From Clostridia bacterium (GTDB lineage: Bacteria; Bacillota; Clostridia; Christensenellales; CAG-1252): 64,000 bases of DNA. Positions 1 to 64,000 of this stretch are shown one piece after another; the first letter of the stretch is position 1, and every line of letters starts with the position of its first letter. The notes beneath the pieces were generated by a model. It saw only the letters and a list, made by a program, of their open reading frames with translations. It did not search any database and was not told the origin of the DNA. Both the position numbers and the translations under genes were made by a program. Where the stretch lies: contig JAFPXC010000007.1 of assembly GCA_017394805.1 (NCBI GenBank), positions 65,093 to 129,092 of the forward strand. The letters are read 5' to 3'.

Positions 1-95
1 CGCCCAAAGACGTCAAAGAGAACATCGCCAAAGAAGAGGCCGACAAGATCGCCGAGCAACTCAAAGCCATCGGTGCCGAGATCGAGCTCAAGTAA
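1..95 (+). CDS. rplL: 50S ribosomal protein L7/L12, C-terminal end (partial)
   Basis: Only the last 30 codons are in the window; the reading frame enters at base 3 and stops with TAA at 93-95. The residues end in the pattern VKENIAKEEADKIAEQL followed by AIGAEIELK, which is the conserved C-terminal helix and strand of L7/L12, the stalk protein that recruits translation GTPases to the ribosome. The intrinsic terminator just downstream fits the usual end of an rplJ-rplL transcription unit. The 5' part lies outside the window. Confidence 0.85.
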   Translation, partial: PKDVKENIAKEEADKIAEQLKAIGAEIELK

Positions 96-108
96 TTGGA
101 TTTATCTC

Positions 109-143
109 AACAAAGAAGTGGGGTTTTTCCCCACTTTTTTGTT
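109..143 (+). terminator. intrinsic terminator after rplL
   Basis: A perfect stem pairs AACAAAGAAGTGGGG with CCCCACTTTTTTGTT around a short T loop, and the 3' arm carries the T-run. It lies 13 bases after the rplL stop codon. Confidence 0.85.
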
Positions 144-213
144 GCAGTCGGTCGTATAGACCGCAACGTCGCATTTTCGCGGAGGTTTTCCGTCTAAAAG
201 CCTCCGAGATATT

Positions 214-1515
214 ATGATAGCGTCGGGGGTTATCGCCCTTGTCACATTCGTTATTCTCATGGCGTCCATTCTTTTCTTGCCCACGATCAAGGTGGGCAAG
301 GTGCGTTTGGGCACCTATTGGATGGTCGCTATGCTGGGCGCCGTCGTCCTGCTCTCGTGTCGTTTGGTGGACGCGGGGGACGTGTGGCGTATGCTTACCA
401 TGGAGGGAGACGTCAATCCGCTCAAGATTTTGGCGCTCTTTTTCGCTATGACGTTTTTGTCCGTGCTGTTGGACGAAGCGGGATTTTTCCGTTATTTGGC
501 GGCGAAGGCCGTGCGCCTCGCCCGCGCCAATCAATTCGCGCTGTTTTCGTCCCTGTACGCGTTGGCGGCTGTCCTCACCGTGTTCACGTCCAACGACGTC
601 GTCATTCTCACCCTGACGCCCTTTATTTGCTTCTTTTGCAAGAATACCGAGGCTGATCCCATTCCCTATCTCGTCGGCGAATTTGCCGCCGCCAACACTT
701 GGTCGATGATGCTCGTCATCGGCAATCCCACCAACATCTATTTGGCCACCTCGTGGGGCGTGGGGTTCGTGGACTATTTCAAAGTGATGGCTTTGCCTAC
801 TTTGGCGGCGGGCGTGGTGCAAATGGGCCTGATACTCTTGCTGTTTTTGCCCAAACTCAAACGCCCGTTGACGATACACGTGGACGATTACCGCATCGAC
901 AGCAAGCCCGACCTCATCGTGGGGCTCGTGCACATGGTCGCGTGCTTGGTGATGCTGGTGGTGTCGGGCTACGTGCAGGTGCCCATGTGGCTCATCGCCG
1001 TATGCGCCGCAGGCTCCCTTCTCGTGTGCACGGTGATCATACGGCTCGTCACGCGCAGGGGCTGGCGTTCCCTCGGACGGACGCTCGTCCGCTTGCCTTG
1101 GCAACTCGTGCCCTTCGTCTTGTCCATGTTCGTCATCGTGGTGTGTCTGGATACCCAAGGCATCTCGGCGCGTATCACCGCCGTATTGGGCGAAAAAGCG
1201 CCCGTTTGGGCGTATGGCGGGGCGTCCTACCTTGCTGCCAACCTCATCAACAATATTCCTATGAGTATGCTGTTCGCGGGGTTGCCCAAGGCGCTTTCGG
1301 GCGCCGCCTTGCGCGAGGCCGTCTTCGCCTCTATCGTGGGTAGCAACGTGGGCGCATTCCTCACGCCCATCGGCGCGCTGGCGGGCATCATGTTCACCGA
1401 TCTCACCCGCACGCACGACGTGCGATACGGCTTCCGCGAGTTCATTCGGTACGGACTGCTACTGTCGGTACCCACCATCGCCGTGGCGTTGGGCATTCTG
1501 TCTTTGCTCGTCTGA
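214..1515 (+). CDS. ArsB/NhaD-type (ion transporter superfamily) membrane permease
   Basis: A 433-residue polytopic inner-membrane protein with about eleven hydrophobic segments. The motif VIGNPTNIYLA near residue 170 and its pseudo-repeat NLINNIPMSMLF near residue 350 are the paired re-entrant signatures of the IT superfamily (ArsB, CitMHS, NhaD, SLC13). The family exchanges anions or cations such as arsenite, citrate or sodium; no ars regulator or ArsA lies nearby, so I would not call it an arsenite pump. No strong ribosome site is seen: a GGAGG at 181-185 sits 28 bases upstream inside a small inverted repeat (GGAGGTTTT with AAAAGCCTCC). The ATG at 214 is therefore only the most plausible start. 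Confidence 0.75.
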   Translation: MIASGVIALVTFVILMASILFLPTIKVGKVRLGTYWMVAMLGAVVLLSCRLVDAGDVWRMLTMEGDVNPLKILALFFAMTFLSVLLDEAGFFRYLAAKAVRLARANQFALFSSLYALAAVLTVFTSNDVVILTLTPFICFFCKNTEADPIPYLVGEFAAANTWSMMLVIGNPTNIYLATSWGVGFVDYFKVMALPTLAAGVVQMGLILLLFLPKLKRPLTIHVDDYRIDSKPDLIVGLVHMVACLVMLVVSGYVQVPMWLIAVCAAGSLLVCTVIIRLVTRRGWRSLGRTLVRLPWQLVPFVLSMFVIVVCLDTQGISARITAVLGEKAPVWAYGGASYLAANLINNIPMSMLFAGLPKALSGAALREAVFASIVGSNVGAFLTPIGALAGIMFTDLTRTHDVRYGFREFIRYGLLLSVPTIAVALGILSLLV

Positions 1516-1518
1516 CGG

Positions 1519-1547
1519 TTGAAATGGTAGGCCGAATGTGATATACT
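1519..1547 (+). promoter_or_regulatory. SigA-type promoter for the ATP-grasp gene
   Basis: TTGAAA at 1519-1524 and TATACT at 1542-1547 are separated by 17 bases. The ATG of the next gene follows about 30 bases later, so this gene probably has its own promoter. Confidence 0.6.
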
Positions 1548-1578
1548 GTATATAACTTGTTATGCGACGGAGAGTGTT

Positions 1579-2484
1579 ATGAAACGCGCGCTTATTCTCA
1601 TCAACGCCTATATGCGGATAGACAGCTATCTCTACCAGACTCGCCGACTTCGGGAGGAGTTGGCGCTTTTGGGCGTCGAGGCGGACGTCGTGCCCAACGC
1701 CGTTTGTTCCGCCGTGCTATCCCGCGACGGGGCGGTCTGCGGCGCATCCTTCGCCGACTACGATTTTTGCATTTATCTTGACAAAGATAAGTATCTCTCT
1801 TACCTTTTGGAGAAGACGGGGCTTCGCCTGTTCAATTCGGCCAAGGCCGTCGAATTGTGCGACGACAAGATGACCACCGCCGTGGCGTTGGCGGGGGAGG
1901 GCGTTCCCATGCCGCGCACCGTGGCGGGATTGTTGTGTTTCGACGCGGCCGCCGAGATACCCCTTTCGCTGTACGAACGGGTGGAGCAAGAGCTCGGCTA
2001 TCCTTTCGTATTCAAGACGAGTTACGGCTCGTTGGGCAAAGGCGTGTCGTTGGTGCACGACCGCGAGGAGTTCGCGGCGTTGGAGACCAAGTACAAATGC
2101 ACGCCCCACCTCTACCAGGAGTTCGTGGCGGCGTCGAGCGGCAAAGACGTGCGCGTTTTGGTGATAGGCGGCGCGGTCGCCTGTGCGATGGAGCGCCGTT
2201 CGGCGGGGGATTTCCGCTCCAATCTGGAGTTGGGCGGTACCGCAAAACCCTATGACGTACCCCCTCGTTTGGCGACATTATGCGTCAAAATAGCGGACGC
2301 GTTGGGGCTTGACTACTGCGGTATCGACCTGCTCGAGGACGGAGAGAAGTATCTTCTTTGCGAGGTCAATTCCAACGCTTTCTTCGGCGGAATGGAGCGC
2401 ACGACGGGCGTCAACGTCGCCCGAGCCTACGCCGAGTATATTTGCCGCACGGTCTACGGAGATATACCGCGACGCGGGGCGTAA
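1579..2484 (+). CDS. RimK-like ATP-grasp ligase
   Basis: A 301-residue cytoplasmic protein of the ATP-grasp fold, RimK/LysX branch. The ATP-binding part shows YPFVFKTSYGSLGKGV near residue 145 (nucleotide-binding Lys and glycine loop), HLYQEFV and DVRVLVIGG in the middle, and near residue 255 GIDLLEDG followed by LCEVNSNAF, the acidic/Asn cluster that coordinates magnesium. RimK-like enzymes form amide bonds between an acyl phosphate and an amine, often adding amino acids to peptides or small carriers. The substrate is not evident here: no carrier protein or peptide gene is adjacent, apart from the small Cys/Lys-rich peptide encoded on the other strand just downstream. GGAGAG precedes the ATG. 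Confidence 0.75.
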   Translation: MKRALILINAYMRIDSYLYQTRRLREELALLGVEADVVPNAVCSAVLSRDGAVCGASFADYDFCIYLDKDKYLSYLLEKTGLRLFNSAKAVELCDDKMTTAVALAGEGVPMPRTVAGLLCFDAAAEIPLSLYERVEQELGYPFVFKTSYGSLGKGVSLVHDREEFAALETKYKCTPHLYQEFVAASSGKDVRVLVIGGAVACAMERRSAGDFRSNLELGGTAKPYDVPPRLATLCVKIADALGLDYCGIDLLEDGEKYLLCEVNSNAFFGGMERTTGVNVARAYAEYICRTVYGDIPRRGA

Positions 2485-2594
2485 AACGCACGCGTACGCG
2501 TAGGCGGCGCTTTGACTAACCCTGCGAAGCCTTTGGAAATCCGTCGTCGACGGGTTGCATAGTCTACGAAAAGGCAAACCTCCGTATAAAAGCG

Positions 2595-2625
2595 AAACGG
2601 CTGAGAAAGTTCTCAGCCGTTTTTT
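2595..2625 (+). terminator. intrinsic terminator
   Basis: AAACGGCTGAGAA pairs with TTCTCAGCCGTTT and is followed by T residues on the plus strand. It would end transcription from the ATP-grasp gene, although it sits about 110 bases after its stop, and it abuts the 3' end of the minus-strand small gene. Confidence 0.75.
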
Positions 2626-2627
2626 GA

Positions 2628-2759
2628 TTATTTGCAGTTCTTTTTGCTGTCGCCGCAGTCGGTCGTACCGCAATCGGTCGCCGCGGACTTGGCGCACGAC
2701 TTTTTGGTGCTTTTCGTCGTGCCTTTGGTGTTTTTGCCGTTACTTTTCGTGGTTTTCAT
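2628..2759 (-). CDS. 43-residue Lys/Thr/Cys-rich small protein
   Basis: The call rests on a strong ribosome site: on the minus strand GGGAGGAATAGCG precedes the ATG at 2759 with ideal spacing. The predicted peptide has an N-terminal half made almost only of Lys, Thr, Ser, Asn and Gly and a C-terminal half with four cysteines (SCAK, TDCG, TDCG, KNCK). It has no hydrophobic segment. I do not recognise a family; the cysteine spacing does not fit the SCIFF maturase peptides. It could be a small metal-binding or post-translationally modified peptide, a spore component, or a basic nucleic-acid binder. A reading extending 27 residues upstream exists but lacks a ribosome site. Confidence 0.5.
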   Translation of the reverse strand: MKTTKSNGKNTKGTTKSTKKSCAKSAATDCGTTDCGDSKKNCK

Positions 2760-2859
2760 CGCTATTCCTCCCTTTTTATTTGCGGCTTTGGCGCCGTATG
2801 CTATCAGTATGCGACGGTGCGGGCACGTTTTGCATACCATCTTTTGGCACGGCTCGTCC

Positions 2860-2888
2860 GCATATCCCGAGGGCGTGGCGCATACGAC
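2860..2888 (+). promoter_or_regulatory. candidate SigE (mother-cell) sporulation promoter for spmAB
   Basis: GCATATC at 2860-2866, then exactly 14 bases, then CATACGAC at 2881-2888. This is close to the Bacillus SigE consensus (GCATATT, 14, CATACAAT). The position fits spmA-spmB, which is mother-cell expressed in Bacillus. The predicted start of transcription falls essentially on the spmA ATG, so the message would be nearly leaderless, or the match may be chance. Confidence 0.4.
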
Positions 2889-2893
2889 ATAGT

Positions 2894-3502
2894 ATGAACG
2901 TGGTGTTTGCGATACTTCTTATAGCGGGCGTGGTGCTCCTTGCCGTTTCTTCGCCTTCTTCGCTTCTCGGCGTTATGTTGGACGGCACGGCGGCAGCCGT
3001 GTCCCTGTCTCTCCGCTTGACGGGGGTGTACGCTTTGTGGATGGGCGTCTCCCAAATCGCCGAGGACAGCGGCGCGGATCGCTTTTTGGCCAAGTTGTAC
3101 CGCCCCCTTCTGTCGCGTCTTTTCCGCGGGGAGAGCGAACGCACGCAGGCGCTCGTCGGGCTCAATCTCACGGCCAACTTCTTAGGGCTGGGCGCCGCCG
3201 CCACGCCCTTGGGCATCGCCGCCGTCGAAAGTATGTCCAAGGGAGAAGAGGTCGCCACCGACAATATGATCCTCTTCTTCATTCTCAACGTCACCGCCGT
3301 GCAACTGTTGCCCACCACCGTTATGGCCTTGTTGGTTTCGCACGGTGCAAAAGAGGCTTCTTCTATCGTCTTGCCGTCCTTGTTGTCTTCCGTGCTCACC
3401 GCCGCCTTCGGCGTAACGGCGGTCTTCCTTTGCCGCTTCGTGGCGCGCAAAATACCCCTACGTACACGCAAAAACCGTGCAAACCGCCTTCTTACCCGTT
3501 AA
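2894..3502 (+). CDS. spmA: spore maturation protein A
   Basis: A 202-residue membrane protein with the nucleoside-recognition (Gate) domain. Diagnostic stretches are LTGVYALWMGVSQIAEDSG near residue 45 and FLGLGAAATPLGIAAVESM near residue 95, both typical of SpmA. In Bacillus subtilis SpmA and SpmB are needed for normal spore core dehydration. The ATG at 2894 was chosen because the first residues (MNVVFAILLIAG) align with the usual SpmA N-terminus; a longer reading to 2555 has no support. No good ribosome site lies in front of it. The reading frame overlaps the next gene by 26 bases, implying coupled translation. Confidence 0.88.
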   Translation: MNVVFAILLIAGVVLLAVSSPSSLLGVMLDGTAAAVSLSLRLTGVYALWMGVSQIAEDSGADRFLAKLYRPLLSRLFRGESERTQALVGLNLTANFLGLGAAATPLGIAAVESMSKGEEVATDNMILFFILNVTAVQLLPTTVMALLVSHGAKEASSIVLPSLLSSVLTAAFGVTAVFLCRFVARKIPLRTRKNRANRLLTR

Positions 3503-4010
3503 TATCGCCGACTATATTTTGCCCGTCACGGTGTTGGTGGTGGCGGTGGTAGGCTTGTTCGCCAAAGTGCCCTTGTTCGACAGTTTCGTCAAGGGCGCGT
3601 CCAAGGCCCTACGGGTGGTGGCAGGCGTTTTTCCCTATCTTGCGGCGGTGTTCGTGGTCATTCACCTCTTTGCGGCTTCGGGATTGCAGGATAAACTGTG
3701 TCAATTCCTCACCCCCCTCTTCTCTTGGTTGGGCGTGCCCGCCGAATTGGCGCCACTGCTCTTGGTCAAGCCCCTGTCGGGCTCGGGCTCGTTGGCCGTC
3801 TTGGAGCAAGTCATCGTGGACTACGGCGCGGACAGCTACGTCGCCCGCACGGCCGCCGTCCTCACGGGGTGCAGCGAGACCGTCTTTTACGTGGCCGCCG
3901 TCTATTTCGGCACGGTCAAAAATAAACGCCTTCGCTACGGCTTGCCCGTCGCCCTCTTGTGCACGGTCTTCGGCGCGGTGGTTTCCGCTTGGATCTGCCG
4001 CGTGCTCTGA
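3477..4010 (+). CDS. spmB: spore maturation protein B
   Basis: A 177-residue polytopic membrane protein, the usual length of SpmB, with the hallmark PLSGSGSLAVLEQ near residue 100 and TGCSETVFYVAAVYFG near residue 130. It forms a pair with the preceding spmA, and together they act in the mother cell in spore core dehydration. The overlap with spmA is in a different frame. The adjacent start ATG at 3477 lies inside the spmA 3' end and has no distinct ribosome site, as expected for a translationally coupled gene. Confidence 0.88.
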   Translation: MQTAFLPVNIADYILPVTVLVVAVVGLFAKVPLFDSFVKGASKALRVVAGVFPYLAAVFVVIHLFAASGLQDKLCQFLTPLFSWLGVPAELAPLLLVKPLSGSGSLAVLEQVIVDYGADSYVARTAAVLTGCSETVFYVAAVYFGTVKNKRLRYGLPVALLCTVFGAVVSAWICRVL

Positions 4011-4065
4011 CGGTCGTCGGAGCGAGGCAAGGCACGCTCGCGGATAAAGTAATAAAAATTTTTTC

Positions 4066-4094
4066 TTGTAAACCGCGCGATAATGTGCTACAAT
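4066..4094 (+). promoter_or_regulatory. SigA-type promoter
   Basis: TTGTAA at 4066-4071 and TACAAT at 4089-4094 are separated by 17 bases in an otherwise AT-rich stretch. They drive the group of co-directional genes starting at 4141. Confidence 0.7.
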
Positions 4095-4140
4095 ACTATA
4101 TACGGGCACGCTGACGTGCCGAGTAGTTAAGGCGGCGTAT

Positions 4141-4698
4141 ATGGACAAGTCGAGTACAAGCAAATTTTTATTGGGCGTAGGCGCGGTGGTGGTGCTCAAA
4201 GTGGTCTTCACGGTCATTTGGCAACTCATCAAGGTTTTAGCCAACGCCATCGTGTACTTCGGGTTGTACGTGCCTTTCTTCTATTTCATTTTGGGCTCGG
4301 TCTTCGTGGGCTTGGGCGCGTTCAGTTTCGGCGTGGTCAGCATCAATATGATTTTGTTCTACGTGGGGCTTACCTTGTGTTTCGGCGTTTCGGTGTGCAT
4401 TTTCGTGCGTTCGTACGGCAAGAAACCAGTGCGCACCGTGGTCGCGGGTTCGGCCGCCGCCATTCGTTCGGCCGCCGCTCGTCCCAACGCGCGCAAGAAA
4501 AAAACGCGCGTCATCGCCGACACCGCCGAGGAGTCCGCCGTGGCGTCCCGTCCCCTGCTTATCTATTACAGCCAGCAAAATCCCACGCATTTGGTGCACG
4601 AGTACGAGGATCATTTCGACGTCTATTTGGATGACAAGGTGCACCCCATCAGTTTTTTGTTCCGCAGGGAGAAACCCAAGGATATGACGGGAGTGTAG
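4141..4698 (+). CDS. unrecognised membrane protein with basic cytoplasmic tail
   Basis: A 185-residue protein that I do not recognise. The first about 100 residues hold three hydrophobic segments (roughly 8-30, 38-62 and 68-92). An Ala/Arg/Lys-rich linker (residues about 100-125, with a KKKTR cluster) follows, then a soluble tail containing LLIYYSQQNPTHLVHEYEDHF and VYLDDKVHPISFLF. The gene starts the transcription unit behind the promoter at 4066 and is followed after one base by the acetyltransferase-like gene, so the two are probably co-translated. Function unknown. Confidence 0.7.
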   Translation: MDKSSTSKFLLGVGAVVVLKVVFTVIWQLIKVLANAIVYFGLYVPFFYFILGSVFVGLGAFSFGVVSINMILFYVGLTLCFGVSVCIFVRSYGKKPVRTVVAGSAAAIRSAAARPNARKKKTRVIADTAEESAVASRPLLIYYSQQNPTHLVHEYEDHFDVYLDDKVHPISFLFRREKPKDMTGV

Positions 4699-4699
4699 T

Positions 4700-5623
4700 A
4701 TGACTGTTTGGTACGAGGGGATGCCCATTCCCGACAAGCGTCTGCTACCGCCTCAGCGTCGTCGCATTTGGGAACTGGATTTTTTGCGAGGTGTGTTCAT
4801 TCTGTTGATGGTGATGGATCACACCTTTTTTGATATCGGCTACCCCTATATGTTCGGGGAGGCGTGGCTTGGTTCGGGCAACGCCGCCGCCGTCAAAATG
4901 GTGGAGTTTTGTCGGTTCTATTGGGATCACCCCGTCCGCGAGTGGGTACACGACATGGTGTTGTGGGGGTTCTTCCTCTTGTGCGGCATGAGCGTGGCTT
5001 TCAGCCGCAACAACTACGTACATAGCGCCAAAATAGGGCTTTGCGCCGTCATTCTCACCTGTGGCACGTTGTTGGCCGAGGCTTGGGGAGTGGGTACGGG
5101 CATCGCCATTCGGTTCGGCGTATTGCATATGCTCGCGGTGTGCTCTATGCTGGTGGCGTTGGTCTACGGCGTCGTGCGGCGGCATCGCTTGCTGCAAATA
5201 TACGTCTTTTTCGGGTTGGGGCTGTTTTTCTACCTGTTCGGCGTGCTCTATCTCGACGCGCGCGCTTGGCCGGACGAGCCCGCGTGGCTTTGCGTCATCA
5301 GCGACGTGATGGGCAACGCCTACCTGTTTACCCCCGGCGATTGTTTCCCCGTCTTCGGCTATATGGAAGGGATGGTGGACTACTCGAAGTGGCTCGCCGT
5401 ACCCTTTATCACGCGCGTATTTTGGGGCGCGGCGTTGGTGCCCTTGCTCTATCCCGTCAAGCGCACGCTGTTGCCGCGGCTCGACCGCGCTTGGCACCGC
5501 CCCATCAGTTTCGTCGGGCGGCATACTCTGTTCATCGTCATTGCGCATCAGGTGGTCATTCCCTTGGTGCTGGCCCTCGTCACGGGGTGGTTCGTCACCC
5601 CCGGTGACTACGGCATTTTCTAG
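4700..5623 (+). CDS. heparan-alpha-glucosaminide N-acetyltransferase-like (DUF1624) membrane protein
   Basis: A 307-residue polytopic membrane protein. The N-terminal ELDFLRGVFILLMVMDHTFFD and central FGVLHMLAVCSMLVALV are the signatures of the HGSNAT catalytic domain family, in which acetyl groups are moved across a membrane from acetyl-CoA to a sugar amine. In bacteria these proteins are presumed envelope-glycan acyltransferases; the substrate is not shown by context. GGGAG precedes the ATG, which follows the previous stop by a single base. Compared with full-length family members it is short, covering mainly the catalytic membrane domain. Confidence 0.8.
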   Translation: MTVWYEGMPIPDKRLLPPQRRRIWELDFLRGVFILLMVMDHTFFDIGYPYMFGEAWLGSGNAAAVKMVEFCRFYWDHPVREWVHDMVLWGFFLLCGMSVAFSRNNYVHSAKIGLCAVILTCGTLLAEAWGVGTGIAIRFGVLHMLAVCSMLVALVYGVVRRHRLLQIYVFFGLGLFFYLFGVLYLDARAWPDEPAWLCVISDVMGNAYLFTPGDCFPVFGYMEGMVDYSKWLAVPFITRVFWGAALVPLLYPVKRTLLPRLDRAWHRPISFVGRHTLFIVIAHQVVIPLVLALVTGWFVTPGDYGIF

Positions 5624-5634
5624 GGAGGTATGGT

Positions 5635-6942
5635 ATGAAAAAGATAGCGATAGCCGGCGCGGGCGTCGGCGGTATGGTGTGTGCGTACTATTTGGCCCAA
5701 AACGGCTACGACGTCACGGTGTACGAGAAGCGCAAGGCGACCGAGTTGGCGTACGAATGGCACGACGATATCGCTATAGAGTCGTTTGAGACGGTGGGGC
5801 TGGGTGTGCCCCCCGAGAATATCCGCTATCCCAAGCGCAACTGGACGTTCGTGCCCCCAATGTCGGACTTGCACGTCTACGGCGGTCTGACGGAGCCGAC
5901 CGACGTTTCGGTGTCGCGGCGCGAATTTGCCGAATGGGTGATGCGCTTTGCCGTAGAGGCGGGTGCGCGTTTCGTGTTCGAGCAGCCCGTTGCGCTGTGG
6001 GTAGAGGGGGACGCCGTCAAAGGTCTTATCGTGGACGGCAAGCGAGAGGAGTACGCCTTGGTGGTGGACAACTGTGGCGTGGATAGCGCCCTTCGCGCGG
6101 CTTTGCCCGACTCGGCGGGCATTCAAAAGCATACCTTGCCCGACGAGGTATTTTGCGCCTATCGCGCCTTTTACAATCGCGTGGACGGCGTGGAAGTGGA
6201 CGACCACGAGACCAATCGCGCCTACCTATTGCACGAGGGCGGCAAGGGCATCAGCTGGTGCATAGCCGATCCGCGCTCGGACGAGGTGGACGTGCTCATC
6301 GGTCGGCAGGGCGCGTTGGACGAGACCACGCTTGCCGAACTGCTGACCAAATTGCGTGAGGACAATCCCGTATTGGGCGACGAGTTGCTTTCGGGCGGCA
6401 AGGTGTGCCGCATTCCCATTCGACACCCCCTGTGGGTGATGGTGACGGACGGCTACGCCGCGTTGGGCGACAGCGCTTTTATGACCATTCCTTTGCTCGG
6501 CTCGGGTTTGGCGGCCTCTATGGCGGCGGGGCGCTTCCTCGCCGAGACCGTGGTGGAGCGCCAAAGCGTCGGCAAAGAGGCCTTGTGGCATTATCAAGTG
6601 CGCTACTATTTGCATTGCGGCGCCGAGCATTGCGGCGTGGACGTGATGAAGCGGTGGCTCCTCACGGCGAACCCCGCGGACGTCAGGTGGCTGTTTGAAA
6701 GCGGCGTGCTGTCCAACAAGAATATCAACGACGGCGCGGCGGGCAAAAATATCCGCCTGGGACTTGGCGAATTGCTGCAAAAGGCCGCAAAAGGGTATAG
6801 ACGTATGGGGCTTTTGCTGAAATTATCGGGGTTGCTGTCCGACTGCAACAAGGCGGAGAAGATCGCGGGACAAATCCCCCGTGCCTACGACGAAACGCGC
6901 ATAAAAGAGTGGCGGACGAAACTCGACAAGATCTTCGAATAG
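5635..6942 (+). CDS. FAD-dependent oxidoreductase of the geranylgeranyl-reductase-like type
   Basis: A 435-residue soluble flavoprotein. The N-terminus IAGAGVGGMVCAYYLAQNGYDVTVYEK is a Rossmann FAD-binding site (GxGxxG with a terminal acidic residue). A second FAD-contact region, GYAALGDSAFMTIPLLGSGLAASM near residue 275, is the GD motif typical of the GGR/halogenase/para-hydroxybenzoate hydroxylase group. The substrate is not evident. GGGAGGT lies 8 bases before the ATG, and only 11 bases separate it from the upstream acetyltransferase-like gene, suggesting one operon from 4141 to about 8553. Confidence 0.78.
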   Translation: MKKIAIAGAGVGGMVCAYYLAQNGYDVTVYEKRKATELAYEWHDDIAIESFETVGLGVPPENIRYPKRNWTFVPPMSDLHVYGGLTEPTDVSVSRREFAEWVMRFAVEAGARFVFEQPVALWVEGDAVKGLIVDGKREEYALVVDNCGVDSALRAALPDSAGIQKHTLPDEVFCAYRAFYNRVDGVEVDDHETNRAYLLHEGGKGISWCIADPRSDEVDVLIGRQGALDETTLAELLTKLREDNPVLGDELLSGGKVCRIPIRHPLWVMVTDGYAALGDSAFMTIPLLGSGLAASMAAGRFLAETVVERQSVGKEALWHYQVRYYLHCGAEHCGVDVMKRWLLTANPADVRWLFESGVLSNKNINDGAAGKNIRLGLGELLQKAAKGYRRMGLLLKLSGLLSDCNKAEKIAGQIPRAYDETRIKEWRTKLDKIFE

Positions 6943-6972
6943 CCCTCCGAGCGACTTTTACTTGCACCAAAG

Positions 6973-8553
6973 ATGAAACGATACGAATTGCCCCATGTCA
7001 AGGTCTTCCATCTACGCGCCCTTCCTTTGGGTTTGGCGGCTATGACGGCGGGGCTTTTGTTCGTATCCACCGACGTTTGGTGGTTGGCCGTGGTTCTCAT
7101 CGGGGCGTCGGCCGTCGCCATCACCCTTGCGACTGTTTTTGCCAAGCGCAGGAGAGGTGTGGGCGTCTTTTGCCTGGTGTGCCTACTATTGTCCCTATTG
7201 GCCGTAGTGCGCACGTTCGTCGTCGCCGACGCGACGATAGGCGCGCGTTCGTCCGCTATGGTAGAGGGGCGCATAGCGGGGGCGGACGTGGACGAAGACG
7301 GCAAGGTATCCGCCATCGTGCTCGATGATGTTCGGGTGGGCGGCGAGCGCGTCAAGGGGAGGGTGCGCGTCACGCTGAATGGCCAAACTTCCGCGCCTTT
7401 CGGCTACGTCTACGCAGACGCGTTTGGTAGCGATTACGTGGTAGGCGTACCCATAGAAATCGGTCAAACCGCGTCCGTCCGAGGCGCCGTTTCGCCCGTT
7501 TCTGGCGGCTACTACGATTCGTACGCGATGCATTGCAAAGTGCGCCGCGTCTATCATACCGTCCGCGCCGAAACGTGCGAGATCGTCGACCATTCGCCCC
7601 GCCAAACCGCCGCCGAAAAGGTACGCGCCGCCTTGTATCGCAATCTTCGCGCCGATATGAGCGGCCGCACGGCAGGGTTTGCCTACGCCTTTCTTACGGG
7701 AGATTCTTCCTATGCGGCCGATGAGGTGCTCGAGGGCTTCCGCGCCACGGGCACGGCGCATCTTTTGGCGGTGTCGGGTCTGCACGTCGGCATATTGGCG
7801 GGGTTGCTTCTGTGGCTTTTCAAATGCTTCCGTATGCCCGCTTGGGCCGAAACGCTTGCGTTGAGCGCCGTTCTCGGCGTGTACGCTTGGCTTTGCTCGG
7901 CCACGCCCTCCGTCCTGCGGGCCTCCATCGTGGCGGTTTCTTTTTCGCTGACGCGGGCGTTGGGCGTCCATCGGGACAAACCCAGCTTGCTGGCGATGGC
8001 GGCGCTACTACTGTTGACGGTCAACCCCCTGTGGCTGTTCGACGTCAGTTTTCTGTTGAGTTACGCGGCGTTTGCGGGCATCGTCCTGTTGTATTCCCCC
8101 GTTCGCGCGCTGTTGCGCAAGGTGCCGGGCAAATGGGGTGACGCGCTGTCCCTCAATTTGGCGGTCACCGCCTCCACGTTGCCCATGACCGTCTATTTCT
8201 TCGGCGGGTTTTCGGCCTTGGCGGTACCCCTCAACTTCCTGTTGGTGCCCGTTATGAGCGCCTTGTATCCCGTGCTTATGATTTTCGCGGGGCTTTCCTT
8301 TATCCCCTCGTTCGGCATTTTGCTCACCTTGTTGGACGTCGCGTTCGTCGCCGTGGCGGACGCCGTCGTGCGGATAGGCGGGGTGGGATATCTCCGCTGT
8401 GCGGTGGGCGTGGGGCAGTTGCCCCTCTATTACGGGGCCGTGGCGCTGGTCTCGCCCTATTGCTTGCTCCGCCCGAAGTGGCTGCGCTACGCCCTGGCGG
8501 GTGCGGCGGTGCTCGCGGTGGTCTTGTGGAGCGTGCTCGCGACATTCGTCTGA
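6973..8553 (+). CDS. comEC: ComEC/Rec2-type DNA channel protein without the nuclease domain
   Basis: A 526-residue polytopic membrane protein. The N-terminal part carries two hydrophobic segments and an OB-like DUF4131 region (about residues 60-200). The competence domain starts near residue 235 with GFAYAFLTGDSSYAADEVLEGFRATGTAHLLAVSG in outline, continuing with LHVGIL, the signature of ComEC. ComEC forms the channel that takes single-stranded DNA into the cytoplasm. The metallo-beta-lactamase-like C-terminal domain present in the roughly 750-residue Bacillus protein is missing; the protein ends after the last membrane segments. No comEA or pilus genes are in the window, so active competence cannot be inferred. 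Confidence 0.82.
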   Translation: MKRYELPHVKVFHLRALPLGLAAMTAGLLFVSTDVWWLAVVLIGASAVAITLATVFAKRRRGVGVFCLVCLLLSLLAVVRTFVVADATIGARSSAMVEGRIAGADVDEDGKVSAIVLDDVRVGGERVKGRVRVTLNGQTSAPFGYVYADAFGSDYVVGVPIEIGQTASVRGAVSPVSGGYYDSYAMHCKVRRVYHTVRAETCEIVDHSPRQTAAEKVRAALYRNLRADMSGRTAGFAYAFLTGDSSYAADEVLEGFRATGTAHLLAVSGLHVGILAGLLLWLFKCFRMPAWAETLALSAVLGVYAWLCSATPSVLRASIVAVSFSLTRALGVHRDKPSLLAMAALLLLTVNPLWLFDVSFLLSYAAFAGIVLLYSPVRALLRKVPGKWGDALSLNLAVTASTLPMTVYFFGGFSALAVPLNFLLVPVMSALYPVLMIFAGLSFIPSFGILLTLLDVAFVAVADAVVRIGGVGYLRCAVGVGQLPLYYGAVALVSPYCLLRPKWLRYALAGAAVLAVVLWSVLATFV

Positions 8554-8556
8554 GTT

Positions 8557-8588
8557 CCCGATTTTGGTGCGCACGCGTATTTGCGCGC
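8557..8588 (+). repeat. 32-bp direct repeat, copy 1
   Basis: The 32 bases beginning CCCGATTTTGGTGCGCAC and ending TTTGCGCGC occur again, identically, at 8623-8654. The copy starts four bases after the comEC stop. Confidence 0.9.
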
Positions 8589-8622
8589 TTTCACCGCCGA
8601 GGTATATACCAACGTGTCCGCG

Positions 8623-8654
8623 CCCGATTTTGGTGCGCACGCGTATTTGCGCGC
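8623..8654 (+). repeat. 32-bp direct repeat, copy 2, abutting a promoter
   Basis: This copy is identical to 8557-8588 and lies 66 bases downstream of it. It ends five bases before the -35 box of the promoter at 8660, a place where an activator or repressor could bind. Confidence 0.9.
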
Positions 8655-8659
8655 CCCTA

Positions 8660-8688
8660 TTGACAATATAATATTATCGTGGTACAAT
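8660..8688 (+). promoter_or_regulatory. near-perfect SigA promoter
   Basis: TTGACA at 8660-8665, 17 bases, TACAAT at 8683-8688. It drives the kinase-like, hydrolase-like and lepB genes. Confidence 0.85.
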
Positions 8689-8754
8689 TATATTGAGCAT
8701 AGAGCGGAGTGATACGCGACGCTGTGCTTCGCCCAAAGAATGGAGGTTGTCATT

Positions 8755-9372
8755 ATGGTAGGATGTAAAGAGATTAGCGGCATTCGTTCCAAAAAGTGCA
8801 AGTTTCAACTGGTTGAGCGGCAGGGCAACAAGCATTTCCTCTTGGTGTACGCCAAGTCTTCCGCGTGCGAAATGCAATACAACACGTTGCGGGAGATGCG
8901 GTTGAAAGCCATGCGCGTGCCCAAGGTGGTGCAAATGGCCGACAACGAGATTTTGCTCGATTTTATCGAGGGCAACACGCTGTACGAGGAGTTGGGCTCC
9001 GGCCCCGTCTTCAAGTTCGGGATGCTTGCCTCGGCTTTGGCCAAGTTTATGCAGGACTTCTGCACCTTCAATCCCGGTCGCCGTATGGGCGACGTGGACA
9101 CCCGCAGTTATATCGTGCGCGGCTCGATTATCTACGGGTTCGATTTCGACTGCATCATTTCGGGCACCTACGCCGAGGAGATAGCCGACGCTTTGTGCTC
9201 GATAGTGTCCGAGCCGAAGATCGCCAAGGATCGCCAGCTTTCCTTCGCCAAGTACCTGTACGCGGCGAGCCACGTGCCCCAAGGCGAGTTGTCGGCCGCT
9301 TTGGACGAAATCATGCCCTTATGCAACGGCTTGTCCGTCACCAAGGACGAGTTGCTCAAAGCAATTTTATAA
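8755..9372 (+). CDS. small kinase-fold-like protein of unknown function
   Basis: A 205-residue soluble protein. The start at 8755 is chosen because GGAGG at 8742-8746 is spaced correctly for it; an ATG at 8740 overlaps the ribosome site itself. The middle reads NEILLDFIEGNTLYEEL and later GDVDTRSYIVRGSIIYGFDFD, which resembles, loosely, the hinge (fxxG) and the HxD-to-DFD catalytic end of small protein-kinase-like folds (Bud32, aminoglycoside and LPS-core kinases). A clear glycine loop and a catalytic His/Asp pair are not evident, so this would be a minimal or degenerate kinase. It heads a three-gene operon with the next two genes. The fold assignment is weak. Confidence 0.6.
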   Translation: MVGCKEISGIRSKKCKFQLVERQGNKHFLLVYAKSSACEMQYNTLREMRLKAMRVPKVVQMADNEILLDFIEGNTLYEELGSGPVFKFGMLASALAKFMQDFCTFNPGRRMGDVDTRSYIVRGSIIYGFDFDCIISGTYAEEIADALCSIVSEPKIAKDRQLSFAKYLYAASHVPQGELSAALDEIMPLCNGLSVTKDELLKAIL

Positions 9373-9385
9373 TGGAGATAGTTCA

Positions 9386-11014
9386 ATGGAATCCAAGTTT
9401 TTGACGCCCACGCAGCTATGGCAATCGTTTAATCCCGAAGGTAAATTGGACGTCAGTTTCGTATCCAACGAGACGATAGACGATATCGTCGTCAAGTCGT
9501 TGTATTTCAACGCTTTCAGCGAAGAGGACGGCTTCGTGCGTGCCTACGCCCGCATCCTGTTCCCCGCGGATTGTCCCAAGACCAACAAGAAGTTTATCCT
9601 GATGCTGGCCCGTCCCGACGTGGACCCCATGCCCAACGTTATGCGTATCGCCAAAAAGGGCTACCCCGTAGGCTACGTCGACCTGTCGGGCGAAGGGGAG
9701 TCGGCCACCCAATACGAGGGCAGTTTTGCATACGGCAAATACCAAAACGCCAAGGACAATTTGCACAACTGCACGCCCTCAGCTTTGGCAAGCCCCGTCC
9801 TTTTGTGGACGAAGATGCAATGTCGCTTCGTTTCGCTGGTGTTGCAGCTCTATCCCAAGGTGATGCCCATCGCCTTCGCCGAGGAGCAGACCAACGAGAT
9901 ACTGTGGCCCTTGTGCGCCAAGGACGCCCGCATTTACGGCGGCGTCAGCCTGTTAGGGTCGGGCATCGTGCAGGAAGACGAGGCCACCACCATTCAAGAG
10001 GACGAGAACGCGCAGAAGTGGGCCATCGCTTTGTCTCCGCAGGCGTATGCCAAATACACGGTATGCCCCATGCTCGTCGTCACCGCCGCCAATCACAAAG
10101 GCCATGCGGTGGACAAGTTGGACGATTTGGTCAACCTGTTGCCCGTGCCCGAAATGTGCGCGACGGTCGTGTCCAATCGCCTTTGCACGCAGATATCGGA
10201 CAGCACCGAGTACACGATATGGCGTTGGATAGAAGGGCGCTACGTCGAGCGCAAAGAATTGCCCAAAAATCCCACCGTCACCTACGAGTTCGGCGACGGT
10301 GCCGTGCGCTTTACCGTCAATTCGGACGTGTCCGAGAAGCGCATCGCCGAGCAAAGTCTTTACTACGCCTACAACGAGGAAGATTCCGCTTATCGCGCCT
10401 GGCAATGCCAGACCAAGAAAGGGGACGGCGACGCCGTGTTCAACGTGCGCGTGGCGGGCGTGGACAAGGTGCTCTTCGTCTACGCGTCCGTGCGCTACCG
10501 CGACGGGGTGGAGATTGCTTCTCCCATGTTGCGTATTCCCTTGCCCGACGATATGCCCCGCCGCCGCCTGACGCCGTCCAAACTGTTGTACGACACCTCT
10601 ATGGGCGCGGCGTTCTTTGCCGAAACGAACGACATCGTCTTGGATTCGTCGGTGTACGGGTTCGGCCAAAGCCCCAACGGCGTGGGCGGTCTATATACCA
10701 CCAAGGGCGATTTGGTGAGCTTCTGCGTGGGTGAGCGCCGCCGCGTCAATCCCGAGGGCTCCTTTACCATTTCCGCCTATTCTACCGAAGAGCGCCATTT
10801 CTCCATCGTCATTACGGTGTGGGAAAACGGGCAATATCGCGACTACACGGCGGGCGTCTATCTCAAAGGTTCGCCCGAGTGGCAACGCGTTCGGTTGGAG
10901 GCCGCCGACTTCCGTGACTTTGCCTTGTTGCCTATGAGCGGGTGGAGCAATATGAAGAAGATTCGCATTCGGCACGCCGAGGGCATTTTGCTCAACAATA
11001 TGCTGTGGACTTGA
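9386..11014 (+). CDS. alpha/beta-hydrolase-like protein with C-terminal beta-rich domain
   Basis: A 542-residue soluble protein. Residues about 70-260 look like an alpha/beta hydrolase core of the acetyl-xylan-esterase or PhoPQ-regulated type (GYPVGYVDLSGEGE, then CPMLVVTAANHKGHAVDKLDDLVNLLP, resembling the late strand and acidic loop of such enzymes). A canonical GxSxG nucleophile elbow is not seen; the nearest is GGVSLLGSG. The remainder, from about residue 270, is beta-rich and may be a carbohydrate-binding or sandwich domain (GSFTISAYSTEERHFSIVI). It has no signal peptide. It is 13 bases after the kinase-like gene and one base before lepB. Confidence 0.55.
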   Translation: MESKFLTPTQLWQSFNPEGKLDVSFVSNETIDDIVVKSLYFNAFSEEDGFVRAYARILFPADCPKTNKKFILMLARPDVDPMPNVMRIAKKGYPVGYVDLSGEGESATQYEGSFAYGKYQNAKDNLHNCTPSALASPVLLWTKMQCRFVSLVLQLYPKVMPIAFAEEQTNEILWPLCAKDARIYGGVSLLGSGIVQEDEATTIQEDENAQKWAIALSPQAYAKYTVCPMLVVTAANHKGHAVDKLDDLVNLLPVPEMCATVVSNRLCTQISDSTEYTIWRWIEGRYVERKELPKNPTVTYEFGDGAVRFTVNSDVSEKRIAEQSLYYAYNEEDSAYRAWQCQTKKGDGDAVFNVRVAGVDKVLFVYASVRYRDGVEIASPMLRIPLPDDMPRRRLTPSKLLYDTSMGAAFFAETNDIVLDSSVYGFGQSPNGVGGLYTTKGDLVSFCVGERRRVNPEGSFTISAYSTEERHFSIVITVWENGQYRDYTAGVYLKGSPEWQRVRLEAADFRDFALLPMSGWSNMKKIRIRHAEGILLNNMLWT

Positions 11015-11015
11015 T

Positions 11016-11699
11016 ATGGAAGATTCGTTCAGCCCGCGCAAATTGGTCGTTATCATCGTAGAGATTATTTTGGTGGTCATGCTCGCCTTGACCGCCGTTG
11101 CTTTGGTGCAACTTTATTGGGTGACGCCCGTAGGCATTTCGGGTCCGTCCATGGAGGCCACCCTCTTTTCGGGCGACACCGTCTATGTGCGCAAAAACGC
11201 CAAGACCTACGAACGGGAGGACGTGGTGGTGCTCTATCTCCCCTCCGACTACAACAACTATGCCCTCGATTGGGGACGCTATACGGGTGACAACGACGAC
11301 ACCGAGCGCTGTCCTTCCTCGCGCAAAAAGACGTTCGACGATTTCTTTGCGGCCATGCCGTTCTTCGGCAAGAGTCAGACGCACGACGAGTCGGGCGACG
11401 AGGTGACCATAGAAAATTCGTACAAAATGGTCATCAAACGCATCGTCGGCGTGCCCGGCGACCACGTACAGATCGAGGGTGGCGTGCTGAAAATCAACGG
11501 CGCGATCGAGAAACGCGCGGGGCTCTACAACTTCCCCGTGGATTACGACCACGTCTTGGGCGAAGGGGAGTATTATATACTCGGCGACAACCGTAGAGTC
11601 AGCCGCGACAGCAGCGAGTACGGCCCCGTCAAAGGCAGTTGGATATACGGCAAGGTATTTGCCGCCCATACGGACGGCTCTTTCAAATCCAAATTGTAA
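11016..11699 (+). CDS. lepB: type I signal peptidase
   Basis: A 227-residue membrane-anchored serine protease that removes signal peptides from exported proteins. One N-terminal membrane segment (about residues 9-33) is followed by the catalytic boxes: ISGPSMEATL with nucleophile Ser45, the general-base Lys141 in IKRIVGVPGD, and GDNRRVSRDSSEYGPV near the end (box E). Between the second beta region and Lys141 there is an acidic insert of about 50 residues (80-135), longer than in the Bacillus Sip enzymes. Its ATG follows the previous stop after one base, so it is co-translated with the kinase-like and hydrolase-like genes. Its last codons form an inverted copy of part of the repeat downstream. 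Confidence 0.9.
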   Translation: MEDSFSPRKLVVIIVEIILVVMLALTAVALVQLYWVTPVGISGPSMEATLFSGDTVYVRKNAKTYEREDVVVLYLPSDYNNYALDWGRYTGDNDDTERCPSSRKKTFDDFFAAMPFFGKSQTHDESGDEVTIENSYKMVIKRIVGVPGDHVQIEGGVLKINGAIEKRAGLYNFPVDYDHVLGEGEYYILGDNRRVSRDSSEYGPVKGSWIYGKVFAAHTDGSFKSKL

Positions 11700-12132
11700 G
11701 GCGGCTTTTCGGTGCCTTGCGGTGAATGCGCGCTCAACGTACCCCCTGTACGTATCGCTTGCAATCATCGCAATCCCCGCGAAAATACGCTCATACAATT
11801 TGGATTTGACAAGAAAGTGAAACACGGCGAAGTGGGAGAGGGAGTCTTATCCGTCTTCTCGTTGCCGATAAATATTGTAGACAAATCGTGTAAGGCGGCT
11901 TTTCGGTGCCTTGCGGTGAATGCGCGCTCAACGTACCCCCTGTACGTATCGCTTGCAATCATCGCAATCCCCGCGAAAATACGCTCATACAATTTGGATT
12001 TGACAAGAAAGTGAAACACGGCGAAGGGGAGAGGCAGTCTTATCCGTCTTCTCGTTGCCGATAAATATTGTAGACAAATCGTGTAAGGCGGCTTTTCGGT
12101 GCCTTGCGGTGAATGCGCGCTCAACGTACCCC
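11696..12132 (+). repeat. 194-bp tandem repeat, two full copies plus a partial third
   Basis: The unit beginning GTAAGGCGGCTTTTCGG starts at 11696, 11890 and 12083 (periods 194 and 193); the third copy stops after about 50 bases. The full copies differ only by small changes near CGGCGAAG. Each full unit holds the palindrome ACGTACCCCCTGTACGT and TACAATTTGGATTTG (11794-11808, 11988-12002), which is the exact reverse complement of the last bases of lepB (11684-11698). No convincing gene is seen here; the minus-strand readings through it have no ribosome site. Confidence 0.9.
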
Positions 12133-12192
12133 ACGCCGTCGTTCCAAATTCGTTGAAAACAAGTGGAGTTTATACTCCAAAGGAGAGAGATT

Positions 12193-13242
12193 ATGAGTAC
12201 ACAACACGAGATCACAGCGCCCCAACGCCTTTTGAACGCGGAGGGCAATATCGCCGAGCCCGGCTTCGCCAAGAAGTTGTACTGGCAATACGATCGCGCC
12301 GATATCAAGGCCCCTAAGATCCGCATCAAGGAGTGGGACTACTACTATATCGGCAATCAAGACGTGGGCCTTTGCCTCACCATCTCGGACGTGGGCTACG
12401 TCAGCAGTCTGTCCGTGTCCTTGTTGGGCTACGGAGACAAGCCTTTCCAATTCAACGACAGCGAGTTGGGCGTGATGCCCATGGGCAAAGTGGGTATGCC
12501 CTCCACCAGCGAAAAGGGCGACGTGTCGGCCAAAGCGGGCACGTTGGAGATCACCTTCACCAACGACGGCGAGACGCGCCACCTCTTCGGCAAATACGAC
12601 AATTTCGTCAACAGCAAGAAACCCCTTACCTTCGACGTGGTGCTGACGGGTTTCCCCGAGGAGAGCATGGTCATCGCCACCCCCTTCGACAAGCCCAAAC
12701 ACTTCTACTACAACCAAAAAATCAACTGTATGTACGCCGAGGGATGGTGCGAGTTCGACGGGGTACGGTATGAGTTCAATCGCGCTAACGGCTCGTTGGG
12801 CACGCTCGATTGGGGCAGAGGCGTGTGGACGTACGACAACACCTGGTATTGGGGTAGCGGCCAAATGATTTTGGAGTCGGGCGACCGCTTCGGCTACAAT
12901 ATCGGCTACGGCTTCGGCAACACGTCGGCCGCCACCGAAAATATGCTGTTCTTCAACGGCAAATCTCACAAGTTGGACGAGATAACCTTCAACATTCCCA
13001 AGGATGCCGAGGGCAACTATGTCTATATGGAGCCTTGGACGTTCACGTCCAACGACGGGCGTTTCGAGATGAGTTTCGTGCCCGTATTGGATCGTCAGGC
13101 GCCTTTCGATCTGGGCGTATTGTGCATGATACCCCACCAAGTCTTCGGTCGCCTCACGGGCAAGGCCGTGCTGGACGACGGCACGGTCATCGAGGTCAAG
13201 GACAGGCTGGTCTTTGCCGAGCACGTGCACAACAAGTGGTGA
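12193..13242 (+). CDS. DUF2804 family protein
   Basis: A 349-residue soluble protein whose central region, LGTLDWGRGVWTYDNTWYWG, with CEFDGVRYEFNRANGS before it and GYGFGNTSAATENMLFFNG after it, is the signature of the DUF2804 family, a beta-rich group related in shape to lipocalin-like hydroxyneurosporene synthase proteins. The biochemical role is unknown to me. The start at 12193 has AAAGGAGAGAG directly in front. A small hairpin (GGAGT, TTAT, ACTCC at 12165-12178) precedes the ribosome site. Confidence 0.8.
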   Translation: MSTQHEITAPQRLLNAEGNIAEPGFAKKLYWQYDRADIKAPKIRIKEWDYYYIGNQDVGLCLTISDVGYVSSLSVSLLGYGDKPFQFNDSELGVMPMGKVGMPSTSEKGDVSAKAGTLEITFTNDGETRHLFGKYDNFVNSKKPLTFDVVLTGFPEESMVIATPFDKPKHFYYNQKINCMYAEGWCEFDGVRYEFNRANGSLGTLDWGRGVWTYDNTWYWGSGQMILESGDRFGYNIGYGFGNTSAATENMLFFNGKSHKLDEITFNIPKDAEGNYVYMEPWTFTSNDGRFEMSFVPVLDRQAPFDLGVLCMIPHQVFGRLTGKAVLDDGTVIEVKDRLVFAEHVHNKW

Positions 13243-13246
13243 CGGT

Positions 13247-13561
13247 ATGGCGGAGTACGACGTAGAGTTTATTACGGACGACGAGGCCCCCGATTTCATC
13301 GCCCTTTCGGACAACAAAGGCCACGAGGACGAGTTTCTCATCATCGGGTGCGTCGAGGTGGACGCGGTGCACTACGTTTTGGCGGTTCCCGTTTCGCCCG
13401 AGACGGTGGAGGAGGCCGAGGAAGATCTGGTGTACGTGTTCGCCGTTCGGCGCGATGGCGACGAGGAGTATTTCGAGTATATCGTGGACGAGGACGTGAT
13501 CACCGCCGCGTTCGAGCGGTACGACCGACTGTATCGTGAGATCGTGGGCGACGAGGACTGA
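13247..13561 (+). CDS. DUF1292 family acidic small protein (YrzB-like)
   Basis: A 104-residue, strongly acidic cytoplasmic protein. It has the pattern FIALSDNKGHEDEFLIIGCVEVD, then YVLAVPVS, then VYVFAVRRDGDEEYFEYIVDE and a C-terminal VITAAFERY helix, typical of the DUF1292 group found near the yrrK/yrzL cluster in Firmicutes. The ATG at 13247 follows the DUF2804 stop by four bases, so the two are co-expressed here, which is not the usual neighbourhood. Function unknown. Confidence 0.75.
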   Translation: MAEYDVEFITDDEAPDFIALSDNKGHEDEFLIIGCVEVDAVHYVLAVPVSPETVEEAEEDLVYVFAVRRDGDEEYFEYIVDEDVITAAFERYDRLYREIVGDED

Positions 13562-13611
13562 GTCTATAAAGCGAAATATTAATTTGGTATCAAATAAAAG
13601 GAGTACATATT

Positions 13612-14415
13612 ATGCCGTTTTTCAACGATATAGAGCAATTCAAAAACGTATCTCCCGCGTTGCAATGGGCCATATTCATCGTGGCCTGCCTCATCGCGGT
13701 AGTCGCCGTTTTTTCCATTTTCGTATCCATTTGGCTGTCCATCAAGTATATGGTGTACAACCGTCGAATGAATTCGCGCAACCTGTCGGGCAAAGAGGCC
13801 GCCCGTATGATTTTGGACAAAAACGGGCTACAGCATATCAAAGTGTCCGTGGTGGGCTCGATGCTGTTCGGCAACAGCTATTCGCACTATTTCAAAAAGG
13901 TGCGTTTGAGAAGATTGACCACCAAGAAGCCCAGCATCACCTCGTTGGCTATGGGCGCCGAGAAGTCTGCGTTGGCCATTTTGGACAAAGAGGGCGATAA
14001 GGATATGCGTACGCGCGTCATTCTCACCCCCTTGATGTATTTGGGCCCCTTCGCGTTCATTCCCATCTTGCTGATCGGCGTGGCTATCGACTTTTTGGTG
14101 TTTGGCTTCAACGGCGTGGGCACCATCATCGCCGCCGCAGTGGGTTTGGCCATCTATTCGGTCTCATTCGTGCTGTCCGTCATGACCTTGAAGACGGAGA
14201 AGAAAGCACAGCAAAGAGCGTGCGAAATTCTCCGCAAAGACAATATGGCCACGGATGAAGAAATCGAAATGATGCGCAAACTCTTCAAGTTGTACAATAT
14301 CCAATATATCAACGACATTATCATGGAGTTTTTGCAACTCTTGCTCAAAGTGTTGGAGATCATCGCCAAACTGCAAGGCAATTCTTCGTCGTCTTCGAGC
14401 AGCAGTAATCGTTAA
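13612..14415 (+). CDS. YugP-like membrane protein that has lost the zinc-protease motif
   Basis: A 267-residue membrane protein with AAAGGAGTACATATT as ribosome site. From residue 58, LSGKEAARMILDKNGLQHIKV aligns closely with the YugP zinc metallopeptidase family (LTGAEVARRILDANGL in Bacillus), and the spacing continues through KKVRL to the place where YugP has AAHEVGHALQ. Here that site reads MGAEKSALAI (residues 114-123), so both histidines and the catalytic glutamate of HExxH are gone. Two membrane segments (about 145-165 and 170-190) and a C-terminal amphipathic helix follow, ending in a run of eight serines. It is probably a non-catalytic paralogue (pseudoprotease). The alignment is by eye. 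Confidence 0.7.
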   Translation: MPFFNDIEQFKNVSPALQWAIFIVACLIAVVAVFSIFVSIWLSIKYMVYNRRMNSRNLSGKEAARMILDKNGLQHIKVSVVGSMLFGNSYSHYFKKVRLRRLTTKKPSITSLAMGAEKSALAILDKEGDKDMRTRVILTPLMYLGPFAFIPILLIGVAIDFLVFGFNGVGTIIAAAVGLAIYSVSFVLSVMTLKTEKKAQQRACEILRKDNMATDEEIEMMRKLFKLYNIQYINDIIMEFLQLLLKVLEIIAKLQGNSSSSSSSSNR

Positions 14416-14429
14416 ACCCTTCGTATGCC

Positions 14430-14466
14430 GAGGTGCCGCGTCTTTTGCGGCGCCTCGCTTTTATTT
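14430..14466 (+). terminator. intrinsic terminator
   Basis: GAGGTGCCGC (14430-14439) pairs with GCGGCGCCTC (14447-14456), followed by GCTTTTATTTT. It closes the unit ending with the YugP-like gene. Confidence 0.75.
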
Positions 14467-14511
14467 TGAAAAGCCTATCGCCTTTGGGTCGATTGCGATA
14501 AAGGTAAGCGT

Positions 14512-16116
14512 ATGATTTCATTGTTGATCGCATTTGCCGTGCTTATCGTCGGCTATTGCATTTATAGTCGTGTGGCCGAAAAAGCGTTCGGCGTGGACGG
14601 ACGACTCACGCCCGCCGTCGCCATCAACGACGGCGTGGACTGCGTGCCGATGAAGACGTGGAAGGCGTTTTTGGTGCAACTTCTCAATATCGCGGGCACC
14701 GGTCCCATCTTCGGCGCTCTGATGGGCGCGGTGTTCGGGCCCGTCGTCTTTTTGTGGATCGTCTTCGGCTCCATTTTGGGCGGCGCGGTACACGACTATA
14801 TGTCGGGTATGATCAGTTCGCGCCACGGCGGCGCGTCCATTGCCGAATTGTCGGGTACCTACCTCGGCAAGGTCGCCAAATGGGTGATGCGCATTTTTTC
14901 GGTGGTGCTGTTGGTGCTGTGCGGCACGGTGTTCGTCACCAGCCCCGCGGCGCTATTGGCCAAGCTGGTGCCCGTGCCCTGGATGAACGGCACGTTTTGG
15001 GCCATCATCATTCTCGTCTACTATTTGTTGGCGACCTTGTTGCCCATCGACAAACTCATCGGCAAACTCTATCCCGTGTTCGGCGTACTGCTCATCGTGA
15101 TGGCGGCGGCCGTGTTGGGCGGCATAGCGTTTTCGGGCGGCAAGTACGTCATTCCCGAGTTGACGCTTGACAATCTGCACCCCACCGGCACGCCCGTGTG
15201 GCCCTATATGTTTATCACGGTGGCCTGCGGCGCGGTGTCGGGATTCCACGCCACCCAATCGCCCATGGTCGCCAAGTGTATCCTCAACGAGCGGGTGGGG
15301 CGCAAGGTCTTCTACGGTGCGATGATTAGCGAATCGGTCATCGCCCTCGTGTGGGCGGCCGCGGGCGTGGCGTTTTACGGCACCACCCAACTGCTCAACG
15401 AGGCCCTTGCGGGCGGCGCGTCCAACGTGGTGTACGAGATATCCACGGGTGTGTTGGGCGTGTTCGGCGGCGTGTTGGCCGTGGCGGGCGTGATCGTTTG
15501 CCCCATTACATCGGGCGACACGGCGTTCCGCGGCGCGCGCCTTATTCTCGCCGAGACCTTCCGTCTCGATCAAAAGAAAATACGCAACCGCTTGCTCATC
15601 ACCATACCCTTGCTGGCCGTGGGTGGGTTGCTCACTTGGTTTGCCATCGCCAACGACAACGGGTTCGGCATTATATGGCGGTATTTCTCCTGGAGCAATC
15701 AAACCTTGGCGATGATCGCTTTGTGGGTGGCCACCGCGTACCTCGTGCGCAAGGGGCGTTACCGTTTCGGCTCTCTGTTGACGGCGTTGCCCGCCACCTT
15801 TATGTCGGCGGTCAGCATGACCTACATTCTCGCGGCGTCCGAAGGCTTCCGCCTGCCTACGCGGGTAGCCTATCCCATAGGCGGTGCGTTCGCGGGGGCG
15901 TTGTTCGTCGTTTACGTCGTGTTGTGGGCGTATTGCGCCCGCCGTCGCCTCATAGAACCCGTTGAGCCCGCCGACCTCGACGAGGAAACCGATTCGGCGC
16001 CTACTTTTGACGAAGGTATTACGGCGGAGAGCGCTTCGGACGAAGTCGCGGCGGAAACGTCCGCCCCTGCGCTCGGCGATCAAGAGGCGGTTTCGTCGGT
16101 TGAAGACATAGAATAA
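14512..16116 (+). CDS. cstA: CstA-family peptide/pyruvate transporter
   Basis: A 534-residue polytopic membrane protein. The N-terminal region contains GVDCVPMKTWKAFLVQLLNIAGTGPIFG in outline and GSILGGAVHDYMSGMISSRHGG, both diagnostic for the carbon-starvation protein A family, which in enteric bacteria takes up peptides or pyruvate. Further family stretches are GFHATQSPMVAKC and CPITSGDTAFRGARL. It is shorter than the roughly 600-700-residue CstA and BtsT proteins and ends in an acidic, Ala/Glu-rich tail of about 50 residues not seen in those. AAAGGTAAGCG precedes the ATG. The rRNA methylase gene begins one base after its stop. Confidence 0.85.
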   Translation: MISLLIAFAVLIVGYCIYSRVAEKAFGVDGRLTPAVAINDGVDCVPMKTWKAFLVQLLNIAGTGPIFGALMGAVFGPVVFLWIVFGSILGGAVHDYMSGMISSRHGGASIAELSGTYLGKVAKWVMRIFSVVLLVLCGTVFVTSPAALLAKLVPVPWMNGTFWAIIILVYYLLATLLPIDKLIGKLYPVFGVLLIVMAAAVLGGIAFSGGKYVIPELTLDNLHPTGTPVWPYMFITVACGAVSGFHATQSPMVAKCILNERVGRKVFYGAMISESVIALVWAAAGVAFYGTTQLLNEALAGGASNVVYEISTGVLGVFGGVLAVAGVIVCPITSGDTAFRGARLILAETFRLDQKKIRNRLLITIPLLAVGGLLTWFAIANDNGFGIIWRYFSWSNQTLAMIALWVATAYLVRKGRYRFGSLLTALPATFMSAVSMTYILAASEGFRLPTRVAYPIGGAFAGALFVVYVVLWAYCARRRLIEPVEPADLDEETDSAPTFDEGITAESASDEVAAETSAPALGDQEAVSSVEDIE

Positions 16117-16117
16117 C

Positions 16118-17455
16118 ATGGAAATAAAATTACCCCAAGCGTTTTGCGAACGAATGACGCGTCAGTTGGGCGACGAATACGCCGCCTTCGCGGCGACCTA
16201 CCATAGGGAGGCCGCCAAGGGCTTGCGCGTCAATCGGCGGTTCGTGTCGGACGAGACGCTCTTGTCCGCGTTGGGGTGTGAATTTGCGCCCATTCCCTAT
16301 CAAGCGGGCGGCTATCGCTACCGCGGCGAGTTGGGCAAGCATCCACTGCACCACGCGGGTGCGTATTATTTGCAGGATCCGTCGGCTATGCTGGTCGCCA
16401 ACGCCTACGATTTCCCTCGTGGCGCCACGGTGCTCGACCTATGCGCGGCCCCGGGCGGCAAGAGTACGGCCATCGCGCAGATGATAGGCGAAGAGGGGAG
16501 GCTCGTCGCTAACGAAATCGACCTCGGTCGGGCCAAGACGCTTATGGGCAACGTGGAGCGCATGGGATTGACGAACGTCCTCGTTACCTCGCTTACCCCC
16601 GACAAAGCGGCCGATACGTTCGGCGCTATCTTCGACGTCGTGGTGGTGGACGCGCCGTGTTCGGGCGAGGGAATGTTTCGCAAAAACCCCTTGGCCGTGG
16701 ACGAGTGGAGCGAGGACAACGTGCGTATGTGCGCCGAACGGCAACGCCGCATATTGGACTGCGCCGCGCGGTGCGTCAAGGAAGGCGGTCGGTTGCTATA
16801 CAGCACCTGCACGTTTGCCGAGGAAGAAAACGAGGAGAGCGTGCGCTATTTATTGGATTCGGGCGACTTCGTGGGCGAAACGCCCACCGCGCGCGTCCTT
16901 GCCGCCACCACCTATCTTACGTACCCTTTCGCACGGCGATTTTATCCCCATTTGGGCGAGGGCGAAGGGCACTTCGTGGCGGTGCTGCGGCGCGTATCCC
17001 CCACCCCCGTACCCCCGAAAATCGCGCCGCCGAAGCGTCTTGGCGGGGCGGAAGCACGTGCGGTGGAATCATTCCTGCGCGAGGTGGCCCTTGCGCCCAT
17101 TCGGGCGGAAGCGTGCTACGTGGGCGGGCAGGTGTGTTTGGTGCCCGACGGTATGCCCGTACCGCCTTACGGCGTGTTGTCGGCGGGCGTCAAAGTGGGC
17201 GAAGTGACGGCAGGGCGCAAAGGCCTTCGGGTAGAGCCGCATCACATGGTTTTCAAATGCCTGCCGCTACGCAACGGACTTGATTTGGCTTTGGACGACG
17301 ACCGCCTTTTGCGTTATCTGCACGGCGAGACCATCCTCGCGGACGTGGCGGACGGATGGGGCGTTCTGCGCGTTTTGGGTTGTCCGTTGGGCGGCTACAA
17401 GGCGGTGGACGGCGTGCTCAAAAACCACTATCCCAAAGGACTGCGCACGACGTAG
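16118..17455 (+). CDS. rsmF: RsmF-type 16S rRNA (cytosine-C5) methyltransferase
   Basis: A 445-residue SAM-dependent methyltransferase of the NOL1/NOP2/Sun family. SAM-binding motif I is VLDLCAAPGGKSTAIAQM near residue 105, motif IV with a conserved cysteine is DAPCSGEGMFRKNP near residue 190, and the catalytic cysteine motif is LYSTCTFAEEENE near residue 230. A C-terminal region of about 150 residues with LRVLGCPLGGYKAVDGVLKN is the PUA-like RNA-binding end seen in RsmF of Firmicutes. It modifies cytosines of 16S rRNA; the exact position is not deducible here. It overlaps the end of the cstA unit closely, probably by chance co-transcription. Confidence 0.88.
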   Translation: MEIKLPQAFCERMTRQLGDEYAAFAATYHREAAKGLRVNRRFVSDETLLSALGCEFAPIPYQAGGYRYRGELGKHPLHHAGAYYLQDPSAMLVANAYDFPRGATVLDLCAAPGGKSTAIAQMIGEEGRLVANEIDLGRAKTLMGNVERMGLTNVLVTSLTPDKAADTFGAIFDVVVVDAPCSGEGMFRKNPLAVDEWSEDNVRMCAERQRRILDCAARCVKEGGRLLYSTCTFAEEENEESVRYLLDSGDFVGETPTARVLAATTYLTYPFARRFYPHLGEGEGHFVAVLRRVSPTPVPPKIAPPKRLGGAEARAVESFLREVALAPIRAEACYVGGQVCLVPDGMPVPPYGVLSAGVKVGEVTAGRKGLRVEPHHMVFKCLPLRNGLDLALDDDRLLRYLHGETILADVADGWGVLRVLGCPLGGYKAVDGVLKNHYPKGLRTT

Positions 17456-17566
17456 CGCACGGCAAAAAGCAAAACGGCATACGCCGCAAACCGTTGCGGC
17501 ATGACCGACAAAGCGGGCGATATACGAGTAACGGTATTCGCCGAATATACCCCCCCCACGGGGCGT

Positions 17567-17590
17567 GGGGAAGGACGAGCCGTCCTTCCC
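17567..17590 (+). terminator. hairpin between rsmF and the esterase gene
   Basis: GGGAAGGACGAGCCGTCCTTCCC forms an almost loop-free stem. No T-run follows; instead the esterase ribosome site AAAGGAGAAACGT comes next. It may therefore be an RNA stability or translation-control hairpin more than a terminator. Confidence 0.4.
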
Positions 17591-17603
17591 AAAGGAGAAA
17601 CGT

Positions 17604-18833
17604 ATGGCAAAGCACGACAATCCCAATCACAAGGCCTATCACAACGAGCACCTCGCGCGGCGGCACGAGATCAAACGCGTCTATCACCTCAAACGCCACG
17701 CGCTCAAAGCGCAGAAAGGGGAGATGGAGCGGGTAGAATACCGCGTCAAACGGCGCACCCTGCACCTCGAACGCAAAGTGGCCAAGAACGCGCTCAAAGA
17801 GGAGCGCCGCACCTTCCGCCGCGAGCACAAATTGCCCCTCTATCCCATCATGGCCGACGTCTTCGATGTGGCCGAGGAGTCGCGCGCCGAGCCTAACAGC
17901 CGCACGCCGTTCGACCAAGAGGTACGCGTGCAAAAGAACGTTGTCTACAAGACGGTGGACGGCGAGGATTTGGTGATGGATCTGTACTTCCCCGCCGAGA
18001 TGCAAGAGGGCGTGCGTTATCCCGTGGTGATGGACATACCGGGTGGCGGGTGGATGATCCACAATCGCCCGCGCCGCGACGGATACGCGCGCTGTTTCGC
18101 CACGATGGGCGCGGTGGTCGCCGTCATCGACCATCGGCTTTGCCCCCGCGTGTTTTTCCCCATCAACCTCGCGGACTGCATAGACGCCTACAACTATTTG
18201 GTGGACCACGCCGACCTCTATAGCATCGACCCCGACAATATCGTGGTGACGGGGGACAGTTCGGGCGGTCACCTCTCGGCGTGCGTAGGCGCGGCGGCAA
18301 GCAGCCCCGAGTACGTAGCCAAGACGGGCGTGCCCGCGCTCAAGACCAAGCCCGTAGGGCTTATCCTCATCAGCGGTGCGTTCAATTTCGAGCGTATGTA
18401 CCATATCCCCATGACCAATACGCTCATCGTGCGCTACGTGTCCGGTCAACCCACGCGCAAGGCCTTTCGCCGTTGGCAGTATTACAAAGAGGCCAATCCG
18501 CAGAATTATATCAATCCCGACTATCCCGAGTGCTACAACAACGGGGGTGCTACCGACTTTCTCTGCTTGGGCGAGGCCGCCTATATGGCCAAGCAACTCA
18601 ACAAGCACGGCGTTCGCAACGAGGTGCGCATAGGCCGCAACTTCTTCAACAGCGACCATTGCTACGTCTTGCGCTTCCCCTTCGCGCCCGCTCGTCGGGA
18701 CGCTTTGGACCTCTACCGCTGGTATCGTGACCGCGAGGCGCGATTGGGCGTAGACCTCTCGGCGGGCTTCGGGCGCGTGGAGACTTTCCTCACGCAATAC
18801 GAGGACGTGATGGCGGGCAAGGTGAAGTGTTAG
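17604..18833 (+). CDS. alpha/beta-hydrolase (HSL/BD-FAE-type esterase) with basic N-terminal extension
   Basis: A 409-residue protein. From about residue 100 it is an esterase of the hormone-sensitive-lipase group: the oxyanion loop appears as DIPGGGWMIHN, the nucleophile elbow as VTGDSSGGHLSA (GDSSG), and a late NSDHCYVL holds the candidate catalytic histidine. The first 95 residues are unusual: they are rich in Lys, Arg and His and predicted helical (for example HLARRHEIKRVYHLKRH), with no signal peptide, suggesting binding to RNA, DNA or anionic polymers. AAAGGAGAAACGT supports the ATG at 17604 over an in-frame position 39 bases upstream. Substrate unknown. Confidence 0.75.
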   Translation: MAKHDNPNHKAYHNEHLARRHEIKRVYHLKRHALKAQKGEMERVEYRVKRRTLHLERKVAKNALKEERRTFRREHKLPLYPIMADVFDVAEESRAEPNSRTPFDQEVRVQKNVVYKTVDGEDLVMDLYFPAEMQEGVRYPVVMDIPGGGWMIHNRPRRDGYARCFATMGAVVAVIDHRLCPRVFFPINLADCIDAYNYLVDHADLYSIDPDNIVVTGDSSGGHLSACVGAAASSPEYVAKTGVPALKTKPVGLILISGAFNFERMYHIPMTNTLIVRYVSGQPTRKAFRRWQYYKEANPQNYINPDYPECYNNGGATDFLCLGEAAYMAKQLNKHGVRNEVRIGRNFFNSDHCYVLRFPFAPARRDALDLYRWYRDREARLGVDLSAGFGRVETFLTQYEDVMAGKVKC

Positions 18834-18837
18834 CGCT

Positions 18838-19209
18838 ATGGTCAGACAACGGGTGTGGATCGTCATAGTGGCGGCGTTGGCCGCGGTCGCCGTCGTGGCG
18901 GCGGTTTTGCTATGGTGTTTGCCCCGTCGTGGCGGCGCGGTGGCCACCGTGTACGTGGACGGCGTAGAGGTCTATTCGGTGGACCTTGCGCAAATAGACG
19001 CGCCGTATGAAAAAGTCATCACCACCCCCTACGGCATCAATACGCTGGCCTTTGAAAAGGGGCGCGTGCGCGTGGTGTCCGCCGACTGCGAGGGCGCGGA
19101 CTGCGTGCACCAGGGGTGGACGAGTTCGAGCGGGCGGCCCTTGGTGTGCCTGCCCCACCGATTGGTCGTGCGGATAACCGACCGAGACGACAACGCCGTG
19201 GTACAATGA
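18838..19209 (+). CDS. NusG domain II-containing membrane-anchored protein
   Basis: A 123-residue protein with one N-terminal membrane segment (about residues 6-27), and then a small beta domain: VATVYVDGVEVYSVDL, then VVSADCEGADCVHQGW and RPLVCLPHRLVVRI. This is the NusG_II family of extracytoplasmic proteins, in which the cysteine pairs (CEGADC and C of VCLPH) are typical. Family members are nearly always encoded beside a Gx transporter, as here, and often near FMN-binding or Rnf-type genes. Its gene is one base from the next one. Biochemical role unknown; it may partner the transporter. Confidence 0.82.
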   Translation: MVRQRVWIVIVAALAAVAVVAAVLLWCLPRRGGAVATVYVDGVEVYSVDLAQIDAPYEKVITTPYGINTLAFEKGRVRVVSADCEGADCVHQGWTSSSGRPLVCLPHRLVVRITDRDDNAVVQ

Positions 19210-19210
19210 T

Positions 19211-19912
19211 ATGGACGAGCGCGAAGTAGACGACTCCTTGCAGGAGAAAAATGCGGCGACGGACGGCGATACGCCTTTGGGAAAGGCGGCTTCGTGCGCG
19301 TCGGTCGAGGAGACCGCACGAGGAGAGGCCGACGTGCCCGCGAAGCGGCGGTCGCGCGTCAAGGTGGTCAAGCGGGTGGCCTACGACGCTATTTTCGCGG
19401 CATTGGCGTTGGCCATGTTCGTGGTGGAGGCGCAGATCCCCTTGCCTTTGCCCATTCCGGGCGTCAAATTGGGGCTTAGCAATATCGTCAGCCTGTTCGC
19501 TACGTTTGCCCTCGGTCCCGTGGACGCCGCTATCATTCTCTTGGTACGCATAGGGTTGGGCAGTCTGTTTTCGGGTTCGTTGACCGCTTTTCTCTACAGC
19601 CTTGCGGGTGGCGTCGCGTGTTACCTCGTCACGCTTCTATTGTATTTCGTTTTATCCCCCCGTCAAATATGGGTGGCGGGCGTCTTCGGCGCGGTCACGC
19701 ACGTTTCGGCACAGGTGGCGGTGGCGGCGTTGCTCACCTCGACCGCGGCCGTGTTTTACTACCTTCCCGTCCTCGTCGCCATCTCGGTGGGCACGGGGCT
19801 TCTCACGGGGCTTTTGGCACAATTTATCTACCTACGTACCCATAGATTCTTTGCCGATTACCACGTTTTACCCTACGAAAAACGCCAAAGAAAAAAGCCC
19901 GCCGACGAGTAA
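19211..19912 (+). CDS. Gx transporter family protein (Hpre_diP_synt_I domain)
   Basis: A 233-residue protein with a soluble, acidic N-terminal extension of about 50 residues and then five to six hydrophobic segments. IPLPLPIPGVKLGLSNIV near residue 75, followed by LVRIGLGSLFSGSLTAFLYSLAGG, is the signature of the Gx transporter family, long mis-named heptaprenyl diphosphate synthase component I. The fold resembles ECF-type substrate-binding membrane subunits. It forms a pair with the upstream NusG-II protein. The 3' end of the gene overlaps the base of a terminator stem. Confidence 0.82.
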   Translation: MDEREVDDSLQEKNAATDGDTPLGKAASCASVEETARGEADVPAKRRSRVKVVKRVAYDAIFAALALAMFVVEAQIPLPLPIPGVKLGLSNIVSLFATFALGPVDAAIILLVRIGLGSLFSGSLTAFLYSLAGGVACYLVTLLLYFVLSPRQIWVAGVFGAVTHVSAQVAVAALLTSTAAVFYYLPVLVAISVGTGLLTGLLAQFIYLRTHRFFADYHVLPYEKRQRKKPADE

Positions 19913-19934
19913 CCCCGTTGCGGACTTTTCTTTT
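19893..19934 (+). terminator. intrinsic terminator after the Gx transporter gene
   Basis: AAAAGCCCGC (19893-19902) can pair with GCGGACTTTT (19920-19929), followed by CTTTT. The left arm lies inside the last codons of the gene. Confidence 0.6.
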
Positions 19935-19956
19935 ATATAGTATCTTAAATCGGTTT

Positions 19957-20262
19957 TCAGTACGGTTTCAGGCTATTCAAAAACAACTCCAAAAAGTTCT
20001 TTTGTTCTTGGGTAAGAGTTGCGAGCGAAAAGTCGATTTTGCCATCTGCCCCGTTTGTATTCGCAGAAAAGAACTCGTGTAGCGATACCGACAAGGCATC
20101 GCATATATAGCCGAGGTATTCTACGGTAGGGCTTTTTTCGCCTTTCTCTAGTTGATATATATACGTGGGAGATACGCCCGCCTTGTTGGCCAATTCGTTG
20201 CGGTTCATTTTACGTTCTTCGCGCAGTTGTCGTATCCTCGCGCCTACCGTTGCATTATCCAT
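19957..20262 (-). CDS. XRE-family transcriptional regulator
   Basis: A 101-residue DNA-binding protein. A helix-turn-helix occupies residues 5-60 (IRQLREERKMNRNELANKAG followed by VSPTYIYQLEKGEKSP), the typical Cro/C1 pattern, followed by a helical tail ending in LFLNSLKPY. The ATG at 20262 is preceded on the minus strand by GAGGGGTGACT; a GTG six bases upstream is less likely. It is transcribed away from a lipoprotein gene, and the region between them holds repeated half-sites, so it probably regulates itself and that neighbour. Both genes are AT-rich compared with everything around them, which suggests transfer. Confidence 0.85.
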   Translation of the reverse strand: MDNATVGARIRQLREERKMNRNELANKAGVSPTYIYQLEKGEKSPTVEYLGYICDALSVSLHEFFSANTNGADGKIDFSLATLTQEQKNFLELFLNSLKPY

Positions 20263-20282
20263 AGTCACCCCTCAAATATTAT

Positions 20283-20354
20283 ACGATAGTTTAATAATAT
20301 CCCATATTGCTCTATGATATTAAAACTATAGCATTGACAATGCTACACTATCGT
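20283..20354. promoter_or_regulatory. candidate operator region of the XRE regulator
   Basis: ACGATAGT at 20283-20290 recurs inverted as ACTATCGT at 20347-20354, and ATAGTTTAATA (20286-20296) recurs inverted as TATTAAAACTAT around 20319-20330. The left element overlaps a minus-strand TATAAT (20278-20283) for the regulator, and the right element lies between the -35 and -10 boxes of the plus-strand promoter. Confidence 0.5.
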
Positions 20355-20362
20355 GATATAAT
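20334..20362 (+). promoter_or_regulatory. perfect SigA promoter of the lipoprotein gene
   Basis: TTGACA at 20334-20339, 17 bases, TATAAT at 20357-20362. Both boxes match the consensus exactly, the kind of promoter expected to be kept silent by a repressor. Confidence 0.88.
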
Positions 20363-20395
20363 CAAATCATTATAGTTTACGACAAGGAGATAATT

Positions 20396-20833
20396 ATGAA
20401 AAAGGGTTTATTTGTTTTCGTATGCTTGATAGTGATATTGACGATTTCTCTCATAGGATGTATATCGACGGAAACGCTTAACGGAAGTCTCGAGAAAGCG
20501 GCAAAAAAAGAGAATGCGACTAAACAAGAGGACGCATCCAATGAAATCAAATTAACGTTGAGTAACTATGATTATTATTTGACGATTTCCAAAGACGTTA
20601 CGAGCAGCGGCACTTATGCGGGTGGAACGTTTCGCATTGTGTTTTACAAGGTTAGAGTGACCGGTGCTATATCCGGCTTGTATCAGGATTGTGCTCTCTA
20701 CTACAAAGTCGGGGCAGACGGCGAGGAAAGCGAAGTCAAATTGAATGCGGCGGGGAATGCGGAGTTCATTTATTCAAGTAGCAATGAAAAAGAACTCACG
20801 TTTGTTCGTGTAAAAGGAAAAATTGTACGCTAA
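20396..20833 (+). CDS. small lipoprotein of unknown function in an AT-rich islet
   Basis: A 145-residue protein with a lipoprotein signal: Lys-Lys start, hydrophobic core, and the lipobox LIGC near residue 22. A Lys/Glu-rich linker (KAAKKENATKQED) follows. The mature part is beta-rich, with YYLTISKDVTSSGTYAGGTFRIVFYKVRV and LTFVRVKGKIV in outline, like a small single beta-sandwich. AAGGAGATAATT is the ribosome site. I recognise no family. Its codons are much richer in A and T than its neighbours, and it sits alone behind a consensus promoter beside the divergent XRE gene. Confidence 0.75.
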   Translation: MKKGLFVFVCLIVILTISLIGCISTETLNGSLEKAAKKENATKQEDASNEIKLTLSNYDYYLTISKDVTSSGTYAGGTFRIVFYKVRVTGAISGLYQDCALYYKVGADGEESEVKLNAAGNAEFIYSSSNEKELTFVRVKGKIVR

Positions 20834-20861
20834 ATAAACAACAAAAAATAGCAATAAAAAT

Positions 20862-20891
20862 GGGCTGTCCTGTGACAGCCCAAATCTTTTT
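20862..20891. terminator. bidirectional terminator between the islet and the threonine operon
   Basis: GGGCTGTC (20862-20869) pairs with GACAGCCC (20874-20881). A T-rich tract follows on the plus strand (AAATCTTTTT) and on the minus strand (ATTTTTATTG), so it can end both the lipoprotein gene and, as the last signal, the operon transcribed leftwards. Confidence 0.8.
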
Positions 20892-20915
20892 AGCGGTTAC
20901 CATAGGCAACGATTT

Positions 20916-20958
20916 CGCGCTTAGCGCGCCCACAACTTGCGCAAAAGCACAAATTTCG
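20916..20958. repeat. short hairpin with CCACAAC linker
   Basis: CGCGC-TTA-GCGCG (20916-20928) is followed by the linker CCACAAC (20930-20936) and further GC-rich words. The same linker occurs twice at 42207-42241. It belongs to the hairpin-and-linker family seen elsewhere in this window. Confidence 0.5.
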
Positions 20959-20988
20959 CTCAAGGCAAAAAAATCGGATTTTATCTTT

Positions 20989-22293
20989 TTATACCATATC
21001 CTCGTAGATAGCGCGGATACATTTCTCGAAGTCGGCGTTGGCGATGCCCACGGTGATATTGATTTCGCGGGTGCCTTGCGCGATGGTCTTGATGTTGATG
21101 CCGTGCTTGCCGAAGATGGAGAAGATGGCGCCCGAGATACCCGTATTGGTGACCATATTGCGCCCGACCACAGCCACCAAAGCAAGGTCGTTGTCAATAT
21201 CCACCGACGTCACCTCGGGCAGTTTGGCTATCTCGGTGAGAATGTCGTAGGTCACTTTTTCGGTGTACTTTGCCTCCACGATGACGTTGAAGGAGTCTAT
21301 TGCGGTGGGAATGTGTTCCACCGGCACCGCAAATTTGTCGAAGATATCCAATACGTCCTTGATGACCTTCAATTTGCTTGCCGCCGTGTCCTTGACGATG
21401 GTGAATGCCTTGAAGTTCTTTTTGCCCGCGATGCCCGTGATGGCCTGCTTGCTCTTGGCCGCGTCCTTGCATATCTTGGTGCCCTTGTCCTCGGGGGCGT
21501 TGGTGTTGAGGATATAGATGGGAATGTTGATCTCGCGGATGGGCAGAATGGTCTCCTCGTGCAATACGCTCGCGCCCATATAGGACAACTCGCGCAATTC
21601 GTCGTAGGTGACTTCGGCGATATGGCGGGGTTTGTCCACGATGCGCGGGTCGGCCATATATACGCCGCTCACGTCCGTCCAATTCTCGTACTTCTCGGCG
21701 TTGACGGCCTTGGCGACGATGGCGCCCGTAATGTCCGAGCCACCGCGCGAAAACAGTTTGACCTCGCCCGAGGGATAACTGCCGTAGAAGCCGGGAATGA
21801 CCACGCGCTGGTATTGCTCGAATGCCGCCGCGATATCCCGCGAGGTGCGCTGATCGTCCACCGTGCCGTCGTAGCGGAAGTGTACCACGTCCACCGCGTC
21901 CACGAAGGTGTAGCCTAGATACGCCGCCATCAATTTGGCGCAGAGATACTCGCCGCGGCTCACCAAAAACTCCTCGGTGCACCCTTTGGCGATCTGCGCT
22001 TCCAACTTGTCGAACTCGGCCGCCACGTCGTAGTCGATGCCCAACTCGTTGGCGGTCTCTTGGTAGCGCTCGCGTATGACGTTGAGCACGCACTTGTAGT
22101 CGGCGCCGTACTTGACGTGCGCGTAGGTGAGGTACAACATATCCGTCACCTTGTAGTCTTCCTTGTTGCGCCTGCCCATAGCGGACACCACCACCAAGCG
22201 GCGGTTGGGGTCGGCGAGGACGATATGCTTGATTTTGCTGAATTGTGTGCTGTCGGCGACCGACGAGCCGCCGAATTTACATACGGTAAACAT
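20989..22293 (-). CDS. lysC: aspartate kinase
   Basis: A 434-residue enzyme that phosphorylates aspartate, the first step toward lysine, threonine and methionine. The N-terminus TVCKFGGSSVADS is the canonical KFGGxS kinase motif; FSRGGSDITGAIVAKAV near residue 190 binds aspartate and ATP. The C-terminal part holds two ACT domains (about residues 285-355 and 360-434, the second starting ALVAVVGRNMVTNTG), which normally carry feedback inhibition. In this operon, which contains all other threonine genes but no lysine genes, threonine is the likely effector (inference). It is the last gene of the unit; its ATG overlaps the asd stop codon. Confidence 0.92.
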   Translation of the reverse strand: MFTVCKFGGSSVADSTQFSKIKHIVLADPNRRLVVVSAMGRRNKEDYKVTDMLYLTYAHVKYGADYKCVLNVIRERYQETANELGIDYDVAAEFDKLEAQIAKGCTEEFLVSRGEYLCAKLMAAYLGYTFVDAVDVVHFRYDGTVDDQRTSRDIAAAFEQYQRVVIPGFYGSYPSGEVKLFSRGGSDITGAIVAKAVNAEKYENWTDVSGVYMADPRIVDKPRHIAEVTYDELRELSYMGASVLHEETILPIREINIPIYILNTNAPEDKGTKICKDAAKSKQAITGIAGKKNFKAFTIVKDTAASKLKVIKDVLDIFDKFAVPVEHIPTAIDSFNVIVEAKYTEKVTYDILTEIAKLPEVTSVDIDNDLALVAVVGRNMVTNTGISGAIFSIFGKHGINIKTIAQGTREINITVGIANADFEKCIRAIYEDMV

Positions 22294-23288
22294 TAGATCT
22301 TTCCTTCTTTGATGAGTTTCAATGCGATTTGCACGGCGTTGGCGGCGGCGCCCTTGCGGATATTGTCGCTCACGCAGTACAGAAGAAGCCCGTTTTCACA
22401 GGACAGGTCGCGGCGGATACGCCCGACGTACACGAGGTTGTTGCCGTTGGCCACGGTGGACACGGGGTAGATATTGTTTTGGGGATCGTCCAATACCACG
22501 ATACCTTCGGTCTCGGCCAAAGCCTTGCGGATCTCGTCCAACTCGAAGGGCTTGGCGAGTTCGGCCATGATGGCTACGGCGTGACCGTTGCTGACGGGTA
22601 CGCGCACGCAGGTCGCCGACACGGGCAGGTTGGGCAGTCCCAAAATCTTCCTGGTCTCGTTGACCATCTTCATTTCCTCTTTGGTGTAGCCGTTGTCGAG
22701 GAAGACGTCGATATGCGGTATGCAGGTCTCGGCGATATTGTAGGGATAGAATTGATTGGGCTCGCCTTTGCGGGTGCGCTCGAGGTCGGCTTTGCCTTTC
22801 ATACCGCTGCCCGAGCAGGCTTGGTAGGTGCTGTACACCACGCGTTTCAACCCCCACTTGTCCTGCAAAGGTTTCAAAGGCAGCACGCTTTGGATGGTGC
22901 TGCAGTTGGGGTTGGCGACGATGTTGTTGTGCGTGTCGAAGTCGTCGATATTGATCTCGGGCACGATGAGGGCGCATTCCTCGTTCATACGCCAGGCGCT
23001 GCTGTTGTCGATGACCACCGCGCCCGACTTGGCGGCTTCGGGCGCCCATTCGGTGCTGATGGTACCGCCCGCCGAGAAGAGGGCGATCTCGGTGCCTTCG
23101 AAGCACCCTTCGCGGAGTTCTTCCACCGTGTACTCTTTGCCCTCGTACACGATCACCTTGCCCGCCGACTTGGCGCTGGCGAACAGGCGCAGGTTGGCGA
23201 TGGGGAAGTTCTCCTCCGCCAAAACTTTGAGAAACGTGCTACCCACCAGACCGGTGGCGCCTACTACGGCTACGTTATATTGTTTCAT
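22293..23288 (-). CDS. asd: aspartate-semialdehyde dehydrogenase
   Basis: A 331-residue NADP-dependent enzyme converting aspartyl phosphate to aspartate semialdehyde. VAVVGATGLVGSTFLKVL at the N-terminus binds NADP, the active-site cysteine lies in VANPNCSTIQ near residue 130, and the active-site His region is VSATCVRVPVSNGHAVA near residue 235. Length is normal. GGAGGACAAAAT precedes the ATG. The stop and the lysC start share one base (TAATG), implying coupled translation. Confidence 0.92.
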   Translation of the reverse strand: MKQYNVAVVGATGLVGSTFLKVLAEENFPIANLRLFASAKSAGKVIVYEGKEYTVEELREGCFEGTEIALFSAGGTISTEWAPEAAKSGAVVIDNSSAWRMNEECALIVPEINIDDFDTHNNIVANPNCSTIQSVLPLKPLQDKWGLKRVVYSTYQACSGSGMKGKADLERTRKGEPNQFYPYNIAETCIPHIDVFLDNGYTKEEMKMVNETRKILGLPNLPVSATCVRVPVSNGHAVAIMAELAKPFELDEIRKALAETEGIVVLDDPQNNIYPVSTVANGNNLVYVGRIRRDLSCENGLLLYCVSDNIRKGAAANAVQIALKLIKEGKI

Positions 23289-23327
23289 ATTTTGTCCTCC
23301 TTGGGAAAATCCTTGTTGTTGTTTCGT

Positions 23328-24398
23328 TTAGAAAATGCGTGCGTAGAACGTATAATCGCCGTCTTGGGGCAAGCCGTGCGTGACGCGCGCCACGCCGTCC
23401 TTGACGACGTAATAGTCGCTGTCGCGGTCGAAGTTGCTCACGGTGGGATAGACGGCGGCTTTGGGTTGGAAGGCCGCGTTGCCTTGTACGATATCCATTA
23501 GATCCGCGATCATCGCGCTCGCGGTGGGGTAGCGCCCCGCGCCCTTGCCGTAGAGGGACAGCGTGCCGTTGTCGCGGCAGTCGTACACCACCATATTATA
23601 TTCGTCCGAAGCGGCGGCCAAAAGATGGGTCTTGTCCAAGAGCACGGGCTCGACCGACACTTTCAGACAGCCGTCCGCGAGGGTGGATTGCGCCACCATT
23701 TTCAGCACTTTGCCGCGGGCTTCCACGTCCCGCAATATGCTTTCGTCCACCTTGGCGATGCCAAAATGCTTCACTTGGTCGTAGCTGAGTCTGGTGCCGT
23801 AGGCAATGTTGGACAATATGCTTATCTTGCGCAGTACGTCCAATCCCTCGATGTCCGCGGTGGGGTCCGCCTCGGCGAAGCCGAGTTTTTGCGCGGTGGC
23901 GAGCGCCTCGGCGAAAGATTGCCCTTCGCTCATCCTGGTGAGAATGAAGTTGGTGGTGCCGTTCAATATGCCGTACACGTTTTTGATCTCGTCGAATTGT
24001 ACTTGGTGCATCAGGGTGCGTATGCAGGGGATGCCGCCGCCCACCGAGGCTTCGCAGAGGAAATACACGCCGTTTTGCTCGGCGAGCGTGAAAAACTCCT
24101 CGAAATGCTTGCTGACCACCTCTTTGTTGGAGGTGATGACGCTTTTGCCCGATCGGAGAGCTTTGACGATGCACTCGTGCGCGAATTGGTCGCCGCCCAT
24201 GGCCTCGAACACCACGTCCACGTCCGCGGCGAGGCATATATCGTCCGCGTTGCCCGTGTAGAGGTCGCCCAATACTTCCTTTTTGTGCGGCAAATCGAAG
24301 ACCTTTACGGCCTCCACGCCGTACGCGGCGGGCAATTTTTGCACCAAGGCCAAAATGCCGCTACCGATGGTTCCATAACCCAAAATACCTACTTTCAT
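23328..24398 (-). CDS. hom: homoserine dehydrogenase without ACT domain
   Basis: A 356-residue oxidoreductase reducing aspartate semialdehyde to homoserine. The nucleotide-binding start is VGILGYGTIGSGILAL; VITSNKEVVSKH and the substrate region GILNGTTNFILTRM followed by FAEADPTADIEGLDVLRK are diagnostic. The C-terminal ACT domain of the 430-residue Bacillus enzyme is missing, so this enzyme is probably not feedback-inhibited through such a domain, leaving the aspartate kinase as the control point. The gene follows the fused synthase/kinase gene after nine bases. Confidence 0.92.
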   Translation of the reverse strand: MKVGILGYGTIGSGILALVQKLPAAYGVEAVKVFDLPHKKEVLGDLYTGNADDICLAADVDVVFEAMGGDQFAHECIVKALRSGKSVITSNKEVVSKHFEEFFTLAEQNGVYFLCEASVGGGIPCIRTLMHQVQFDEIKNVYGILNGTTNFILTRMSEGQSFAEALATAQKLGFAEADPTADIEGLDVLRKISILSNIAYGTRLSYDQVKHFGIAKVDESILRDVEARGKVLKMVAQSTLADGCLKVSVEPVLLDKTHLLAAASDEYNMVVYDCRDNGTLSLYGKGAGRYPTASAMIADLMDIVQGNAAFQPKAAVYPTVSNFDRDSDYYVVKDGVARVTHGLPQDGDYTFYARIF

Positions 24399-24407
24399 CG
24401 TTTTCTC

Positions 24408-26675
24408 CTATATGTTGATTGCCCCGTCCGCAATGGTCAAGGGCATGATTTTCCAATCTACGTCCACGTCTTTTTCGGTCACGTAGCGGCGACCTACCGC
24501 CAAAAGCGTCGGCCCCGCGCCCGACAACGCCACCGCAAAACCCACGTCTTCCAACGTCAGTTTGACGGCGTACGCGCCCTCGATGAGGGGCAGACGATAG
24601 GGTTGATGCCAGCGGTCGTTGAAGACGGCTTTGATGAGGTCTATGTCCCCCGTGCGCAAAGCCTCGGGCAACAGCATACAACGCGCCGCGTTGTGTATGG
24701 CGTCCGCTCTCGAAAAGGCGGCGGGCACCACTTTTCTCGATTCTTTGGTGGCGAAAGAGAAGGGCGGGACGAGCGCGGTAAAGAATAGGTCGTTCGATAC
24801 GGGCAAGCCGTAACTGAACACTTCGCCGTCCACGGTCATATTGACCACCAAGCCGCCGAGATACGCGGGCACCACGTTGTCGGGGTGACCTTCCATCTCG
24901 GTCATAATGTCGGTGAGAAGACGCCGGGACGCGTCCGCTTTGCCCAAAAGGGCGGCGGCCATCACGCCCGCGACGATGCAGGCCGCGCTGCTGCCCAAGC
25001 CCGACGAATAGGGGATATCGGCCTCCAAAAGGCGGATTTTGACGGGCGTGTGCCGCAGGCCCAATCTCGTCTGCGCATAGCGATAGGCGCGCAATACGAG
25101 GTTGTCCTCACCGCTGTCTTGGGGCGCGAACCCCGCGAGGACGTCCGCGTCGCTATGGGCGAAGACGAACGTATTGTAAAGTGACAACGCCACGCCCGCT
25201 ATGTCAAAGGCGGGGCCGAGGTTGGCGCTGGACGCGGGCACCTTGACGGTGACGTGCGGCATCACGAGATCCTTTACCTCGTCTTTGGTGGTGACGTGGC
25301 GAGGCACGTCGCTTGCAAACAATTTGGCGATGCCTTGCGGTATGGCGGTCTTGGTGTACGCGGCCACGTCTTTTGCCACCTGCATCTCGTCCTCGGCAAT
25401 GGGAAGCCCCAAGGCCTCCGCGATGGTGGAGGGGAATTTGTAGGGGTTTGCCGTAGACACGATGAGGGTGTGACGGCCCCCGTCGCGGTAGCACCGACAG
25501 GCCACCGCCGTATGCGGATCCACCAAGTAGTTCAGCTCGTCGAAGACCTCGCGGATAGAGGCGAGCGTGGTGGCGTTGTCGCAATAGGCGTAGTCGAAAT
25601 CTTTGAGGTTGGCCATCACTTCGGGGGATACGGTATAGGCTTTTTGGGTACGCAAGGCTTCCATATAGGCGGCCACTTGCTTGCCGTCGCCGTCGGCGGC
25701 GTACCATAGCAACCGTTCGAGGTTGGACGATACCAATATATCCATCGCGGGCGAATAGGTCTTGTGGAAAGGTCTGTCGGCGTCGTAGGTCCCCGTGCGG
25801 AAAAAGTCGTACAGCACGTTGTTGGTATTGCTGGCCGAGGTCAAACGACCGATGGGCGTGCCTACCCGTTTGGCGAGGTAGGCCGCGAAAATGTCGCCGA
25901 AGTTGCCCGTGGGTACCACCACGTCCAGACTGTCGCCCATCGCGAGTTTGCCCTCTTGGACGAGCGCGAGGTAGGCGTAGACGTAGTAGACCACTTGGGG
26001 CACCAGGCGGCCTATGTTGATGGAGTTGGCCGAGGACAACTTGACCGCTTCTTCCCCCTCGGGATAGGCGGCGAACAACTGCTTGACGTAGGTCTGGCAG
26101 TCGTCGAAATTGCCTTCCAACGCGTAGGCGTGCGTATGGTCGTCCGTAAAGGAGAGCATTTGCTTCTCCTGCATTTGCGACACGCCGCCCAAGGGATACA
26201 GGACGAGGGTGTCGAACCCCTCCGCGCCTTTGAAGCCCGACAGGGCCGCGCCGCCCGTATCGCCCGAGGTGGCCACCAGCACCAAGGTACGGTGGGTCAG
26301 CCCCAATTTGCGTTTGGCGACGGCCACGAGGTGGGGCAGGACGGTCAACGCCATATCCTTAAAGGCCAAGGTCGGCCCCCACCACAATTCCAAAAAGGTG
26401 CGGTTGCCGAAGGTGGACAGCGCCACTTCGCCCGAGGGAAAGTTCTCGGGGTTGTAGGCTTTGTCGACCACTTCGTCTATCTCTTCCGCGGTGAAATCGT
26501 CAAAGAAAAGCGCGAAGACTTTGCGGGCCACGTCGCGGTAGCTTGCGCCCGCGAGGGCCGTCAGATCCAATTCGTTCAGGCGTTCCGGCACGAAAAGACC
26601 GCCGTCACGGGCGATGCCCTCGACGATGGCGGTGCTGGCCGATACTCGTTCGTTTCCGCGTGTGCTGACGTACAT
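24408..26675 (-). CDS. thrCB: threonine synthase-homoserine kinase fusion protein
   Basis: A 755-residue fusion of the last two enzymes of threonine synthesis. Residues 1 to about 465 are threonine synthase: GGLFVPERL, the pyridoxal-phosphate lysine Lys106 in GPTLAFKDMAL, and ATSGDTGGAAL. From Met472 to the end is a complete homoserine kinase of the GHMP family: VKVPASSANLGPAFD at its start, the phosphate loop PYSSGLGSSAA near 555-565 and the C-terminal LSGAGPTLLAV. The start is the ATG at 26675, preceded by GAAGGTG. At the junction AAAGGA stands seven bases before the ATG of Met472 (25262), a leftover or working internal ribosome site. It is the first gene of an operon with hom, asd and lysC. 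The order of domains (last enzyme first) is the reverse of the reaction order. Confidence 0.9.
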   Translation of the reverse strand: MYVSTRGNERVSASTAIVEGIARDGGLFVPERLNELDLTALAGASYRDVARKVFALFFDDFTAEEIDEVVDKAYNPENFPSGEVALSTFGNRTFLELWWGPTLAFKDMALTVLPHLVAVAKRKLGLTHRTLVLVATSGDTGGAALSGFKGAEGFDTLVLYPLGGVSQMQEKQMLSFTDDHTHAYALEGNFDDCQTYVKQLFAAYPEGEEAVKLSSANSINIGRLVPQVVYYVYAYLALVQEGKLAMGDSLDVVVPTGNFGDIFAAYLAKRVGTPIGRLTSASNTNNVLYDFFRTGTYDADRPFHKTYSPAMDILVSSNLERLLWYAADGDGKQVAAYMEALRTQKAYTVSPEVMANLKDFDYAYCDNATTLASIREVFDELNYLVDPHTAVACRCYRDGGRHTLIVSTANPYKFPSTIAEALGLPIAEDEMQVAKDVAAYTKTAIPQGIAKLFASDVPRHVTTKDEVKDLVMPHVTVKVPASSANLGPAFDIAGVALSLYNTFVFAHSDADVLAGFAPQDSGEDNLVLRAYRYAQTRLGLRHTPVKIRLLEADIPYSSGLGSSAACIVAGVMAAALLGKADASRRLLTDIMTEMEGHPDNVVPAYLGGLVVNMTVDGEVFSYGLPVSNDLFFTALVPPFSFATKESRKVVPAAFSRADAIHNAARCMLLPEALRTGDIDLIKAVFNDRWHQPYRLPLIEGAYAVKLTLEDVGFAVALSGAGPTLLAVGRRYVTEKDVDVDWKIMPLTIADGAINI

Positions 26676-26687
26676 AAATTCACCTTC

Positions 26688-26746
26688 GGAGCGCAAGATC
26701 GCCGCTCCTACGGGGTGTCGATTTTGTTTATTAAACAAAACCCCGT
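26688..26746 (-). promoter_or_regulatory. two leader hairpins upstream of the threonine operon
   Basis: On the minus strand the leader first forms ACGGGGT...ACCCCGT (26710-26746) enclosing the palindrome TTTTGTTTAATAAACAAAA, then GGAGCG-GCGATCTTG-CGCTCC (26688-26708), which ends 12 bases before the start codon. The second stem could shield the ribosome-site region. No T-box, leader peptide rich in Thr codons or known riboswitch pattern is seen. Confidence 0.55.
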
Positions 26747-26752
26747 ATAACC

Positions 26753-26782
26753 ATCATACAATATTTGTACCCCAAAAACCAA
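26753..26782 (-). promoter_or_regulatory. promoter of the threonine operon
   Basis: On the minus strand TTGGTT (26777-26782), 18 bases, TATGAT (26753-26758). The transcript would start just before the leader hairpins. Confidence 0.5.
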
Positions 26783-26850
26783 ACGAAGAAAGGTGTATTT
26801 GCAAAAAATAAGCGCAAATATGGCTATTTTTTTGCGATTATTTACAAAAG

Positions 26851-26883
26851 AACGCCCGAAGACAAAGAACTTCCTCGGGCGTT
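26851..26883 (-). terminator. intrinsic terminator of the beta-CASP nuclease gene
   Basis: AACGCCCGA (26851-26859) pairs with TCGGGCGTT (26875-26883). On the minus strand the stem is followed by CTTTTGTAAAT. It stands 18 bases after the stop codon. Confidence 0.7.
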
Positions 26884-26900
26884 GCGTCGTTAAAGCGCGT

Positions 26901-28508
26901 TTATTCGTCGTTTTTTCGTTCGTATTTGTCGCACAAGGCGTTGATTTGGTTGGTGAAACGCGCCAATTCTTTGTTGGCGCCCCCTCTGTTTTGCTCGATG
27001 ACGTTCATGAGGCGTTTGCCCGCCAGGCGCAAGGCCTCGAATACGGCCACGGCGCGGCGGTGCGCCTTCACTTTCTTGGGCACTTCCTTGACGGGGGCTT
27101 TGTACAGACAACTGCCGTCCGCGAGGTCGAATTCGTCCCCGCTGTAGGGGGCTACGGCTTCCACGCCGAGGCGCACTTTGACTGTCTCGGCGAAGACGTC
27201 CGTCACCGCGCTTTCCCCGTGGTTGACGAACACTTTTTGGGCCTCGGTGGTCTTGAGCCAATCCAAAAGCATATCTCTGTCCGCGTGGCAACTCGTGCCT
27301 TTCATCGCCATAATATGCGCCTTGACGGCTATCTCCTCGCCGAATATCTCCACGTAGGCGGCGCCGTCCAGCAGTTTGCGCCCCAACGTGCCTTCGGTTT
27401 GGTAGCCCACGAACAGCACGGTGCATTCCTCCCGCCACAAGTTGTGTTTGAGGTGGTGACGGATTCTGCCCGCGTCGCACATACCCGCCGCCGATATGAT
27501 GACTTTGGGCGTTGGATTCGTGTTGATGGCGCGCGACTCCTGCTCGGTGACCGACAGGTGCAGGTTGCCGAAGCCGATGGGGTTGACGCCCTCGGCCATC
27601 AAAGCGAGGGCTTCCTCGTTGAGATAGCCTTCGAGGTCTTGGCTGTATATATGCGTGGCGTCCACGGCCAACGGACTGTCCAAATAGACCGGAAAGTCGG
27701 GGTACGAGGGTACCTTTTTGCGTTCCTTGATGATGCGCAAGAGGTACAGTAGTTCCTGCGTTCTGCCCACCGCGAAAGAGGGTATTACCACGTTGCCGCC
27801 TCGTTTGAGCGTCTCTTCTATGACGGTGGACAACTGCTCCACGAAGTCCTCTCGTTCTCCGTGCAGGCGGTCGCCGTAGGTAGATTCCACCACGGCGTAG
27901 TCGCACGTGGGCGGAGTGGCGGTGGCGCGTATGAGCGGGCGGGGCGGGTTGCCCAAATCGCCCGAGAAGAGAATGCGGCGGTTTTGGCCGTCTTCGGTGA
28001 TATCGAACAAAGCGGACGCCGAGCCCAAGAGGTGCCCCGCGTCGTAAAAGGTGACGGTCAGCCCGTCCGCAATGCGCACGGTGTCCCCGTAGGCGTAGCC
28101 GTCGAACATATCCATCGCGCGTTCCACGTCCTCGGCGGTGTAGAGGGGCTTATATTCCTCTTCGTCCGCGCGTTTGGCGCGGCGATTGCGCCACTTGGCC
28201 TCGAACTCCTGCACGTGGGCGGAGTCGCGCAACATTATCGCGCACAGGCGCTTGGTCGCTTCGGTGGTGAGAATGGGCGCGTCGTAGCCGTTGGCGACGA
28301 GGAAAGGAATCTTGCCCGAGTGGTCGATATGCGCGTGCGTCAGCACCATCGCGTCTATTTGGGTGGTCGCCACGGGCAACTCGCACGTCTCGAACATTTT
28401 GGGCCCTTGCTCCAATCCGCAATCTATCAAAACGCGTTTGCCGCACGCTTCCAAAAGGGTGCAGGACCCCGTCACGTTGTGCGCCGCGCCGATAAAGGTA
28501 ATTTTCAT
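26901..28508 (-). CDS. MBL-fold beta-CASP ribonuclease (CPSF/YSH1 type)
   Basis: A 535-residue metal-dependent RNase-like protein. The metallo-beta-lactamase part starts with ITFIGAAHNVTGSC and holds the zinc motif LTHAHIDHSGKIP near residue 57 (HxHxDH), further FSGDLGN near 180 and VESTYGDR near 205. The beta-CASP insert is followed by the RNA-metabolising motifs ISAAGMCDAGRI, GYQTEGTLGR and MKGTSCHADRD (last histidine ligand). Proteins of this kind degrade or process RNA. The C-terminal 60 residues are a basic helical tail not seen in minimal members. GGAGGAGACGAGTTT supports the ATG at 28508. Confidence 0.88.
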   Translation of the reverse strand: MKITFIGAAHNVTGSCTLLEACGKRVLIDCGLEQGPKMFETCELPVATTQIDAMVLTHAHIDHSGKIPFLVANGYDAPILTTEATKRLCAIMLRDSAHVQEFEAKWRNRRAKRADEEEYKPLYTAEDVERAMDMFDGYAYGDTVRIADGLTVTFYDAGHLLGSASALFDITEDGQNRRILFSGDLGNPPRPLIRATATPPTCDYAVVESTYGDRLHGEREDFVEQLSTVIEETLKRGGNVVIPSFAVGRTQELLYLLRIIKERKKVPSYPDFPVYLDSPLAVDATHIYSQDLEGYLNEEALALMAEGVNPIGFGNLHLSVTEQESRAINTNPTPKVIISAAGMCDAGRIRHHLKHNLWREECTVLFVGYQTEGTLGRKLLDGAAYVEIFGEEIAVKAHIMAMKGTSCHADRDMLLDWLKTTEAQKVFVNHGESAVTDVFAETVKVRLGVEAVAPYSGDEFDLADGSCLYKAPVKEVPKKVKAHRRAVAVFEALRLAGKRLMNVIEQNRGGANKELARFTNQINALCDKYERKNDE

Positions 28509-28563
28509 AAACTCGTCTCCTCCGGTCGCAATCGTAGGAAAAGTCAAGGACTTTTCTCCTTAC

Positions 28564-28592
28564 AGTATATACCAAAAACGCTCAAAATGCAA
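28564..28592 (-). promoter_or_regulatory. promoter of the beta-CASP nuclease gene
   Basis: On the minus strand TTGCAT (28587-28592), 17 bases, TATACT (28564-28569), about 55 bases before the start codon. Confidence 0.6.
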
Positions 28593-28654
28593 TAGTCAAC
28601 TTTCACGGACGGCGCGCGGGGCATAAAGGCGAGGGCACCCGCATATCTTTTGGT

Positions 28655-28909
28655 ATGGAAAACCAAGCGCATACCCTGACTATCGCCACCAAAATCACCG
28701 TTACGGGCGTGGAAAACGTCCTCACCATGACCGACAAGTTGGTCGAAGTAGCCCTGGCGGACAACGTGTTGAGCCTCTCGGGCGTGGGCTTTACGCCTTT
28801 GCACCTATCGGTAGAGGAGGGCAAGTTGGTGCTGGCGGGGAGCGTTTCGTCCCTGCGGTACGCCAAACAGGCGGGCAAAGAGTCCTTTTTCAAGAGGTTG
28901 ATGAAATGA
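28655..28909 (+). CDS. yabP: sporulation protein YabP
   Basis: An 84-residue protein of the YabP/YqfC family. The order ITVTGVENVLTMTDKLVEVAL, then NVLSLSGVGFTPLHLSVEEGKLVLAGSV and a final basic helix is typical. In Bacillus YabP is a mother-cell protein needed for spore cortex formation. The gene overlaps yabQ by four bases (ATGA). Its ribosome site is poor (GAGGG about 15 bases upstream). I found no convincing SigE promoter; a partial match (GTATATA, 14, AATGCAAT around 28565-28593) exists but is weak. Confidence 0.85.
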   Translation: MENQAHTLTIATKITVTGVENVLTMTDKLVEVALADNVLSLSGVGFTPLHLSVEEGKLVLAGSVSSLRYAKQAGKESFFKRLMK

Positions 28910-29277
28910 ATACGGTCGATATGCAGCCTTTGGTCTTTTTGGCGTGTTTGGGCGCGGGCGTATTCTCCGCGCTGTTCTACGGTTTTTTGTACGTCGTACG
29001 CGTTCTCGCCAAAGGGCGCAAGGCCGTGGAACTCCTTGCGGACGCCGTATTCGTGTCCGTCGCGGCCACTTCCTATTTTCTCGTTTTGTTCTATACGGGA
29101 TTCGGCGAAATGCGTTTTTACACGGTGGCGGCTTTCTTGGGCGGATTCTTCGCGTTGTACGCGCTGTTGTATCCCCTCAAAGACAAGGTCAAGGCGCATC
29201 TTACGCAAGGTAAATCCATCAAGCCTCACCTCGACCGCCTGTTCAAAAAAGGCCGAAAAGACGAGGCGAAGCAATAG
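28906..29277 (+). CDS. yabQ: spore cortex biosynthesis protein YabQ
   Basis: A 123-residue membrane protein with four hydrophobic stretches. The order LVFLACLGAGVFSALFYGFLYVVR, then ELLADAVFVSVAATSYFLVLF and MRFYTVAAFLGGFFALY, with a basic C-terminus (KPHLDRLFKKGRK), fits YabQ, a mother-cell membrane protein required for cortex formation. It is translationally coupled to yabP. The usual neighbour divIC is not in the window. Confidence 0.85.
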   Translation: MNTVDMQPLVFLACLGAGVFSALFYGFLYVVRVLAKGRKAVELLADAVFVSVAATSYFLVLFYTGFGEMRFYTVAAFLGGFFALYALLYPLKDKVKAHLTQGKSIKPHLDRLFKKGRKDEAKQ

Positions 29278-29289
29278 CGTTTTGCGTCG

Positions 29290-29307
29290 GCGTGCCGTTT
29301 GGCACGC
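29290..29307. terminator. short hairpin between convergent yabQ and VWA genes
   Basis: GCGTGCC-GTTT-GGCACGC (29290-29307) lies where yabQ and the minus-strand VWA gene converge and touches the latter's stop codon. The following TATTTCGTTT is a poor T-run, so termination is uncertain. Confidence 0.45.
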
Positions 29308-30659
29308 TATTTCGTTTCGGGCAGATACCGCGCCACGATACCCCAAGGCGGGGTGACCAAGCGGTTGTTGACGAGCCAAAATACGGGGGTGTCCAACGCC
29401 ATGCTTTCGGGCGGGAAGACGGCGTAGCCGTCCGTGAAGATGATGATGCCCGTGATCTCTTCTTTTTCGTAGAGGTGCTTGCGGAAATAGTCGAACACCG
29501 CGTGGAAGTTGGTGCCGCCGCCCCCTCTGGGAACGATCTTGCGCACGTCTTCGAAGGTCTCGAAGTCCACGGGCTCGGTGACCTTGGCGTCGAAAAAGGA
29601 CAATTTGCCCGATAGAGCGCCCCCGAATTGGTCTATACCGCCCTTTATCTCGCTGAACGCCCGCGCCATATCTGCGTTGGAGATGGAGCCCGAGGTGTCC
29701 ATCACGAGCCACAGGTTTTTCACCGTATCGGTCGGCTCGTTGAAGTCGGGCAAAAACACGTCCGCAAAGCGCCTGTCGGGGGGCATGAAGGAGTAGTCGG
29801 TCACGTCGGTCTGTATGAAGTTTTGGAGTAAGAGCCGCCAATCGATGGTCGGCCTCGTCAATTCGTCGTAGTAGCGTTTGGCCAATTCCGCGCCCTTGCC
29901 CGCGTGTACGCCCTGTTCCATCGTGGTTTTGGCCGCGTCCATAATGCGCCCTTGCCATTCGGCTTTGGCGGCGGCAGATACTTCGCTCCACCGCGAGTGG
30001 TCGTCCAGCCGCCCCTCGTCGTAGGCGGACGTGTCGTAGTCCTCGTGCCAATCGCCCGTGCCGTCTTTTGCGTTCGCTTCGTTTTCGCCGCGGGTGCCGC
30101 CGCTACGACTGTCGCCGTTCGCATCGTCCGCGTCGGTTTGCTCGTTGCCGCCTTCGCCCTCGTCGTCGCCCATCGGCCCTCCCGCCGTATCGCTTTTTTT
30201 GCGTTTTTTGCCGCTCTTGTGCGGTTTGAGCGTATCGAGGAGCATTTTGTACACGTCCTCGGCGGTGTAGAGGTAGCCCTCTTTTCCGTTGGGCTCGAGG
30301 TGGATGAGTTCGGTGCCCTTCACCGTAACGTCCAGCCCCAATGTATGCAGAATTGTGCTGTTGACCACGATATCCGCGGCGATGTTGTAGAGTAGTTGAT
30401 TGTACCCCCGCCCGCGGAAACAATGCCCCAACACCACGTGCATCAGCTCGTGCAGCATCACCACTTCCAATTCGTCCCGCGGCATATCCTCGCAGAACGC
30501 TTGGCCGAAATACACCCGTTCGCCGTCCGTGCAAGCGGTGGGGCATTGGGTATCGACGGCAAAAATAAGGCTGTGCATCAGCAAGCCGAAAAAGGTGCTG
30601 CGTTCCAACACGTCTATTTTGCAGGCGATGATATTTTCGACTAATTTGCGTTGGTCCAT
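29307..30659 (-). CDS. VWA-like protein with putative metallopeptidase domain (DUF2201)
   Basis: A 450-residue soluble protein with two domains. The N-terminal domain has HELMHVVLGH at residues 70-79, a zinc-metallopeptidase HExxH pattern, within the DUF2201 family. A Lys/Ser/Gly/Asp-rich linker (about 155-210) separates it from the C-terminal von Willebrand A-like domain, with the metal-ion-dependent adhesion site DTSGSIS near residue 322, the distal threonine in GGGGTNFHAVFDYF, and FTDGYA. Proteins of this kind work with a MoxR AAA+ ATPase, encoded immediately upstream here (TAA then ATG with no gap). The target of the pair is unknown; the third gene of the operon is a large helicase. Confidence 0.85.
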   Translation of the reverse strand: MDQRKLVENIIACKIDVLERSTFFGLLMHSLIFAVDTQCPTACTDGERVYFGQAFCEDMPRDELEVVMLHELMHVVLGHCFRGRGYNQLLYNIAADIVVNSTILHTLGLDVTVKGTELIHLEPNGKEGYLYTAEDVYKMLLDTLKPHKSGKKRKKSDTAGGPMGDDEGEGGNEQTDADDANGDSRSGGTRGENEANAKDGTGDWHEDYDTSAYDEGRLDDHSRWSEVSAAAKAEWQGRIMDAAKTTMEQGVHAGKGAELAKRYYDELTRPTIDWRLLLQNFIQTDVTDYSFMPPDRRFADVFLPDFNEPTDTVKNLWLVMDTSGSISNADMARAFSEIKGGIDQFGGALSGKLSFFDAKVTEPVDFETFEDVRKIVPRGGGGTNFHAVFDYFRKHLYEKEEITGIIIFTDGYAVFPPESMALDTPVFWLVNNRLVTPPWGIVARYLPETK

Positions 30660-31769
30660 TTAGAAAAGGTTGGCGTGCTTACCCACCCATTGCATGAATT
30701 CGGGGATCTGCATCAGTTGCTTTTTGACCGCTTCGCCTTTGGCGAGCATCTCCTTGAAAAAAGTGGCCGTGTAGTCGGGCGGGAAGTTGGTGCTGTAAGC
30801 CACCAACGCGCGCGTTTTGGGTAGGTCTTTGCAGTCGCCCACGGCGGCTACGAAGAGGCGCACCGTGGCGTACAAAGCGTCGGGCGACTTGGGCACGGCT
30901 TGGTATTCGCCCGCAATGATTTTTTTGACGCTGGGCAAGGTGGCGTGCGTGCGGCACCAAGAGGAAAATTCGTTGGCGACGCCTACGCCCACCAAGCCCG
31001 CGATCATCGGGTAGGCCTCTTTCACTTCGGCGTAACAGCCTTGCAGTAAGACGTTGCTCACCATCTCCCAACTGCGCGGCGTGGCGTAGGCCACGTCGTC
31101 GTTGCCGCCGTTGAACGTGCACAGCAGATCCTGTCGGTTGGACAAAAAAACCACTACACGTAGGTCGAGTTTTTGCGCCGTCGCCCATTCTCGCCATGCG
31201 TCGAAGTCCACGTCTATCTGCAAGTGACACATACGGTTGGCGAGTGCTTTCGGCATCTTGTAGGCCACCGATTTGTCGGTGACGCGGTTGCCTGCGGCGA
31301 TGACGATGCAGTTGTCGGGCAGGCGGTGCTCGCCGATGACTCTATCGAGGGTGATTTGGTAGGCCGCCGCCTGCACCGAGGGGAGCGCGGCCGATATTTC
31401 GTCCAAAAACAATATGTTCACGGTGTCCGCGTCCGCGCGCATATCGAAAATCTTGGGTCGTAGCCAAATGGCGAAGGTCTTGCTTTGGTCTGCGGTGGGA
31501 ATACCCCTGAGGTCGATGGGGTTGAATAGCAGTAGGCGCACGTCGGTGACTTCCACCTTTTTGCCCGTATGCCGACGTATGTATTGCGCAAGTTGCCGTA
31601 CGCCCTGCGATTTGCCCACGCCGGGAATGCCCCACAGCATGACGGCGGGCACTTTCCACACGGGTTCGCCGCTTTGAATGGTATTGACGTACAACGCGCC
31701 CAGCGAGTCCACCATAGCGGTGGGGGACATACCCACTATGCCCGTCGATTGTATTTCGGTTTTACTCAT
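30660..31769 (-). CDS. MoxR-type AAA+ ATPase
   Basis: A 369-residue AAA+ protein. Walker A is WGIPGVGKSQGV (residues 47-54 core), Walker B is NILFLDEIS (119-126), and AAGNRVTDKSVAYKMPKALANRM holds sensor 1 and the arginine-finger region. MoxR proteins act as chaperone-like remodelling ATPases together with VWA proteins that bring metal-bound substrates. The gene lies between helicase and VWA genes; it overlaps the helicase 3' end by eight bases and abuts the VWA gene, so all three are one translational unit. Confidence 0.88.
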   Translation of the reverse strand: MSKTEIQSTGIVGMSPTAMVDSLGALYVNTIQSGEPVWKVPAVMLWGIPGVGKSQGVRQLAQYIRRHTGKKVEVTDVRLLLFNPIDLRGIPTADQSKTFAIWLRPKIFDMRADADTVNILFLDEISAALPSVQAAAYQITLDRVIGEHRLPDNCIVIAAGNRVTDKSVAYKMPKALANRMCHLQIDVDFDAWREWATAQKLDLRVVVFLSNRQDLLCTFNGGNDDVAYATPRSWEMVSNVLLQGCYAEVKEAYPMIAGLVGVGVANEFSSWCRTHATLPSVKKIIAGEYQAVPKSPDALYATVRLFVAAVGDCKDLPKTRALVAYSTNFPPDYTATFFKEMLAKGEAVKKQLMQIPEFMQWVGKHANLF

Positions 31770-34700
31770 CGTCGTTCACTCCCAATTCTTTGTCAAGTTT
31801 TGCGAGGGTCTCCCTCGTTTTTTCGATTTCTTCTTCCAGATTGTCCACCCGCGACAACTCCTTTTGCGCGTCTTCGAGTTCGGCGGAGAGGTCGTTGAGG
31901 CGGTTTTTCAGCTCGGCCGCCCGCACGCCGAATCCGTTGAGAATGCGATCCACCGCCGCCATCGCGCTCAGGGCCGAGCCGGCGATATCGAGGTCGGTGC
32001 GCCAATCGAAGGAGCCGCGCACGATAAGACGCGGATTATTATACACCATTCGTTGGGGTATCACCAACTTAAATCCTCTGTATTCCGCCAGCAACTCCTC
32101 TTCGGGGCGGTCTACGTCCAACGCGATGGCCGCGGTGATGATTTCGCCTATTTGACGGCGGTTTACCTGGTCGGCCTTGTGCGCCTCGTAGGTGCGGTTG
32201 TCGGCCTTACAGCACTTGATGAGCAGTTTGATATGCTCTATCTCGGCGGGAATGTATTGCAGTTTGTAATGCAGTTGCTCGTCGCGCTCGGCTTTGCATT
32301 TGGACAGTAGCACCAAGCGCACCAACTTGTTGGCGGTCTCCACGCGCTCTTTGATGCGCGGATCGCCGATGGCCAAGGCTTTGATCTGGGCGTAGGTGAG
32401 CGTCAGCCCGTCCACGTCCTCGCCGTCGCGGCGGTCGAGGCTGTTGTAGAGCAGTTGACTGATGAAGCGCTGTTTGCTTTCGAGTAGTTGCCACGAATAG
32501 GCGTCGAAACTGCCGTCCGTGATATAGCGGTATATCTCCACGTCGTCGTTTTGGTTGCCTTGCCGTAGCATACGCCCCTCTCGTTGCACCATATCGGCGG
32601 GACGCCACGGTACGTCCAAGTGATGCACGGCAAAGAGGCGGCGCTGGACGTTGACGCCCGTCCCCAATTTGAAGGTGCTGCCGATGAGCACGCGCACGGC
32701 GCCCTCGTTGACCGCCGCAAACAAAGCCTGTTTTTCGAGGTCGGATTTGGCGTCGTGGATATAGGCGATCTGGTCGTTCGGCACGCCGAGTCCCACCAAT
32801 AGCCTGCGCATTTCGTCGTACGCGTTGAAGGTGGACTTGGGCGCGGAAATATCGCAAAACACGAGTTGGGTCACCAAGGGCTTGTCCCGCCATATCGTAT
32901 ATACGTTTTCGGCGCAGGCCTCCACTTTGCTGTGGCGGTAGGGCTGTGCGGTCGGATCGACCAATCGCATATCGAGGGCGGCTTTGCGCCCGTCCACGGT
33001 CACTTTCAAGAGGTTGTCGCCCGGTTCGCTATTGTGCGCGCGGATATCTTCGGCGCGGTCGGCCAAAGAAAGTATGTACTCGTACTGTTCTTTGGAGCGG
33101 GGTACCACGATATTGTGGTAGTCCACCGTGCCGCGGAAGAGGTTTTCGTTGTCTTCGAGGTGGAAGTCGGCCACCGAGGCGAAAATATTGGTGAGTTCGG
33201 GCAGGTTGTGGAAGCGGTTGAAGCGCCGCCGCATACGGTAATTGACGGCGTCCACGTCTATCTCGAAGTCCTCGCTTTGTTCACCGAACATCAGCGCCCA
33301 TTCGTCGAAGCTGTCCAACCCCAAGAAGTGCAGTTGCCCCGGCTGCAAAAACTTCTGCATGACGTACATATCGGCGATGGTGTTGGTGATGGGCGTACCC
33401 GTGGCAAACACGATGGACTTCGCGCCCGTATAACGCGACAGCACGCGCACTTTGAGGTGCATATCGTCCGCGTGGGCGCTCGCGGCCTTTTGGAAGAAGT
33501 TGCCGCTTTGCCCGCCCAAGGTGATGTTTTTGAAGTTGTGCGCCTCGTCCACGAAGAGGCTGTTGACGCGCAGGTCTTCGAACTTGATGCCCGGCGCCTC
33601 CAGTTGCATTTTGCCCTCCACCGTGAGTATCTTGTCGGCCAATTCGCGGCGGTACACGGCGTATTCGGGGGTGTCCGGCAGGTCGTTCAACTCGTGGCGA
33701 AGCTCGTTCCGCACGCGCTTCAATCCCACGGGAATGGCGCCGAAACTGCTATAGGCCATCACGACGGCGTCGTAGTCTTCGGTCTTGATGCGTCGTAGCA
33801 CCGCCTGCCGCTTTTTGGGCGTGAAGTCCTTGGGGTACACCACGTACACGCGGGCTTGCGGGTAGAGGGTGTAGAAGGCCTCTTCCCATTGTCCCAAAAT
33901 GTTGTTGGGCACCACGAAGAGGTTTTTTTCGGATAGTTTCATACGCCGCATTTCCATCGCGGCGGCGATCATGATATAGGTCTTGCCCGTACCCACGCTG
34001 TGCGCCAAAAGGGTGGAACGTGAGGCGATAATTCGCGCCACGGCGTCCTTTTGGTGGGGGTACATGGTGATGACGGGATTCTTGCCGGGCAGGGAGAGGA
34101 AGGAGCCGTTGTAGCGGCGCGCCTTGATACAGCCGTAGCGGCGGTAGAAGATGTCTTCCAGCGTTTCGCGCACCTTGTCGTTGCCTTTGACGTAGCGGTT
34201 GAAGGCTTCGATGATATTGTTTTGCGCTTCCCTTGCGAGGGCTGTTTCGGCGTTGTTGACCGTGCGCTCGAAGCGCTGGTTCCTTGCGTAGCCCGGTTGA
34301 TACACGCGGTTGACGTCGTATATGACGATGGCTTTGTTGTTGAGGGTGTCCTCGATGATTTGGGGCGGCGAAATGCGTTTGGTGCCGTAGCCCGTGGAGA
34401 ACTTTTCGCCGTAGCGCACCTTCCAACGATTCAGGCGGGTGTCGTGTACCACGCCGTCTTTCAGTTTGAACCCCAGGTGCAGTAGGTCCACGACGAAATC
34501 GTTGACGATCTCGGCGGGTATCCAGGGCGAACCCAGCGTGTAGTATATTTGGTCGGTGGTCAAACGCACGGGCAACAGTTTTTCCAGCGCCTCCACGTTG
34601 GCGTCGAAGTAGCCTTGATATTTCTCGTTGGCGGCTTTGGCCGTCTCGTATTTTTGCAGAACGTTGCCCGAAAGGTACTCGTCCGAAGTCACCCACCCCT

Positions 34701-35340
34701 TGTAGAACACTTCGTTCCACTCCTTGGGGTTTTGGTAGACGCTCCCCGTCAGGCGCAGCAACCGCACGGTCTCGGCGAGATCCCGCCCCGCGATGGCCGC
34801 CACGTATTCCATATCCACCTTGCCGAGTTCGGCGAGGCTGTGCATCAAGGCGTCTTCGAGATTGTCCACCGTTTCGGTGGGCGCTTCGGCGGCGAAGGGG
34901 TTTACGTAGTCGGTGGGCAGGTCGTACGAGGTCACTTTTTTGACGTGTTCGGCTTGCCGCTTGGCTTCTTCTTCGGCTTTTTTCTCCTCGAGCAGTTTGT
35001 TGCGCTCTTCGCCGTAGCCCAAGTCGGCCAGTACCTTTTCGCCCAGTTTGGCCGCTTCTTCGTCGCTCATCGTTTGGCAGATGGCTTCGGTGTGGCGGTC
35101 GATGGCCTCCCGTATCTCGTCCGCCGTGCTGTCCTCGGCGATACGCAGGTCCGCGAGGGGTTCTTTGGGCGCGTCGCTCGCGCCGACCTCTATTGGGTCG
35201 GATAGACACAAATCCCCGTCGCTCGCGGCTACGGGGTTGGGTGCGGTCGTGTCGCTTGCGGTCACCTCTTCGTCGGGTGTGCCGTAGGCGGCCAAAACGT
35301 CTCGTGCGGCTCGTTCTTCTTTTTCGTTTATCTCTTCCAT
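31762..35340 (-). CDS. large SNF2-type superfamily 2 helicase of the mobile-element class
   Basis: A 1192-residue protein. The start at 35340 has AGAGGAAT in front; the longer reading begins inside the -10 box. Residues 1-130 are acidic and low in complexity. From about 250 to 430 it shows the conserved prelude of plasmid- and phage-encoded SNF2 helicases (TTDQIYYTLGSPWIPAEIVNDF; NGSFLSLPGKNPVITMYPHQ). Helicase motifs follow: I LLAHSVGTGKT near 445, II VDEAHN near 597, III FATGTPITN near 647, and VI QREGRMLRQGNQ near 920. A coiled coil forms the last 60 residues. Relatives on mobile elements usually carry an N6-adenine methylase domain at the N-terminus; here that domain is absent. First gene of an operon with MoxR and VWA genes. 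Confidence 0.85.
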   Translation of the reverse strand: MEEINEKEERAARDVLAAYGTPDEEVTASDTTAPNPVAASDGDLCLSDPIEVGASDAPKEPLADLRIAEDSTADEIREAIDRHTEAICQTMSDEEAAKLGEKVLADLGYGEERNKLLEEKKAEEEAKRQAEHVKKVTSYDLPTDYVNPFAAEAPTETVDNLEDALMHSLAELGKVDMEYVAAIAGRDLAETVRLLRLTGSVYQNPKEWNEVFYKGWVTSDEYLSGNVLQKYETAKAANEKYQGYFDANVEALEKLLPVRLTTDQIYYTLGSPWIPAEIVNDFVVDLLHLGFKLKDGVVHDTRLNRWKVRYGEKFSTGYGTKRISPPQIIEDTLNNKAIVIYDVNRVYQPGYARNQRFERTVNNAETALAREAQNNIIEAFNRYVKGNDKVRETLEDIFYRRYGCIKARRYNGSFLSLPGKNPVITMYPHQKDAVARIIASRSTLLAHSVGTGKTYIMIAAAMEMRRMKLSEKNLFVVPNNILGQWEEAFYTLYPQARVYVVYPKDFTPKKRQAVLRRIKTEDYDAVVMAYSSFGAIPVGLKRVRNELRHELNDLPDTPEYAVYRRELADKILTVEGKMQLEAPGIKFEDLRVNSLFVDEAHNFKNITLGGQSGNFFQKAASAHADDMHLKVRVLSRYTGAKSIVFATGTPITNTIADMYVMQKFLQPGQLHFLGLDSFDEWALMFGEQSEDFEIDVDAVNYRMRRRFNRFHNLPELTNIFASVADFHLEDNENLFRGTVDYHNIVVPRSKEQYEYILSLADRAEDIRAHNSEPGDNLLKVTVDGRKAALDMRLVDPTAQPYRHSKVEACAENVYTIWRDKPLVTQLVFCDISAPKSTFNAYDEMRRLLVGLGVPNDQIAYIHDAKSDLEKQALFAAVNEGAVRVLIGSTFKLGTGVNVQRRLFAVHHLDVPWRPADMVQREGRMLRQGNQNDDVEIYRYITDGSFDAYSWQLLESKQRFISQLLYNSLDRRDGEDVDGLTLTYAQIKALAIGDPRIKERVETANKLVRLVLLSKCKAERDEQLHYKLQYIPAEIEHIKLLIKCCKADNRTYEAHKADQVNRRQIGEIITAAIALDVDRPEEELLAEYRGFKLVIPQRMVYNNPRLIVRGSFDWRTDLDIAGSALSAMAAVDRILNGFGVRAAELKNRLNDLSAELEDAQKELSRVDNLEEEIEKTRETLAKLDKELGVNDDE

Positions 35341-35401
35341 ATTCCTCTTATCGTATAATCTCGTCAACGCGCAAATAATGCGTGCTTGCGCGTTCGCTTC
35401 C

Positions 35402-35431
35402 ATTATATAGTATTAGCCCCGTTTTCGACAA
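35402..35431 (-). promoter_or_regulatory. promoter of the helicase-MoxR-VWA operon
   Basis: On the minus strand TTGTCG (35426-35431), 18 bases, TATAAT (35402-35407). It gives a leader of about 55 bases before the helicase start at 35340. Confidence 0.6.
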
Positions 35432-35450
35432 ATGGAAACACGCCATTGAC

Positions 35451-35470
35451 AAAAAAACGCTCGGCGTTTT
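35451..35470 (-). terminator. small terminator after the 38-residue gene
   Basis: On the minus strand AAAACGC-CGA-GCGTTTT is followed by a continuous T-run (seven Ts in all). It separates the small gene from the helicase promoter. Confidence 0.6.
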
Positions 35471-35506
35471 GCGGGCGGCTCGATAAGAGAGAGAAAAACG
35501 CGGTTT

Positions 35507-35623
35507 TCAGGATTCTTTCGCCTTTCGTTTCGCCTTCAGTCGGGCGATTTTCTTCACCTCGTCTTGGGCGGACAGGTGGAACTTGTTGGTTTGTCCGGCA
35601 CTCGCTTTGGTCTTGTTGCGCAT
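35507..35623 (-). CDS. 38-residue basic small protein
   Basis: On the minus strand GAGGAGGTATT, an ideal ribosome site, precedes ATG at 35623. The 38 codons give a peptide starting MRNKTKASAGQTNKFHLS and ending in a strongly basic helix with alternating Lys and Arg (KKIARLKAKRKAKES). Its own terminator follows at 35451-35470. No cysteines and no hydrophobic segment. It could be an RNA- or DNA-binding peptide, a spore or ribosome-associated protein, or an accessory to the adjacent helicase operon transcribed in the same direction. I do not recognise a family. Confidence 0.6.
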   Translation of the reverse strand: MRNKTKASAGQTNKFHLSAQDEVKKIARLKAKRKAKES

Positions 35624-35746
35624 AATACCTCCTCGTCGCACGCCTATTGCCTTGGCGCGCGCCGTATTTCGGGCGTTAGTATGCGCGGGGCAGGGCGGTA
35701 CGATACGATTTTCGCAAAAAGGGTAGCGCGGAAGGAAAAATTATGG

Positions 35747-35752
35747 TATAAT
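35747..35752 (+). promoter_or_regulatory. -10 box upstream of the CitG-like gene
   Basis: TATAAT at 35747-35752 is in a suddenly AT-rich stretch 28 bases before the start codon. No clear -35 box is seen at the proper spacing. Confidence 0.4.
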
Positions 35753-35780
35753 TAATAATTATACGAACGTGGAGGACGGA

Positions 35781-36563
35781 ATGAATCCCAAGACGATGGC
35801 GGCACTGGCCGCCGAAGCTATGCAAAAGCAGTTGGACGTCACCCCCAAGCCCGGCTTGGTGGACAAGAACGGAACGGGGGCGCACGTCGATTTGGACTAT
35901 GCCACCATGCAAAAGGTCATCGCCATGCTCGTGCCCCATTGGGAGACCTTCGCCGAGACGGGGCTGTTCCTCGCCGAGAAGTCGGACGCCGAGGTTTCCG
36001 CCGTGATGGAAAAGGTGGGCGAAGCGGTCATCGACGAGATATTCGCCGTCACGGACGGCGTCAACGTCTACAAGGGCACGGTGTTTTGTCTCGGGCTGTT
36101 CATCACGGCCTACTACCGCCTCTACCGCAAGGGTGCGCCCTTGACGCCCGTGACCGTCAGCGACCAGATCGCTCGGTTGGCCGCGCCCATTCGCCGCCGC
36201 AAGGACACGCACGGCGATTGGGTCAACGAGAGTTACCAGGTGGGCGGCGCGTTGGCCGAGGCGCAGGCGGGCTACCGCCGTTGGTTGAACGCCTTGCCCC
36301 TATTGCGCGAGGCCGTGGCCAAAGGAGAGGAAGCGCGCTTTTTCCTGTACGTGGTGGCCCATCTCGAAGACAGTTGTCTATATTATCGCGCGGGTGCGGA
36401 GTTGGCCGGCAACGCGGCCACCATCGCCGCGTATTTGTACGAGCATTACAACGAGGAAGACGTCTTGGCGGCGTGCGCCTATTTCGAGCGTTGCCACCTG
36501 TCTACGGGTGGCGCGGGCGATATATTGACGCTGATGCTATTGGCGGACGCCGTATTACGATAG
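35781..36563 (+). CDS. CitG/MdcB-like protein (triphosphoribosyl-dephospho-CoA synthase family)
   Basis: A 260-residue all-helical cytoplasmic protein. The stretches TPKPGLVDKNGTGAHVDLDYATM near residue 22, GVNVYKGTVFCLGL near 92 and the C-terminal STGGAGDILTLMLLADA match the order of conserved motifs in CitG and MdcB, which make the prosthetic-group precursor of citrate or malonate lyase. The match is partial: the family has GVNTHKG and SPGGSADLLA. No citrate-lyase or malonate decarboxylase genes are near, so the true substrate may differ. GGAGG at 35771-35775 fixes the start at 35781. It is followed after eight bases by the HelD gene. Confidence 0.65.
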   Translation: MNPKTMAALAAEAMQKQLDVTPKPGLVDKNGTGAHVDLDYATMQKVIAMLVPHWETFAETGLFLAEKSDAEVSAVMEKVGEAVIDEIFAVTDGVNVYKGTVFCLGLFITAYYRLYRKGAPLTPVTVSDQIARLAAPIRRRKDTHGDWVNESYQVGGALAEAQAGYRRWLNALPLLREAVAKGEEARFFLYVVAHLEDSCLYYRAGAELAGNAATIAAYLYEHYNEEDVLAACAYFERCHLSTGGAGDILTLMLLADAVLR

Positions 36564-36571
36564 GGGGAAGT

Positions 36572-38638
36572 ATGGAAGAGAAACTCATTGCCAAAGAAAA
36601 GGAATATTTAGCGAATACTTTGTCGGTGTTGCGCACGCAGGCCGAGAAGATAGACGCGGAATTGGGAGAGACCGGGCAGACGCTCATCGAGCAACGCCAC
36701 CGGATATGGGAAAATCTCTCGGATATGGACGACACCGAGCAGTCGCAGGAAGAAACGCAGGCGCAACTCAAAGGGGAGCACTACGTTATGCTCGCCAAGC
36801 GGCGCAATATGATCGACAACCTTCTCTACAGCCCCTATTTCGGCAAGGTGGTGTTCGGCGAGACGTCGGACAAGCGCATCGCCTTCTACGTGGGCTTGTC
36901 GCAGGTGGACGACGGCAAGGGCGGCATCTACGTCATCGATTGGCGTGCGCCCATCGCCGATTTGTACTACAACTACGACGTGGGCAAGGCGGCCTTCGAA
37001 GCGCCCATGGGCACCGTGCGCGGCGAGATATACGCCAAATACCAATTCAAGATAACGGGGGGCGAATTGCGCTTTGTGGTGGATACGTCCACCACCATTC
37101 TGGACGAAGTGCTGTTGGCCGAGTTGGGCAAAAACGCCTCGGTCAATATGCGCCAGATAGCGGCCACCATTCAGCGGGAGCAGAACGCCGTCATTCGCCA
37201 TTCCTACGGCGACAACGTGCTGGTGTTCGGCGTGGCCGGTAGCGGCAAGACGTCCATCGCGCTGCATAGAGTGGCGTACATTCTCTATCATTGCCGCAGT
37301 GCGCTCAAAGCGTCGGATATGCTCATCATCACGCCCAACAAGGCGTTCACCAAGTATATCGGCAACGTCTTGCCCGAATTGGGCGAGGAGATGGCCAAGC
37401 AGTTGAGCATAGAGGACATCGTGCGCAACGAACTCAGCGAATACTACTACGAAACGCGGCACGAACACCTCGAAAAGATTTACGCCACGCCGCCCGATGA
37501 AGCCTCTATCGCGGATATGCGCTACAAGGCGAGCACGCGCTTCGTAGAGGACGTGGAGCGCTTTGCCAAACGGGTGGAGCGCGCCAGCTTCAAGCCCCGC
37601 GATTTCGTGGTAGGCAAGACCTACGTCTGTCCCCGCTCCACCTTCGAGGTGCTGTACGGCAAGCGTTTCGCGGCCTATCCCTTGCTCGTTCGTATGAGAA
37701 AGATCGTGGAATACGTCGTCAGGGATATGGGCGATACCTATCACAGCAAATTGAGCGCCGCCCTCCGCGACAGGGTGAGCGAAATGATCATGAGTATGTT
37801 CACGCGCTACAACACCTTGGCCATGTACCGCATTATGCTGCGGGACCTCGCCGAGAAAGAGGGCGCACCCGTCAAGACGTTCGGCGAGGACGATCCCATT
37901 CCGTACGAGGACGTGTTCGGCTTTATCCTCTTCAAGAGCCATATCGAGGGCGTCAGGTTGAAGGGCAACAAGGTCAAGCACCTCTTCATCGACGAGATGC
38001 AGGACTATACGCCCGCCCAATACGCCTATTTTAACCGCGTGTTCGGTTGCCCCAAGACCGTCTTGGGCGACGTCAATCAAATGGCAGATCCTTTCCTCAA
38101 CGTGGGGGACGAAGAGACCGCGCGGGCTATGCTGGGCGGTGAGTCGTGCGTTCGGTTCGATATCAACACGTCCTACCGTTCCACCTACGAGATAGCCACC
38201 TACGCCAACCGCTTCACCCCCGTCGCCATCACGCCCATCGACCGCCACGGAGAGGAGCCCGTGGTCGCGGCGGTAGCCGCCGAGGACTTGGTGCGCCGCA
38301 TCAAGGCCGAGGTGGACGTGGCACGCCAAAAGGGGTATACGTCCGTGGCAATTATTGCCAAAAGCGCGGACGAGGCGCGTAGATTGCAGGACGAATTGCG
38401 CTCTATCGGCGCGGTGCTTTTGCTCAATGCCGACGCCACCTACGTGGGCGGCGTGGTGGTCACCACGGCCTTTGCCGCCAAGGGTTTCGAGTTCGACCAA
38501 GTGATCCTTGCGGACGCTTCGGACGCGTTGTACGCCAACCCGTGGGACGACCGACTTCTCTATATCAGCGTGACCCGCGCTCTGCACCGTTTGGTGGTGC
38601 TGTATACGGGCAAACCCAGCCGCTACCTCGGCGTGTGA
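36572..38638 (+). CDS. helD: HelD-like superfamily 1 helicase (RNA polymerase recycling factor type)
   Basis: A 688-residue UvrD/Rep-fold ATPase. The N-terminal 110 residues are a long helical arm (HelD-specific coiled coil), followed by FGKVVFGETSDKRIAFYVG and YVIDWRAPIADLYYNYD, typical of HelD. Walker A is VFGVAGSGKTSIALHRVAYILYH near residue 220; DEMQDYTPAQYAYF near 475 is the Walker B region, DINTSYRST follows, and TAFAAKGFEFDQVILAD and YISVTRALHRLVVLYTG complete the helicase motifs. In Firmicutes HelD removes RNA polymerase from DNA. At 688 residues it is somewhat shorter than the Bacillus protein. GGGGGAAG precedes the ATG. Confidence 0.85.
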   Translation: MEEKLIAKEKEYLANTLSVLRTQAEKIDAELGETGQTLIEQRHRIWENLSDMDDTEQSQEETQAQLKGEHYVMLAKRRNMIDNLLYSPYFGKVVFGETSDKRIAFYVGLSQVDDGKGGIYVIDWRAPIADLYYNYDVGKAAFEAPMGTVRGEIYAKYQFKITGGELRFVVDTSTTILDEVLLAELGKNASVNMRQIAATIQREQNAVIRHSYGDNVLVFGVAGSGKTSIALHRVAYILYHCRSALKASDMLIITPNKAFTKYIGNVLPELGEEMAKQLSIEDIVRNELSEYYYETRHEHLEKIYATPPDEASIADMRYKASTRFVEDVERFAKRVERASFKPRDFVVGKTYVCPRSTFEVLYGKRFAAYPLLVRMRKIVEYVVRDMGDTYHSKLSAALRDRVSEMIMSMFTRYNTLAMYRIMLRDLAEKEGAPVKTFGEDDPIPYEDVFGFILFKSHIEGVRLKGNKVKHLFIDEMQDYTPAQYAYFNRVFGCPKTVLGDVNQMADPFLNVGDEETARAMLGGESCVRFDINTSYRSTYEIATYANRFTPVAITPIDRHGEEPVVAAVAAEDLVRRIKAEVDVARQKGYTSVAIIAKSADEARRLQDELRSIGAVLLLNADATYVGGVVVTTAFAAKGFEFDQVILADASDALYANPWDDRLLYISVTRALHRLVVLYTGKPSRYLGV

Positions 38639-38645
38639 CGGGGGC

Positions 38646-38712
38646 GGGAGAAATCCAAGGCATAGCCTTGGGAGAAATCCGTGCAGTCGCACGGGAGAAA
38701 TCCGCTTACGGC
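38646..38712. repeat. hairpin-and-linker array, GGGAGAAATCC type
   Basis: GGGAGAAATCC occurs three times (38646-38656, 38670-38680, 38693-38703). Between the copies stand unrelated hairpins: AAGGC-ATA-GCCTT (38657-38669), GTGC-AGTC-GCAC (38681-38692) and CCGC-TTAC-GGCGG. Nothing codes here. Confidence 0.85.
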
Positions 38713-38737
38713 GGGATGTGGATGAAAAAATAAATTG

Positions 38738-38880
38738 CACGCTATGCGTGCGTTGCGGATAGTATAATGATCCGCAACTTGCGCATTGCGCAAACTTCAC
38801 TCAAGGCCACGCCTTGAACTTCACTTGCAAAGCAAACTTCACTTTCGTGTCCGCGAAAACTTCACCGCGCAGAATGCGCC
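38738..38880. repeat. hairpin-and-linker array, ACTTCAC type
   Basis: ACTTCAC occurs four times (38794, 38818, 38836, 38859). It joins five different palindromes: TTGCGC-ATT-GCGCAA (38779-38793), TCAAGGC-CAC-GCCTTGA (38801-38817), TTGC-AAA-GCAA (38825-38835), TTTCG-TGTCCG-CGAAA (38843-38858) and GCGC-AGAAT-GCGC (38867-38879). Further hairpins GCACGC-TAT-GCGTGC and TTGCGGAT...ATCCGCAA precede it. With the array at 38646 it fills the gap between helD and the next gene. Confidence 0.85.
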
Positions 38881-38935
38881 TTTCCGTATATTTCCGCGTT
38901 TTTTCGTCCATCATTCTCCCAAAGGAGAGTGAAGT

Positions 38936-40174
38936 ATGAACCCATTTGAAACGAAAAGCAAATCCGTCAACGAATACTTTATGGATTGGAAGCGGTTGTC
39001 ACCCAAACCCTACGACAAAAACAAGGCTTCCCCCTACACCAAGGTGCGGCAGATATTGATGAACGGTACCGAGTTCGAGAGCAACTGGTTTTTGCACCAA
39101 TTCGCCCGCCACACCGCCGACAACGACCTTCGGCGCGCCATCGCCATCGTCCGTCAGCAGGAACAGCAACAGCAAAAGCGCCTTTCCGCCTTGAAACCCA
39201 CGGACGAGAATATTCTCGAGGTCACCATAGCCTACGAGCAGTTGGCGGTGGACCTTACCGCCATTCTCGCCCAGCGCGAGACCGACCAAAACAATATCAA
39301 CGCCCTCAATTTCGCCCTTTTGGAAGACTTCGACCACCTGTATCGCTTCGCCAATCTGCTCAAAATGGATTACGGCATAGACGCCGAGCGTTTGGTGGGC
39401 GGCTACACCGAGATCACCCCGGGGCGCCCCACCATCGCCGAACACCGTCTGGGCGCGGACAATGTGCGGTACAGTATGGACGGCAAAAAGGCCGAATTGT
39501 TCAGCATATTGGTGGGCAATATCATCACCGCCGCCGAACAGCAGACCATGAACTACTATATGAACGTGGGCGCGTTTTACCCCAACGACTACGGGCGCAA
39601 AATGTACGCCGAGATCGCCATGATAGAGGAAGAGCACGTCTCCCAATACGAGAGCCTCAAAGACCCCAATATGACCTGGCTTGCCTGTTGGGTGGCGCAC
39701 GAGTACACCGAGTGCTATCTCTACGCCTCTATGATGCAGGACGAGACCGATTCCCATATCCGCGCCATCTACGCCGAACACTACGAGATGGAAGTCGCCC
39801 ACCTCAAGATGGCTACCGAACTCTTGGCACGCTACGAGGGCAAGGACTTTTCGACCGTGTTGCCCACCGCCGACTTCCCCGAACTGCTGCGCTTCGGCGG
39901 CAACAAGGAGTATATTCGCCAAGTCCTCGCGGGCACCGTGTGGCTGACGGGGGAGAAAGAGGACTACGTTTCGGTCGCCGACCTCAAACCCAACAGCAAC
40001 TTCGCCATCTACCAATCCAAGGTCAACTCCGCGCCCAACCCTTCGCATACGGTCACCACGATGGCCATCAAGTCCTTGGGCGAGGACTACCGCTTCGAGG
40101 ACAGCCCCAACCCCGTCAAGGAGTTGCAGAGCCGCAAGCGGGACAACGTCACCGTCGGCCGCCCCGTGAAATAA
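38936..40174 (+). CDS. ferritin-like domain protein
   Basis: A 412-residue, mostly helical soluble protein. In the middle, EIAMIEEEHVSQYES and then HEYTECYLYAS, with AEHYEMEVAHLKMA after it, give two helix pairs with E-x-x-H patterns like those of a di-iron ferritin or rubrerythrin four-helix bundle (about residues 195-310). An N-terminal helical region contains a Gln-rich run (RQQEQQQQKR). No rubredoxin-type cysteines are present. The C-terminal 100 residues are unassigned. AAAGGAGAG precedes the ATG. A role in iron or oxidative stress handling is plausible but inferred from the motif only. Confidence 0.6.
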   Translation: MNPFETKSKSVNEYFMDWKRLSPKPYDKNKASPYTKVRQILMNGTEFESNWFLHQFARHTADNDLRRAIAIVRQQEQQQQKRLSALKPTDENILEVTIAYEQLAVDLTAILAQRETDQNNINALNFALLEDFDHLYRFANLLKMDYGIDAERLVGGYTEITPGRPTIAEHRLGADNVRYSMDGKKAELFSILVGNIITAAEQQTMNYYMNVGAFYPNDYGRKMYAEIAMIEEEHVSQYESLKDPNMTWLACWVAHEYTECYLYASMMQDETDSHIRAIYAEHYEMEVAHLKMATELLARYEGKDFSTVLPTADFPELLRFGGNKEYIRQVLAGTVWLTGEKEDYVSVADLKPNSNFAIYQSKVNSAPNPSHTVTTMAIKSLGEDYRFEDSPNPVKELQSRKRDNVTVGRPVK

Positions 40175-40337
40175 CGGCGTGTGAAATGAGCGATTGAGCG
40201 CGAATCCGCTCTTTCGCTCGCGTCACGTACGCGTGGTACGTTAGGCGCTCAACTCATTCGTTTGAATCCGCGCTCCCTCATCTCATTTGACACGCCGTTG
40301 GGAGCAAGGGAGCAAGCGTATTGTGTGAAATGAGCGA
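40174..40337. repeat. long imperfect inverted repeat with a repeated end
   Basis: ACGGCGTGTGAAATGAG (40174-40190) recurs inverted at 40282-40298 with one mismatch. The word GTGTGAAATGAGCGA at 40179-40193 occurs again directly at 40323-40337. The enclosed bases hold smaller palindromes such as GTACGCGTGGTAC. The left arm overlaps the last codon of the ferritin-like gene. Confidence 0.8.
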
Positions 40338-40396
40338 CCTCGCCGCATTCGGGCTGTTTGCTTGCCCCGTTTGCTTTGCGTTCGTCCGACAAAGTA

Positions 40397-40425
40397 TTGA
40401 TTTTGCGCGTTCGATATGGTACAAT
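40397..40425 (+). promoter_or_regulatory. promoter of the MBG-repeat protein gene
   Basis: TTGATT (40397-40402), 17 bases, TACAAT (40420-40425). The first ATG of the gene is seven bases after the -10 box. Confidence 0.6.
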
Positions 40426-40431
40426 ATGCGT

Positions 40432-42141
40432 ATGAAACGCATTATGGTAGCGCATAGAACCCATCGCGGCGTTGTGCTCGGCCGATATGCCGACGCGCGT
40501 CTTTCGATAGGCCATATCCTTGCTTTCGTCGTCGCCGTTTTGGCGGCGGCGGTATATTTTGTGTTCGGTGGGGGGCTGTTGGCCGCCGCCGATCCCGTGC
40601 CCGCCGTCACCCTCGCTACGAACGGTTGGACGTACGACGGCACGGCGCACGCCGTCGTGGAGGTGGCCGAGGGGTATGCGGGCGCTTATGCCGTTACCTA
40701 TTACGCCGCAGACCGAGAGACCGTCGTCACCGCCGACGCCATAGTCGGGGCGGGCGTCTATTACGTATCCGTCGAGGCCGAGGCCGAGGGGGATTACGCG
40801 GCGGTCACCATAAATCGCGCTCCCGTCACCATAACCCCTCGTCCCATCACGGTGGAGATATCTCCCGCTATGAGCGTGTACGGGGAGCCCGTTGCTCCCC
40901 TTTCGGCCGCCGTTGCCAAGGGCAACTGCATAGAGGGCGACGCCACACCGTACGCCTTGTCCGTTGACGTCACGCCCACCTCGCCCGTGGGTGCTTACGA
41001 CGTGGCGGGCGCGGTGGTCGATTCCAATTACGCCATCGCGTTTACGGGGTGCGTCGGGGCCTATTCCGTCACCCCGCGTTTGCTGTCCCTCGCGTGGGAT
41101 GGTATCGAATTCGTATATGACGGTACCCCCCATTTGCCTACCGCGCTCTTCGGGAACGTCGTAGAAGGGGACGTACTCGCGCCCGTCCTATCGGGCACGG
41201 CCACCAACGCGGGCGTGTACACCGCCACCGTCCTTTCGGCGGGCAACTCCAACTATGCTTTGCCCACCCGCGTTAGCACGGGCTTCCGCATCGACAAGGC
41301 CGAGGCCACCTTCGATTTGTCGGGGGCCGTTACCGAATTTCGCTACACGGGCGAGACTTTTTCGCTGTCGGGCGTAGTCACCTCGGGTCCCACCGCTTAC
41401 GAGGGGCTCAACGCTTTCCGTGAGGTAGGCGTCTACGAGGTCACGGTCGTATCGGCCGCCACGCCCAACTACTACGAGGGGCGTATGACCGTCACCGTCA
41501 CCGTGCGGGAGATGGCGCCCACCGTGGACGAAGCCACGGGCGCTTTGGCCTATCGCAAGGTGTTACATCCCGACGAGGCCGCCACTACGGGCGCGGATAT
41601 GACCGCCGTATTTCTCAACGCGTACACCGAGGCGAGCGACACCCCCGCCATGCTCACCGCTCTCGTGGGCGACGTTACGCTTACTTTCGACGCCGCCGCC
41701 ATCGCCGCTTTGGCGGGCAACGACGTGCGGCTCTATTGGCGCACCGTTTCGCCCTCGTCCGACCGCGCCGCCGACTACCCCGTCGTAGACGGCGCGCGCC
41801 TTTTCCTGGACGTAGCCGTAGAGCCTGCCGACCTCGGCAAGGGCACCGTCACCGTTTCCTTCCCCTTCCGCTACACCGCGCACAAAAACGAGGCCCTCAA
41901 GGTCTACGCCCTTACGGACGAAGGGGAGTGGGTGGATTGTCACGCCACCCGCCGAGACGGTCGCCTCACCTTTGCCGCCGACCGCCTTACCCGCTTCGTC
42001 GTGCTCACCGAGCCGAAGTTGTCGTCGGGAGCCGTGGCGGGGCTCGTCGTGGGGTGCGTCGTCGGCGGACTTGCGCTTATGTTCGCTATCTATTTCTTCC
42101 TCGTCCGTCCCTTTGCCCGCAAATCGCTGACCGAAAAATAA
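40432..42141 (+). CDS. MBG-domain repeat surface protein with C-terminal membrane anchor
   Basis: A 569-residue exported protein. An N-terminal basic start and hydrophobic segment (about residues 25-50, ending GGLLAAADP) form a signal peptide or anchor. The body holds several beta-rich repeats of about 80 residues in the MBG/YDG style: WTYDGTAHAVVEVAEGY, ITPRPITVEISPAMSVYGE, VTPRLLSLAWDGIEFVYDG and ATFDLSGAVTEFRYTG, each ending in a GxYxVxV strand. A non-repeat region follows, then a C-terminal membrane segment (VAGLVVGCVVGGLALMFAIYF) and a short basic tail. There is no LPXTG motif. Such proteins are cell-surface adhesin-like. Start chosen as the first ATG after the promoter; no ribosome site is seen. 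Confidence 0.75.
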   Translation: MKRIMVAHRTHRGVVLGRYADARLSIGHILAFVVAVLAAAVYFVFGGGLLAAADPVPAVTLATNGWTYDGTAHAVVEVAEGYAGAYAVTYYAADRETVVTADAIVGAGVYYVSVEAEAEGDYAAVTINRAPVTITPRPITVEISPAMSVYGEPVAPLSAAVAKGNCIEGDATPYALSVDVTPTSPVGAYDVAGAVVDSNYAIAFTGCVGAYSVTPRLLSLAWDGIEFVYDGTPHLPTALFGNVVEGDVLAPVLSGTATNAGVYTATVLSAGNSNYALPTRVSTGFRIDKAEATFDLSGAVTEFRYTGETFSLSGVVTSGPTAYEGLNAFREVGVYEVTVVSAATPNYYEGRMTVTVTVREMAPTVDEATGALAYRKVLHPDEAATTGADMTAVFLNAYTEASDTPAMLTALVGDVTLTFDAAAIAALAGNDVRLYWRTVSPSSDRAADYPVVDGARLFLDVAVEPADLGKGTVTVSFPFRYTAHKNEALKVYALTDEGEWVDCHATRRDGRLTFAADRLTRFVVLTEPKLSSGAVAGLVVGCVVGGLALMFAIYFFLVRPFARKSLTEK

Positions 42142-42160
42142 CGCGCTATTGCACGCCGTT

Positions 42161-42204
42161 AAGAAAAAAGACCTCTTCGGTGCACCCGAAAAGGTCTCTT
42201 TTTT
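42161..42204. terminator. bidirectional terminator
   Basis: AAGAAAAAAGACCTCTTCGG and CCCGAAAAGGTCTCTTTTTT (42185-42204) pair around TGCA. T-runs stand on both strands. It ends the MBG-protein gene and can also stop readthrough from the M18 aminopeptidase on the other strand. Confidence 0.82.
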
Positions 42205-42205
42205 A

Positions 42206-42363
42206 TCCACAACTTAATTACGCGCATTGCGCGTCCACAACCCGACGTTGAGGTCTTTCGACTTCGTCGTCTTGACGACTGCGCTCAAGACGGCGCGTTG
42301 CGCCAATTTCACCCGCTCGCGGTTCGAGCGGATTTATCCCAAGGCTATGCCTTGAATTTCTCC
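42206..42363. repeat. mixed hairpin-and-linker array
   Basis: TCCACAAC (42206 and 42234) brackets ACGCGC-ATT-GCGCGT (42220-42234). Then come GGCGC-GTT-GCGCC (42292-42304), AATTTCAC, CCGCTCG-CGGTT-CGAGCGG (42313-42331), ATTTATCC, CAAGGC-TAT-GCCTTG (42340-42354) and AATTTCTCC. The last linkers are variants of the reverse complement of GGGAGAAAT. Noncoding. Confidence 0.8.
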
Positions 42364-42374
42364 GTCGTTTTTGG

Positions 42375-43739
42375 CTATTTCAAGAACGCCGAAAACGCCT
42401 TATGCGCTTGCCACACGTCCACTTTGGCGATGAGCTCATAGGGCGCGTGCATACTCAGCACGGGCACGCCCAAGTCCACGGTGTCGATATTCCAGTTGGA
42501 CAAGAACTTGGCCACGGTGCCGCCGCCGCCCAAATCGGTGCGGCCGAGTTCGCCCGTTTGCCATATGATGTTGTCACGATCGAATACCCCACGTAGGTAG
42601 GCAATGTATTCCGCGGACGCGTCGTTGGAGCCGGATTTGCCGCGTGCGCCCGTGAACTTGTTCATCGCCACGCCGTACCCCGCGAAAGAGGCGTTGCGCT
42701 TCTCGAAGGCCTCTTTGTAGTTGGGGTCGTAAGCGGCGGTCACGTCGGCCGACAGGCACTTGCTGTGCTCGCGCAGCACCCAGGACGACACGCCGTATCC
42801 TTGCGCTATGCAGTCCATAATGTCTTTCAAGAGTACGCTCTGCATACCCGTCGCGCCTTCCGAGCCGATCTCTTCTTTGTCTGCCAAAATGGTCAGCACG
42901 GTCTGGTCGGTCTCGGTCTCGATGGTGGCGGTCACTTCGGGGTAGGCGCACACGCGGTCGTCGTGCCCGTAGGCCGCGATGAAAGCGCGGTCGAAGCCCA
43001 CGTCCTTGGGTTTGTAGGCGGGCACCACCTCGATCTCGGCGGACAGGAAGTCCTCTTCCACGATGCCGTACAGCTCGTTGAGGTAGGTGAGGATATTCGC
43101 CTTGACCGCGTCCTTTTCCTCGTCCAAAGCGGGAATGCCGCCCACTATTACGTTGAGGTTTTCGGCAGGGAACGCCGAACTGACGGGCTTGGTGACGATC
43201 TCTTGCGAGAGGTGGGGCAATAGGTCGGTGATATAGAAGACGGGATCGTCCTCCGCTTCGCCTACGTTGACCGTGATCTTCTCCCCGTTTTTCAGCACGA
43301 TCACGCCGTGCAGGGCCAAGGGAATGGTCAGCCATTGATACTTTTTGATGCCGCCGTAGTAGTGCGTTTTGAGGTAGGCGATGTCGCTCTCCTCGTAGAG
43401 GGGCACCTGCTTGAGGTCCAAGCGGGGGCTGTCCACGTGCGCTACCAAGATGCGAATGCCCTCTTTTGCCACGTCGGCCTTGCCCGCCTTGATGATGAAC
43501 AGGCACTTGCCGCGGTTGTTGTAGTACAATTTGTCGCCCGCTTTGATCTTGTCGCCCAGGGTATAGGCTTTATACCCCGCTTTCTCCACCATTTCCACGG
43601 TCTCTTGCACCACTTCGCGCTCGGTCTTGCCGGCGGCCAAGTAGGCCTTGTAGCCCTCGGCGTAGGCGTTTATTTTTGCCCGTTCCTCGGCCGAGTCCAC
43701 GTTGTTGGCGTTGGTTCTCTTATACGTTAAATCACTCAT
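42375..43739 (-). CDS. apeA: M18 family aminopeptidase
   Basis: A 454-residue cytoplasmic zinc aminopeptidase. ILVAHVDSPRLDLKQVPLYE near residue 97 holds the first metal-binding histidine and aspartate, ILADKEEIGSEGATGMQS near 280 the catalytic glutamates, and VLSMHAPYELIAKVDVWQA near 430 the last histidine. These are the conserved motifs of the M18 group, which removes acidic or neutral residues from peptide N-termini. Length agrees with the family. The ATG has AGAGGTGAAC upstream on the minus strand. Confidence 0.9.
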   Translation of the reverse strand: MSDLTYKRTNANNVDSAEERAKINAYAEGYKAYLAAGKTEREVVQETVEMVEKAGYKAYTLGDKIKAGDKLYYNNRGKCLFIIKAGKADVAKEGIRILVAHVDSPRLDLKQVPLYEESDIAYLKTHYYGGIKKYQWLTIPLALHGVIVLKNGEKITVNVGEAEDDPVFYITDLLPHLSQEIVTKPVSSAFPAENLNVIVGGIPALDEEKDAVKANILTYLNELYGIVEEDFLSAEIEVVPAYKPKDVGFDRAFIAAYGHDDRVCAYPEVTATIETETDQTVLTILADKEEIGSEGATGMQSVLLKDIMDCIAQGYGVSSWVLREHSKCLSADVTAAYDPNYKEAFEKRNASFAGYGVAMNKFTGARGKSGSNDASAEYIAYLRGVFDRDNIIWQTGELGRTDLGGGGTVAKFLSNWNIDTVDLGVPVLSMHAPYELIAKVDVWQAHKAFSAFLK

Positions 43740-44095
43740 AGTTCACCTCTTTCGCCGCCCGCAGGCGGACAGTATTCTATCTCCACAGTAGCACAAAGGG
43801 GCGCGTCGTGTCAAGCGAGTGGCAAATATGGATTTCTCCCAAGGCTGTTCCTTGGATTTGTCCGCGCCTACGGTGCGCTCACGCGGCGCGAGAGGGCAGA
43901 AGCGGGCAGAGGTATAATTAAATCAAATAGTCCGATTAAAAATATTTTTGTAGACATCATCACTTGTGATGATATGCGCGCGGTGGTGCGTATGATAGAA
44001 TAGAGGTATTATAATGGCTACGCTCTATTATATTTTCGCGCGATGCGGGTGCACGCGACGGGAAAAGCGAAAGGGCGGGCCGAAAAGGAGATACT
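43740..44095. other. 356-bp intergenic region with two promoters and hairpin units
   Basis: It holds, from left to right, the minus-strand promoter of the aminopeptidase (43785-43814), GGATTTCTCC and GGATTTGTCC linkers around the hairpin CAAGG-CTGTT-CCTTG (43830-43863), the palindrome ATCATCAC-TT-GTGATGAT (43956-43973) leading into GATAT, a plus-strand TATAAT at 44010-44015, and the ribosome site AAAAGGAGATACT of the giant gene. No gene is seen. Confidence 0.7.
43785..43814 (-). promoter_or_regulatory. promoter of the M18 aminopeptidase gene
   Basis: On the minus strand TTGACA (43809-43814), 18 bases, TACTGT (43785-43790), about 45 bases before the start codon. Confidence 0.55.
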
Positions 44096-47000
44096 ATGAG
44101 TCATAAGCGCACATCGAAAGCCTTATCCATCGGCATTGCGATACTGCTCGTATTGACGCTCGTGGTCCTCTGCGCCTGTAACGACAAAAACGACGGCAAC
44201 AAGACGAACACCGAATTTACCGTGTCCTTCTACGTCGACGGCGCAGTCTATCAGACCATCAGCACCACTACGGGCGCGATAACGCTGCCCACCAATCCCA
44301 CCAAAGAGGGCTACGTCTTCGCGGGTTGGTACATAGACGACGGCACCTTCCTGACCGCCTTCTCGGCGGACAGCGTGAAGGCCAACCTCAAAGTCTACGC
44401 CAAGTGGACGCCCGCGGGCGAGACCCCGGGCGGCGACACGCCGGGCGGCAACGATAATCCGGGCGGCGGCGACACCCCGGGCGGCGACACGCCGGGCGGC
44501 GATACCCCCGCCAAATCTTCCGACGTCACCCTCGCCATCACGGGCTTCGAGATGACGGGCGACGCCTTCGCGGTGGAACTCGGCAACGCCGTAACGACGG
44601 TTGACCTCACGCCCATCGCCACGGTGGCCGCCAAGAGCACCATCGCGGTCTATAGCGACGAGGCCTGCACCACCTCGGTGGAGGGCGCCATCGCGCTCGC
44701 CGAGGGCAACAACACCTTCTACGTCAAGGTGACCGCCGAGGACGGCACCGCCAAGACGTACGTCGTGACGGCCTACCGCAAGCACCTCTACACCCTTACG
44801 CTCGACGCGGGCGTGGGCGATGCCGCTACTTTGCAGGTAGAGGAAGGCTCGGTGGTGAGCGCCCCCGGTTGCTCTGCCACCAAGGCGGGCTACGTCTTCG
44901 CGGGGTGGAACTACGACTTCACCGCTCCCGTGACGGCCTCCGCCACCGTGACCGCCAAATGGACGGCCAAACGCATCGCCGTCAAGTTCGACGTGGATGG
45001 CATTGACGACGCCGAAATCGTCTTCGGCGCCACCGACTACGCCTTTGCGCCCGCCGCCAAGACGGGATATACCTTCGGCGGTTGGTCGTACGGCGGCACC
45101 GCCTACACGGACGCCACCGGTCAAGGCGTCAAGGCGTGGGATATCGACGAGGCCGAGGTGACCTTGGTCGCCATTTGGACGGCGAAAACCTACGACCTGA
45201 CCTTCGAGAACGACGTATGCGATTCCATCAAAGTGACTTACGGCGAGTCCATGCCCGCCATTTCCTACTCGCCCTACAAAGAGGGCTACCTCTTCGACGG
45301 TTTGGGCGTAGGCGGCGTGAAATACTACAACGCCGACTTCACTTCCGCGCACGTCTGGGACATCGACCGCAACGACGTGGTTATGCAAGAGTTGTGGGTA
45401 GCGGGCGGCTACTACGTGTGGTTGGCCCCCGACAACGGGGAAGACGCTTACAAAGTCGCCCTCGTCTACGGTGAGAATTACACCATCACCCCGCCCACCC
45501 GCACGGGTTACGACTTCGCGGGTTGGTACGCGGGTGACGACCAACTGACGGACGCCGAGGGCAACTCCCTTGCGCCCTCTTCCGTCAAGGACAGCAGTTG
45601 GACCTTCGTCGCCCACTGGACGGCGCACGTCATCACCGTCAAGTTCAATGCCAACGGCTCCAATACGAGCGTGATGCCCACCACCGTGACCTACGGTTCG
45701 ACGGAGTTTAGTTTTCCCGCCATCACCCGCGCGGGCTACGTCTTCGGGGGCTGGTACGTAGGCGACGTACAATACGCCAGCCTCGTGGGTGCGCCTATGC
45801 GTCAATGGGACCTCGATGAGGAGACCACCTTGACGGCCAAATGGACGCCCGTGGTCGTGACCGTCCACTTCGACAACAACGGCGGTGTGGACGCCGCGTT
45901 TGATAGAGAGGCCACCTTCGACGCGGCTTTGCCCGCGTTGACCGTTGCGCCCACACGCACGGGCTACCAATTCTACGGCTATTGGACCGCGTCCGCTTTG
46001 AACGAGGGCACCTGCGTCTACGGCACCAACCTCGCGGCGCGTACCGAACGCAGCACCTATACCGAAGACCTCACGCTCTACGCGCAATGGCAACCCATCC
46101 AAGTGACGGTGTCTCTCCGAATCGACGATGAGAGCGATCCTTTGGGCACCGCCACCGCCACCTACGGCGAGAAGATGCCCGACCTCGACTTCGCCATGCC
46201 CACCAAAGACGGCTACGTCTTCACCGGTTTCTGGACCAACGGCATCAAATACTACAACGCGGACGGCACGGGCGCGGCAATCGGCTACTTCACCACCGCG
46301 GTCAACCTCTATGCACAATGGAAGAACGGCGTGTACTTCGTCAAGTTCGACGCCAACGGCGCGACTGCGGGCACGATGGTCGACCAAGAGGTCGAGTGCG
46401 ACGTGACGGCTACGCTGGACGGAAACTTATATTCCAAGACGGGTTACACCTTCGCGGGGTGGAACACCGAGGCCGACGGCACGGGCAACGCCTACGCCGA
46501 TGAGGCCGAGGTGAAAGACCTCGCCGCAAACGGCGGCACCTTCACGCTCTACGCGCAATGGACCGCTAACCAATACGCCGTATCCTTCGACGCCAACGGC
46601 GGCGAGGGCACGCAAGCCTCGACTACCGCCACCTACGACGCGGCTATGCCCGCCATTGTGGTGGGTGTAAGCCGTACGGGCTACACCTTCGGCGGCTACT
46701 ATCTGGACGATGTCAAATACTACAACGCGGACGGCAGTTCGGCCAAGGCATGGGACGTGTCGGGCAGCGCTTCGTTGCTCGCCAAGTGGACGGCCAACAC
46801 CACCACCGTATCCTTCAACGCCAACGGCGGCGAGGGCGAGCAGGCCTCGGTCACCGCGACCTACGCCACGGATATGCCCGCCGTTACGCTCGGCTTCGTG
46901 CGCACGGGCTACACCTTCGCGGGCTACTTCGACGCGGCTGAGGGCGGCGCCAAATACTACACGTCTACGGGCTACTCCTACCACAGTTGGGACAAGGACG

Positions 47001-50000
47001 CGGCTGCCGTGACGTTGTACGCGCAATGGACACCCAACGCCTTCGTCATTACCTTCAACTTCAACAACGCGACGACGGGTGGCACCCAAAGCGTGAGCGC
47101 CACCTATGCGGCGGGTATGCCGCCTATCCCCGTTTTGCCCACCAAGACGGGCTACAATTTCCTCGGCTACTTCGACGCGATCGAAGGCGGCACCAAATAC
47201 TACAACGCGGACGGCAGTTCGGCCAAGGCCTGGGATAAGGCGGAGGGCGCTTCGCTCTACGCGCATTGGCAGGTCATCACCACCACCGTCGTCTTTGACG
47301 TGCAGGGCGGCGTGGGCGAGCAAGCGGACATCACCGCGACCTACGGCCAGCCTTTGCCTAACCTCGAGGAGATAACCGTCGACCGTCAATACTACCGCCT
47401 TGCGGGTTGGTACACTTCGCCCAACGGGCAGGGCACGCAATTCTACAACGGCGAGGGCGTTTCCACGGGCGTCATCTGGACGTATACCGTCAACGCCACC
47501 CTCTACGCCTATTGGATAGACGGCTATTATACGATACAATACAACGCCAACTGTGCCGAGTACTACGGCAGCATGAGCGACAGGAACGCGCGTTGCAACC
47601 AAAACTTCAATTTGAACAGTCTTAATCTCAGTCGCACGGGTTACGACTTCGTGGAATGGAATACCGCGGCGGACGGCTCGGGCACGTCTTACGCAGACGG
47701 CGCCTTGATCGATACCAACTTGGCGGACGACGGGGAGACCGTCACCTTGTACGCCATTTGGCAGGGCAAAACCTACACCTCGGCGGCGTATCCCATCTAC
47801 GGCGAGTGGGACGTCACGTTCGACCTCAACTACGAGAACCCCGACTTCGACGCGCCCGACGTCCAACACGTGACGCCCGCCACGGGGCTTCGGTACGTGC
47901 GCCCCTCGGGCGACCGCGAGGGCTACTACTTCGCGGGCTGGTACACCAATCCCGAATGCACCAACTACTACTACTTTTATAACACCATCTACGAGAATAA
48001 GACCTTGTACGCCAAGTGGGTGGAGAGAACGAGCGTGAGCTACTCCGCGTATACGCCTATCCATCGCGACGGCACCTACGACATCACCCTCACCAACGCG
48101 GATCAGTCCTTCGCGGTGTACGTCGTGGGCGACTGCTATCTCGAGGTGAGTGCGGGCAAGAACGCGCGCATCTACATTTCGGGCAATTCCTATAACTATG
48201 GTAGTTACTACGTTTATGCCTATAAAGGCTACACGTACGCCATACAAATCCGCGCTTACGAAGACAGCGAGGAATATTTGGGCGATACCACCTTTACGGT
48301 GAAGATGACGCCCCGCGCGGACGGCCGCACGAAGGAGAACACCTTTGCGACTTCCGTGATCTACGGCTCGCCCGTAGAACTCGGCGTACCCGAGGCGGAG
48401 GGCTACACCTTCGGAGGTTGGTACTCCAGCGAGAACGGCCAAGGCTACCAATACGTGGACGGCGAAGGCAACGCGGTGACCAACTGGAACTACGACTACA
48501 ACCACGCCATCTACGCCTACTGGATCGGCAACGAGTACACCGTGACCTTGAACGACAACGGCGGCACGGGCGGCCAAGGCGAAGTGACCGCCACTTTCGG
48601 CCGCATGATGCCCGACCTCGAGACCGTGCCCACCCGCGAGGACTTCGACTTCATGGGCTATGCTTTAGAGCAATCGGCCCTCGACTATACCTACTACTAT
48701 AACGAGGGCGGCAACGCTTACAGCGGCAAACTGTGGAACTTGACGGACGGCGTTACCCTCTACGCCAGCTGGACGGCGGCACCCTACAAGGTGATATTCG
48801 ACGGCAACGGCTCCACGGGCGGCGGCACCGAGACCGAACAGACCCACTACCGCAATCAGACCAAGAACTTGGCAAACGTCGGCTTCAGCAAGACGGGCTA
48901 CAGTTTTGTGGAATGGAACACCAAAGCGGACGGCTCGGGTACCTCGTACACCAACTATCAATCGGTAACCAACCTTGCCTCGGCGCACGGCGAGATACGC
49001 CTGTATGCCATCTGGTCCGCCAACTCCTACACCGTTACGCCCGACTACAACGTCAAACCCTCGCACACCGTCACGTTCGACCTCAACGGTTGGGCGGAGG
49101 GCGAAGTGCCCGAGGCGCAGGTGATCACGCCCGCTCAAGGGCTTATGCTTCCCACCCTCGTGCGCGACGGCTATGAGCTCTGCGGTTGGTACGACAACGC
49201 GGAATGCACGGGCGAAGAGTACGATATGAGCGTCACCCACGACGACGACGTCACCTTGTACGCCAAGTGGCGCGTCGCCACCTACGCGGGCGAGGAACCC
49301 TTGGTCTATATCGACGACGAGGTGGAGGTGACCTTCGACGGCACGCAAAGCCGCGCCGACGACGCGACCGTCCTTGCGACCTGTCCTCTCTACGCCTTCG
49401 TGGCGCCCGCCACCATGCGGGTGTACTTCGAGTCCTTCGTTTCGGACGGCGACACCTACGGCTATCTCTTCAACAGCGAAAAGGTGAAAGTAGCCTCTGA
49501 CGACGACGGCGCGGGCAACCGCAACTTCCGCATCTCCTACACCGTGACCGCGGGCGCCGTGTACTACGTAGCCGTGTGTCCGTATAGCGCGGGCGCCGAG
49601 TGGGCCACCCACCTCAAGGTATATGCCGCTACGGGTGCTCTGCACACCTCGAGAACCCTTGCGGGCGAGTCGGTGACCTACGACGACGACTTCACCATCA
49701 CGGTACCCGAAGTGACGGGTTACGAGTTCCTCGGCTGGTACGACCAAATCAACGGGCAGGGTACGCAATATACCGATGAAACGGGCGCGAGCGTGCGCAC
49801 GTGGGACAAGGCCTCCGACACCACCTTGTACGCCTATTGGCAAGTGGGCGTTTACGACGTGACCTTCGACGCCAACGGCGGCACGGGTACGCAGGCCAAG
49901 GTGGAGGCCACCTTTGCCGAGGCGATGCCCGCTGTGACCGTGGCCCTGTCGCGTGAAAGCTACGTCTTCGTCGGTTACTTCGACGCGGCCGAGGGCGGCA

Positions 50001-53000
50001 CCAAATACTACAACGCGGACGGCACTTCCGCCAAAGCGATGGACAAGGGCGCCAATACCACCCTGTACGCGCATTGGGAGGGCCTGCCCTACACCGTGGC
50101 CTTTGACGCGAACGGCGGAGAGGGAGAGATGGACAATCAGACCGTTCTCCACGCCACCGCCACCGCGCTTACCGCCAACGCTTTCACCCGCACGGGCTAC
50201 GACTTCGCGGGTTGGAATACCAAAGCGGACGGCACGGGTACCTCGTATGCCGACGAGGCCGAGGTGACCGACCTGGCCGCCGTGGGCGAGACCGCCACCT
50301 TGTACGCCAAATGGACGGCCAAGACGCTGACCATCACCAAAGACGGCGTCAAGATCCACCCCGTCACCATCAGTTTCAATTTGAACGGCGCCACGGGCGT
50401 AGCCCCCGCCGCGCAGACCGTGACCAGATGGAACGCCCTTGTCTATCCCGACGTGCCCACCTATACGGGCCACGTCTTCGCGGGTTGGTACGACAACGCC
50501 GAATGCACGGGCGACGTCTTCGACTTCGGTACCGACTTCACCGCCGTCCAAACGGTGACCTTGTACGCCAAGTGGATAGACTACACCAAAGATCCCGAGT
50601 CCGACGAAATGACCGACAAGACCATGATGGGTATACCCACGATGGACGGCGCGACGTCGGTGACTTTGGATGGAATGAACGTGCGTTTGTACCCCGTGGT
50701 GGTACTGACCGAGCAAGAGGTGGCGTTCACGACCTACACCAGCAACAAGGACACCTACGGCTACCTGTTTGACGCCGACCTCAAGCAACTCGCCTCAAGC
50801 GACGACGGCCACATGGGCACGTATGGCAACGCCTTCTACATTTCCCGCACGTTGCAGGCGGGCACCTTGTACTACGTGGGCGTAAGAGCCTATAGTAGCG
50901 GCACCGAGACCGTGACTTTGACCATCATCGGCGGCGCCACTTTGCCCAAGGACGGTGCCTTGTCCAAGGCCACCAACCTCGGTACGACCACCGTCACCTA
51001 CGGCGACGCCACTACCATAGCGGCCGACAGCCTCGCGGGCTACACCTTCGAGGGCTGGTACGACGGCGAAGGCGGTACGGGTACCAAGTACGTCAACGCG
51101 GACGGCACCTCGGCCAAAGTGTGGGATAAGGCCGCGGATAGCACCCTCTACGCCAAGTGGACGGCGCATACCCACACCGTGACCTTCGACGCCAACGGCG
51201 GCACGGGCTCTACGCCCGCGGTCACCGCCACCTACGGCGAGACGATGCCCATCATCAGCACCTTGCCCACCATGGCCATCAAGATCGTCACGGGTTACTT
51301 CACGGCGGCGGACGGCGGCAAGAAATACTACAACGGGGATATGACCGCGGCCTGTGAGTTCGACGTGGACGCCGACCTCGTATTGTACGCGCATTGGGAT
51401 TACGTGCCCTACTACGCCACCTTCGACGGCAACGGCGCGACCGCGGGCAGTATGGACGACGAGAAGCTCAACCGCGACGTGGCGACCGTTTTGACGGTCA
51501 ACGCCTTCGAAAAGACGGGCTACGACTTTATGGGTTGGAACACCAAGGCGGATGGCTCGGGCACCTCGTACACCGACGGGGAGGCCGTGACTAACATCGC
51601 GGACGCCTACGCCACCATCACCTTGTACGCCGTCTGGCAGGCAAAGACCACCAAGGTCACGTTGGACGACAGACCCAATCGGCACTCCGTCACCGTCACC
51701 TTCGACCTCAACGGCGGCACGGGCACCGTGCCCGACGCGCAGGTGGTGACGCCTACCGTGGGTATCACCTATCCCACCGAGGTCCCCACCAAGGACGGCT
51801 ACCTTTTCAAGGGTTGGTACGAGGACGCAGAGGGCGAGGATAAGTTTGACTTCGAAGACCCCATCGACGATTCCATCACCCTGTACGCGGGTTGGTTCGA
51901 GCAGGACGGCAATCTCCTGGTGTACGGCGCGGACAACGACATCACCGTCACCTCTTCCACCGTGCGCTACTACTTCTACGTGTTGCAACAGGGCTATCGC
52001 ACCTTCACCGTCGGCAAGGACGCCTACTTCATCACCAGCAACTCCTATTACGGCAACGGCAGCGTGAGCAACGTGTTCTTCTATGAGGGTTGCTACTACG
52101 TGGACGTCCATTCCAAGGACAACAGCGACGAGGCCGAGTACGTGGGTGATACCACCATCAACGTAGGGGCGGTGTGGCCCGACGACGGCGGCGTGTCCGA
52201 CAACACCGTTTACGCCGAGTTCGACATTGACTACGACGAGGAAGTATCCTTCGGCACGCCTACTCGCGAGCATTACGACTTCATGGGTTGGTACACCTCC
52301 ACGAACGGCGGCGGCACCAAGGTGACCGACAGCACGGGCGCGGGCGCGCGCAACGACGCGGGCACCTGGGATTACCTGGACGCCACCAAGACGTTGTACG
52401 CCTACTTCCGCGGCGTGGCTACCACCGTCACCTTCGATTTGCAGGGCGGCACGAGTGAAGATCTCGAGACCGATACGCTGTATTACGACTCTGCCAAGTC
52501 CTACAGCAGCGGTTATATTCCCACCAAGGTGGGCTATACCTTCTGCGGGTTCTATGCTGGCGTGGGCGGCACGGGTACCAGATACTTTGCCGCCAATATG
52601 AGCTATGACGCCAGGTGGGATAAGTGGGTGGATACCACCATCTACGCCTATTGGACGCCCAACGTCTACGAGGTATACTTGGACGACATCGACATCTCGA
52701 CCGTTACCATTAGCTTCGACCTCAACGGGGCTTCGGGCGTGGCGCCCGCGGCGCAAGCGGTTTCGGGCGAGGATACCCTCAGCTATCCCGCCATTCCCAC
52801 CCGCGCGGGCTATATCTTCGCTGGTTGGTACGACAATGCGGCCTGCACGGGTACGCCGTTTAACTTCGACGGCACGCTCGTGGCGGCTGATACCAGCGTG
52901 ACTTTATATGCCAAATGGATTGCAATCCCCGTAGGTGTGGAAGGCGCCGTGAACGTAGGCGATGCGACGTTGGTGACCGTGAGCGGTGTGACCGTGAGAT

Positions 53001-53512
53001 ACTACGCGTTTGTGCCTTTGACTACGGGCGAATACAAGTTCTATTCGGCAAGCGCGCTCGATATGTACGGCACGCTGTACCTCGGTGACGTTGAGCATCT
53101 TGTGGTTTATAATGATGACGACGACACTTACTCGTTGGGCGTAGCGCAAGGCGGTAACAACCGCGACTTCGGTATCGTACGGAGCAATTTGGTCGTCGGC
53201 AACCTGTACCTGATCGGCGTAAGAGCGTATAGCAACGACTACAATGGCGACGCCACTCTCTACGTGGAAGGTCCTGCCTCGCCCGATGACGGCGCCACTA
53301 CCGAGGCGGGCAGCAAGGCGACCTGCCTCATCACCTTCGACGACGATACGTTCGCGTTGGCCGTGCCCGTCAAGGCGGGTTACACCTTCGACGGTTGGTA
53401 CGACGGCGAGGGCGGCACGGGTACCAAGTACGCGGACGAAACGGGCGCGGCGGTCATCGCCTGGGACAAGGAGGCCAATACCACCTTGTACGCCAAGTGG
53501 ATAGAGAGCTGA
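44096..53512 (+). CDS. giant InlB B-repeat (Listeria-Bacteroides repeat) lipoprotein
   Basis: A 3138-residue exported lipoprotein. The N-terminus has KR, a hydrophobic core and the lipobox LCAC near residue 27. A first repeat is followed by a Pro-Gly-Gly-Asp spacer (PGGDTPGG repeated, about residues 110-142). From there on I count about 31 units of 60-80 residues, each ending LYAxW, with internal GYTFAGW-type strands and often GTGTxYxD. From residue about 1325 the units are interrupted by five beta-sandwich domains of about 110 residues resembling bacterial pre-peptidase C-terminal (PPC) domains (for example YYAFVPLTTGEYKFYS), spaced every 3-4 units. The protein ends directly after a repeat, with no LPXTG or membrane anchor. 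AAAAGGAGATACT is the ribosome site. Presumably a long adhesin fibre anchored by lipid. Confidence 0.88.
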   Translation: MSHKRTSKALSIGIAILLVLTLVVLCACNDKNDGNKTNTEFTVSFYVDGAVYQTISTTTGAITLPTNPTKEGYVFAGWYIDDGTFLTAFSADSVKANLKVYAKWTPAGETPGGDTPGGNDNPGGGDTPGGDTPGGDTPAKSSDVTLAITGFEMTGDAFAVELGNAVTTVDLTPIATVAAKSTIAVYSDEACTTSVEGAIALAEGNNTFYVKVTAEDGTAKTYVVTAYRKHLYTLTLDAGVGDAATLQVEEGSVVSAPGCSATKAGYVFAGWNYDFTAPVTASATVTAKWTAKRIAVKFDVDGIDDAEIVFGATDYAFAPAAKTGYTFGGWSYGGTAYTDATGQGVKAWDIDEAEVTLVAIWTAKTYDLTFENDVCDSIKVTYGESMPAISYSPYKEGYLFDGLGVGGVKYYNADFTSAHVWDIDRNDVVMQELWVAGGYYVWLAPDNGEDAYKVALVYGENYTITPPTRTGYDFAGWYAGDDQLTDAEGNSLAPSSVKDSSWTFVAHWTAHVITVKFNANGSNTSVMPTTVTYGSTEFSFPAITRAGYVFGGWYVGDVQYASLVGAPMRQWDLDEETTLTAKWTPVVVTVHFDNNGGVDAAFDREATFDAALPALTVAPTRTGYQFYGYWTASALNEGTCVYGTNLAARTERSTYTEDLTLYAQWQPIQVTVSLRIDDESDPLGTATATYGEKMPDLDFAMPTKDGYVFTGFWTNGIKYYNADGTGAAIGYFTTAVNLYAQWKNGVYFVKFDANGATAGTMVDQEVECDVTATLDGNLYSKTGYTFAGWNTEADGTGNAYADEAEVKDLAANGGTFTLYAQWTANQYAVSFDANGGEGTQASTTATYDAAMPAIVVGVSRTGYTFGGYYLDDVKYYNADGSSAKAWDVSGSASLLAKWTANTTTVSFNANGGEGEQASVTATYATDMPAVTLGFVRTGYTFAGYFDAAEGGAKYYTSTGYSYHSWDKDAAAVTLYAQWTPNAFVITFNFNNATTGGTQSVSATYAAGMPPIPVLPTKTGYNFLGYFDAIEGGTKYYNADGSSAKAWDKAEGASLYAHWQVITTTVVFDVQGGVGEQADITATYGQPLPNLEEITVDRQYYRLAGWYTSPNGQGTQFYNGEGVSTGVIWTYTVNATLYAYWIDGYYTIQYNANCAEYYGSMSDRNARCNQNFNLNSLNLSRTGYDFVEWNTAADGSGTSYADGALIDTNLADDGETVTLYAIWQGKTYTSAAYPIYGEWDVTFDLNYENPDFDAPDVQHVTPATGLRYVRPSGDREGYYFAGWYTNPECTNYYYFYNTIYENKTLYAKWVERTSVSYSAYTPIHRDGTYDITLTNADQSFAVYVVGDCYLEVSAGKNARIYISGNSYNYGSYYVYAYKGYTYAIQIRAYEDSEEYLGDTTFTVKMTPRADGRTKENTFATSVIYGSPVELGVPEAEGYTFGGWYSSENGQGYQYVDGEGNAVTNWNYDYNHAIYAYWIGNEYTVTLNDNGGTGGQGEVTATFGRMMPDLETVPTREDFDFMGYALEQSALDYTYYYNEGGNAYSGKLWNLTDGVTLYASWTAAPYKVIFDGNGSTGGGTETEQTHYRNQTKNLANVGFSKTGYSFVEWNTKADGSGTSYTNYQSVTNLASAHGEIRLYAIWSANSYTVTPDYNVKPSHTVTFDLNGWAEGEVPEAQVITPAQGLMLPTLVRDGYELCGWYDNAECTGEEYDMSVTHDDDVTLYAKWRVATYAGEEPLVYIDDEVEVTFDGTQSRADDATVLATCPLYAFVAPATMRVYFESFVSDGDTYGYLFNSEKVKVASDDDGAGNRNFRISYTVTAGAVYYVAVCPYSAGAEWATHLKVYAATGALHTSRTLAGESVTYDDDFTITVPEVTGYEFLGWYDQINGQGTQYTDETGASVRTWDKASDTTLYAYWQVGVYDVTFDANGGTGTQAKVEATFAEAMPAVTVALSRESYVFVGYFDAAEGGTKYYNADGTSAKAMDKGANTTLYAHWEGLPYTVAFDANGGEGEMDNQTVLHATATALTANAFTRTGYDFAGWNTKADGTGTSYADEAEVTDLAAVGETATLYAKWTAKTLTITKDGVKIHPVTISFNLNGATGVAPAAQTVTRWNALVYPDVPTYTGHVFAGWYDNAECTGDVFDFGTDFTAVQTVTLYAKWIDYTKDPESDEMTDKTMMGIPTMDGATSVTLDGMNVRLYPVVVLTEQEVAFTTYTSNKDTYGYLFDADLKQLASSDDGHMGTYGNAFYISRTLQAGTLYYVGVRAYSSGTETVTLTIIGGATLPKDGALSKATNLGTTTVTYGDATTIAADSLAGYTFEGWYDGEGGTGTKYVNADGTSAKVWDKAADSTLYAKWTAHTHTVTFDANGGTGSTPAVTATYGETMPIISTLPTMAIKIVTGYFTAADGGKKYYNGDMTAACEFDVDADLVLYAHWDYVPYYATFDGNGATAGSMDDEKLNRDVATVLTVNAFEKTGYDFMGWNTKADGSGTSYTDGEAVTNIADAYATITLYAVWQAKTTKVTLDDRPNRHSVTVTFDLNGGTGTVPDAQVVTPTVGITYPTEVPTKDGYLFKGWYEDAEGEDKFDFEDPIDDSITLYAGWFEQDGNLLVYGADNDITVTSSTVRYYFYVLQQGYRTFTVGKDAYFITSNSYYGNGSVSNVFFYEGCYYVDVHSKDNSDEAEYVGDTTINVGAVWPDDGGVSDNTVYAEFDIDYDEEVSFGTPTREHYDFMGWYTSTNGGGTKVTDSTGAGARNDAGTWDYLDATKTLYAYFRGVATTVTFDLQGGTSEDLETDTLYYDSAKSYSSGYIPTKVGYTFCGFYAGVGGTGTRYFAANMSYDARWDKWVDTTIYAYWTPNVYEVYLDDIDISTVTISFDLNGASGVAPAAQAVSGEDTLSYPAIPTRAGYIFAGWYDNAACTGTPFNFDGTLVAADTSVTLYAKWIAIPVGVEGAVNVGDATLVTVSGVTVRYYAFVPLTTGEYKFYSASALDMYGTLYLGDVEHLVVYNDDDDTYSLGVAQGGNNRDFGIVRSNLVVGNLYLIGVRAYSNDYNGDATLYVEGPASPDDGATTEAGSKATCLITFDDDTFALAVPVKAGYTFDGWYDGEGGTGTKYADETGAAVIAWDKEANTTLYAKWIES
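48068..53280 (+). repeat. super-repeat of one PPC-like domain plus three or four InlB units
   Basis: PPC-like segments begin near 48068, 49305, 50620, 51910 and 52940, i.e. every 1.0-1.3 kb. Between them stand four, four, four and three InlB-type units in matching order (wide GxGT unit, NxGG unit, NTKADGSGTSY unit, FDLNG unit). Corresponding units resemble each other more than they resemble adjacent units, as in a block that was duplicated as a whole. Confidence 0.7.
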
Positions 53513-53560
53513 CGAATGCCGCGAGGCATTCGTCGCCCCGAGCCGAGGGCATTGCCCTCG
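53513..53560 (+). repeat. two hairpins directly after the giant gene
   Basis: CGAATGCC-GCGA-GGCATTCG (53513-53532) and CGAGGGC-ATT-GCCCTCG (53544-53560) follow the stop codon. Neither carries a T-run; they resemble the hairpin units of the nearby arrays. Confidence 0.7.
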
Positions 53561-53582
53561 TGTCGAAGGGAACGATACAAAG

Positions 53583-53611
53583 AAAGGTGACCTTCGCGGT
53601 CACCTTTTTTT
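53583..53611 (+). terminator. intrinsic terminator of the giant lipoprotein gene
   Basis: AAAGGTGACC-TTCGC-GGTCACCTTT with a run of seven Ts. It is the first T-run hairpin after the stop. Confidence 0.88.
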
Positions 53612-53687
53612 GATGATATCCACGGTCTATGACCGTGATGATATGCAAAGGCGTTGCCTTTGATGATATCTACGCTACGCGTGATAG
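53611..53687. repeat. hairpin-and-linker array, TGATGATAT type
   Basis: TGATGATAT occurs at 53611, 53636 and 53661 (period 25) and a truncated TGATAG ends the array. The hairpins between are CACGGTC-TAT-GACCGTG (53621-53637), CAAAGGC-GTT-GCCTTTG (53646-53662) and ACGC-TAC-GCGT (53672-53682). The first linker starts on the last T of the terminator. Confidence 0.88.
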
Positions 53688-53715
53688 CCGTCCCGAAGGA
53701 CGAAGGATATACAAA

Positions 53716-53744
53716 AACACCGTCGAGGTTTCCCCGACGGTGTT
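53716..53744 (-). terminator. intrinsic terminator of the transketolase operon
   Basis: AACACCGTCG (53716-53725) pairs with CGACGGTGTT (53735-53744); on the minus strand a TTTTTG tract follows. It stands 15 bases after the stop of the second subunit gene. Confidence 0.82.
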
Positions 53745-53758
53745 TCTATATAAGACGA

Positions 53759-54685
53759 TTATTTCTTCAGCGATACGGCCTTTTTGGCGGCGGCGACGAT
53801 ATCTTCCAAGGTCATACCCATCACCTTGCGCAGATAGGGCAGTTTGCCCACCTCGCCGAAGCGATCGGGCACGCCTACGCGCACGGTGGGGACGGGAGCC
53901 TCGGCGATGGTCTCCAATATGGCGGAGCCGAAGCCGCCCACCACGTTGTGGTTCTCGATGGTGACGGCACAGCCCGTCTTGGCGACGGAGGCACACACGG
54001 TGTCGGCGTCCACGGGTTTGATGGTGTGCACTTCGACCACCTCGGCCGCTATGCCCTCGGCCGCCAGCTCGTCGGCCGTTTTCAGCGCGTCCGCGGTGAG
54101 GAAGCCGCTCACGAACAAGGTCACGTCCTTGCCCTCGCGGAGTACGTCCGCTTTGAAAAGGTCAAAGCGGTAGTCTGCGGCGTGAATGACGGGTAGGTCC
54201 TTGCGGAACAGGCGAATGTACAAAGGCCCGTCGTAGGCGTTGATTTGGGGCATTGCCGCTCGCAGTTGGTCGGGATCGCTCGGCTCGAAAATAGCCACGC
54301 CCGCCACCGAACGCAAACAGCCTATGTCTTCCAATCCCATGTGCGTGCCGCCGTTGACTTCGGCGGTGATGCCGGGGTCGGTGCCCACGATTTTGACGTT
54401 TTGCTTGCTGTAGGCGATGCTGATGGTCAGTTGGTCCAACAGTCTACGCGTAGCGAAGGGGGAGAAGGACGTGATATAGGGCTTGAAGCCGTAGCTCGCC
54501 ATGCCCGCCGCTACCGACGCCATGTTTTGCTCGGCGATGCCCACGTCGAAGGCCTGCTCGGGAAACTTCTTACTGAGGTTGGCGGTGCCGTCGGCTTTCG
54601 CGAGGTCCGCGTCAATGACGACCACCTTTTTGTCGGCCGCCATGAATTCTTCCAAACAACTTGCCAAAACTTCTCGCATTTGCAT
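53759..54685 (-). CDS. transketolase, C-terminal subunit
   Basis: A 308-residue subunit holding the pyrimidine-binding and C-terminal domains of transketolase. FDVGIAEQNMASVAAGMA near residue 45 has the catalytic glutamate that activates thiamine diphosphate; TDPGITAEVNGGTHMGLED contributes to the active site. The C-terminal domain begins near residue 180 (VTLFVSGFLTADALK). GGAGGGCGTAACT marks the ATG at 54685. The gene is two bases from the N-terminal subunit gene, the usual split arrangement in Firmicutes. Together they form the active enzyme of the non-oxidative pentose phosphate pathway. Confidence 0.9.
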   Translation of the reverse strand: MQMREVLASCLEEFMAADKKVVVIDADLAKADGTANLSKKFPEQAFDVGIAEQNMASVAAGMASYGFKPYITSFSPFATRRLLDQLTISIAYSKQNVKIVGTDPGITAEVNGGTHMGLEDIGCLRSVAGVAIFEPSDPDQLRAAMPQINAYDGPLYIRLFRKDLPVIHAADYRFDLFKADVLREGKDVTLFVSGFLTADALKTADELAAEGIAAEVVEVHTIKPVDADTVCASVAKTGCAVTIENHNVVGGFGSAILETIAEAPVPTVRVGVPDRFGEVGKLPYLRKVMGMTLEDIVAAAKKAVSLKK

Positions 54686-54687
54686 AG

Positions 54688-55500
54688 TTACGCCCTCCGT
54701 ATTTCTTCGCACGCTTGCTCGACCTCTTCTTTGGTGACCGAGAAGCTGTGGCTACCCACACCCTTGGCTTCGGCGATGGACACGCCCTTGCCTTTGACGG
54801 TGTTGAGAATGATCATGGTCGGCAAGCCTTTGACGGCCTTGGCCTCGGTGATGGCCGCGTCCACTTCGTCCAGGTCGTTGCCGTCCTTGACGACGATGAC
54901 GTGCCAGCCGAAGGCGCGCCACTTGGCGTCCAACGGCTCGAGGTCGCATATTTCGGCGGTGGTGCCGTCTATCTGCATTTTGTTGTAGTCGGTGAAGGCG
55001 ATGAGGTTGTCCAGCCGTTGTTGGCGCGCCCACATGGCGGCTTCCCATATCTGCCCCTCTTGGCTCTCGCCGTCGCCCAATATGGCGTACACGGTCGCGC
55101 CGTCACGCGAGAGGCGGGAGGCCAACGCGATGCCCACCGCACAACTGAAGCCCTGCCCCAGGCTGCCGGCGGTCATATCCACGCCCGGCGTCTTGTTCAT
55201 ATCGCAATGCGAGGGAAGGCTGGTGCCCCCTTGGTTGAGGGTGTACAGGACGGATTTGTCGAAGTAGCCCTTGTTGGCCAAGGTGGCGTACAAGGCGGGG
55301 CCTGCGTGCCCTTTGCTGACGACCAAGCGGTCTCTGCCCCCTTTGCGAGGTTCGGTGGGGCTCACATTCATGTGCTTGAAGTACAGAAGGGTGAGGACTT
55401 CCACGATGGACAGACATCCGCCGATATGGCCTGTGCCGATGCTGCCGATGCAACGCATGGTATCCATGCGTATTTGCTTGCTCATCTCTTTCAAATCCAT
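54688..55500 (-). CDS. transketolase, N-terminal subunit
   Basis: A 270-residue subunit with the thiamine-diphosphate pyrophosphate-binding domain. SIGTGHIGGCLSIVEVL near residue 20, VSKGHAGPALYATL near 65 and LGDGESQEGQIWEA followed by DYNKMQIDG near 150-180 (GDG...N metal motif) are the conserved sites. GAGGAGATGCGAAT supports the start at 55500. It is the first gene of the two-subunit operon ending at the terminator at 53716. Confidence 0.9.
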   Translation of the reverse strand: MDLKEMSKQIRMDTMRCIGSIGTGHIGGCLSIVEVLTLLYFKHMNVSPTEPRKGGRDRLVVSKGHAGPALYATLANKGYFDKSVLYTLNQGGTSLPSHCDMNKTPGVDMTAGSLGQGFSCAVGIALASRLSRDGATVYAILGDGESQEGQIWEAAMWARQQRLDNLIAFTDYNKMQIDGTTAEICDLEPLDAKWRAFGWHVIVVKDGNDLDEVDAAITEAKAVKGLPTMIILNTVKGKGVSIAEAKGVGSHSFSVTKEEVEQACEEIRRA

Positions 55501-55577
55501 ATTCGCATCTCCTCTTTTGGATAGTTTAAGCATATCACGCGCGCGAGCGTGTTGTCAATATTTCAGGTGTAATTGGC

Positions 55578-55606
55578 AAAAAAAGCCGTCGTGACGACAC
55601 GACGGC
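55578..55606 (-). terminator. intrinsic terminator of the DnaD-like gene
   Basis: GCCGTCGTG-ACGA-CACGACGGC (55585-55606) is followed on the minus strand by seven Ts (55578-55584). It is 10 bases from the stop codon. Confidence 0.85.
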
Positions 55607-55615
55607 AGGGGGTCT

Positions 55616-57238
55616 TTATATATCTTTCGGGTCGAAGCCGAGGGCGCGGACGCGTGCGTCGCGGGCCTCTTGGGCGGCTTTGAGGTCCTCCGCAAGGGTG
55701 AGGGGGACGTCCACTTCGTCCAGTTGGCAATGCGCCACCTGCATATTGAGGGTGCGCACCTTTTGGTCGAGCCGACGGAAGTCGGGGTCGGCCTGCAATT
55801 CGGCGCGTATCTCGGCGCGGCGGAATTCGTCGCCCGCGGTGGGCGCTATATAGGAAGGCGCGGCGGCACGGCGGTTCGATTTGGCGGGGGACGTATGGGG
55901 GGTATCGGTGGCCGCCACTTCTTTGATGCGGTCTACCGTATCGAGCCCCGCCTGGTGCCAACGGGAGAGCAGATTGCCCATATTGGCCATGGGGTAGGGC
56001 TTGCCCAGCGAGAGGGCGGCGGCGTAGAGAATGACCTCGTCGTCAAAGCCCCAGGTAGAGGTCCAGGTGCGATAGAGTTCGCGGTCGGTCTCGGTGGGGC
56101 GGCGGGTAGAACCTGTGGCCTCGATGACGGCGGACACTTTGCGCTCCACCGTGGCGTACTGGTCGAGGAAGACCGCCACGCTGCGGTCGTCCACCACGCC
56201 CTCGTCGTAGCACTTGGTCACCACGGCTTGCATCCCCTCGAGGGTGCGCACGCCGCGCATGGCGCAGTATTTGGCAAGGAGCACGAGGCTCTTGTCGCTG
56301 TAGCCCAGGGTGAGCCACGGGGTGGTGTAGGTCTCCACTACGTAGTCGAGGCTTTCGTAATAGAGGCCAAGTATCTTGTTGACGCGGACGGCGAGGTCAA
56401 AGGTGGCCTCACGCGTTTTGATATAGCGCTCGATATCTTCCACCGAAAACACGCCCGCGCGGAAGTAGCCGTCCAACACCGCGTCCAGTCGCTCCATACC
56501 GCCCCGCTTGACGGTTTTGGCCGCGCGAATGACGGCGGCGGGCGCAAAGCCCCAATTCCGCGTCCATTTGACGTAGAGTTGCCTGTCGTCGATGTCGGGA
56601 GTGGACTTCTTTTTGAGGGCGCGGAACACTTCGCGCAGTTCGTCCGACGCCGCGTCGGCCTCTTGTATGCGCGCCTCGGCGTCCGATAGGGTGGTGCAAC
56701 CCTCGCGGTACCAATTACGCGCCACGGTAAGGACGTAGGGCGCGCGGACGTCAGTCGATTTGCGGTCCACGCAGAACTTGGCGATCATCAAGAGGGCCTG
56801 CGGGTCCACGTGCGTTTCTTCAAGGAATTGCAGATAATTGTACAACTCGTTGGTGCTCATCATACGGTCGGGGAACAACTCCTGCAACTGCACCAAAAAG
56901 TCCGCGTATTTGTCCTTGGGCAGGGCGCGCGTGGGCGCGAGGGCCTTGGACGGCGAAAGATAGTTGACCGTGAGGGGCGAGGCGGTGAGAATGCGCACCA
57001 ACCCCATGCTTTGCCAATACTCGAAGGCGTCCGTCACCGCTTTCTCGGTGAGGTCCAGCCCGTCCGCGATGTGCCGCAGGGTGTTTTGCTCGCTCAAGGG
57101 CGTAGCGCATAGCATCAGCCCGTACAGGTACACCTTGACGGCGTCCTCGCCCGCGTAGGGCAGGAAGTGCACGATAAAGGCGTTGTCCACTACGGTGTGG
57201 CCTTGTTCTTGGTTGGGTGCGAATGTGCAGGTAGGCAT
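55616..57238 (-). CDS. DnaD domain replication-initiation protein
   Basis: A 540-residue protein. The first about 100 residues look like a winged-helix DNA-binding domain (DAVKVYLYGLMLCATPLS...LTEKAVTDAFEYWQSMGLV in outline). Two DnaD/DnaB_2-type domains follow, recognisable by the repeated LYVKWTRNWGFAPAAVIRAA and LYRTWTSTWGFDDEVILYAA with a following KxxYFRAGV/NLLSRWHQAG segment, near residues 225-285 and 395-450. A basic helical tail ends the protein. Family members load or remodel DNA at replication restart and initiation. The expected DnaC-like helicase loader gene is not next to it; a terminator follows instead. The start at 57238 has GAGGAGAAAAC upstream. Confidence 0.82.
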   Translation of the reverse strand: MPTCTFAPNQEQGHTVVDNAFIVHFLPYAGEDAVKVYLYGLMLCATPLSEQNTLRHIADGLDLTEKAVTDAFEYWQSMGLVRILTASPLTVNYLSPSKALAPTRALPKDKYADFLVQLQELFPDRMMSTNELYNYLQFLEETHVDPQALLMIAKFCVDRKSTDVRAPYVLTVARNWYREGCTTLSDAEARIQEADAASDELREVFRALKKKSTPDIDDRQLYVKWTRNWGFAPAAVIRAAKTVKRGGMERLDAVLDGYFRAGVFSVEDIERYIKTREATFDLAVRVNKILGLYYESLDYVVETYTTPWLTLGYSDKSLVLLAKYCAMRGVRTLEGMQAVVTKCYDEGVVDDRSVAVFLDQYATVERKVSAVIEATGSTRRPTETDRELYRTWTSTWGFDDEVILYAAALSLGKPYPMANMGNLLSRWHQAGLDTVDRIKEVAATDTPHTSPAKSNRRAAAPSYIAPTAGDEFRRAEIRAELQADPDFRRLDQKVRTLNMQVAHCQLDEVDVPLTLAEDLKAAQEARDARVRALGFDPKDI

Positions 57239-57612
57239 AGTTTTCTCCTCGGTGTACCGCGTGCCGGGGGGTGGCTTTTGCGAATGGTCTCGGCGGGATA
57301 GCCCGCGCCTTTATCCGTCCGCAACTCGCCCATGGGCGCACGATATTCCCCCTATAGGGGGTACTTGCCATTATAGTATTTCCGCCCCCTCGCCGTCAAG
57401 AGCCGAAAAAAACCTTTTTCCCCGCGTCAATATGCGGTGGGTACCGCCCGCTTTCGGCACAATATAGCGGGCGAAGGTATGCCCCGACGGCGATTGCGTG
57501 CCGCCATGGGGGTGCGAGCGCCGTTTGCCGAGGCGGAAACAACAAAAACCGCGAAAACACTTGAAGTCGCGGGTATTTACATATATAATTAAAATAGAGA
57601 GAGGACGAAACG
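57239..57612. other. 374-bp divergent intergenic region
   Basis: It separates the DnaD-like gene (leftward) from trmN6 (rightward). It contains the DnaD promoter (57370-57399), the 14-base palindrome CCCCCTATAGGGGG (57348-57361) at the presumed start of that transcript, and GCCCATGGGC nearby, within a leader of about 125 bases. On the plus side a possible TATAAT-like ATATATAATT near 57580 precedes trmN6. No gene is supported here. Confidence 0.65.
57370..57399 (-). promoter_or_regulatory. promoter of the DnaD-like gene
   Basis: On the minus strand TTGACG (57394-57399), 18 bases, TATAAT (57370-57375). Confidence 0.7.
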
Positions 57613-58350
57613 GTGGAAGGATACGTGGAAGTGACGGACGTCGATCTGCGCGAAGGCGAGGTCGAAGAAGATTTGCAATGCAAGGGGCTACGGATATTGC
57701 AGGCCCCGGGCACGTATCGGTTCAGTTCGGACTCGGCGCTTTTGGCCAACTTCGCCACCTGTTCGGCGGGCGAAGTGGGCGTGGAGTTGTGCGCGGGCTC
57801 GGCGGTGGTGAGTATGCTGTTGGCGGCCAAGACGCCCCTAAGGCGTATCGTGGCCGTGGAGTTGCAAGCATCGTTCGCCGAACGGGCGGCGCGGAGCGTG
57901 AAACGCAACGGGTTAGAGGCGCGTGTGGCCGTGTGGCAAGGAGACGCCGTGCGGTGCGCCGAAGCGTTCGGCTGCGGCACGCAGGACTTCGTTGTGGTCA
58001 ACCCCCCCTACTTCCGCGTGGGCGAGGGCGAGATGAGCGAGGACGCCACGGTGGCTATGTGCCGACACGAAACGCATATCACGTTGCGCGAGGTGTGCCA
58101 AACGGCGGCCAAGTTGCTACGCTTCGGCGGGCGAATGTATATCGTCTACACCGCCACCAGGTTGGCGGAGTTGTTCGACGAGATGAAACGAGCGGGCATA
58201 GAGCCCAAAAAATTGGTGAGTATCCAGCCCGTCTCGGGCAGGCAAGCGGATACGGTGTTGGTGGAAGGCAAGCGCGGCGGCAAGCGCGGCATGGTGGTCG
58301 TGAACGCAGTGCGGGGCGACCTCGAAGCGAAGTACACCACGAGGGAGTAG
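57613..58350 (+). CDS. trmN6: tRNA1(Val) (adenine-37-N6)-methyltransferase, YabB type
   Basis: A 245-residue SAM-dependent methyltransferase. GVELCAGSAVVSMLLAAK near residue 55 is a class I SAM site, VAVELQASFAERAARSVKRNG the second motif, and VVNPPYFRVGEG near 135 the catalytic NPPY that marks N6-adenine methylases. It starts with GTG at 57613 after GAGGACGAAACG. The gene stands two bases before rsmI, the conserved yabB-rsmI order of Firmicutes. The enzyme modifies A37 of tRNA. Confidence 0.85.
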   Translation: MEGYVEVTDVDLREGEVEEDLQCKGLRILQAPGTYRFSSDSALLANFATCSAGEVGVELCAGSAVVSMLLAAKTPLRRIVAVELQASFAERAARSVKRNGLEARVAVWQGDAVRCAEAFGCGTQDFVVVNPPYFRVGEGEMSEDATVAMCRHETHITLREVCQTAAKLLRFGGRMYIVYTATRLAELFDEMKRAGIEPKKLVSIQPVSGRQADTVLVEGKRGGKRGMVVVNAVRGDLEAKYTTRE

Positions 58351-58352
58351 AT

Positions 58353-59156
58353 ATGTTGTATTTGGTCGGTACGCCGATAGGCAATATGGGCGACATAACC
58401 CTGCGGGCGTTGGAGACGCTCAAAACGGTGGACTTGGTGGCGTGTGAAGATACGCGCCATACGGGGCTGTTGTTGCAAAAACTGGGGGTACGTAAGCCCC
58501 TTTTGAGTTACTACAAGCACAAAGAGCAGGAGGGCACGGAAGAGATCTTGGCCCTGTTGCGCGAGGGCAAGAACGTGGCGTTGGTGTCGGACGCGGGTAT
58601 GCCCGTCATATCCGATCCCGGCGGCGTGCTGGTCGAGGCGGCCAGGCGCGAAGGGCTTGCCGTGACCGTGGTGCCCGGGGCTACCGCCGTCACGTCGGCC
58701 ATGGCGTTGGCGGGGCAGTCGGGCGGCTTCGTGTTCGTGGGGTTCCTCTCGGACAAAAACAAGGAGCGCGACAGGCAGATCGTGCAATACGTCACTTCGC
58801 CCAACCCCTTGGTGCTGTACGTGGCCGCGCACGACGTGGCGGATACGATGGCCTATCTTCGGGACAAGTTGGGCGACCGAGGCGTGTACGTCGTCAAGGA
58901 ATTGACCAAAATACACGAGACCGTCATACGCACCACCTTGGGCGCCGAGGTGGACTTCGATACGCACGGGGAGTTCGTCTTCATCGTGGACGGCAAAGAG
59001 GAGAGCGCGGCGACCGAATTGTCCGCTGAGGAGCACGTGCGGCGGTATATCGCCATGGGCATGAGCAAAAAGGACGCCATCAAGGCGGTGGCCAAAGAGC
59101 GCGGCGTGCCCAAGGACGAGATTTACAAGGCGGCTTTGGATATCGACGAAGCGTAA
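58353..59156 (+). CDS. rsmI: 16S rRNA (cytidine-1402-2'-O)-methyltransferase
   Basis: A 267-residue tetrapyrrole-methylase-fold enzyme. LYLVGTPIGNMGDITLRALE at the N-terminus, ACEDTRHTGLLLQKL, VSDAGMPVISDPG near residue 80 and VVPGATAVTSAMALAG near 105 are signature stretches of RsmI, which methylates the ribose of C1402 of 16S rRNA. The C-terminal part holds HETVIRTTLG and a final helical DNA/RNA-binding-like segment. GGGAG stands before the ATG at 58353, which is two bases after the trmN6 stop. Confidence 0.92.
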   Translation: MLYLVGTPIGNMGDITLRALETLKTVDLVACEDTRHTGLLLQKLGVRKPLLSYYKHKEQEGTEEILALLREGKNVALVSDAGMPVISDPGGVLVEAARREGLAVTVVPGATAVTSAMALAGQSGGFVFVGFLSDKNKERDRQIVQYVTSPNPLVLYVAAHDVADTMAYLRDKLGDRGVYVVKELTKIHETVIRTTLGAEVDFDTHGEFVFIVDGKEESAATELSAEEHVRRYIAMGMSKKDAIKAVAKERGVPKDEIYKAALDIDEA

Positions 59157-59207
59157 GCGCTTGGCGACAAAAAGCCGTATGCCCGACGTACGGGAGAATG
59201 CAATGGT

Positions 59208-60512
59208 ATGAAATGGAGAGGATATAATCTCACCAAATGGTATAGAATGGATAATTCGGGCATGATTTATCCCATCATCGGTACTTTGTCTACACAAAGT
59301 AACTTTTTGTTGCGGTTTCGACTGCGCGAGGCCGTACAGCCGACCTTGCTGCAAGAGGCTCTCGAAAAGACCTACGAGCGGTTTCCCTATTTCAAAGTGA
59401 CCATCGAAAGGGGTTGGTTCCGCCACTACCTCGTGGAAAACTACCGCCGCCCCAAGGTGTGGGAAGCGTCGGGCGTGCTGTTGGGCCGCACCGAGTTTGC
59501 GCAAAACGGATACTATCCCATCTGGGTGAGTTATTGGGGCAATACGGTGTTCGTCACCTTTTTCCACGGGTTGTCGGACGGGCACGGCGCGTCGCGTTTC
59601 GTGGGGTACCTTTTGGCGACCTATCGACGGCTCGCCCATCCCGACGAGGCGGACGAAGCGACCGATCCCGACGCACTGTTTCCCCGTGTGAACGGGGAGA
59701 CCGAAAACGCCTACGATACCTATTACCGAAAGCAACCTTTCTTCCGTGGGCTCAAAGACACGGCGGGCGGCAACGCGGCGCAGGTAAAGGGGCGCTTCTT
59801 CGTCAAGGACGGTTTGGCCTGCACGCAGGGGAAGATAAACCTTGCCGAGGCCCTCGCCGCGGCGCGCGCGAGGGGGTGCACCCTCACCGAGTTGATGGCG
59901 GCGGCGGGATTGATGGCGGCGGTGCGCACGCGCGCCAAATGCGCCCCAAACAAACAGCCGAAGATCTTTATCCCCATCAATCTGCGCAAGATGTTCCCGT
60001 CCGAGACCATGTTCAACTTCGTGGGCATGATCAAGTGCCGCGTACCGCAAAGTACCCCCACGTTGGAGGGGTATATCGACGTTATCAAGCAAGAATTGCG
60101 CGGACAAGCCACGCCAGAGGCCTTTATGCCCAAGTTGGCGTTTACCTCGCTGTTCAGCAAAAATCCGCTCTTGCGGCTGATGCCCCTCAGCCTCAAAATG
60201 ATCGTGAGCAAGTTGGGGCGCTCTCTATCCAAACACACCAAACAGACCATGATATTGAGCAATCTCGGCGTGGTGCCCTTGCCCAAGGCGTTGCAAAATG
60301 AGTTGGACGACTTCGCCTTTATGCTCAACGCCAACCGCCGCACCCCCGAAAACCTCGCCATCGTGAGTTATGGCGACACGCTGTCCTTGACTTGGAGCCG
60401 CCATATCGTGGAGAACGACGTGGACCGCGAGTTCTACCGTATTTTGCGCGAAGAGTTGGGCTTGGATGCGGTGGTCAACAGCAATTACAGGGAGGTGGAA
60501 TATGCGTTGTGA
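59208..60512 (+). CDS. condensation-fold acyltransferase (alcohol acetyltransferase-like)
   Basis: A 434-residue protein of the CoA-dependent acyltransferase/condensation superfamily. The catalytic motif reads TFFHGLSDGHGASRF near residue 128; the family has HHxxxDG, and here the second His and the DG are kept as FHGLSDG. The ends of the fold are shown by FIPINLRKMFPSETMFNFVGM near 260 and TMILSNLGVVPLP near 350 (the latch and floor-loop regions). No signal peptide. It overlaps the next gene by 11 bases. The partner suggests action at a membrane, but the acceptor is unknown. Confidence 0.7.
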   Translation: MKWRGYNLTKWYRMDNSGMIYPIIGTLSTQSNFLLRFRLREAVQPTLLQEALEKTYERFPYFKVTIERGWFRHYLVENYRRPKVWEASGVLLGRTEFAQNGYYPIWVSYWGNTVFVTFFHGLSDGHGASRFVGYLLATYRRLAHPDEADEATDPDALFPRVNGETENAYDTYYRKQPFFRGLKDTAGGNAAQVKGRFFVKDGLACTQGKINLAEALAAARARGCTLTELMAAAGLMAAVRTRAKCAPNKQPKIFIPINLRKMFPSETMFNFVGMIKCRVPQSTPTLEGYIDVIKQELRGQATPEAFMPKLAFTSLFSKNPLLRLMPLSLKMIVSKLGRSLSKHTKQTMILSNLGVVPLPKALQNELDDFAFMLNANRRTPENLAIVSYGDTLSLTWSRHIVENDVDREFYRILREELGLDAVVNSNYREVEYAL

Positions 60513-61152
60513 GAAATGCGGAACGCTGATAGAAGGTAGCAACGGCAAATGCCCGTTGTGCGGCGCGCCCACCCCCGTGCAAGTGCCCGTCTACCCCGCG
60601 AGGAACACGCGGCTCAAACGGTACGTGGTGCCCTTTACGGTGGTGTATTGGCTCTTGGCGGCCATCGCCACCATCATCGCCGTCGTCATGGTGCACGTCT
60701 ATGGCGGGGGGCGGCGGTATTGGGTGATCGTGCCCGTGGCGCTCGCCTGGCTCTATTTCATCTTCCGTCATACCGTGTTGGGGTTGGAAAACACCCATCA
60801 CAAGATTTTGGTGAATAGCGTGATGGGGCTCGTGCTGTTCGTCGTCATCGGGTTCACCCTGCACCTTGAGGAGATCTTCATCGGGTGGGTGTCGCCCATC
60901 TTCTACGCCGCGAGTTGGATGCTGTCGGGCGCGTTGGCCTTGGTGAGCATCAAAAAGGCGGGGCGATATATCCTCAGCCTGTGGTGGCAGGGGCTTTTGG
61001 CCGTGGCGATATTCGTGCTGTGCTTCGCCTTGCACCTCTATTGGGTGCCCTCGGTCGTAAGCGGCGGCGCGGGGCTTTTGTTGTGCCTCGTCATCACGAT
61101 TTTGCGCCCGCGCGAGGTGTGGTCGCAGATAAAGAGCGCGATGGATATGTAG
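60502..61152 (+). CDS. zinc-ribbon polytopic membrane protein (DUF6320-like)
   Basis: A 216-residue protein. It starts with a zinc ribbon, MRCEKCGTLIEGSNGKCPLCG, in which four cysteines form two CxxC knuckles, and then has about six membrane segments. GGGAGGTGGAAT fixes the start at 60502, within the end of the acyltransferase gene, so their translation is coupled. Proteins of this design are regularly found beside condensation-type alcohol acetyltransferases in Clostridia (from memory), and may provide a membrane dock or carrier. Function unknown. Confidence 0.7.
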   Translation: MRCEKCGTLIEGSNGKCPLCGAPTPVQVPVYPARNTRLKRYVVPFTVVYWLLAAIATIIAVVMVHVYGGGRRYWVIVPVALAWLYFIFRHTVLGLENTHHKILVNSVMGLVLFVVIGFTLHLEEIFIGWVSPIFYAASWMLSGALALVSIKKAGRYILSLWWQGLLAVAIFVLCFALHLYWVPSVVSGGAGLLLCLVITILRPREVWSQIKSAMDM

Positions 61153-61186
61153 CGAAATAGGTGGCGAAATGCCCCCGATTGTAACG

Positions 61187-61215
61187 AAAAGGCACCCGAT
61201 GTGGGTGCCTTTTTT
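61187..61215 (+). terminator. intrinsic terminator
   Basis: AAAAGGCACCC (61187-61197) pairs with GGGTGCCTTTT (61203-61213) and a T-run follows. It closes the acyltransferase/zinc-ribbon unit. Confidence 0.88.
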
Positions 61216-61250
61216 GTGACAAACTTCTGTTTATCTCACGGGCGCACGCT

Positions 61251-62018
61251 TTACATCCAATTGGCGGCGCGGGTGGAGAAGCGGTTGATGATGGCCATCC
61301 AACTCTCAAAGGAGATGGGGCTCTCGACGTAGGTCGCGTCCGTGCTTTCGGCGGGGCGACGGAAGGGAGCGTGGTCCACCTGGTCGAAGCGGTAGTTGGA
61401 AAACACCGCCGTATAGGTCTCGCTGTGGGCTTTGCCCTCCGCGTCCGTGGAGTTGAAGGTGGCCGAGATCTTCACCAAATTGACGTCGTCGTACCACAGG
61501 GCGTATTGGTTGCCTTGGTAGGCGAAGTCATAGTGATAGACTTCGGCGCCGTTCAAGGTCTCCTTTTTGCCCGTACTGAGCAAGGTGGCGTAGGTGGCGA
61601 GCATAATTTTTTGCGTTACCCAATACAACAGGTTGTTTTCGTCCGTGTAGGGCACGTCGTTCGTCGCGTAGTAGGTGCCCACCCGTATGCCGAGGCTACC
61701 GTCCTTGGTGACGTACTCGTAGAGTTTGTTGTCCGCGTACAGGCGGCGGTAGACCACCGAGGTATTGTCGGGCTGCACGAAGGTATAGGCGTACTCGTTG
61801 CCCTTTTTGAAACAGCTGATGTCGAGCGAACTCTCCTCGCCGTCCGAGACGATATCCGCATGAAGGTCGAAAGAAAGTTCCTGCGCCGCTTCGACTTTTT
61901 TCTGGAACTTGATCTCTACGCCTTGCACTTTGCGACCGAGGTCGCACGCGGCAAGGACCAATCCCAAAGAAAGGACGAGGACGACGAGGCAAGCGATGAT
62001 GGTAAGTGCTTTTTTCAT
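61251..62018 (-). CDS. lipoprotein of unknown function
   Basis: A 255-residue exported lipoprotein: two Lys, hydrophobic core and lipobox LAAC near residue 25. The mature part is beta-rich with successive strands (VEIKFQKKVEAAQELSFDLHADIV, YAYTFVQPDNTSVVYRRLYADNKLYEYV, VYHYDFAYQGNQYALWYDDVNLVKIS in outline), a layout reminiscent of LolA/LppX-like folds that bind lipids, though I see no defining motif. GGAGAACGAAACC precedes the ATG. A terminator of its own is not apparent in the 36 bases to the stem of the convergent terminator at 61187. Confidence 0.75.
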   Translation of the reverse strand: MKKALTIIACLVVLVLSLGLVLAACDLGRKVQGVEIKFQKKVEAAQELSFDLHADIVSDGEESSLDISCFKKGNEYAYTFVQPDNTSVVYRRLYADNKLYEYVTKDGSLGIRVGTYYATNDVPYTDENNLLYWVTQKIMLATYATLLSTGKKETLNGAEVYHYDFAYQGNQYALWYDDVNLVKISATFNSTDAEGKAHSETYTAVFSNYRFDQVDHAPFRRPAESTDATYVESPISFESWMAIINRFSTRAANWM

Positions 62019-62122
62019 GGTTTCGTTCTCCTAATTATAATATTCGTTGTTATTACTCGTCGATGCACGGCGAACGGGATATTTAGACCGAGCCGCAGCC
62101 GCCTATTCGGCGTGCAGGCTCG

Positions 62123-62623
62123 TCAAAAGGGCAGGGGCGCGTCGTTGACGTAGGTGCAGAAGCGAATGGTCTGCCCGTTGTCCTCGATGGGCGCGCCCTC
62201 TTCGACCTGTCGCCAGTTGGCGAGGGCGTCCAAATCGTCGAAAAAGACGGTGGCGTTGCCGTCCGCCGAGACCTTGGTGACGTACACCGTGTCGCAAAAA
62301 GGCAGCATCGTATGGTAGAACATCGCGCCGCCGATGACGAACAGGTCGTCGGAGGGGTAGGCCTTGACCGCCGCCGACAGTTCGGGCAGGGTGTGCACCA
62401 CCACGCAGTCCTCGCGCTCCACTTCTTGGGGCGCCAGCACGATATTGACTCGGTTTTTGAGGGGTTTCGACTCGGGGAAAGACAAGAGGGTATTGTACCC
62501 CATCATCACGGCCTTGCCCGCCGTGAGGGTGCGGAAATGGCGCATATCCTCTTTGAGGCGGAACAACAGGTCGTTCTTGGCGCCGATGCCCCAACGGCTA
62601 TCCACCACGACGATGGCCTTCAT
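62123..62623 (-). CDS. folA: dihydrofolate reductase
   Basis: A 166-residue enzyme that reduces dihydrofolate with NADPH. The N-terminal IVVVDSRWGIGAKNDLLFRLKEDMRHFR contains the conserved WGIG and the acidic active-site residue (Glu/Asp following LKxD), GKAVMMGYNTLLSFP binds the cofactor, and LFVIGGAMFYHTMLPFCDTVYVTKV is the second nucleotide site. The gene overlaps gltX by four bases (ATGA), so it is translated from the same message. The first residue pair MKAIVVVD is a normal start. Confidence 0.9.
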   Translation of the reverse strand: MKAIVVVDSRWGIGAKNDLLFRLKEDMRHFRTLTAGKAVMMGYNTLLSFPESKPLKNRVNIVLAPQEVEREDCVVVHTLPELSAAVKAYPSDDLFVIGGAMFYHTMLPFCDTVYVTKVSADGNATVFFDDLDALANWRQVEEGAPIEDNGQTIRFCTYVNDAPLPF

Positions 62624-64000
62624 CGTGCGTTCTCCAAGCGCGCGGCGACGCGTTGCAGGCGGCGTAGGGTCTCCTCTTTGCCGAGGAGCACTGCCATTTC
62701 GCTGGCGCCGCCCGGTGTGACCGCCTGCCCCGTGATGGCGATGCGCACGCACCACATCATGGCGGCCTTTTTGACTTCCATTATCTCGCACACCGCGCAA
62801 AGGGCTTGGAAAATGGCGTCGTTGGTCCACTCGGCGTCCTTCAAGGCGTCCCAAGCGGCGGGCACGAGGTCACGGGCGACCGCGGCGTCCGTCTTGTTCT
62901 TCTTGTGCTCGAACAGAGCGAGGTCGAAGTCGTCGTATTCCTCGAGGAAGTCCACGGTGGCGGGAATGTCGCCCAAGGTTTCCACGCGGGGTTGCACCAA
63001 GGCGAGCAGCATATCCTCGTCGTATTTGCCGTAGGCCTTGCTTTGTTTGAGGAAGGGGAGCGCCGCCTCTTTGAACGCCTCGGGCGAAAGTTCGCGGATA
63101 TACTCGGCGTTGAGCCAGCGCATTTTGGCGCCGTCGAAGATGGACGGGCTTTGCGACAGCCCCGACACGTCGAATTGCTCGATGAGGTCGGCCATGGAGA
63201 GTTTCTCTTGGTTGCCCTTGGGACTCCACCCCAACAGCGCGATATAGTTGACGATGGCTTGCGGCAGGTAGCCCTTCGCCACGAAGTCCTCGAAGTTGGC
63301 GTCGCCGTAGCGCTTGCTCAACTTGTGCTCGTGGTCGCGCATAATGGGCGCGAGGTGTATGTACTGCGGGCGCTCCCACCCGAACGCGTCGTACAGCAGG
63401 TTGTATTGGGGGGTGCTGGACAGGTACTCGTTGCCGCGAAGAATGTGCGTGACGCCCATCGAATGGTCGTCGATGACATTGGCGAAGTTGTAGGTGGGCA
63501 TACCGTCGCTCTTCAAAAGGATCATATCGTCCATATCCTTGTAGGCCACCGCGATATGACCGTAGACCATATCGTCATATTCGGACACGCCGTCCGTCTC
63601 GGGCACGCGCATACGAATGACGTAGGGTGCGCCCGCCGCCAACTTGGCCTCGACCACCTCTTTGGGCAGGTGCGCGCAATGCTTGTCGTATTTGCCCGTG
63701 CCGCCGTCCGTGACGTTGCGTTTGCCGCAGAAGCAGTAGTATGCGCCGCCTTTCGCCACCAACTCCAAGGCGTATTTCTTGTAGAGGTGCTTGCGCTGGC
63801 TCTGGACGTAGATCATGCCGTTCTTTTCCTTGCCCGGGCCCTCGTCGTAGTCGATGCCCGCGGTCTTCAAGGTGCGGAAGATGGCGTCGGTGGCGCCCTC
63901 TACGTAGCGGCCCTGGTCGGTGTCCTCGATGCGAAGAATAAAGGTGCCGCCCGCTTTGCGTGCGTAGAGATAGGCGTAAAGCCCCGTGCGTAGGTTGCCT
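62620..64000 (-). CDS. gltX: glutamate-tRNA ligase, start outside window
   Basis: A class I aminoacyl-tRNA synthetase, 460 residues of which are visible; the reading continues through the right edge. The first visible residues NLRTGLYAYLYARK follow the HIGH motif that lies just beyond the edge, then FILRIEDTDQGR, which is diagnostic of GltX. A zinc-like CFCGKR segment, the lysine loop HKLSKRYGD (KMSKS class) and the helical anticodon-binding half are all present. It charges tRNA-Glu. It is followed by folA with a four-base overlap. Confidence 0.92.
   Translation of the reverse strand, partial: GNLRTGLYAYLYARKAGGTFILRIEDTDQGRYVEGATDAIFRTLKTAGIDYDEGPGKEKNGMIYVQSQRKHLYKKYALELVAKGGAYYCFCGKRNVTDGGTGKYDKHCAHLPKEVVEAKLAAGAPYVIRMRVPETDGVSEYDDMVYGHIAVAYKDMDDMILLKSDGMPTYNFANVIDDHSMGVTHILRGNEYLSSTPQYNLLYDAFGWERPQYIHLAPIMRDHEHKLSKRYGDANFEDFVAKGYLPQAIVNYIALLGWSPKGNQEKLSMADLIEQFDVSGLSQSPSIFDGAKMRWLNAEYIRELSPEAFKEAALPFLKQSKAYGKYDEDMLLALVQPRVETLGDIPATVDFLEEYDDFDLALFEHKKNKTDAAVARDLVPAAWDALKDAEWTNDAIFQALCAVCEIMEVKKAAMMWCVRIAITGQAVTPGGASEMAVLLGKEETLRRLQRVAARLENAR

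Follow-up and report, generated by a model that had tools for sequence, protein, structure and literature searches.

MoxR rings and vWA co-chaperones remodel client proteins, and vWA-MoxR pairs recur in conflict systems, where the third component of the MoxR-vWA-centric ternary systems is a VMAP, iSTAND, FtsH or beta-propeller protein (PMC7159879). A MoxR gene paired with a gene for a metallopeptidase-vWA protein is also known from group 2.2 jumbo phages, for which a role in virion assembly has been proposed (PMC7824862). From another context, a family of helicases is known as part of the DarB-like methylase-helicase polyvalent proteins (PMC5512222) and as the snf2 helicase of Tn5252-type ICEs (PMC5357655). 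The stretch of 64,000 nucleotides analysed here (the window) joins members of these families in a triad of the order HEL→MOX→VWA, with HEL a SWI2/SNF2 helicase, MOX a MoxR AAA+ ATPase and VWA a zincin-metallopeptidase–vWA protein; in the following, G-numbers designate genomes and L-numbers loci.

The three minus-strand genes had been described as overlapping or abutting by a previous sequence-only reading, and all coordinates are confirmed (Table 1): HEL and MOX share 8 bases (31762-31769), and the TAA stop codon of MOX directly abuts the ATG of VWA. Judged by this layout, the co-directional HEL, MOX and VWA are one operon. The promoter proposed by the same reading is present, with the -35 box at 35431-35426 and the -10 box at 35407-35402; it scores best among three promoter-like sites in the region, against a chance expectation of 3.1, and nearly every base of it is retained in the sister species G001, the surroundings having diverged. 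Since the first in-frame ATG of HEL (35403-35401) partly coincides with the -10 box, the most probable start codon is the ATG at 35340, which is preceded by an AGAGG-type ribosome site, and not the one at 35403. Hairpins of the terminator type, one of which is listed in Table 1, are in the pattern scan no commoner in the region than by chance.

Table 1. Features of the triad operon and its immediate surroundings (window positions).
Feature	Positions	Strand	Description
HEL, longest ORF	31762-35403	minus	1213 aa
HEL, revised start	31762-35340	minus	1192 aa; SWI2/SNF2-family SF2 helicase, DarB/conjugative-element class, without N6-methylase domain
MOX	30660-31769	minus	369-aa MoxR-type AAA+ ATPase
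VWA	29307-30659	minus	450 aa; N-terminal zincin-like metallopeptidase and C-terminal vWA
Putative operon promoter TTGTCG-18-TATAAT	35402-35431	minus	10/12 consensus; conserved in sister species G001
38-aa basic ORF	35510-35623	minus	neighbour on the citG flank, outside the system
Terminator-like hairpin	29289-29308	plus	between convergent yabQ and VWA; pattern scan

Other neighbours in the window are yabP, yabQ, a beta-CASP hydrolase and citG, all recognised by Pfam, and a helicase that by its sequence is UvrD/HelD-like; no phage gene was recognised adjoining the operon and no tRNA was found in the window. The 38-aa basic ORF, originally regarded as a member of the unit in front of the operon, is rejected as such and assigned to the citG flank, since besides a homologue in G001 another one sits beside citG in G002, a genome lacking all three genes. 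The beta-CASP hydrolase (26901-28547), which is found in G000 and G001 and has no good homologue in G002, G003 and G005, is near the type VII Cas14 MBL model (399 bits, cut-off 800) and aCPSF1. Positions 44096-53512 of the window hold a single ORF of 3138 aa.

The identities initially assigned to the three proteins are borne out by Pfam and PHROGs. HEL matches SNF2-rel_dom (1.2e-12) and Helicase_C (1.3e-07) and, over residues 180-1208, PHROG 10089 (4.6e-224), with DarB-like antirestriction proteins as the closest phage family, in agreement with the proposed phage and conjugative-element class of the helicase. The N6-methylase domain common in this class was said to be lacking, and Pfam indeed detects no methylase domain in the 1213-aa ORF. 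The motifs GTGKT, DEAH, ATGTP and QREGRMLRQG are kept in 21 triads, while the structure model of HEL is poor (pLDDT 68, pTM 0.33) and supports only the SNF2 core. For MOX, which matches AAA_3 (2.6e-07) and PHROG 1297 (2.5e-85), Walker A and B, the sensor 1 AGNR, the arginine finger and the TPR sensor 2 are kept in the triads; no chain among solved structures matched it at E 0.001.

VWA is composed of DUF2201_N (2.9e-28) and DUF2201 (1.7e-11), with the peptidase motif HELMHVVLGH at residues 70-79, D96, an acidic linker at approximately residues 150-220 and a complete MIDAS consisting of DTSGS at 321-325 (D321, S323, S325), T383 and D410. Its AlphaFold2 model has a pLDDT of around 90 in both domains. 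The C-terminal part of the model matches vWA folds at a Z score of around 14, with the whole-model search having seen only the vWA part, and among solved structures VWA matches integrin I domains and, weakly (0.002), the minigluzincin MJ1213. The HExxHxxxxH motif, D96 and the MIDAS residues are invariant in 36 VWA homologues, mostly from phages, and the catalytic motifs of all three proteins are intact in the 21 triads. The phage homologues of VWA (records H1-H20; PHROG 1314) are annotated as HNH or homing endonucleases; as those aligned bear the zincin HExxH and the vWA MIDAS motif, this label looks like a propagated error.

With respect to distribution, co-occurrence of the three families, suggested earlier as a check, is found in the order HEL→MOX→VWA at more than 20 loci in Clostridia, including Lachnospiraceae, Ruminococcus bromii and many uncultured Clostridia, and the overlap of HEL and MOX by 4 or 8 bases is seen in 15 of 20 other triads in addition to the window. 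The triad is carried by 13 of the 396 genomes of the order. A MOX match above 300 bits occurs in 15 of these genomes, with HEL directly upstream in 13, the two exceptions being a MOX-VWA pair with the degenerate motif HQLYH (G060) and a broken fragment with two stops (G373). In the former (L067:11977-14434), a single case, the helicase is missing and the catalytic Glu of the peptidase is lost. A set of 397 other genomes from the phylum yielded no triad, and the MOX relatives found there are weaker and reside in genomes without HEL. The distance matrices of the three proteins show correlations of 0.93, 0.96 and 0.93 over 21 triads. None of 2000 permutations reached such values, and shared species history contributes to the correlations. 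As to the proposed comparison of strains, the operon occupies the same position in G000 and G001, with a divergence like that of its neighbours; G003 possesses two diverged copies, one of them split over contig ends, and G002 (98% complete) and G005 (93%), which belong to the same genus, lack the operon. Absent from near-complete genomes of the same genus and differing in position between lineages, the operon is accessory.

Relatives of the helicase are more common than the triad and are mainly found on mobile elements, with matches on 2023 plasmid records, many of them conjugative plasmids, and around 36% identity in the best rows. Of the 396 genomes of the order, 65 have at least one HEL homologue of whatever kind, a distribution unlike that of a universal single-copy helicase without MoxR and vWA partners, which had been envisaged as a counter-finding. 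The tree of helicase regions gives full SH-aLRT support to a split between the methylase-free forms and the long forms of methylase type found in phages and mobile elements. When the longest branches are left out, the 21 triad helicases and one solo helicase (L032) form one group with 96% SH-aLRT, consistent with one origin and subsequent loss; further clades of methylase-free solo helicases lack MOX and VWA. In L201 (6107-8790), a large serine recombinase element interrupts the helicase gene, and the final 289 HEL codons (60.6% identical to L016) lie between the recombinase and MOX. As IMEs are known to target the snf2 helicase genes of ICEs (PMC5357655), the HEL gene of L201 may serve as an attachment site.

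The flanks of the triads differ by lineage, and most of those identified are housekeeping genes, among them isoleucyl-tRNA synthetase, ABC transporter, glutamine synthetase, P-type ATPase, permeases and 4-alpha-glucanotransferase. These flanks agree with the chromosomal setting assumed for the operon, and not with a block always residing inside a conjugative element. The suggested vicinity to defence genes holds for some loci, as WYL, McrB-like and McrC genes precede the triad in L017 and WYL and a PDDEXK_4/PDC-S26 protein, a defence candidate, precede it in the related locus L016; such conflict-type neighbours were picked from loci read in detail and do not represent a statistical enrichment. 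A PcfJ-like gene adjoins the triad in L016, and a Dam-type methylase, a further conflict-type gene, is located just upstream of it in L020.

Several other neighbours were observed. In two families, an AAA protein (IetA-like, in L103 FtsH/M41-like), likewise of the conflict type, and a 914-981 aa phrog_8308 protein of unknown function flank the triad on different sides (L103:12127-16518, L105:14381-19805) and may form a second linked system. At three separate loci (L015:7111-9129, L016:17429-19492, L099:15790-17874), a CbbX/SpoVK-like protein of 670-694 aa with AAA and AAA_lid_6 domains at its C-terminus is encoded within a few kb of the triad. One of the two triads of G003 is adjoined by a gene for a 240-aa protein with a C-terminal ribonuclease domain (PF00545, barnase-like; L060:8031-8753), members of which family are also found near a solo helicase (L231).

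Homologues of VWA occur in 360 phage records and those of MOX in 806, with MOX 45% identical to gp566 of Bacillus phage G. A phage origin of the whole block, followed up by direct search, is rejected: with the VWA protein alone as query, viral contigs gave no match, and an alignment-based search of phages gave MOX-VWA pairs without HEL. L200 is the only viral contig of those examined to encode HEL, MOX and VWA together; its HEL gene runs off the contig end, and no structural gene of a phage was identified there. Downstream of this triad, L200 encodes a DUF2828/DUF7788 protein and a tandem pair of large serine recombinases (L200:5293-12087).

SNF2 proteins are translocases of double-stranded DNA, and zincins with the HExxH motif cleave proteins. 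Coupling of an SNF2 motor, a MoxR-vWA pair and a zincin in one operon suggests that the helicase brings a remodeller-protease to proteins on DNA. On these grounds, the operon would encode a DNA-tethered AAA+ protease machine acting on DNA-bound proteins, kept as an accessory, exchangeable conflict (defence) module, a reading which we favour tentatively, at somewhat less than an even chance. HEL would load onto and move along double-stranded DNA and recruit the MoxR hexamer with its vWA co-chaperone, whereupon DNA-bound clients would be remodelled and cut by the N-terminal zincin domain of VWA. Candidate clients may be proteins that enter together with phage DNA, incoming DNA's attached relaxases or terminal proteins, and antirestriction coat proteins, and the function would resemble the clearing of DNA-protein crosslinks by a translocase, an AAA+ unfoldase and the metalloprotease SPRTN in eukaryotes. 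We infer a physical complex, clients among DNA-bound proteins and a role in defence. The latter is favoured because of the patchy distribution, the shifting position, the paralogues and the occasional defence neighbours, and an anti-mobile-element role, as proposed from the outset with the helicase as putative effector or sensor, appears more likely than housekeeping on the basis of these genomic patterns. Points against a defence machine are the housekeeping flanks, the one inherited place within the genus, the lack of a nuclease or toxin within the operon and the phage MOX-VWA pairs without HEL. The narrower proposal of a DNA-guided protease as a new class of bacterial immunity, with the SNF2 motor delivering the MoxR-driven zinc protease to relaxases, terminal proteins and injected antirestriction proteins on incoming DNA for destruction, is unlikely.

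The same biochemistry may be directed at the cell's own DNA, where it would clear protein roadblocks and DNA-protein crosslinks instead of acting on invaders. The parts suit SPRTN-like work and the composition of the operon is genome-like (GC 0.579 vs 0.584 for the genome), while the chromosomal setting among housekeeping genes and the vertical inheritance at one locus in G000 and G001 keep repair under consideration; with the operon missing from most genomes of the order, near-complete ones of the same genus included, with positions varying between lineages and with the helicase relatives mainly on mobile elements, genome maintenance nevertheless has only about one chance in four. Those same relatives lead to a further explanation, in which the operon is a domesticated or stranded module of an integrative element or prophage and the chromosomal copies are remnants or cargo. 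Therein, the DarB-like helicase would protect or establish transferred DNA and the MoxR-vWA-peptidase would process virion or transfer proteins. Both the helicase and the MoxR-vWA parts have many phage or conjugative relatives, the triad of L200 has tandem serine recombinases nearby and one of the G003 copies a recombinase-like ORF, and a PcfJ-like gene adjoins the triad of L016. Still, no relaxase, type IV secretion or capsid genes were recognised among the triad flanks examined, all catalytic residues are kept, the methylase-free helicases form their own clade, and L200, with its truncated HEL, is the sole viral contig of those examined with all three genes, which renders this explanation improbable.

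The catalytic residues also bear on whether the MoxR-vWA pair might solely act as a chaperone or in metal insertion, activating or assembling HEL as the true effector, with the peptidase domain as a binding module. This is the general mode of MoxR-vWA pairs (PMC7159879), and the persistence of MOX and VWA in G060, where HEL is missing and the peptidase Glu is lost, indicates that the pair can act without peptidase activity. As the invariance of HExxHxxxxH and D96 in 21 triads and all aligned phage homologues points to catalysis, we regard a chaperone-only function as very unlikely.

Returning to the preferred DNA-tethered protease machine, the clients of the widespread MoxR-vWA pairs are known in few cases, and the genetic tie to a DNA motor of the antirestriction class predicts that the clients are proteins on DNA. 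In the case of defence, the operon would represent protease-based immunity in uncultured and cultured gut Clostridia; in the case of repair, a bacterial counterpart of DNA-protein crosslink proteolysis. In either case, a mobile-element helicase would have been turned into a chromosomal operon.

Compared with known systems, the operon shares with the MoxR-vWA ternary systems (PMC7159879) the adjacent MoxR and vWA genes, one conserved third gene, the peptidase activity attached to the vWA part, the intact arginine finger and Walker motifs of MOX and the MIDAS of VWA. It differs in having an SNF2 helicase as the third component of every triad and in being found in Clostridia, with FtsH-like AAA proteins only in occasional flanks (L103) and no effector-associated domains found in the triad system. 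With the DarB-like and Tn5252-type ICE helicases, HEL shares the family and the flanking domains over approximately 1030 residues, whereas it lacks the methylase and other domains, belongs to a separate well-supported clade and resides in an operon with MoxR and vWA. DISARM DrmD, Zorya ZorD and BREX BrxHII likewise possess an SNF2-family motor, but the matches are confined to the general motor core (E 1e-11 to 1e-6) and the partner genes differ. Membership of the helicase in these defence systems is rejected by scores of 36 bits against a cut-off of 610 (DrmD) and 33 against 1500 (ZorD), and PADLOC offers no model for VWA, a marginal one for MOX and weak, general helicase matches, BrxH included. 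Eukaryotic SPRTN/p97/translocase repair of DNA-protein crosslinks combines a DNA motor, an AAA+ unfoldase and a zinc metalloprotease, parts to which those of the triad correspond by analogy only. Closest with respect to the pair are the jumbo phages (PMC7824862), in which the same two families occur, a vWA protein with an N-terminal HExxH metallopeptidase adjoining MoxR, although the phage contexts examined have no helicase partner and the window operon, beside which no phage gene was recognised, is not in a phage genome. In the open-access literature searched, no description of the union of HEL, MOX and VWA was found, in line with the initial statement that no system with exactly these three components was known; the MoxR–vWA-peptidase pair is thus familiar from jumbo phages, and its union with this helicase looks like a hitherto undescribed combination.
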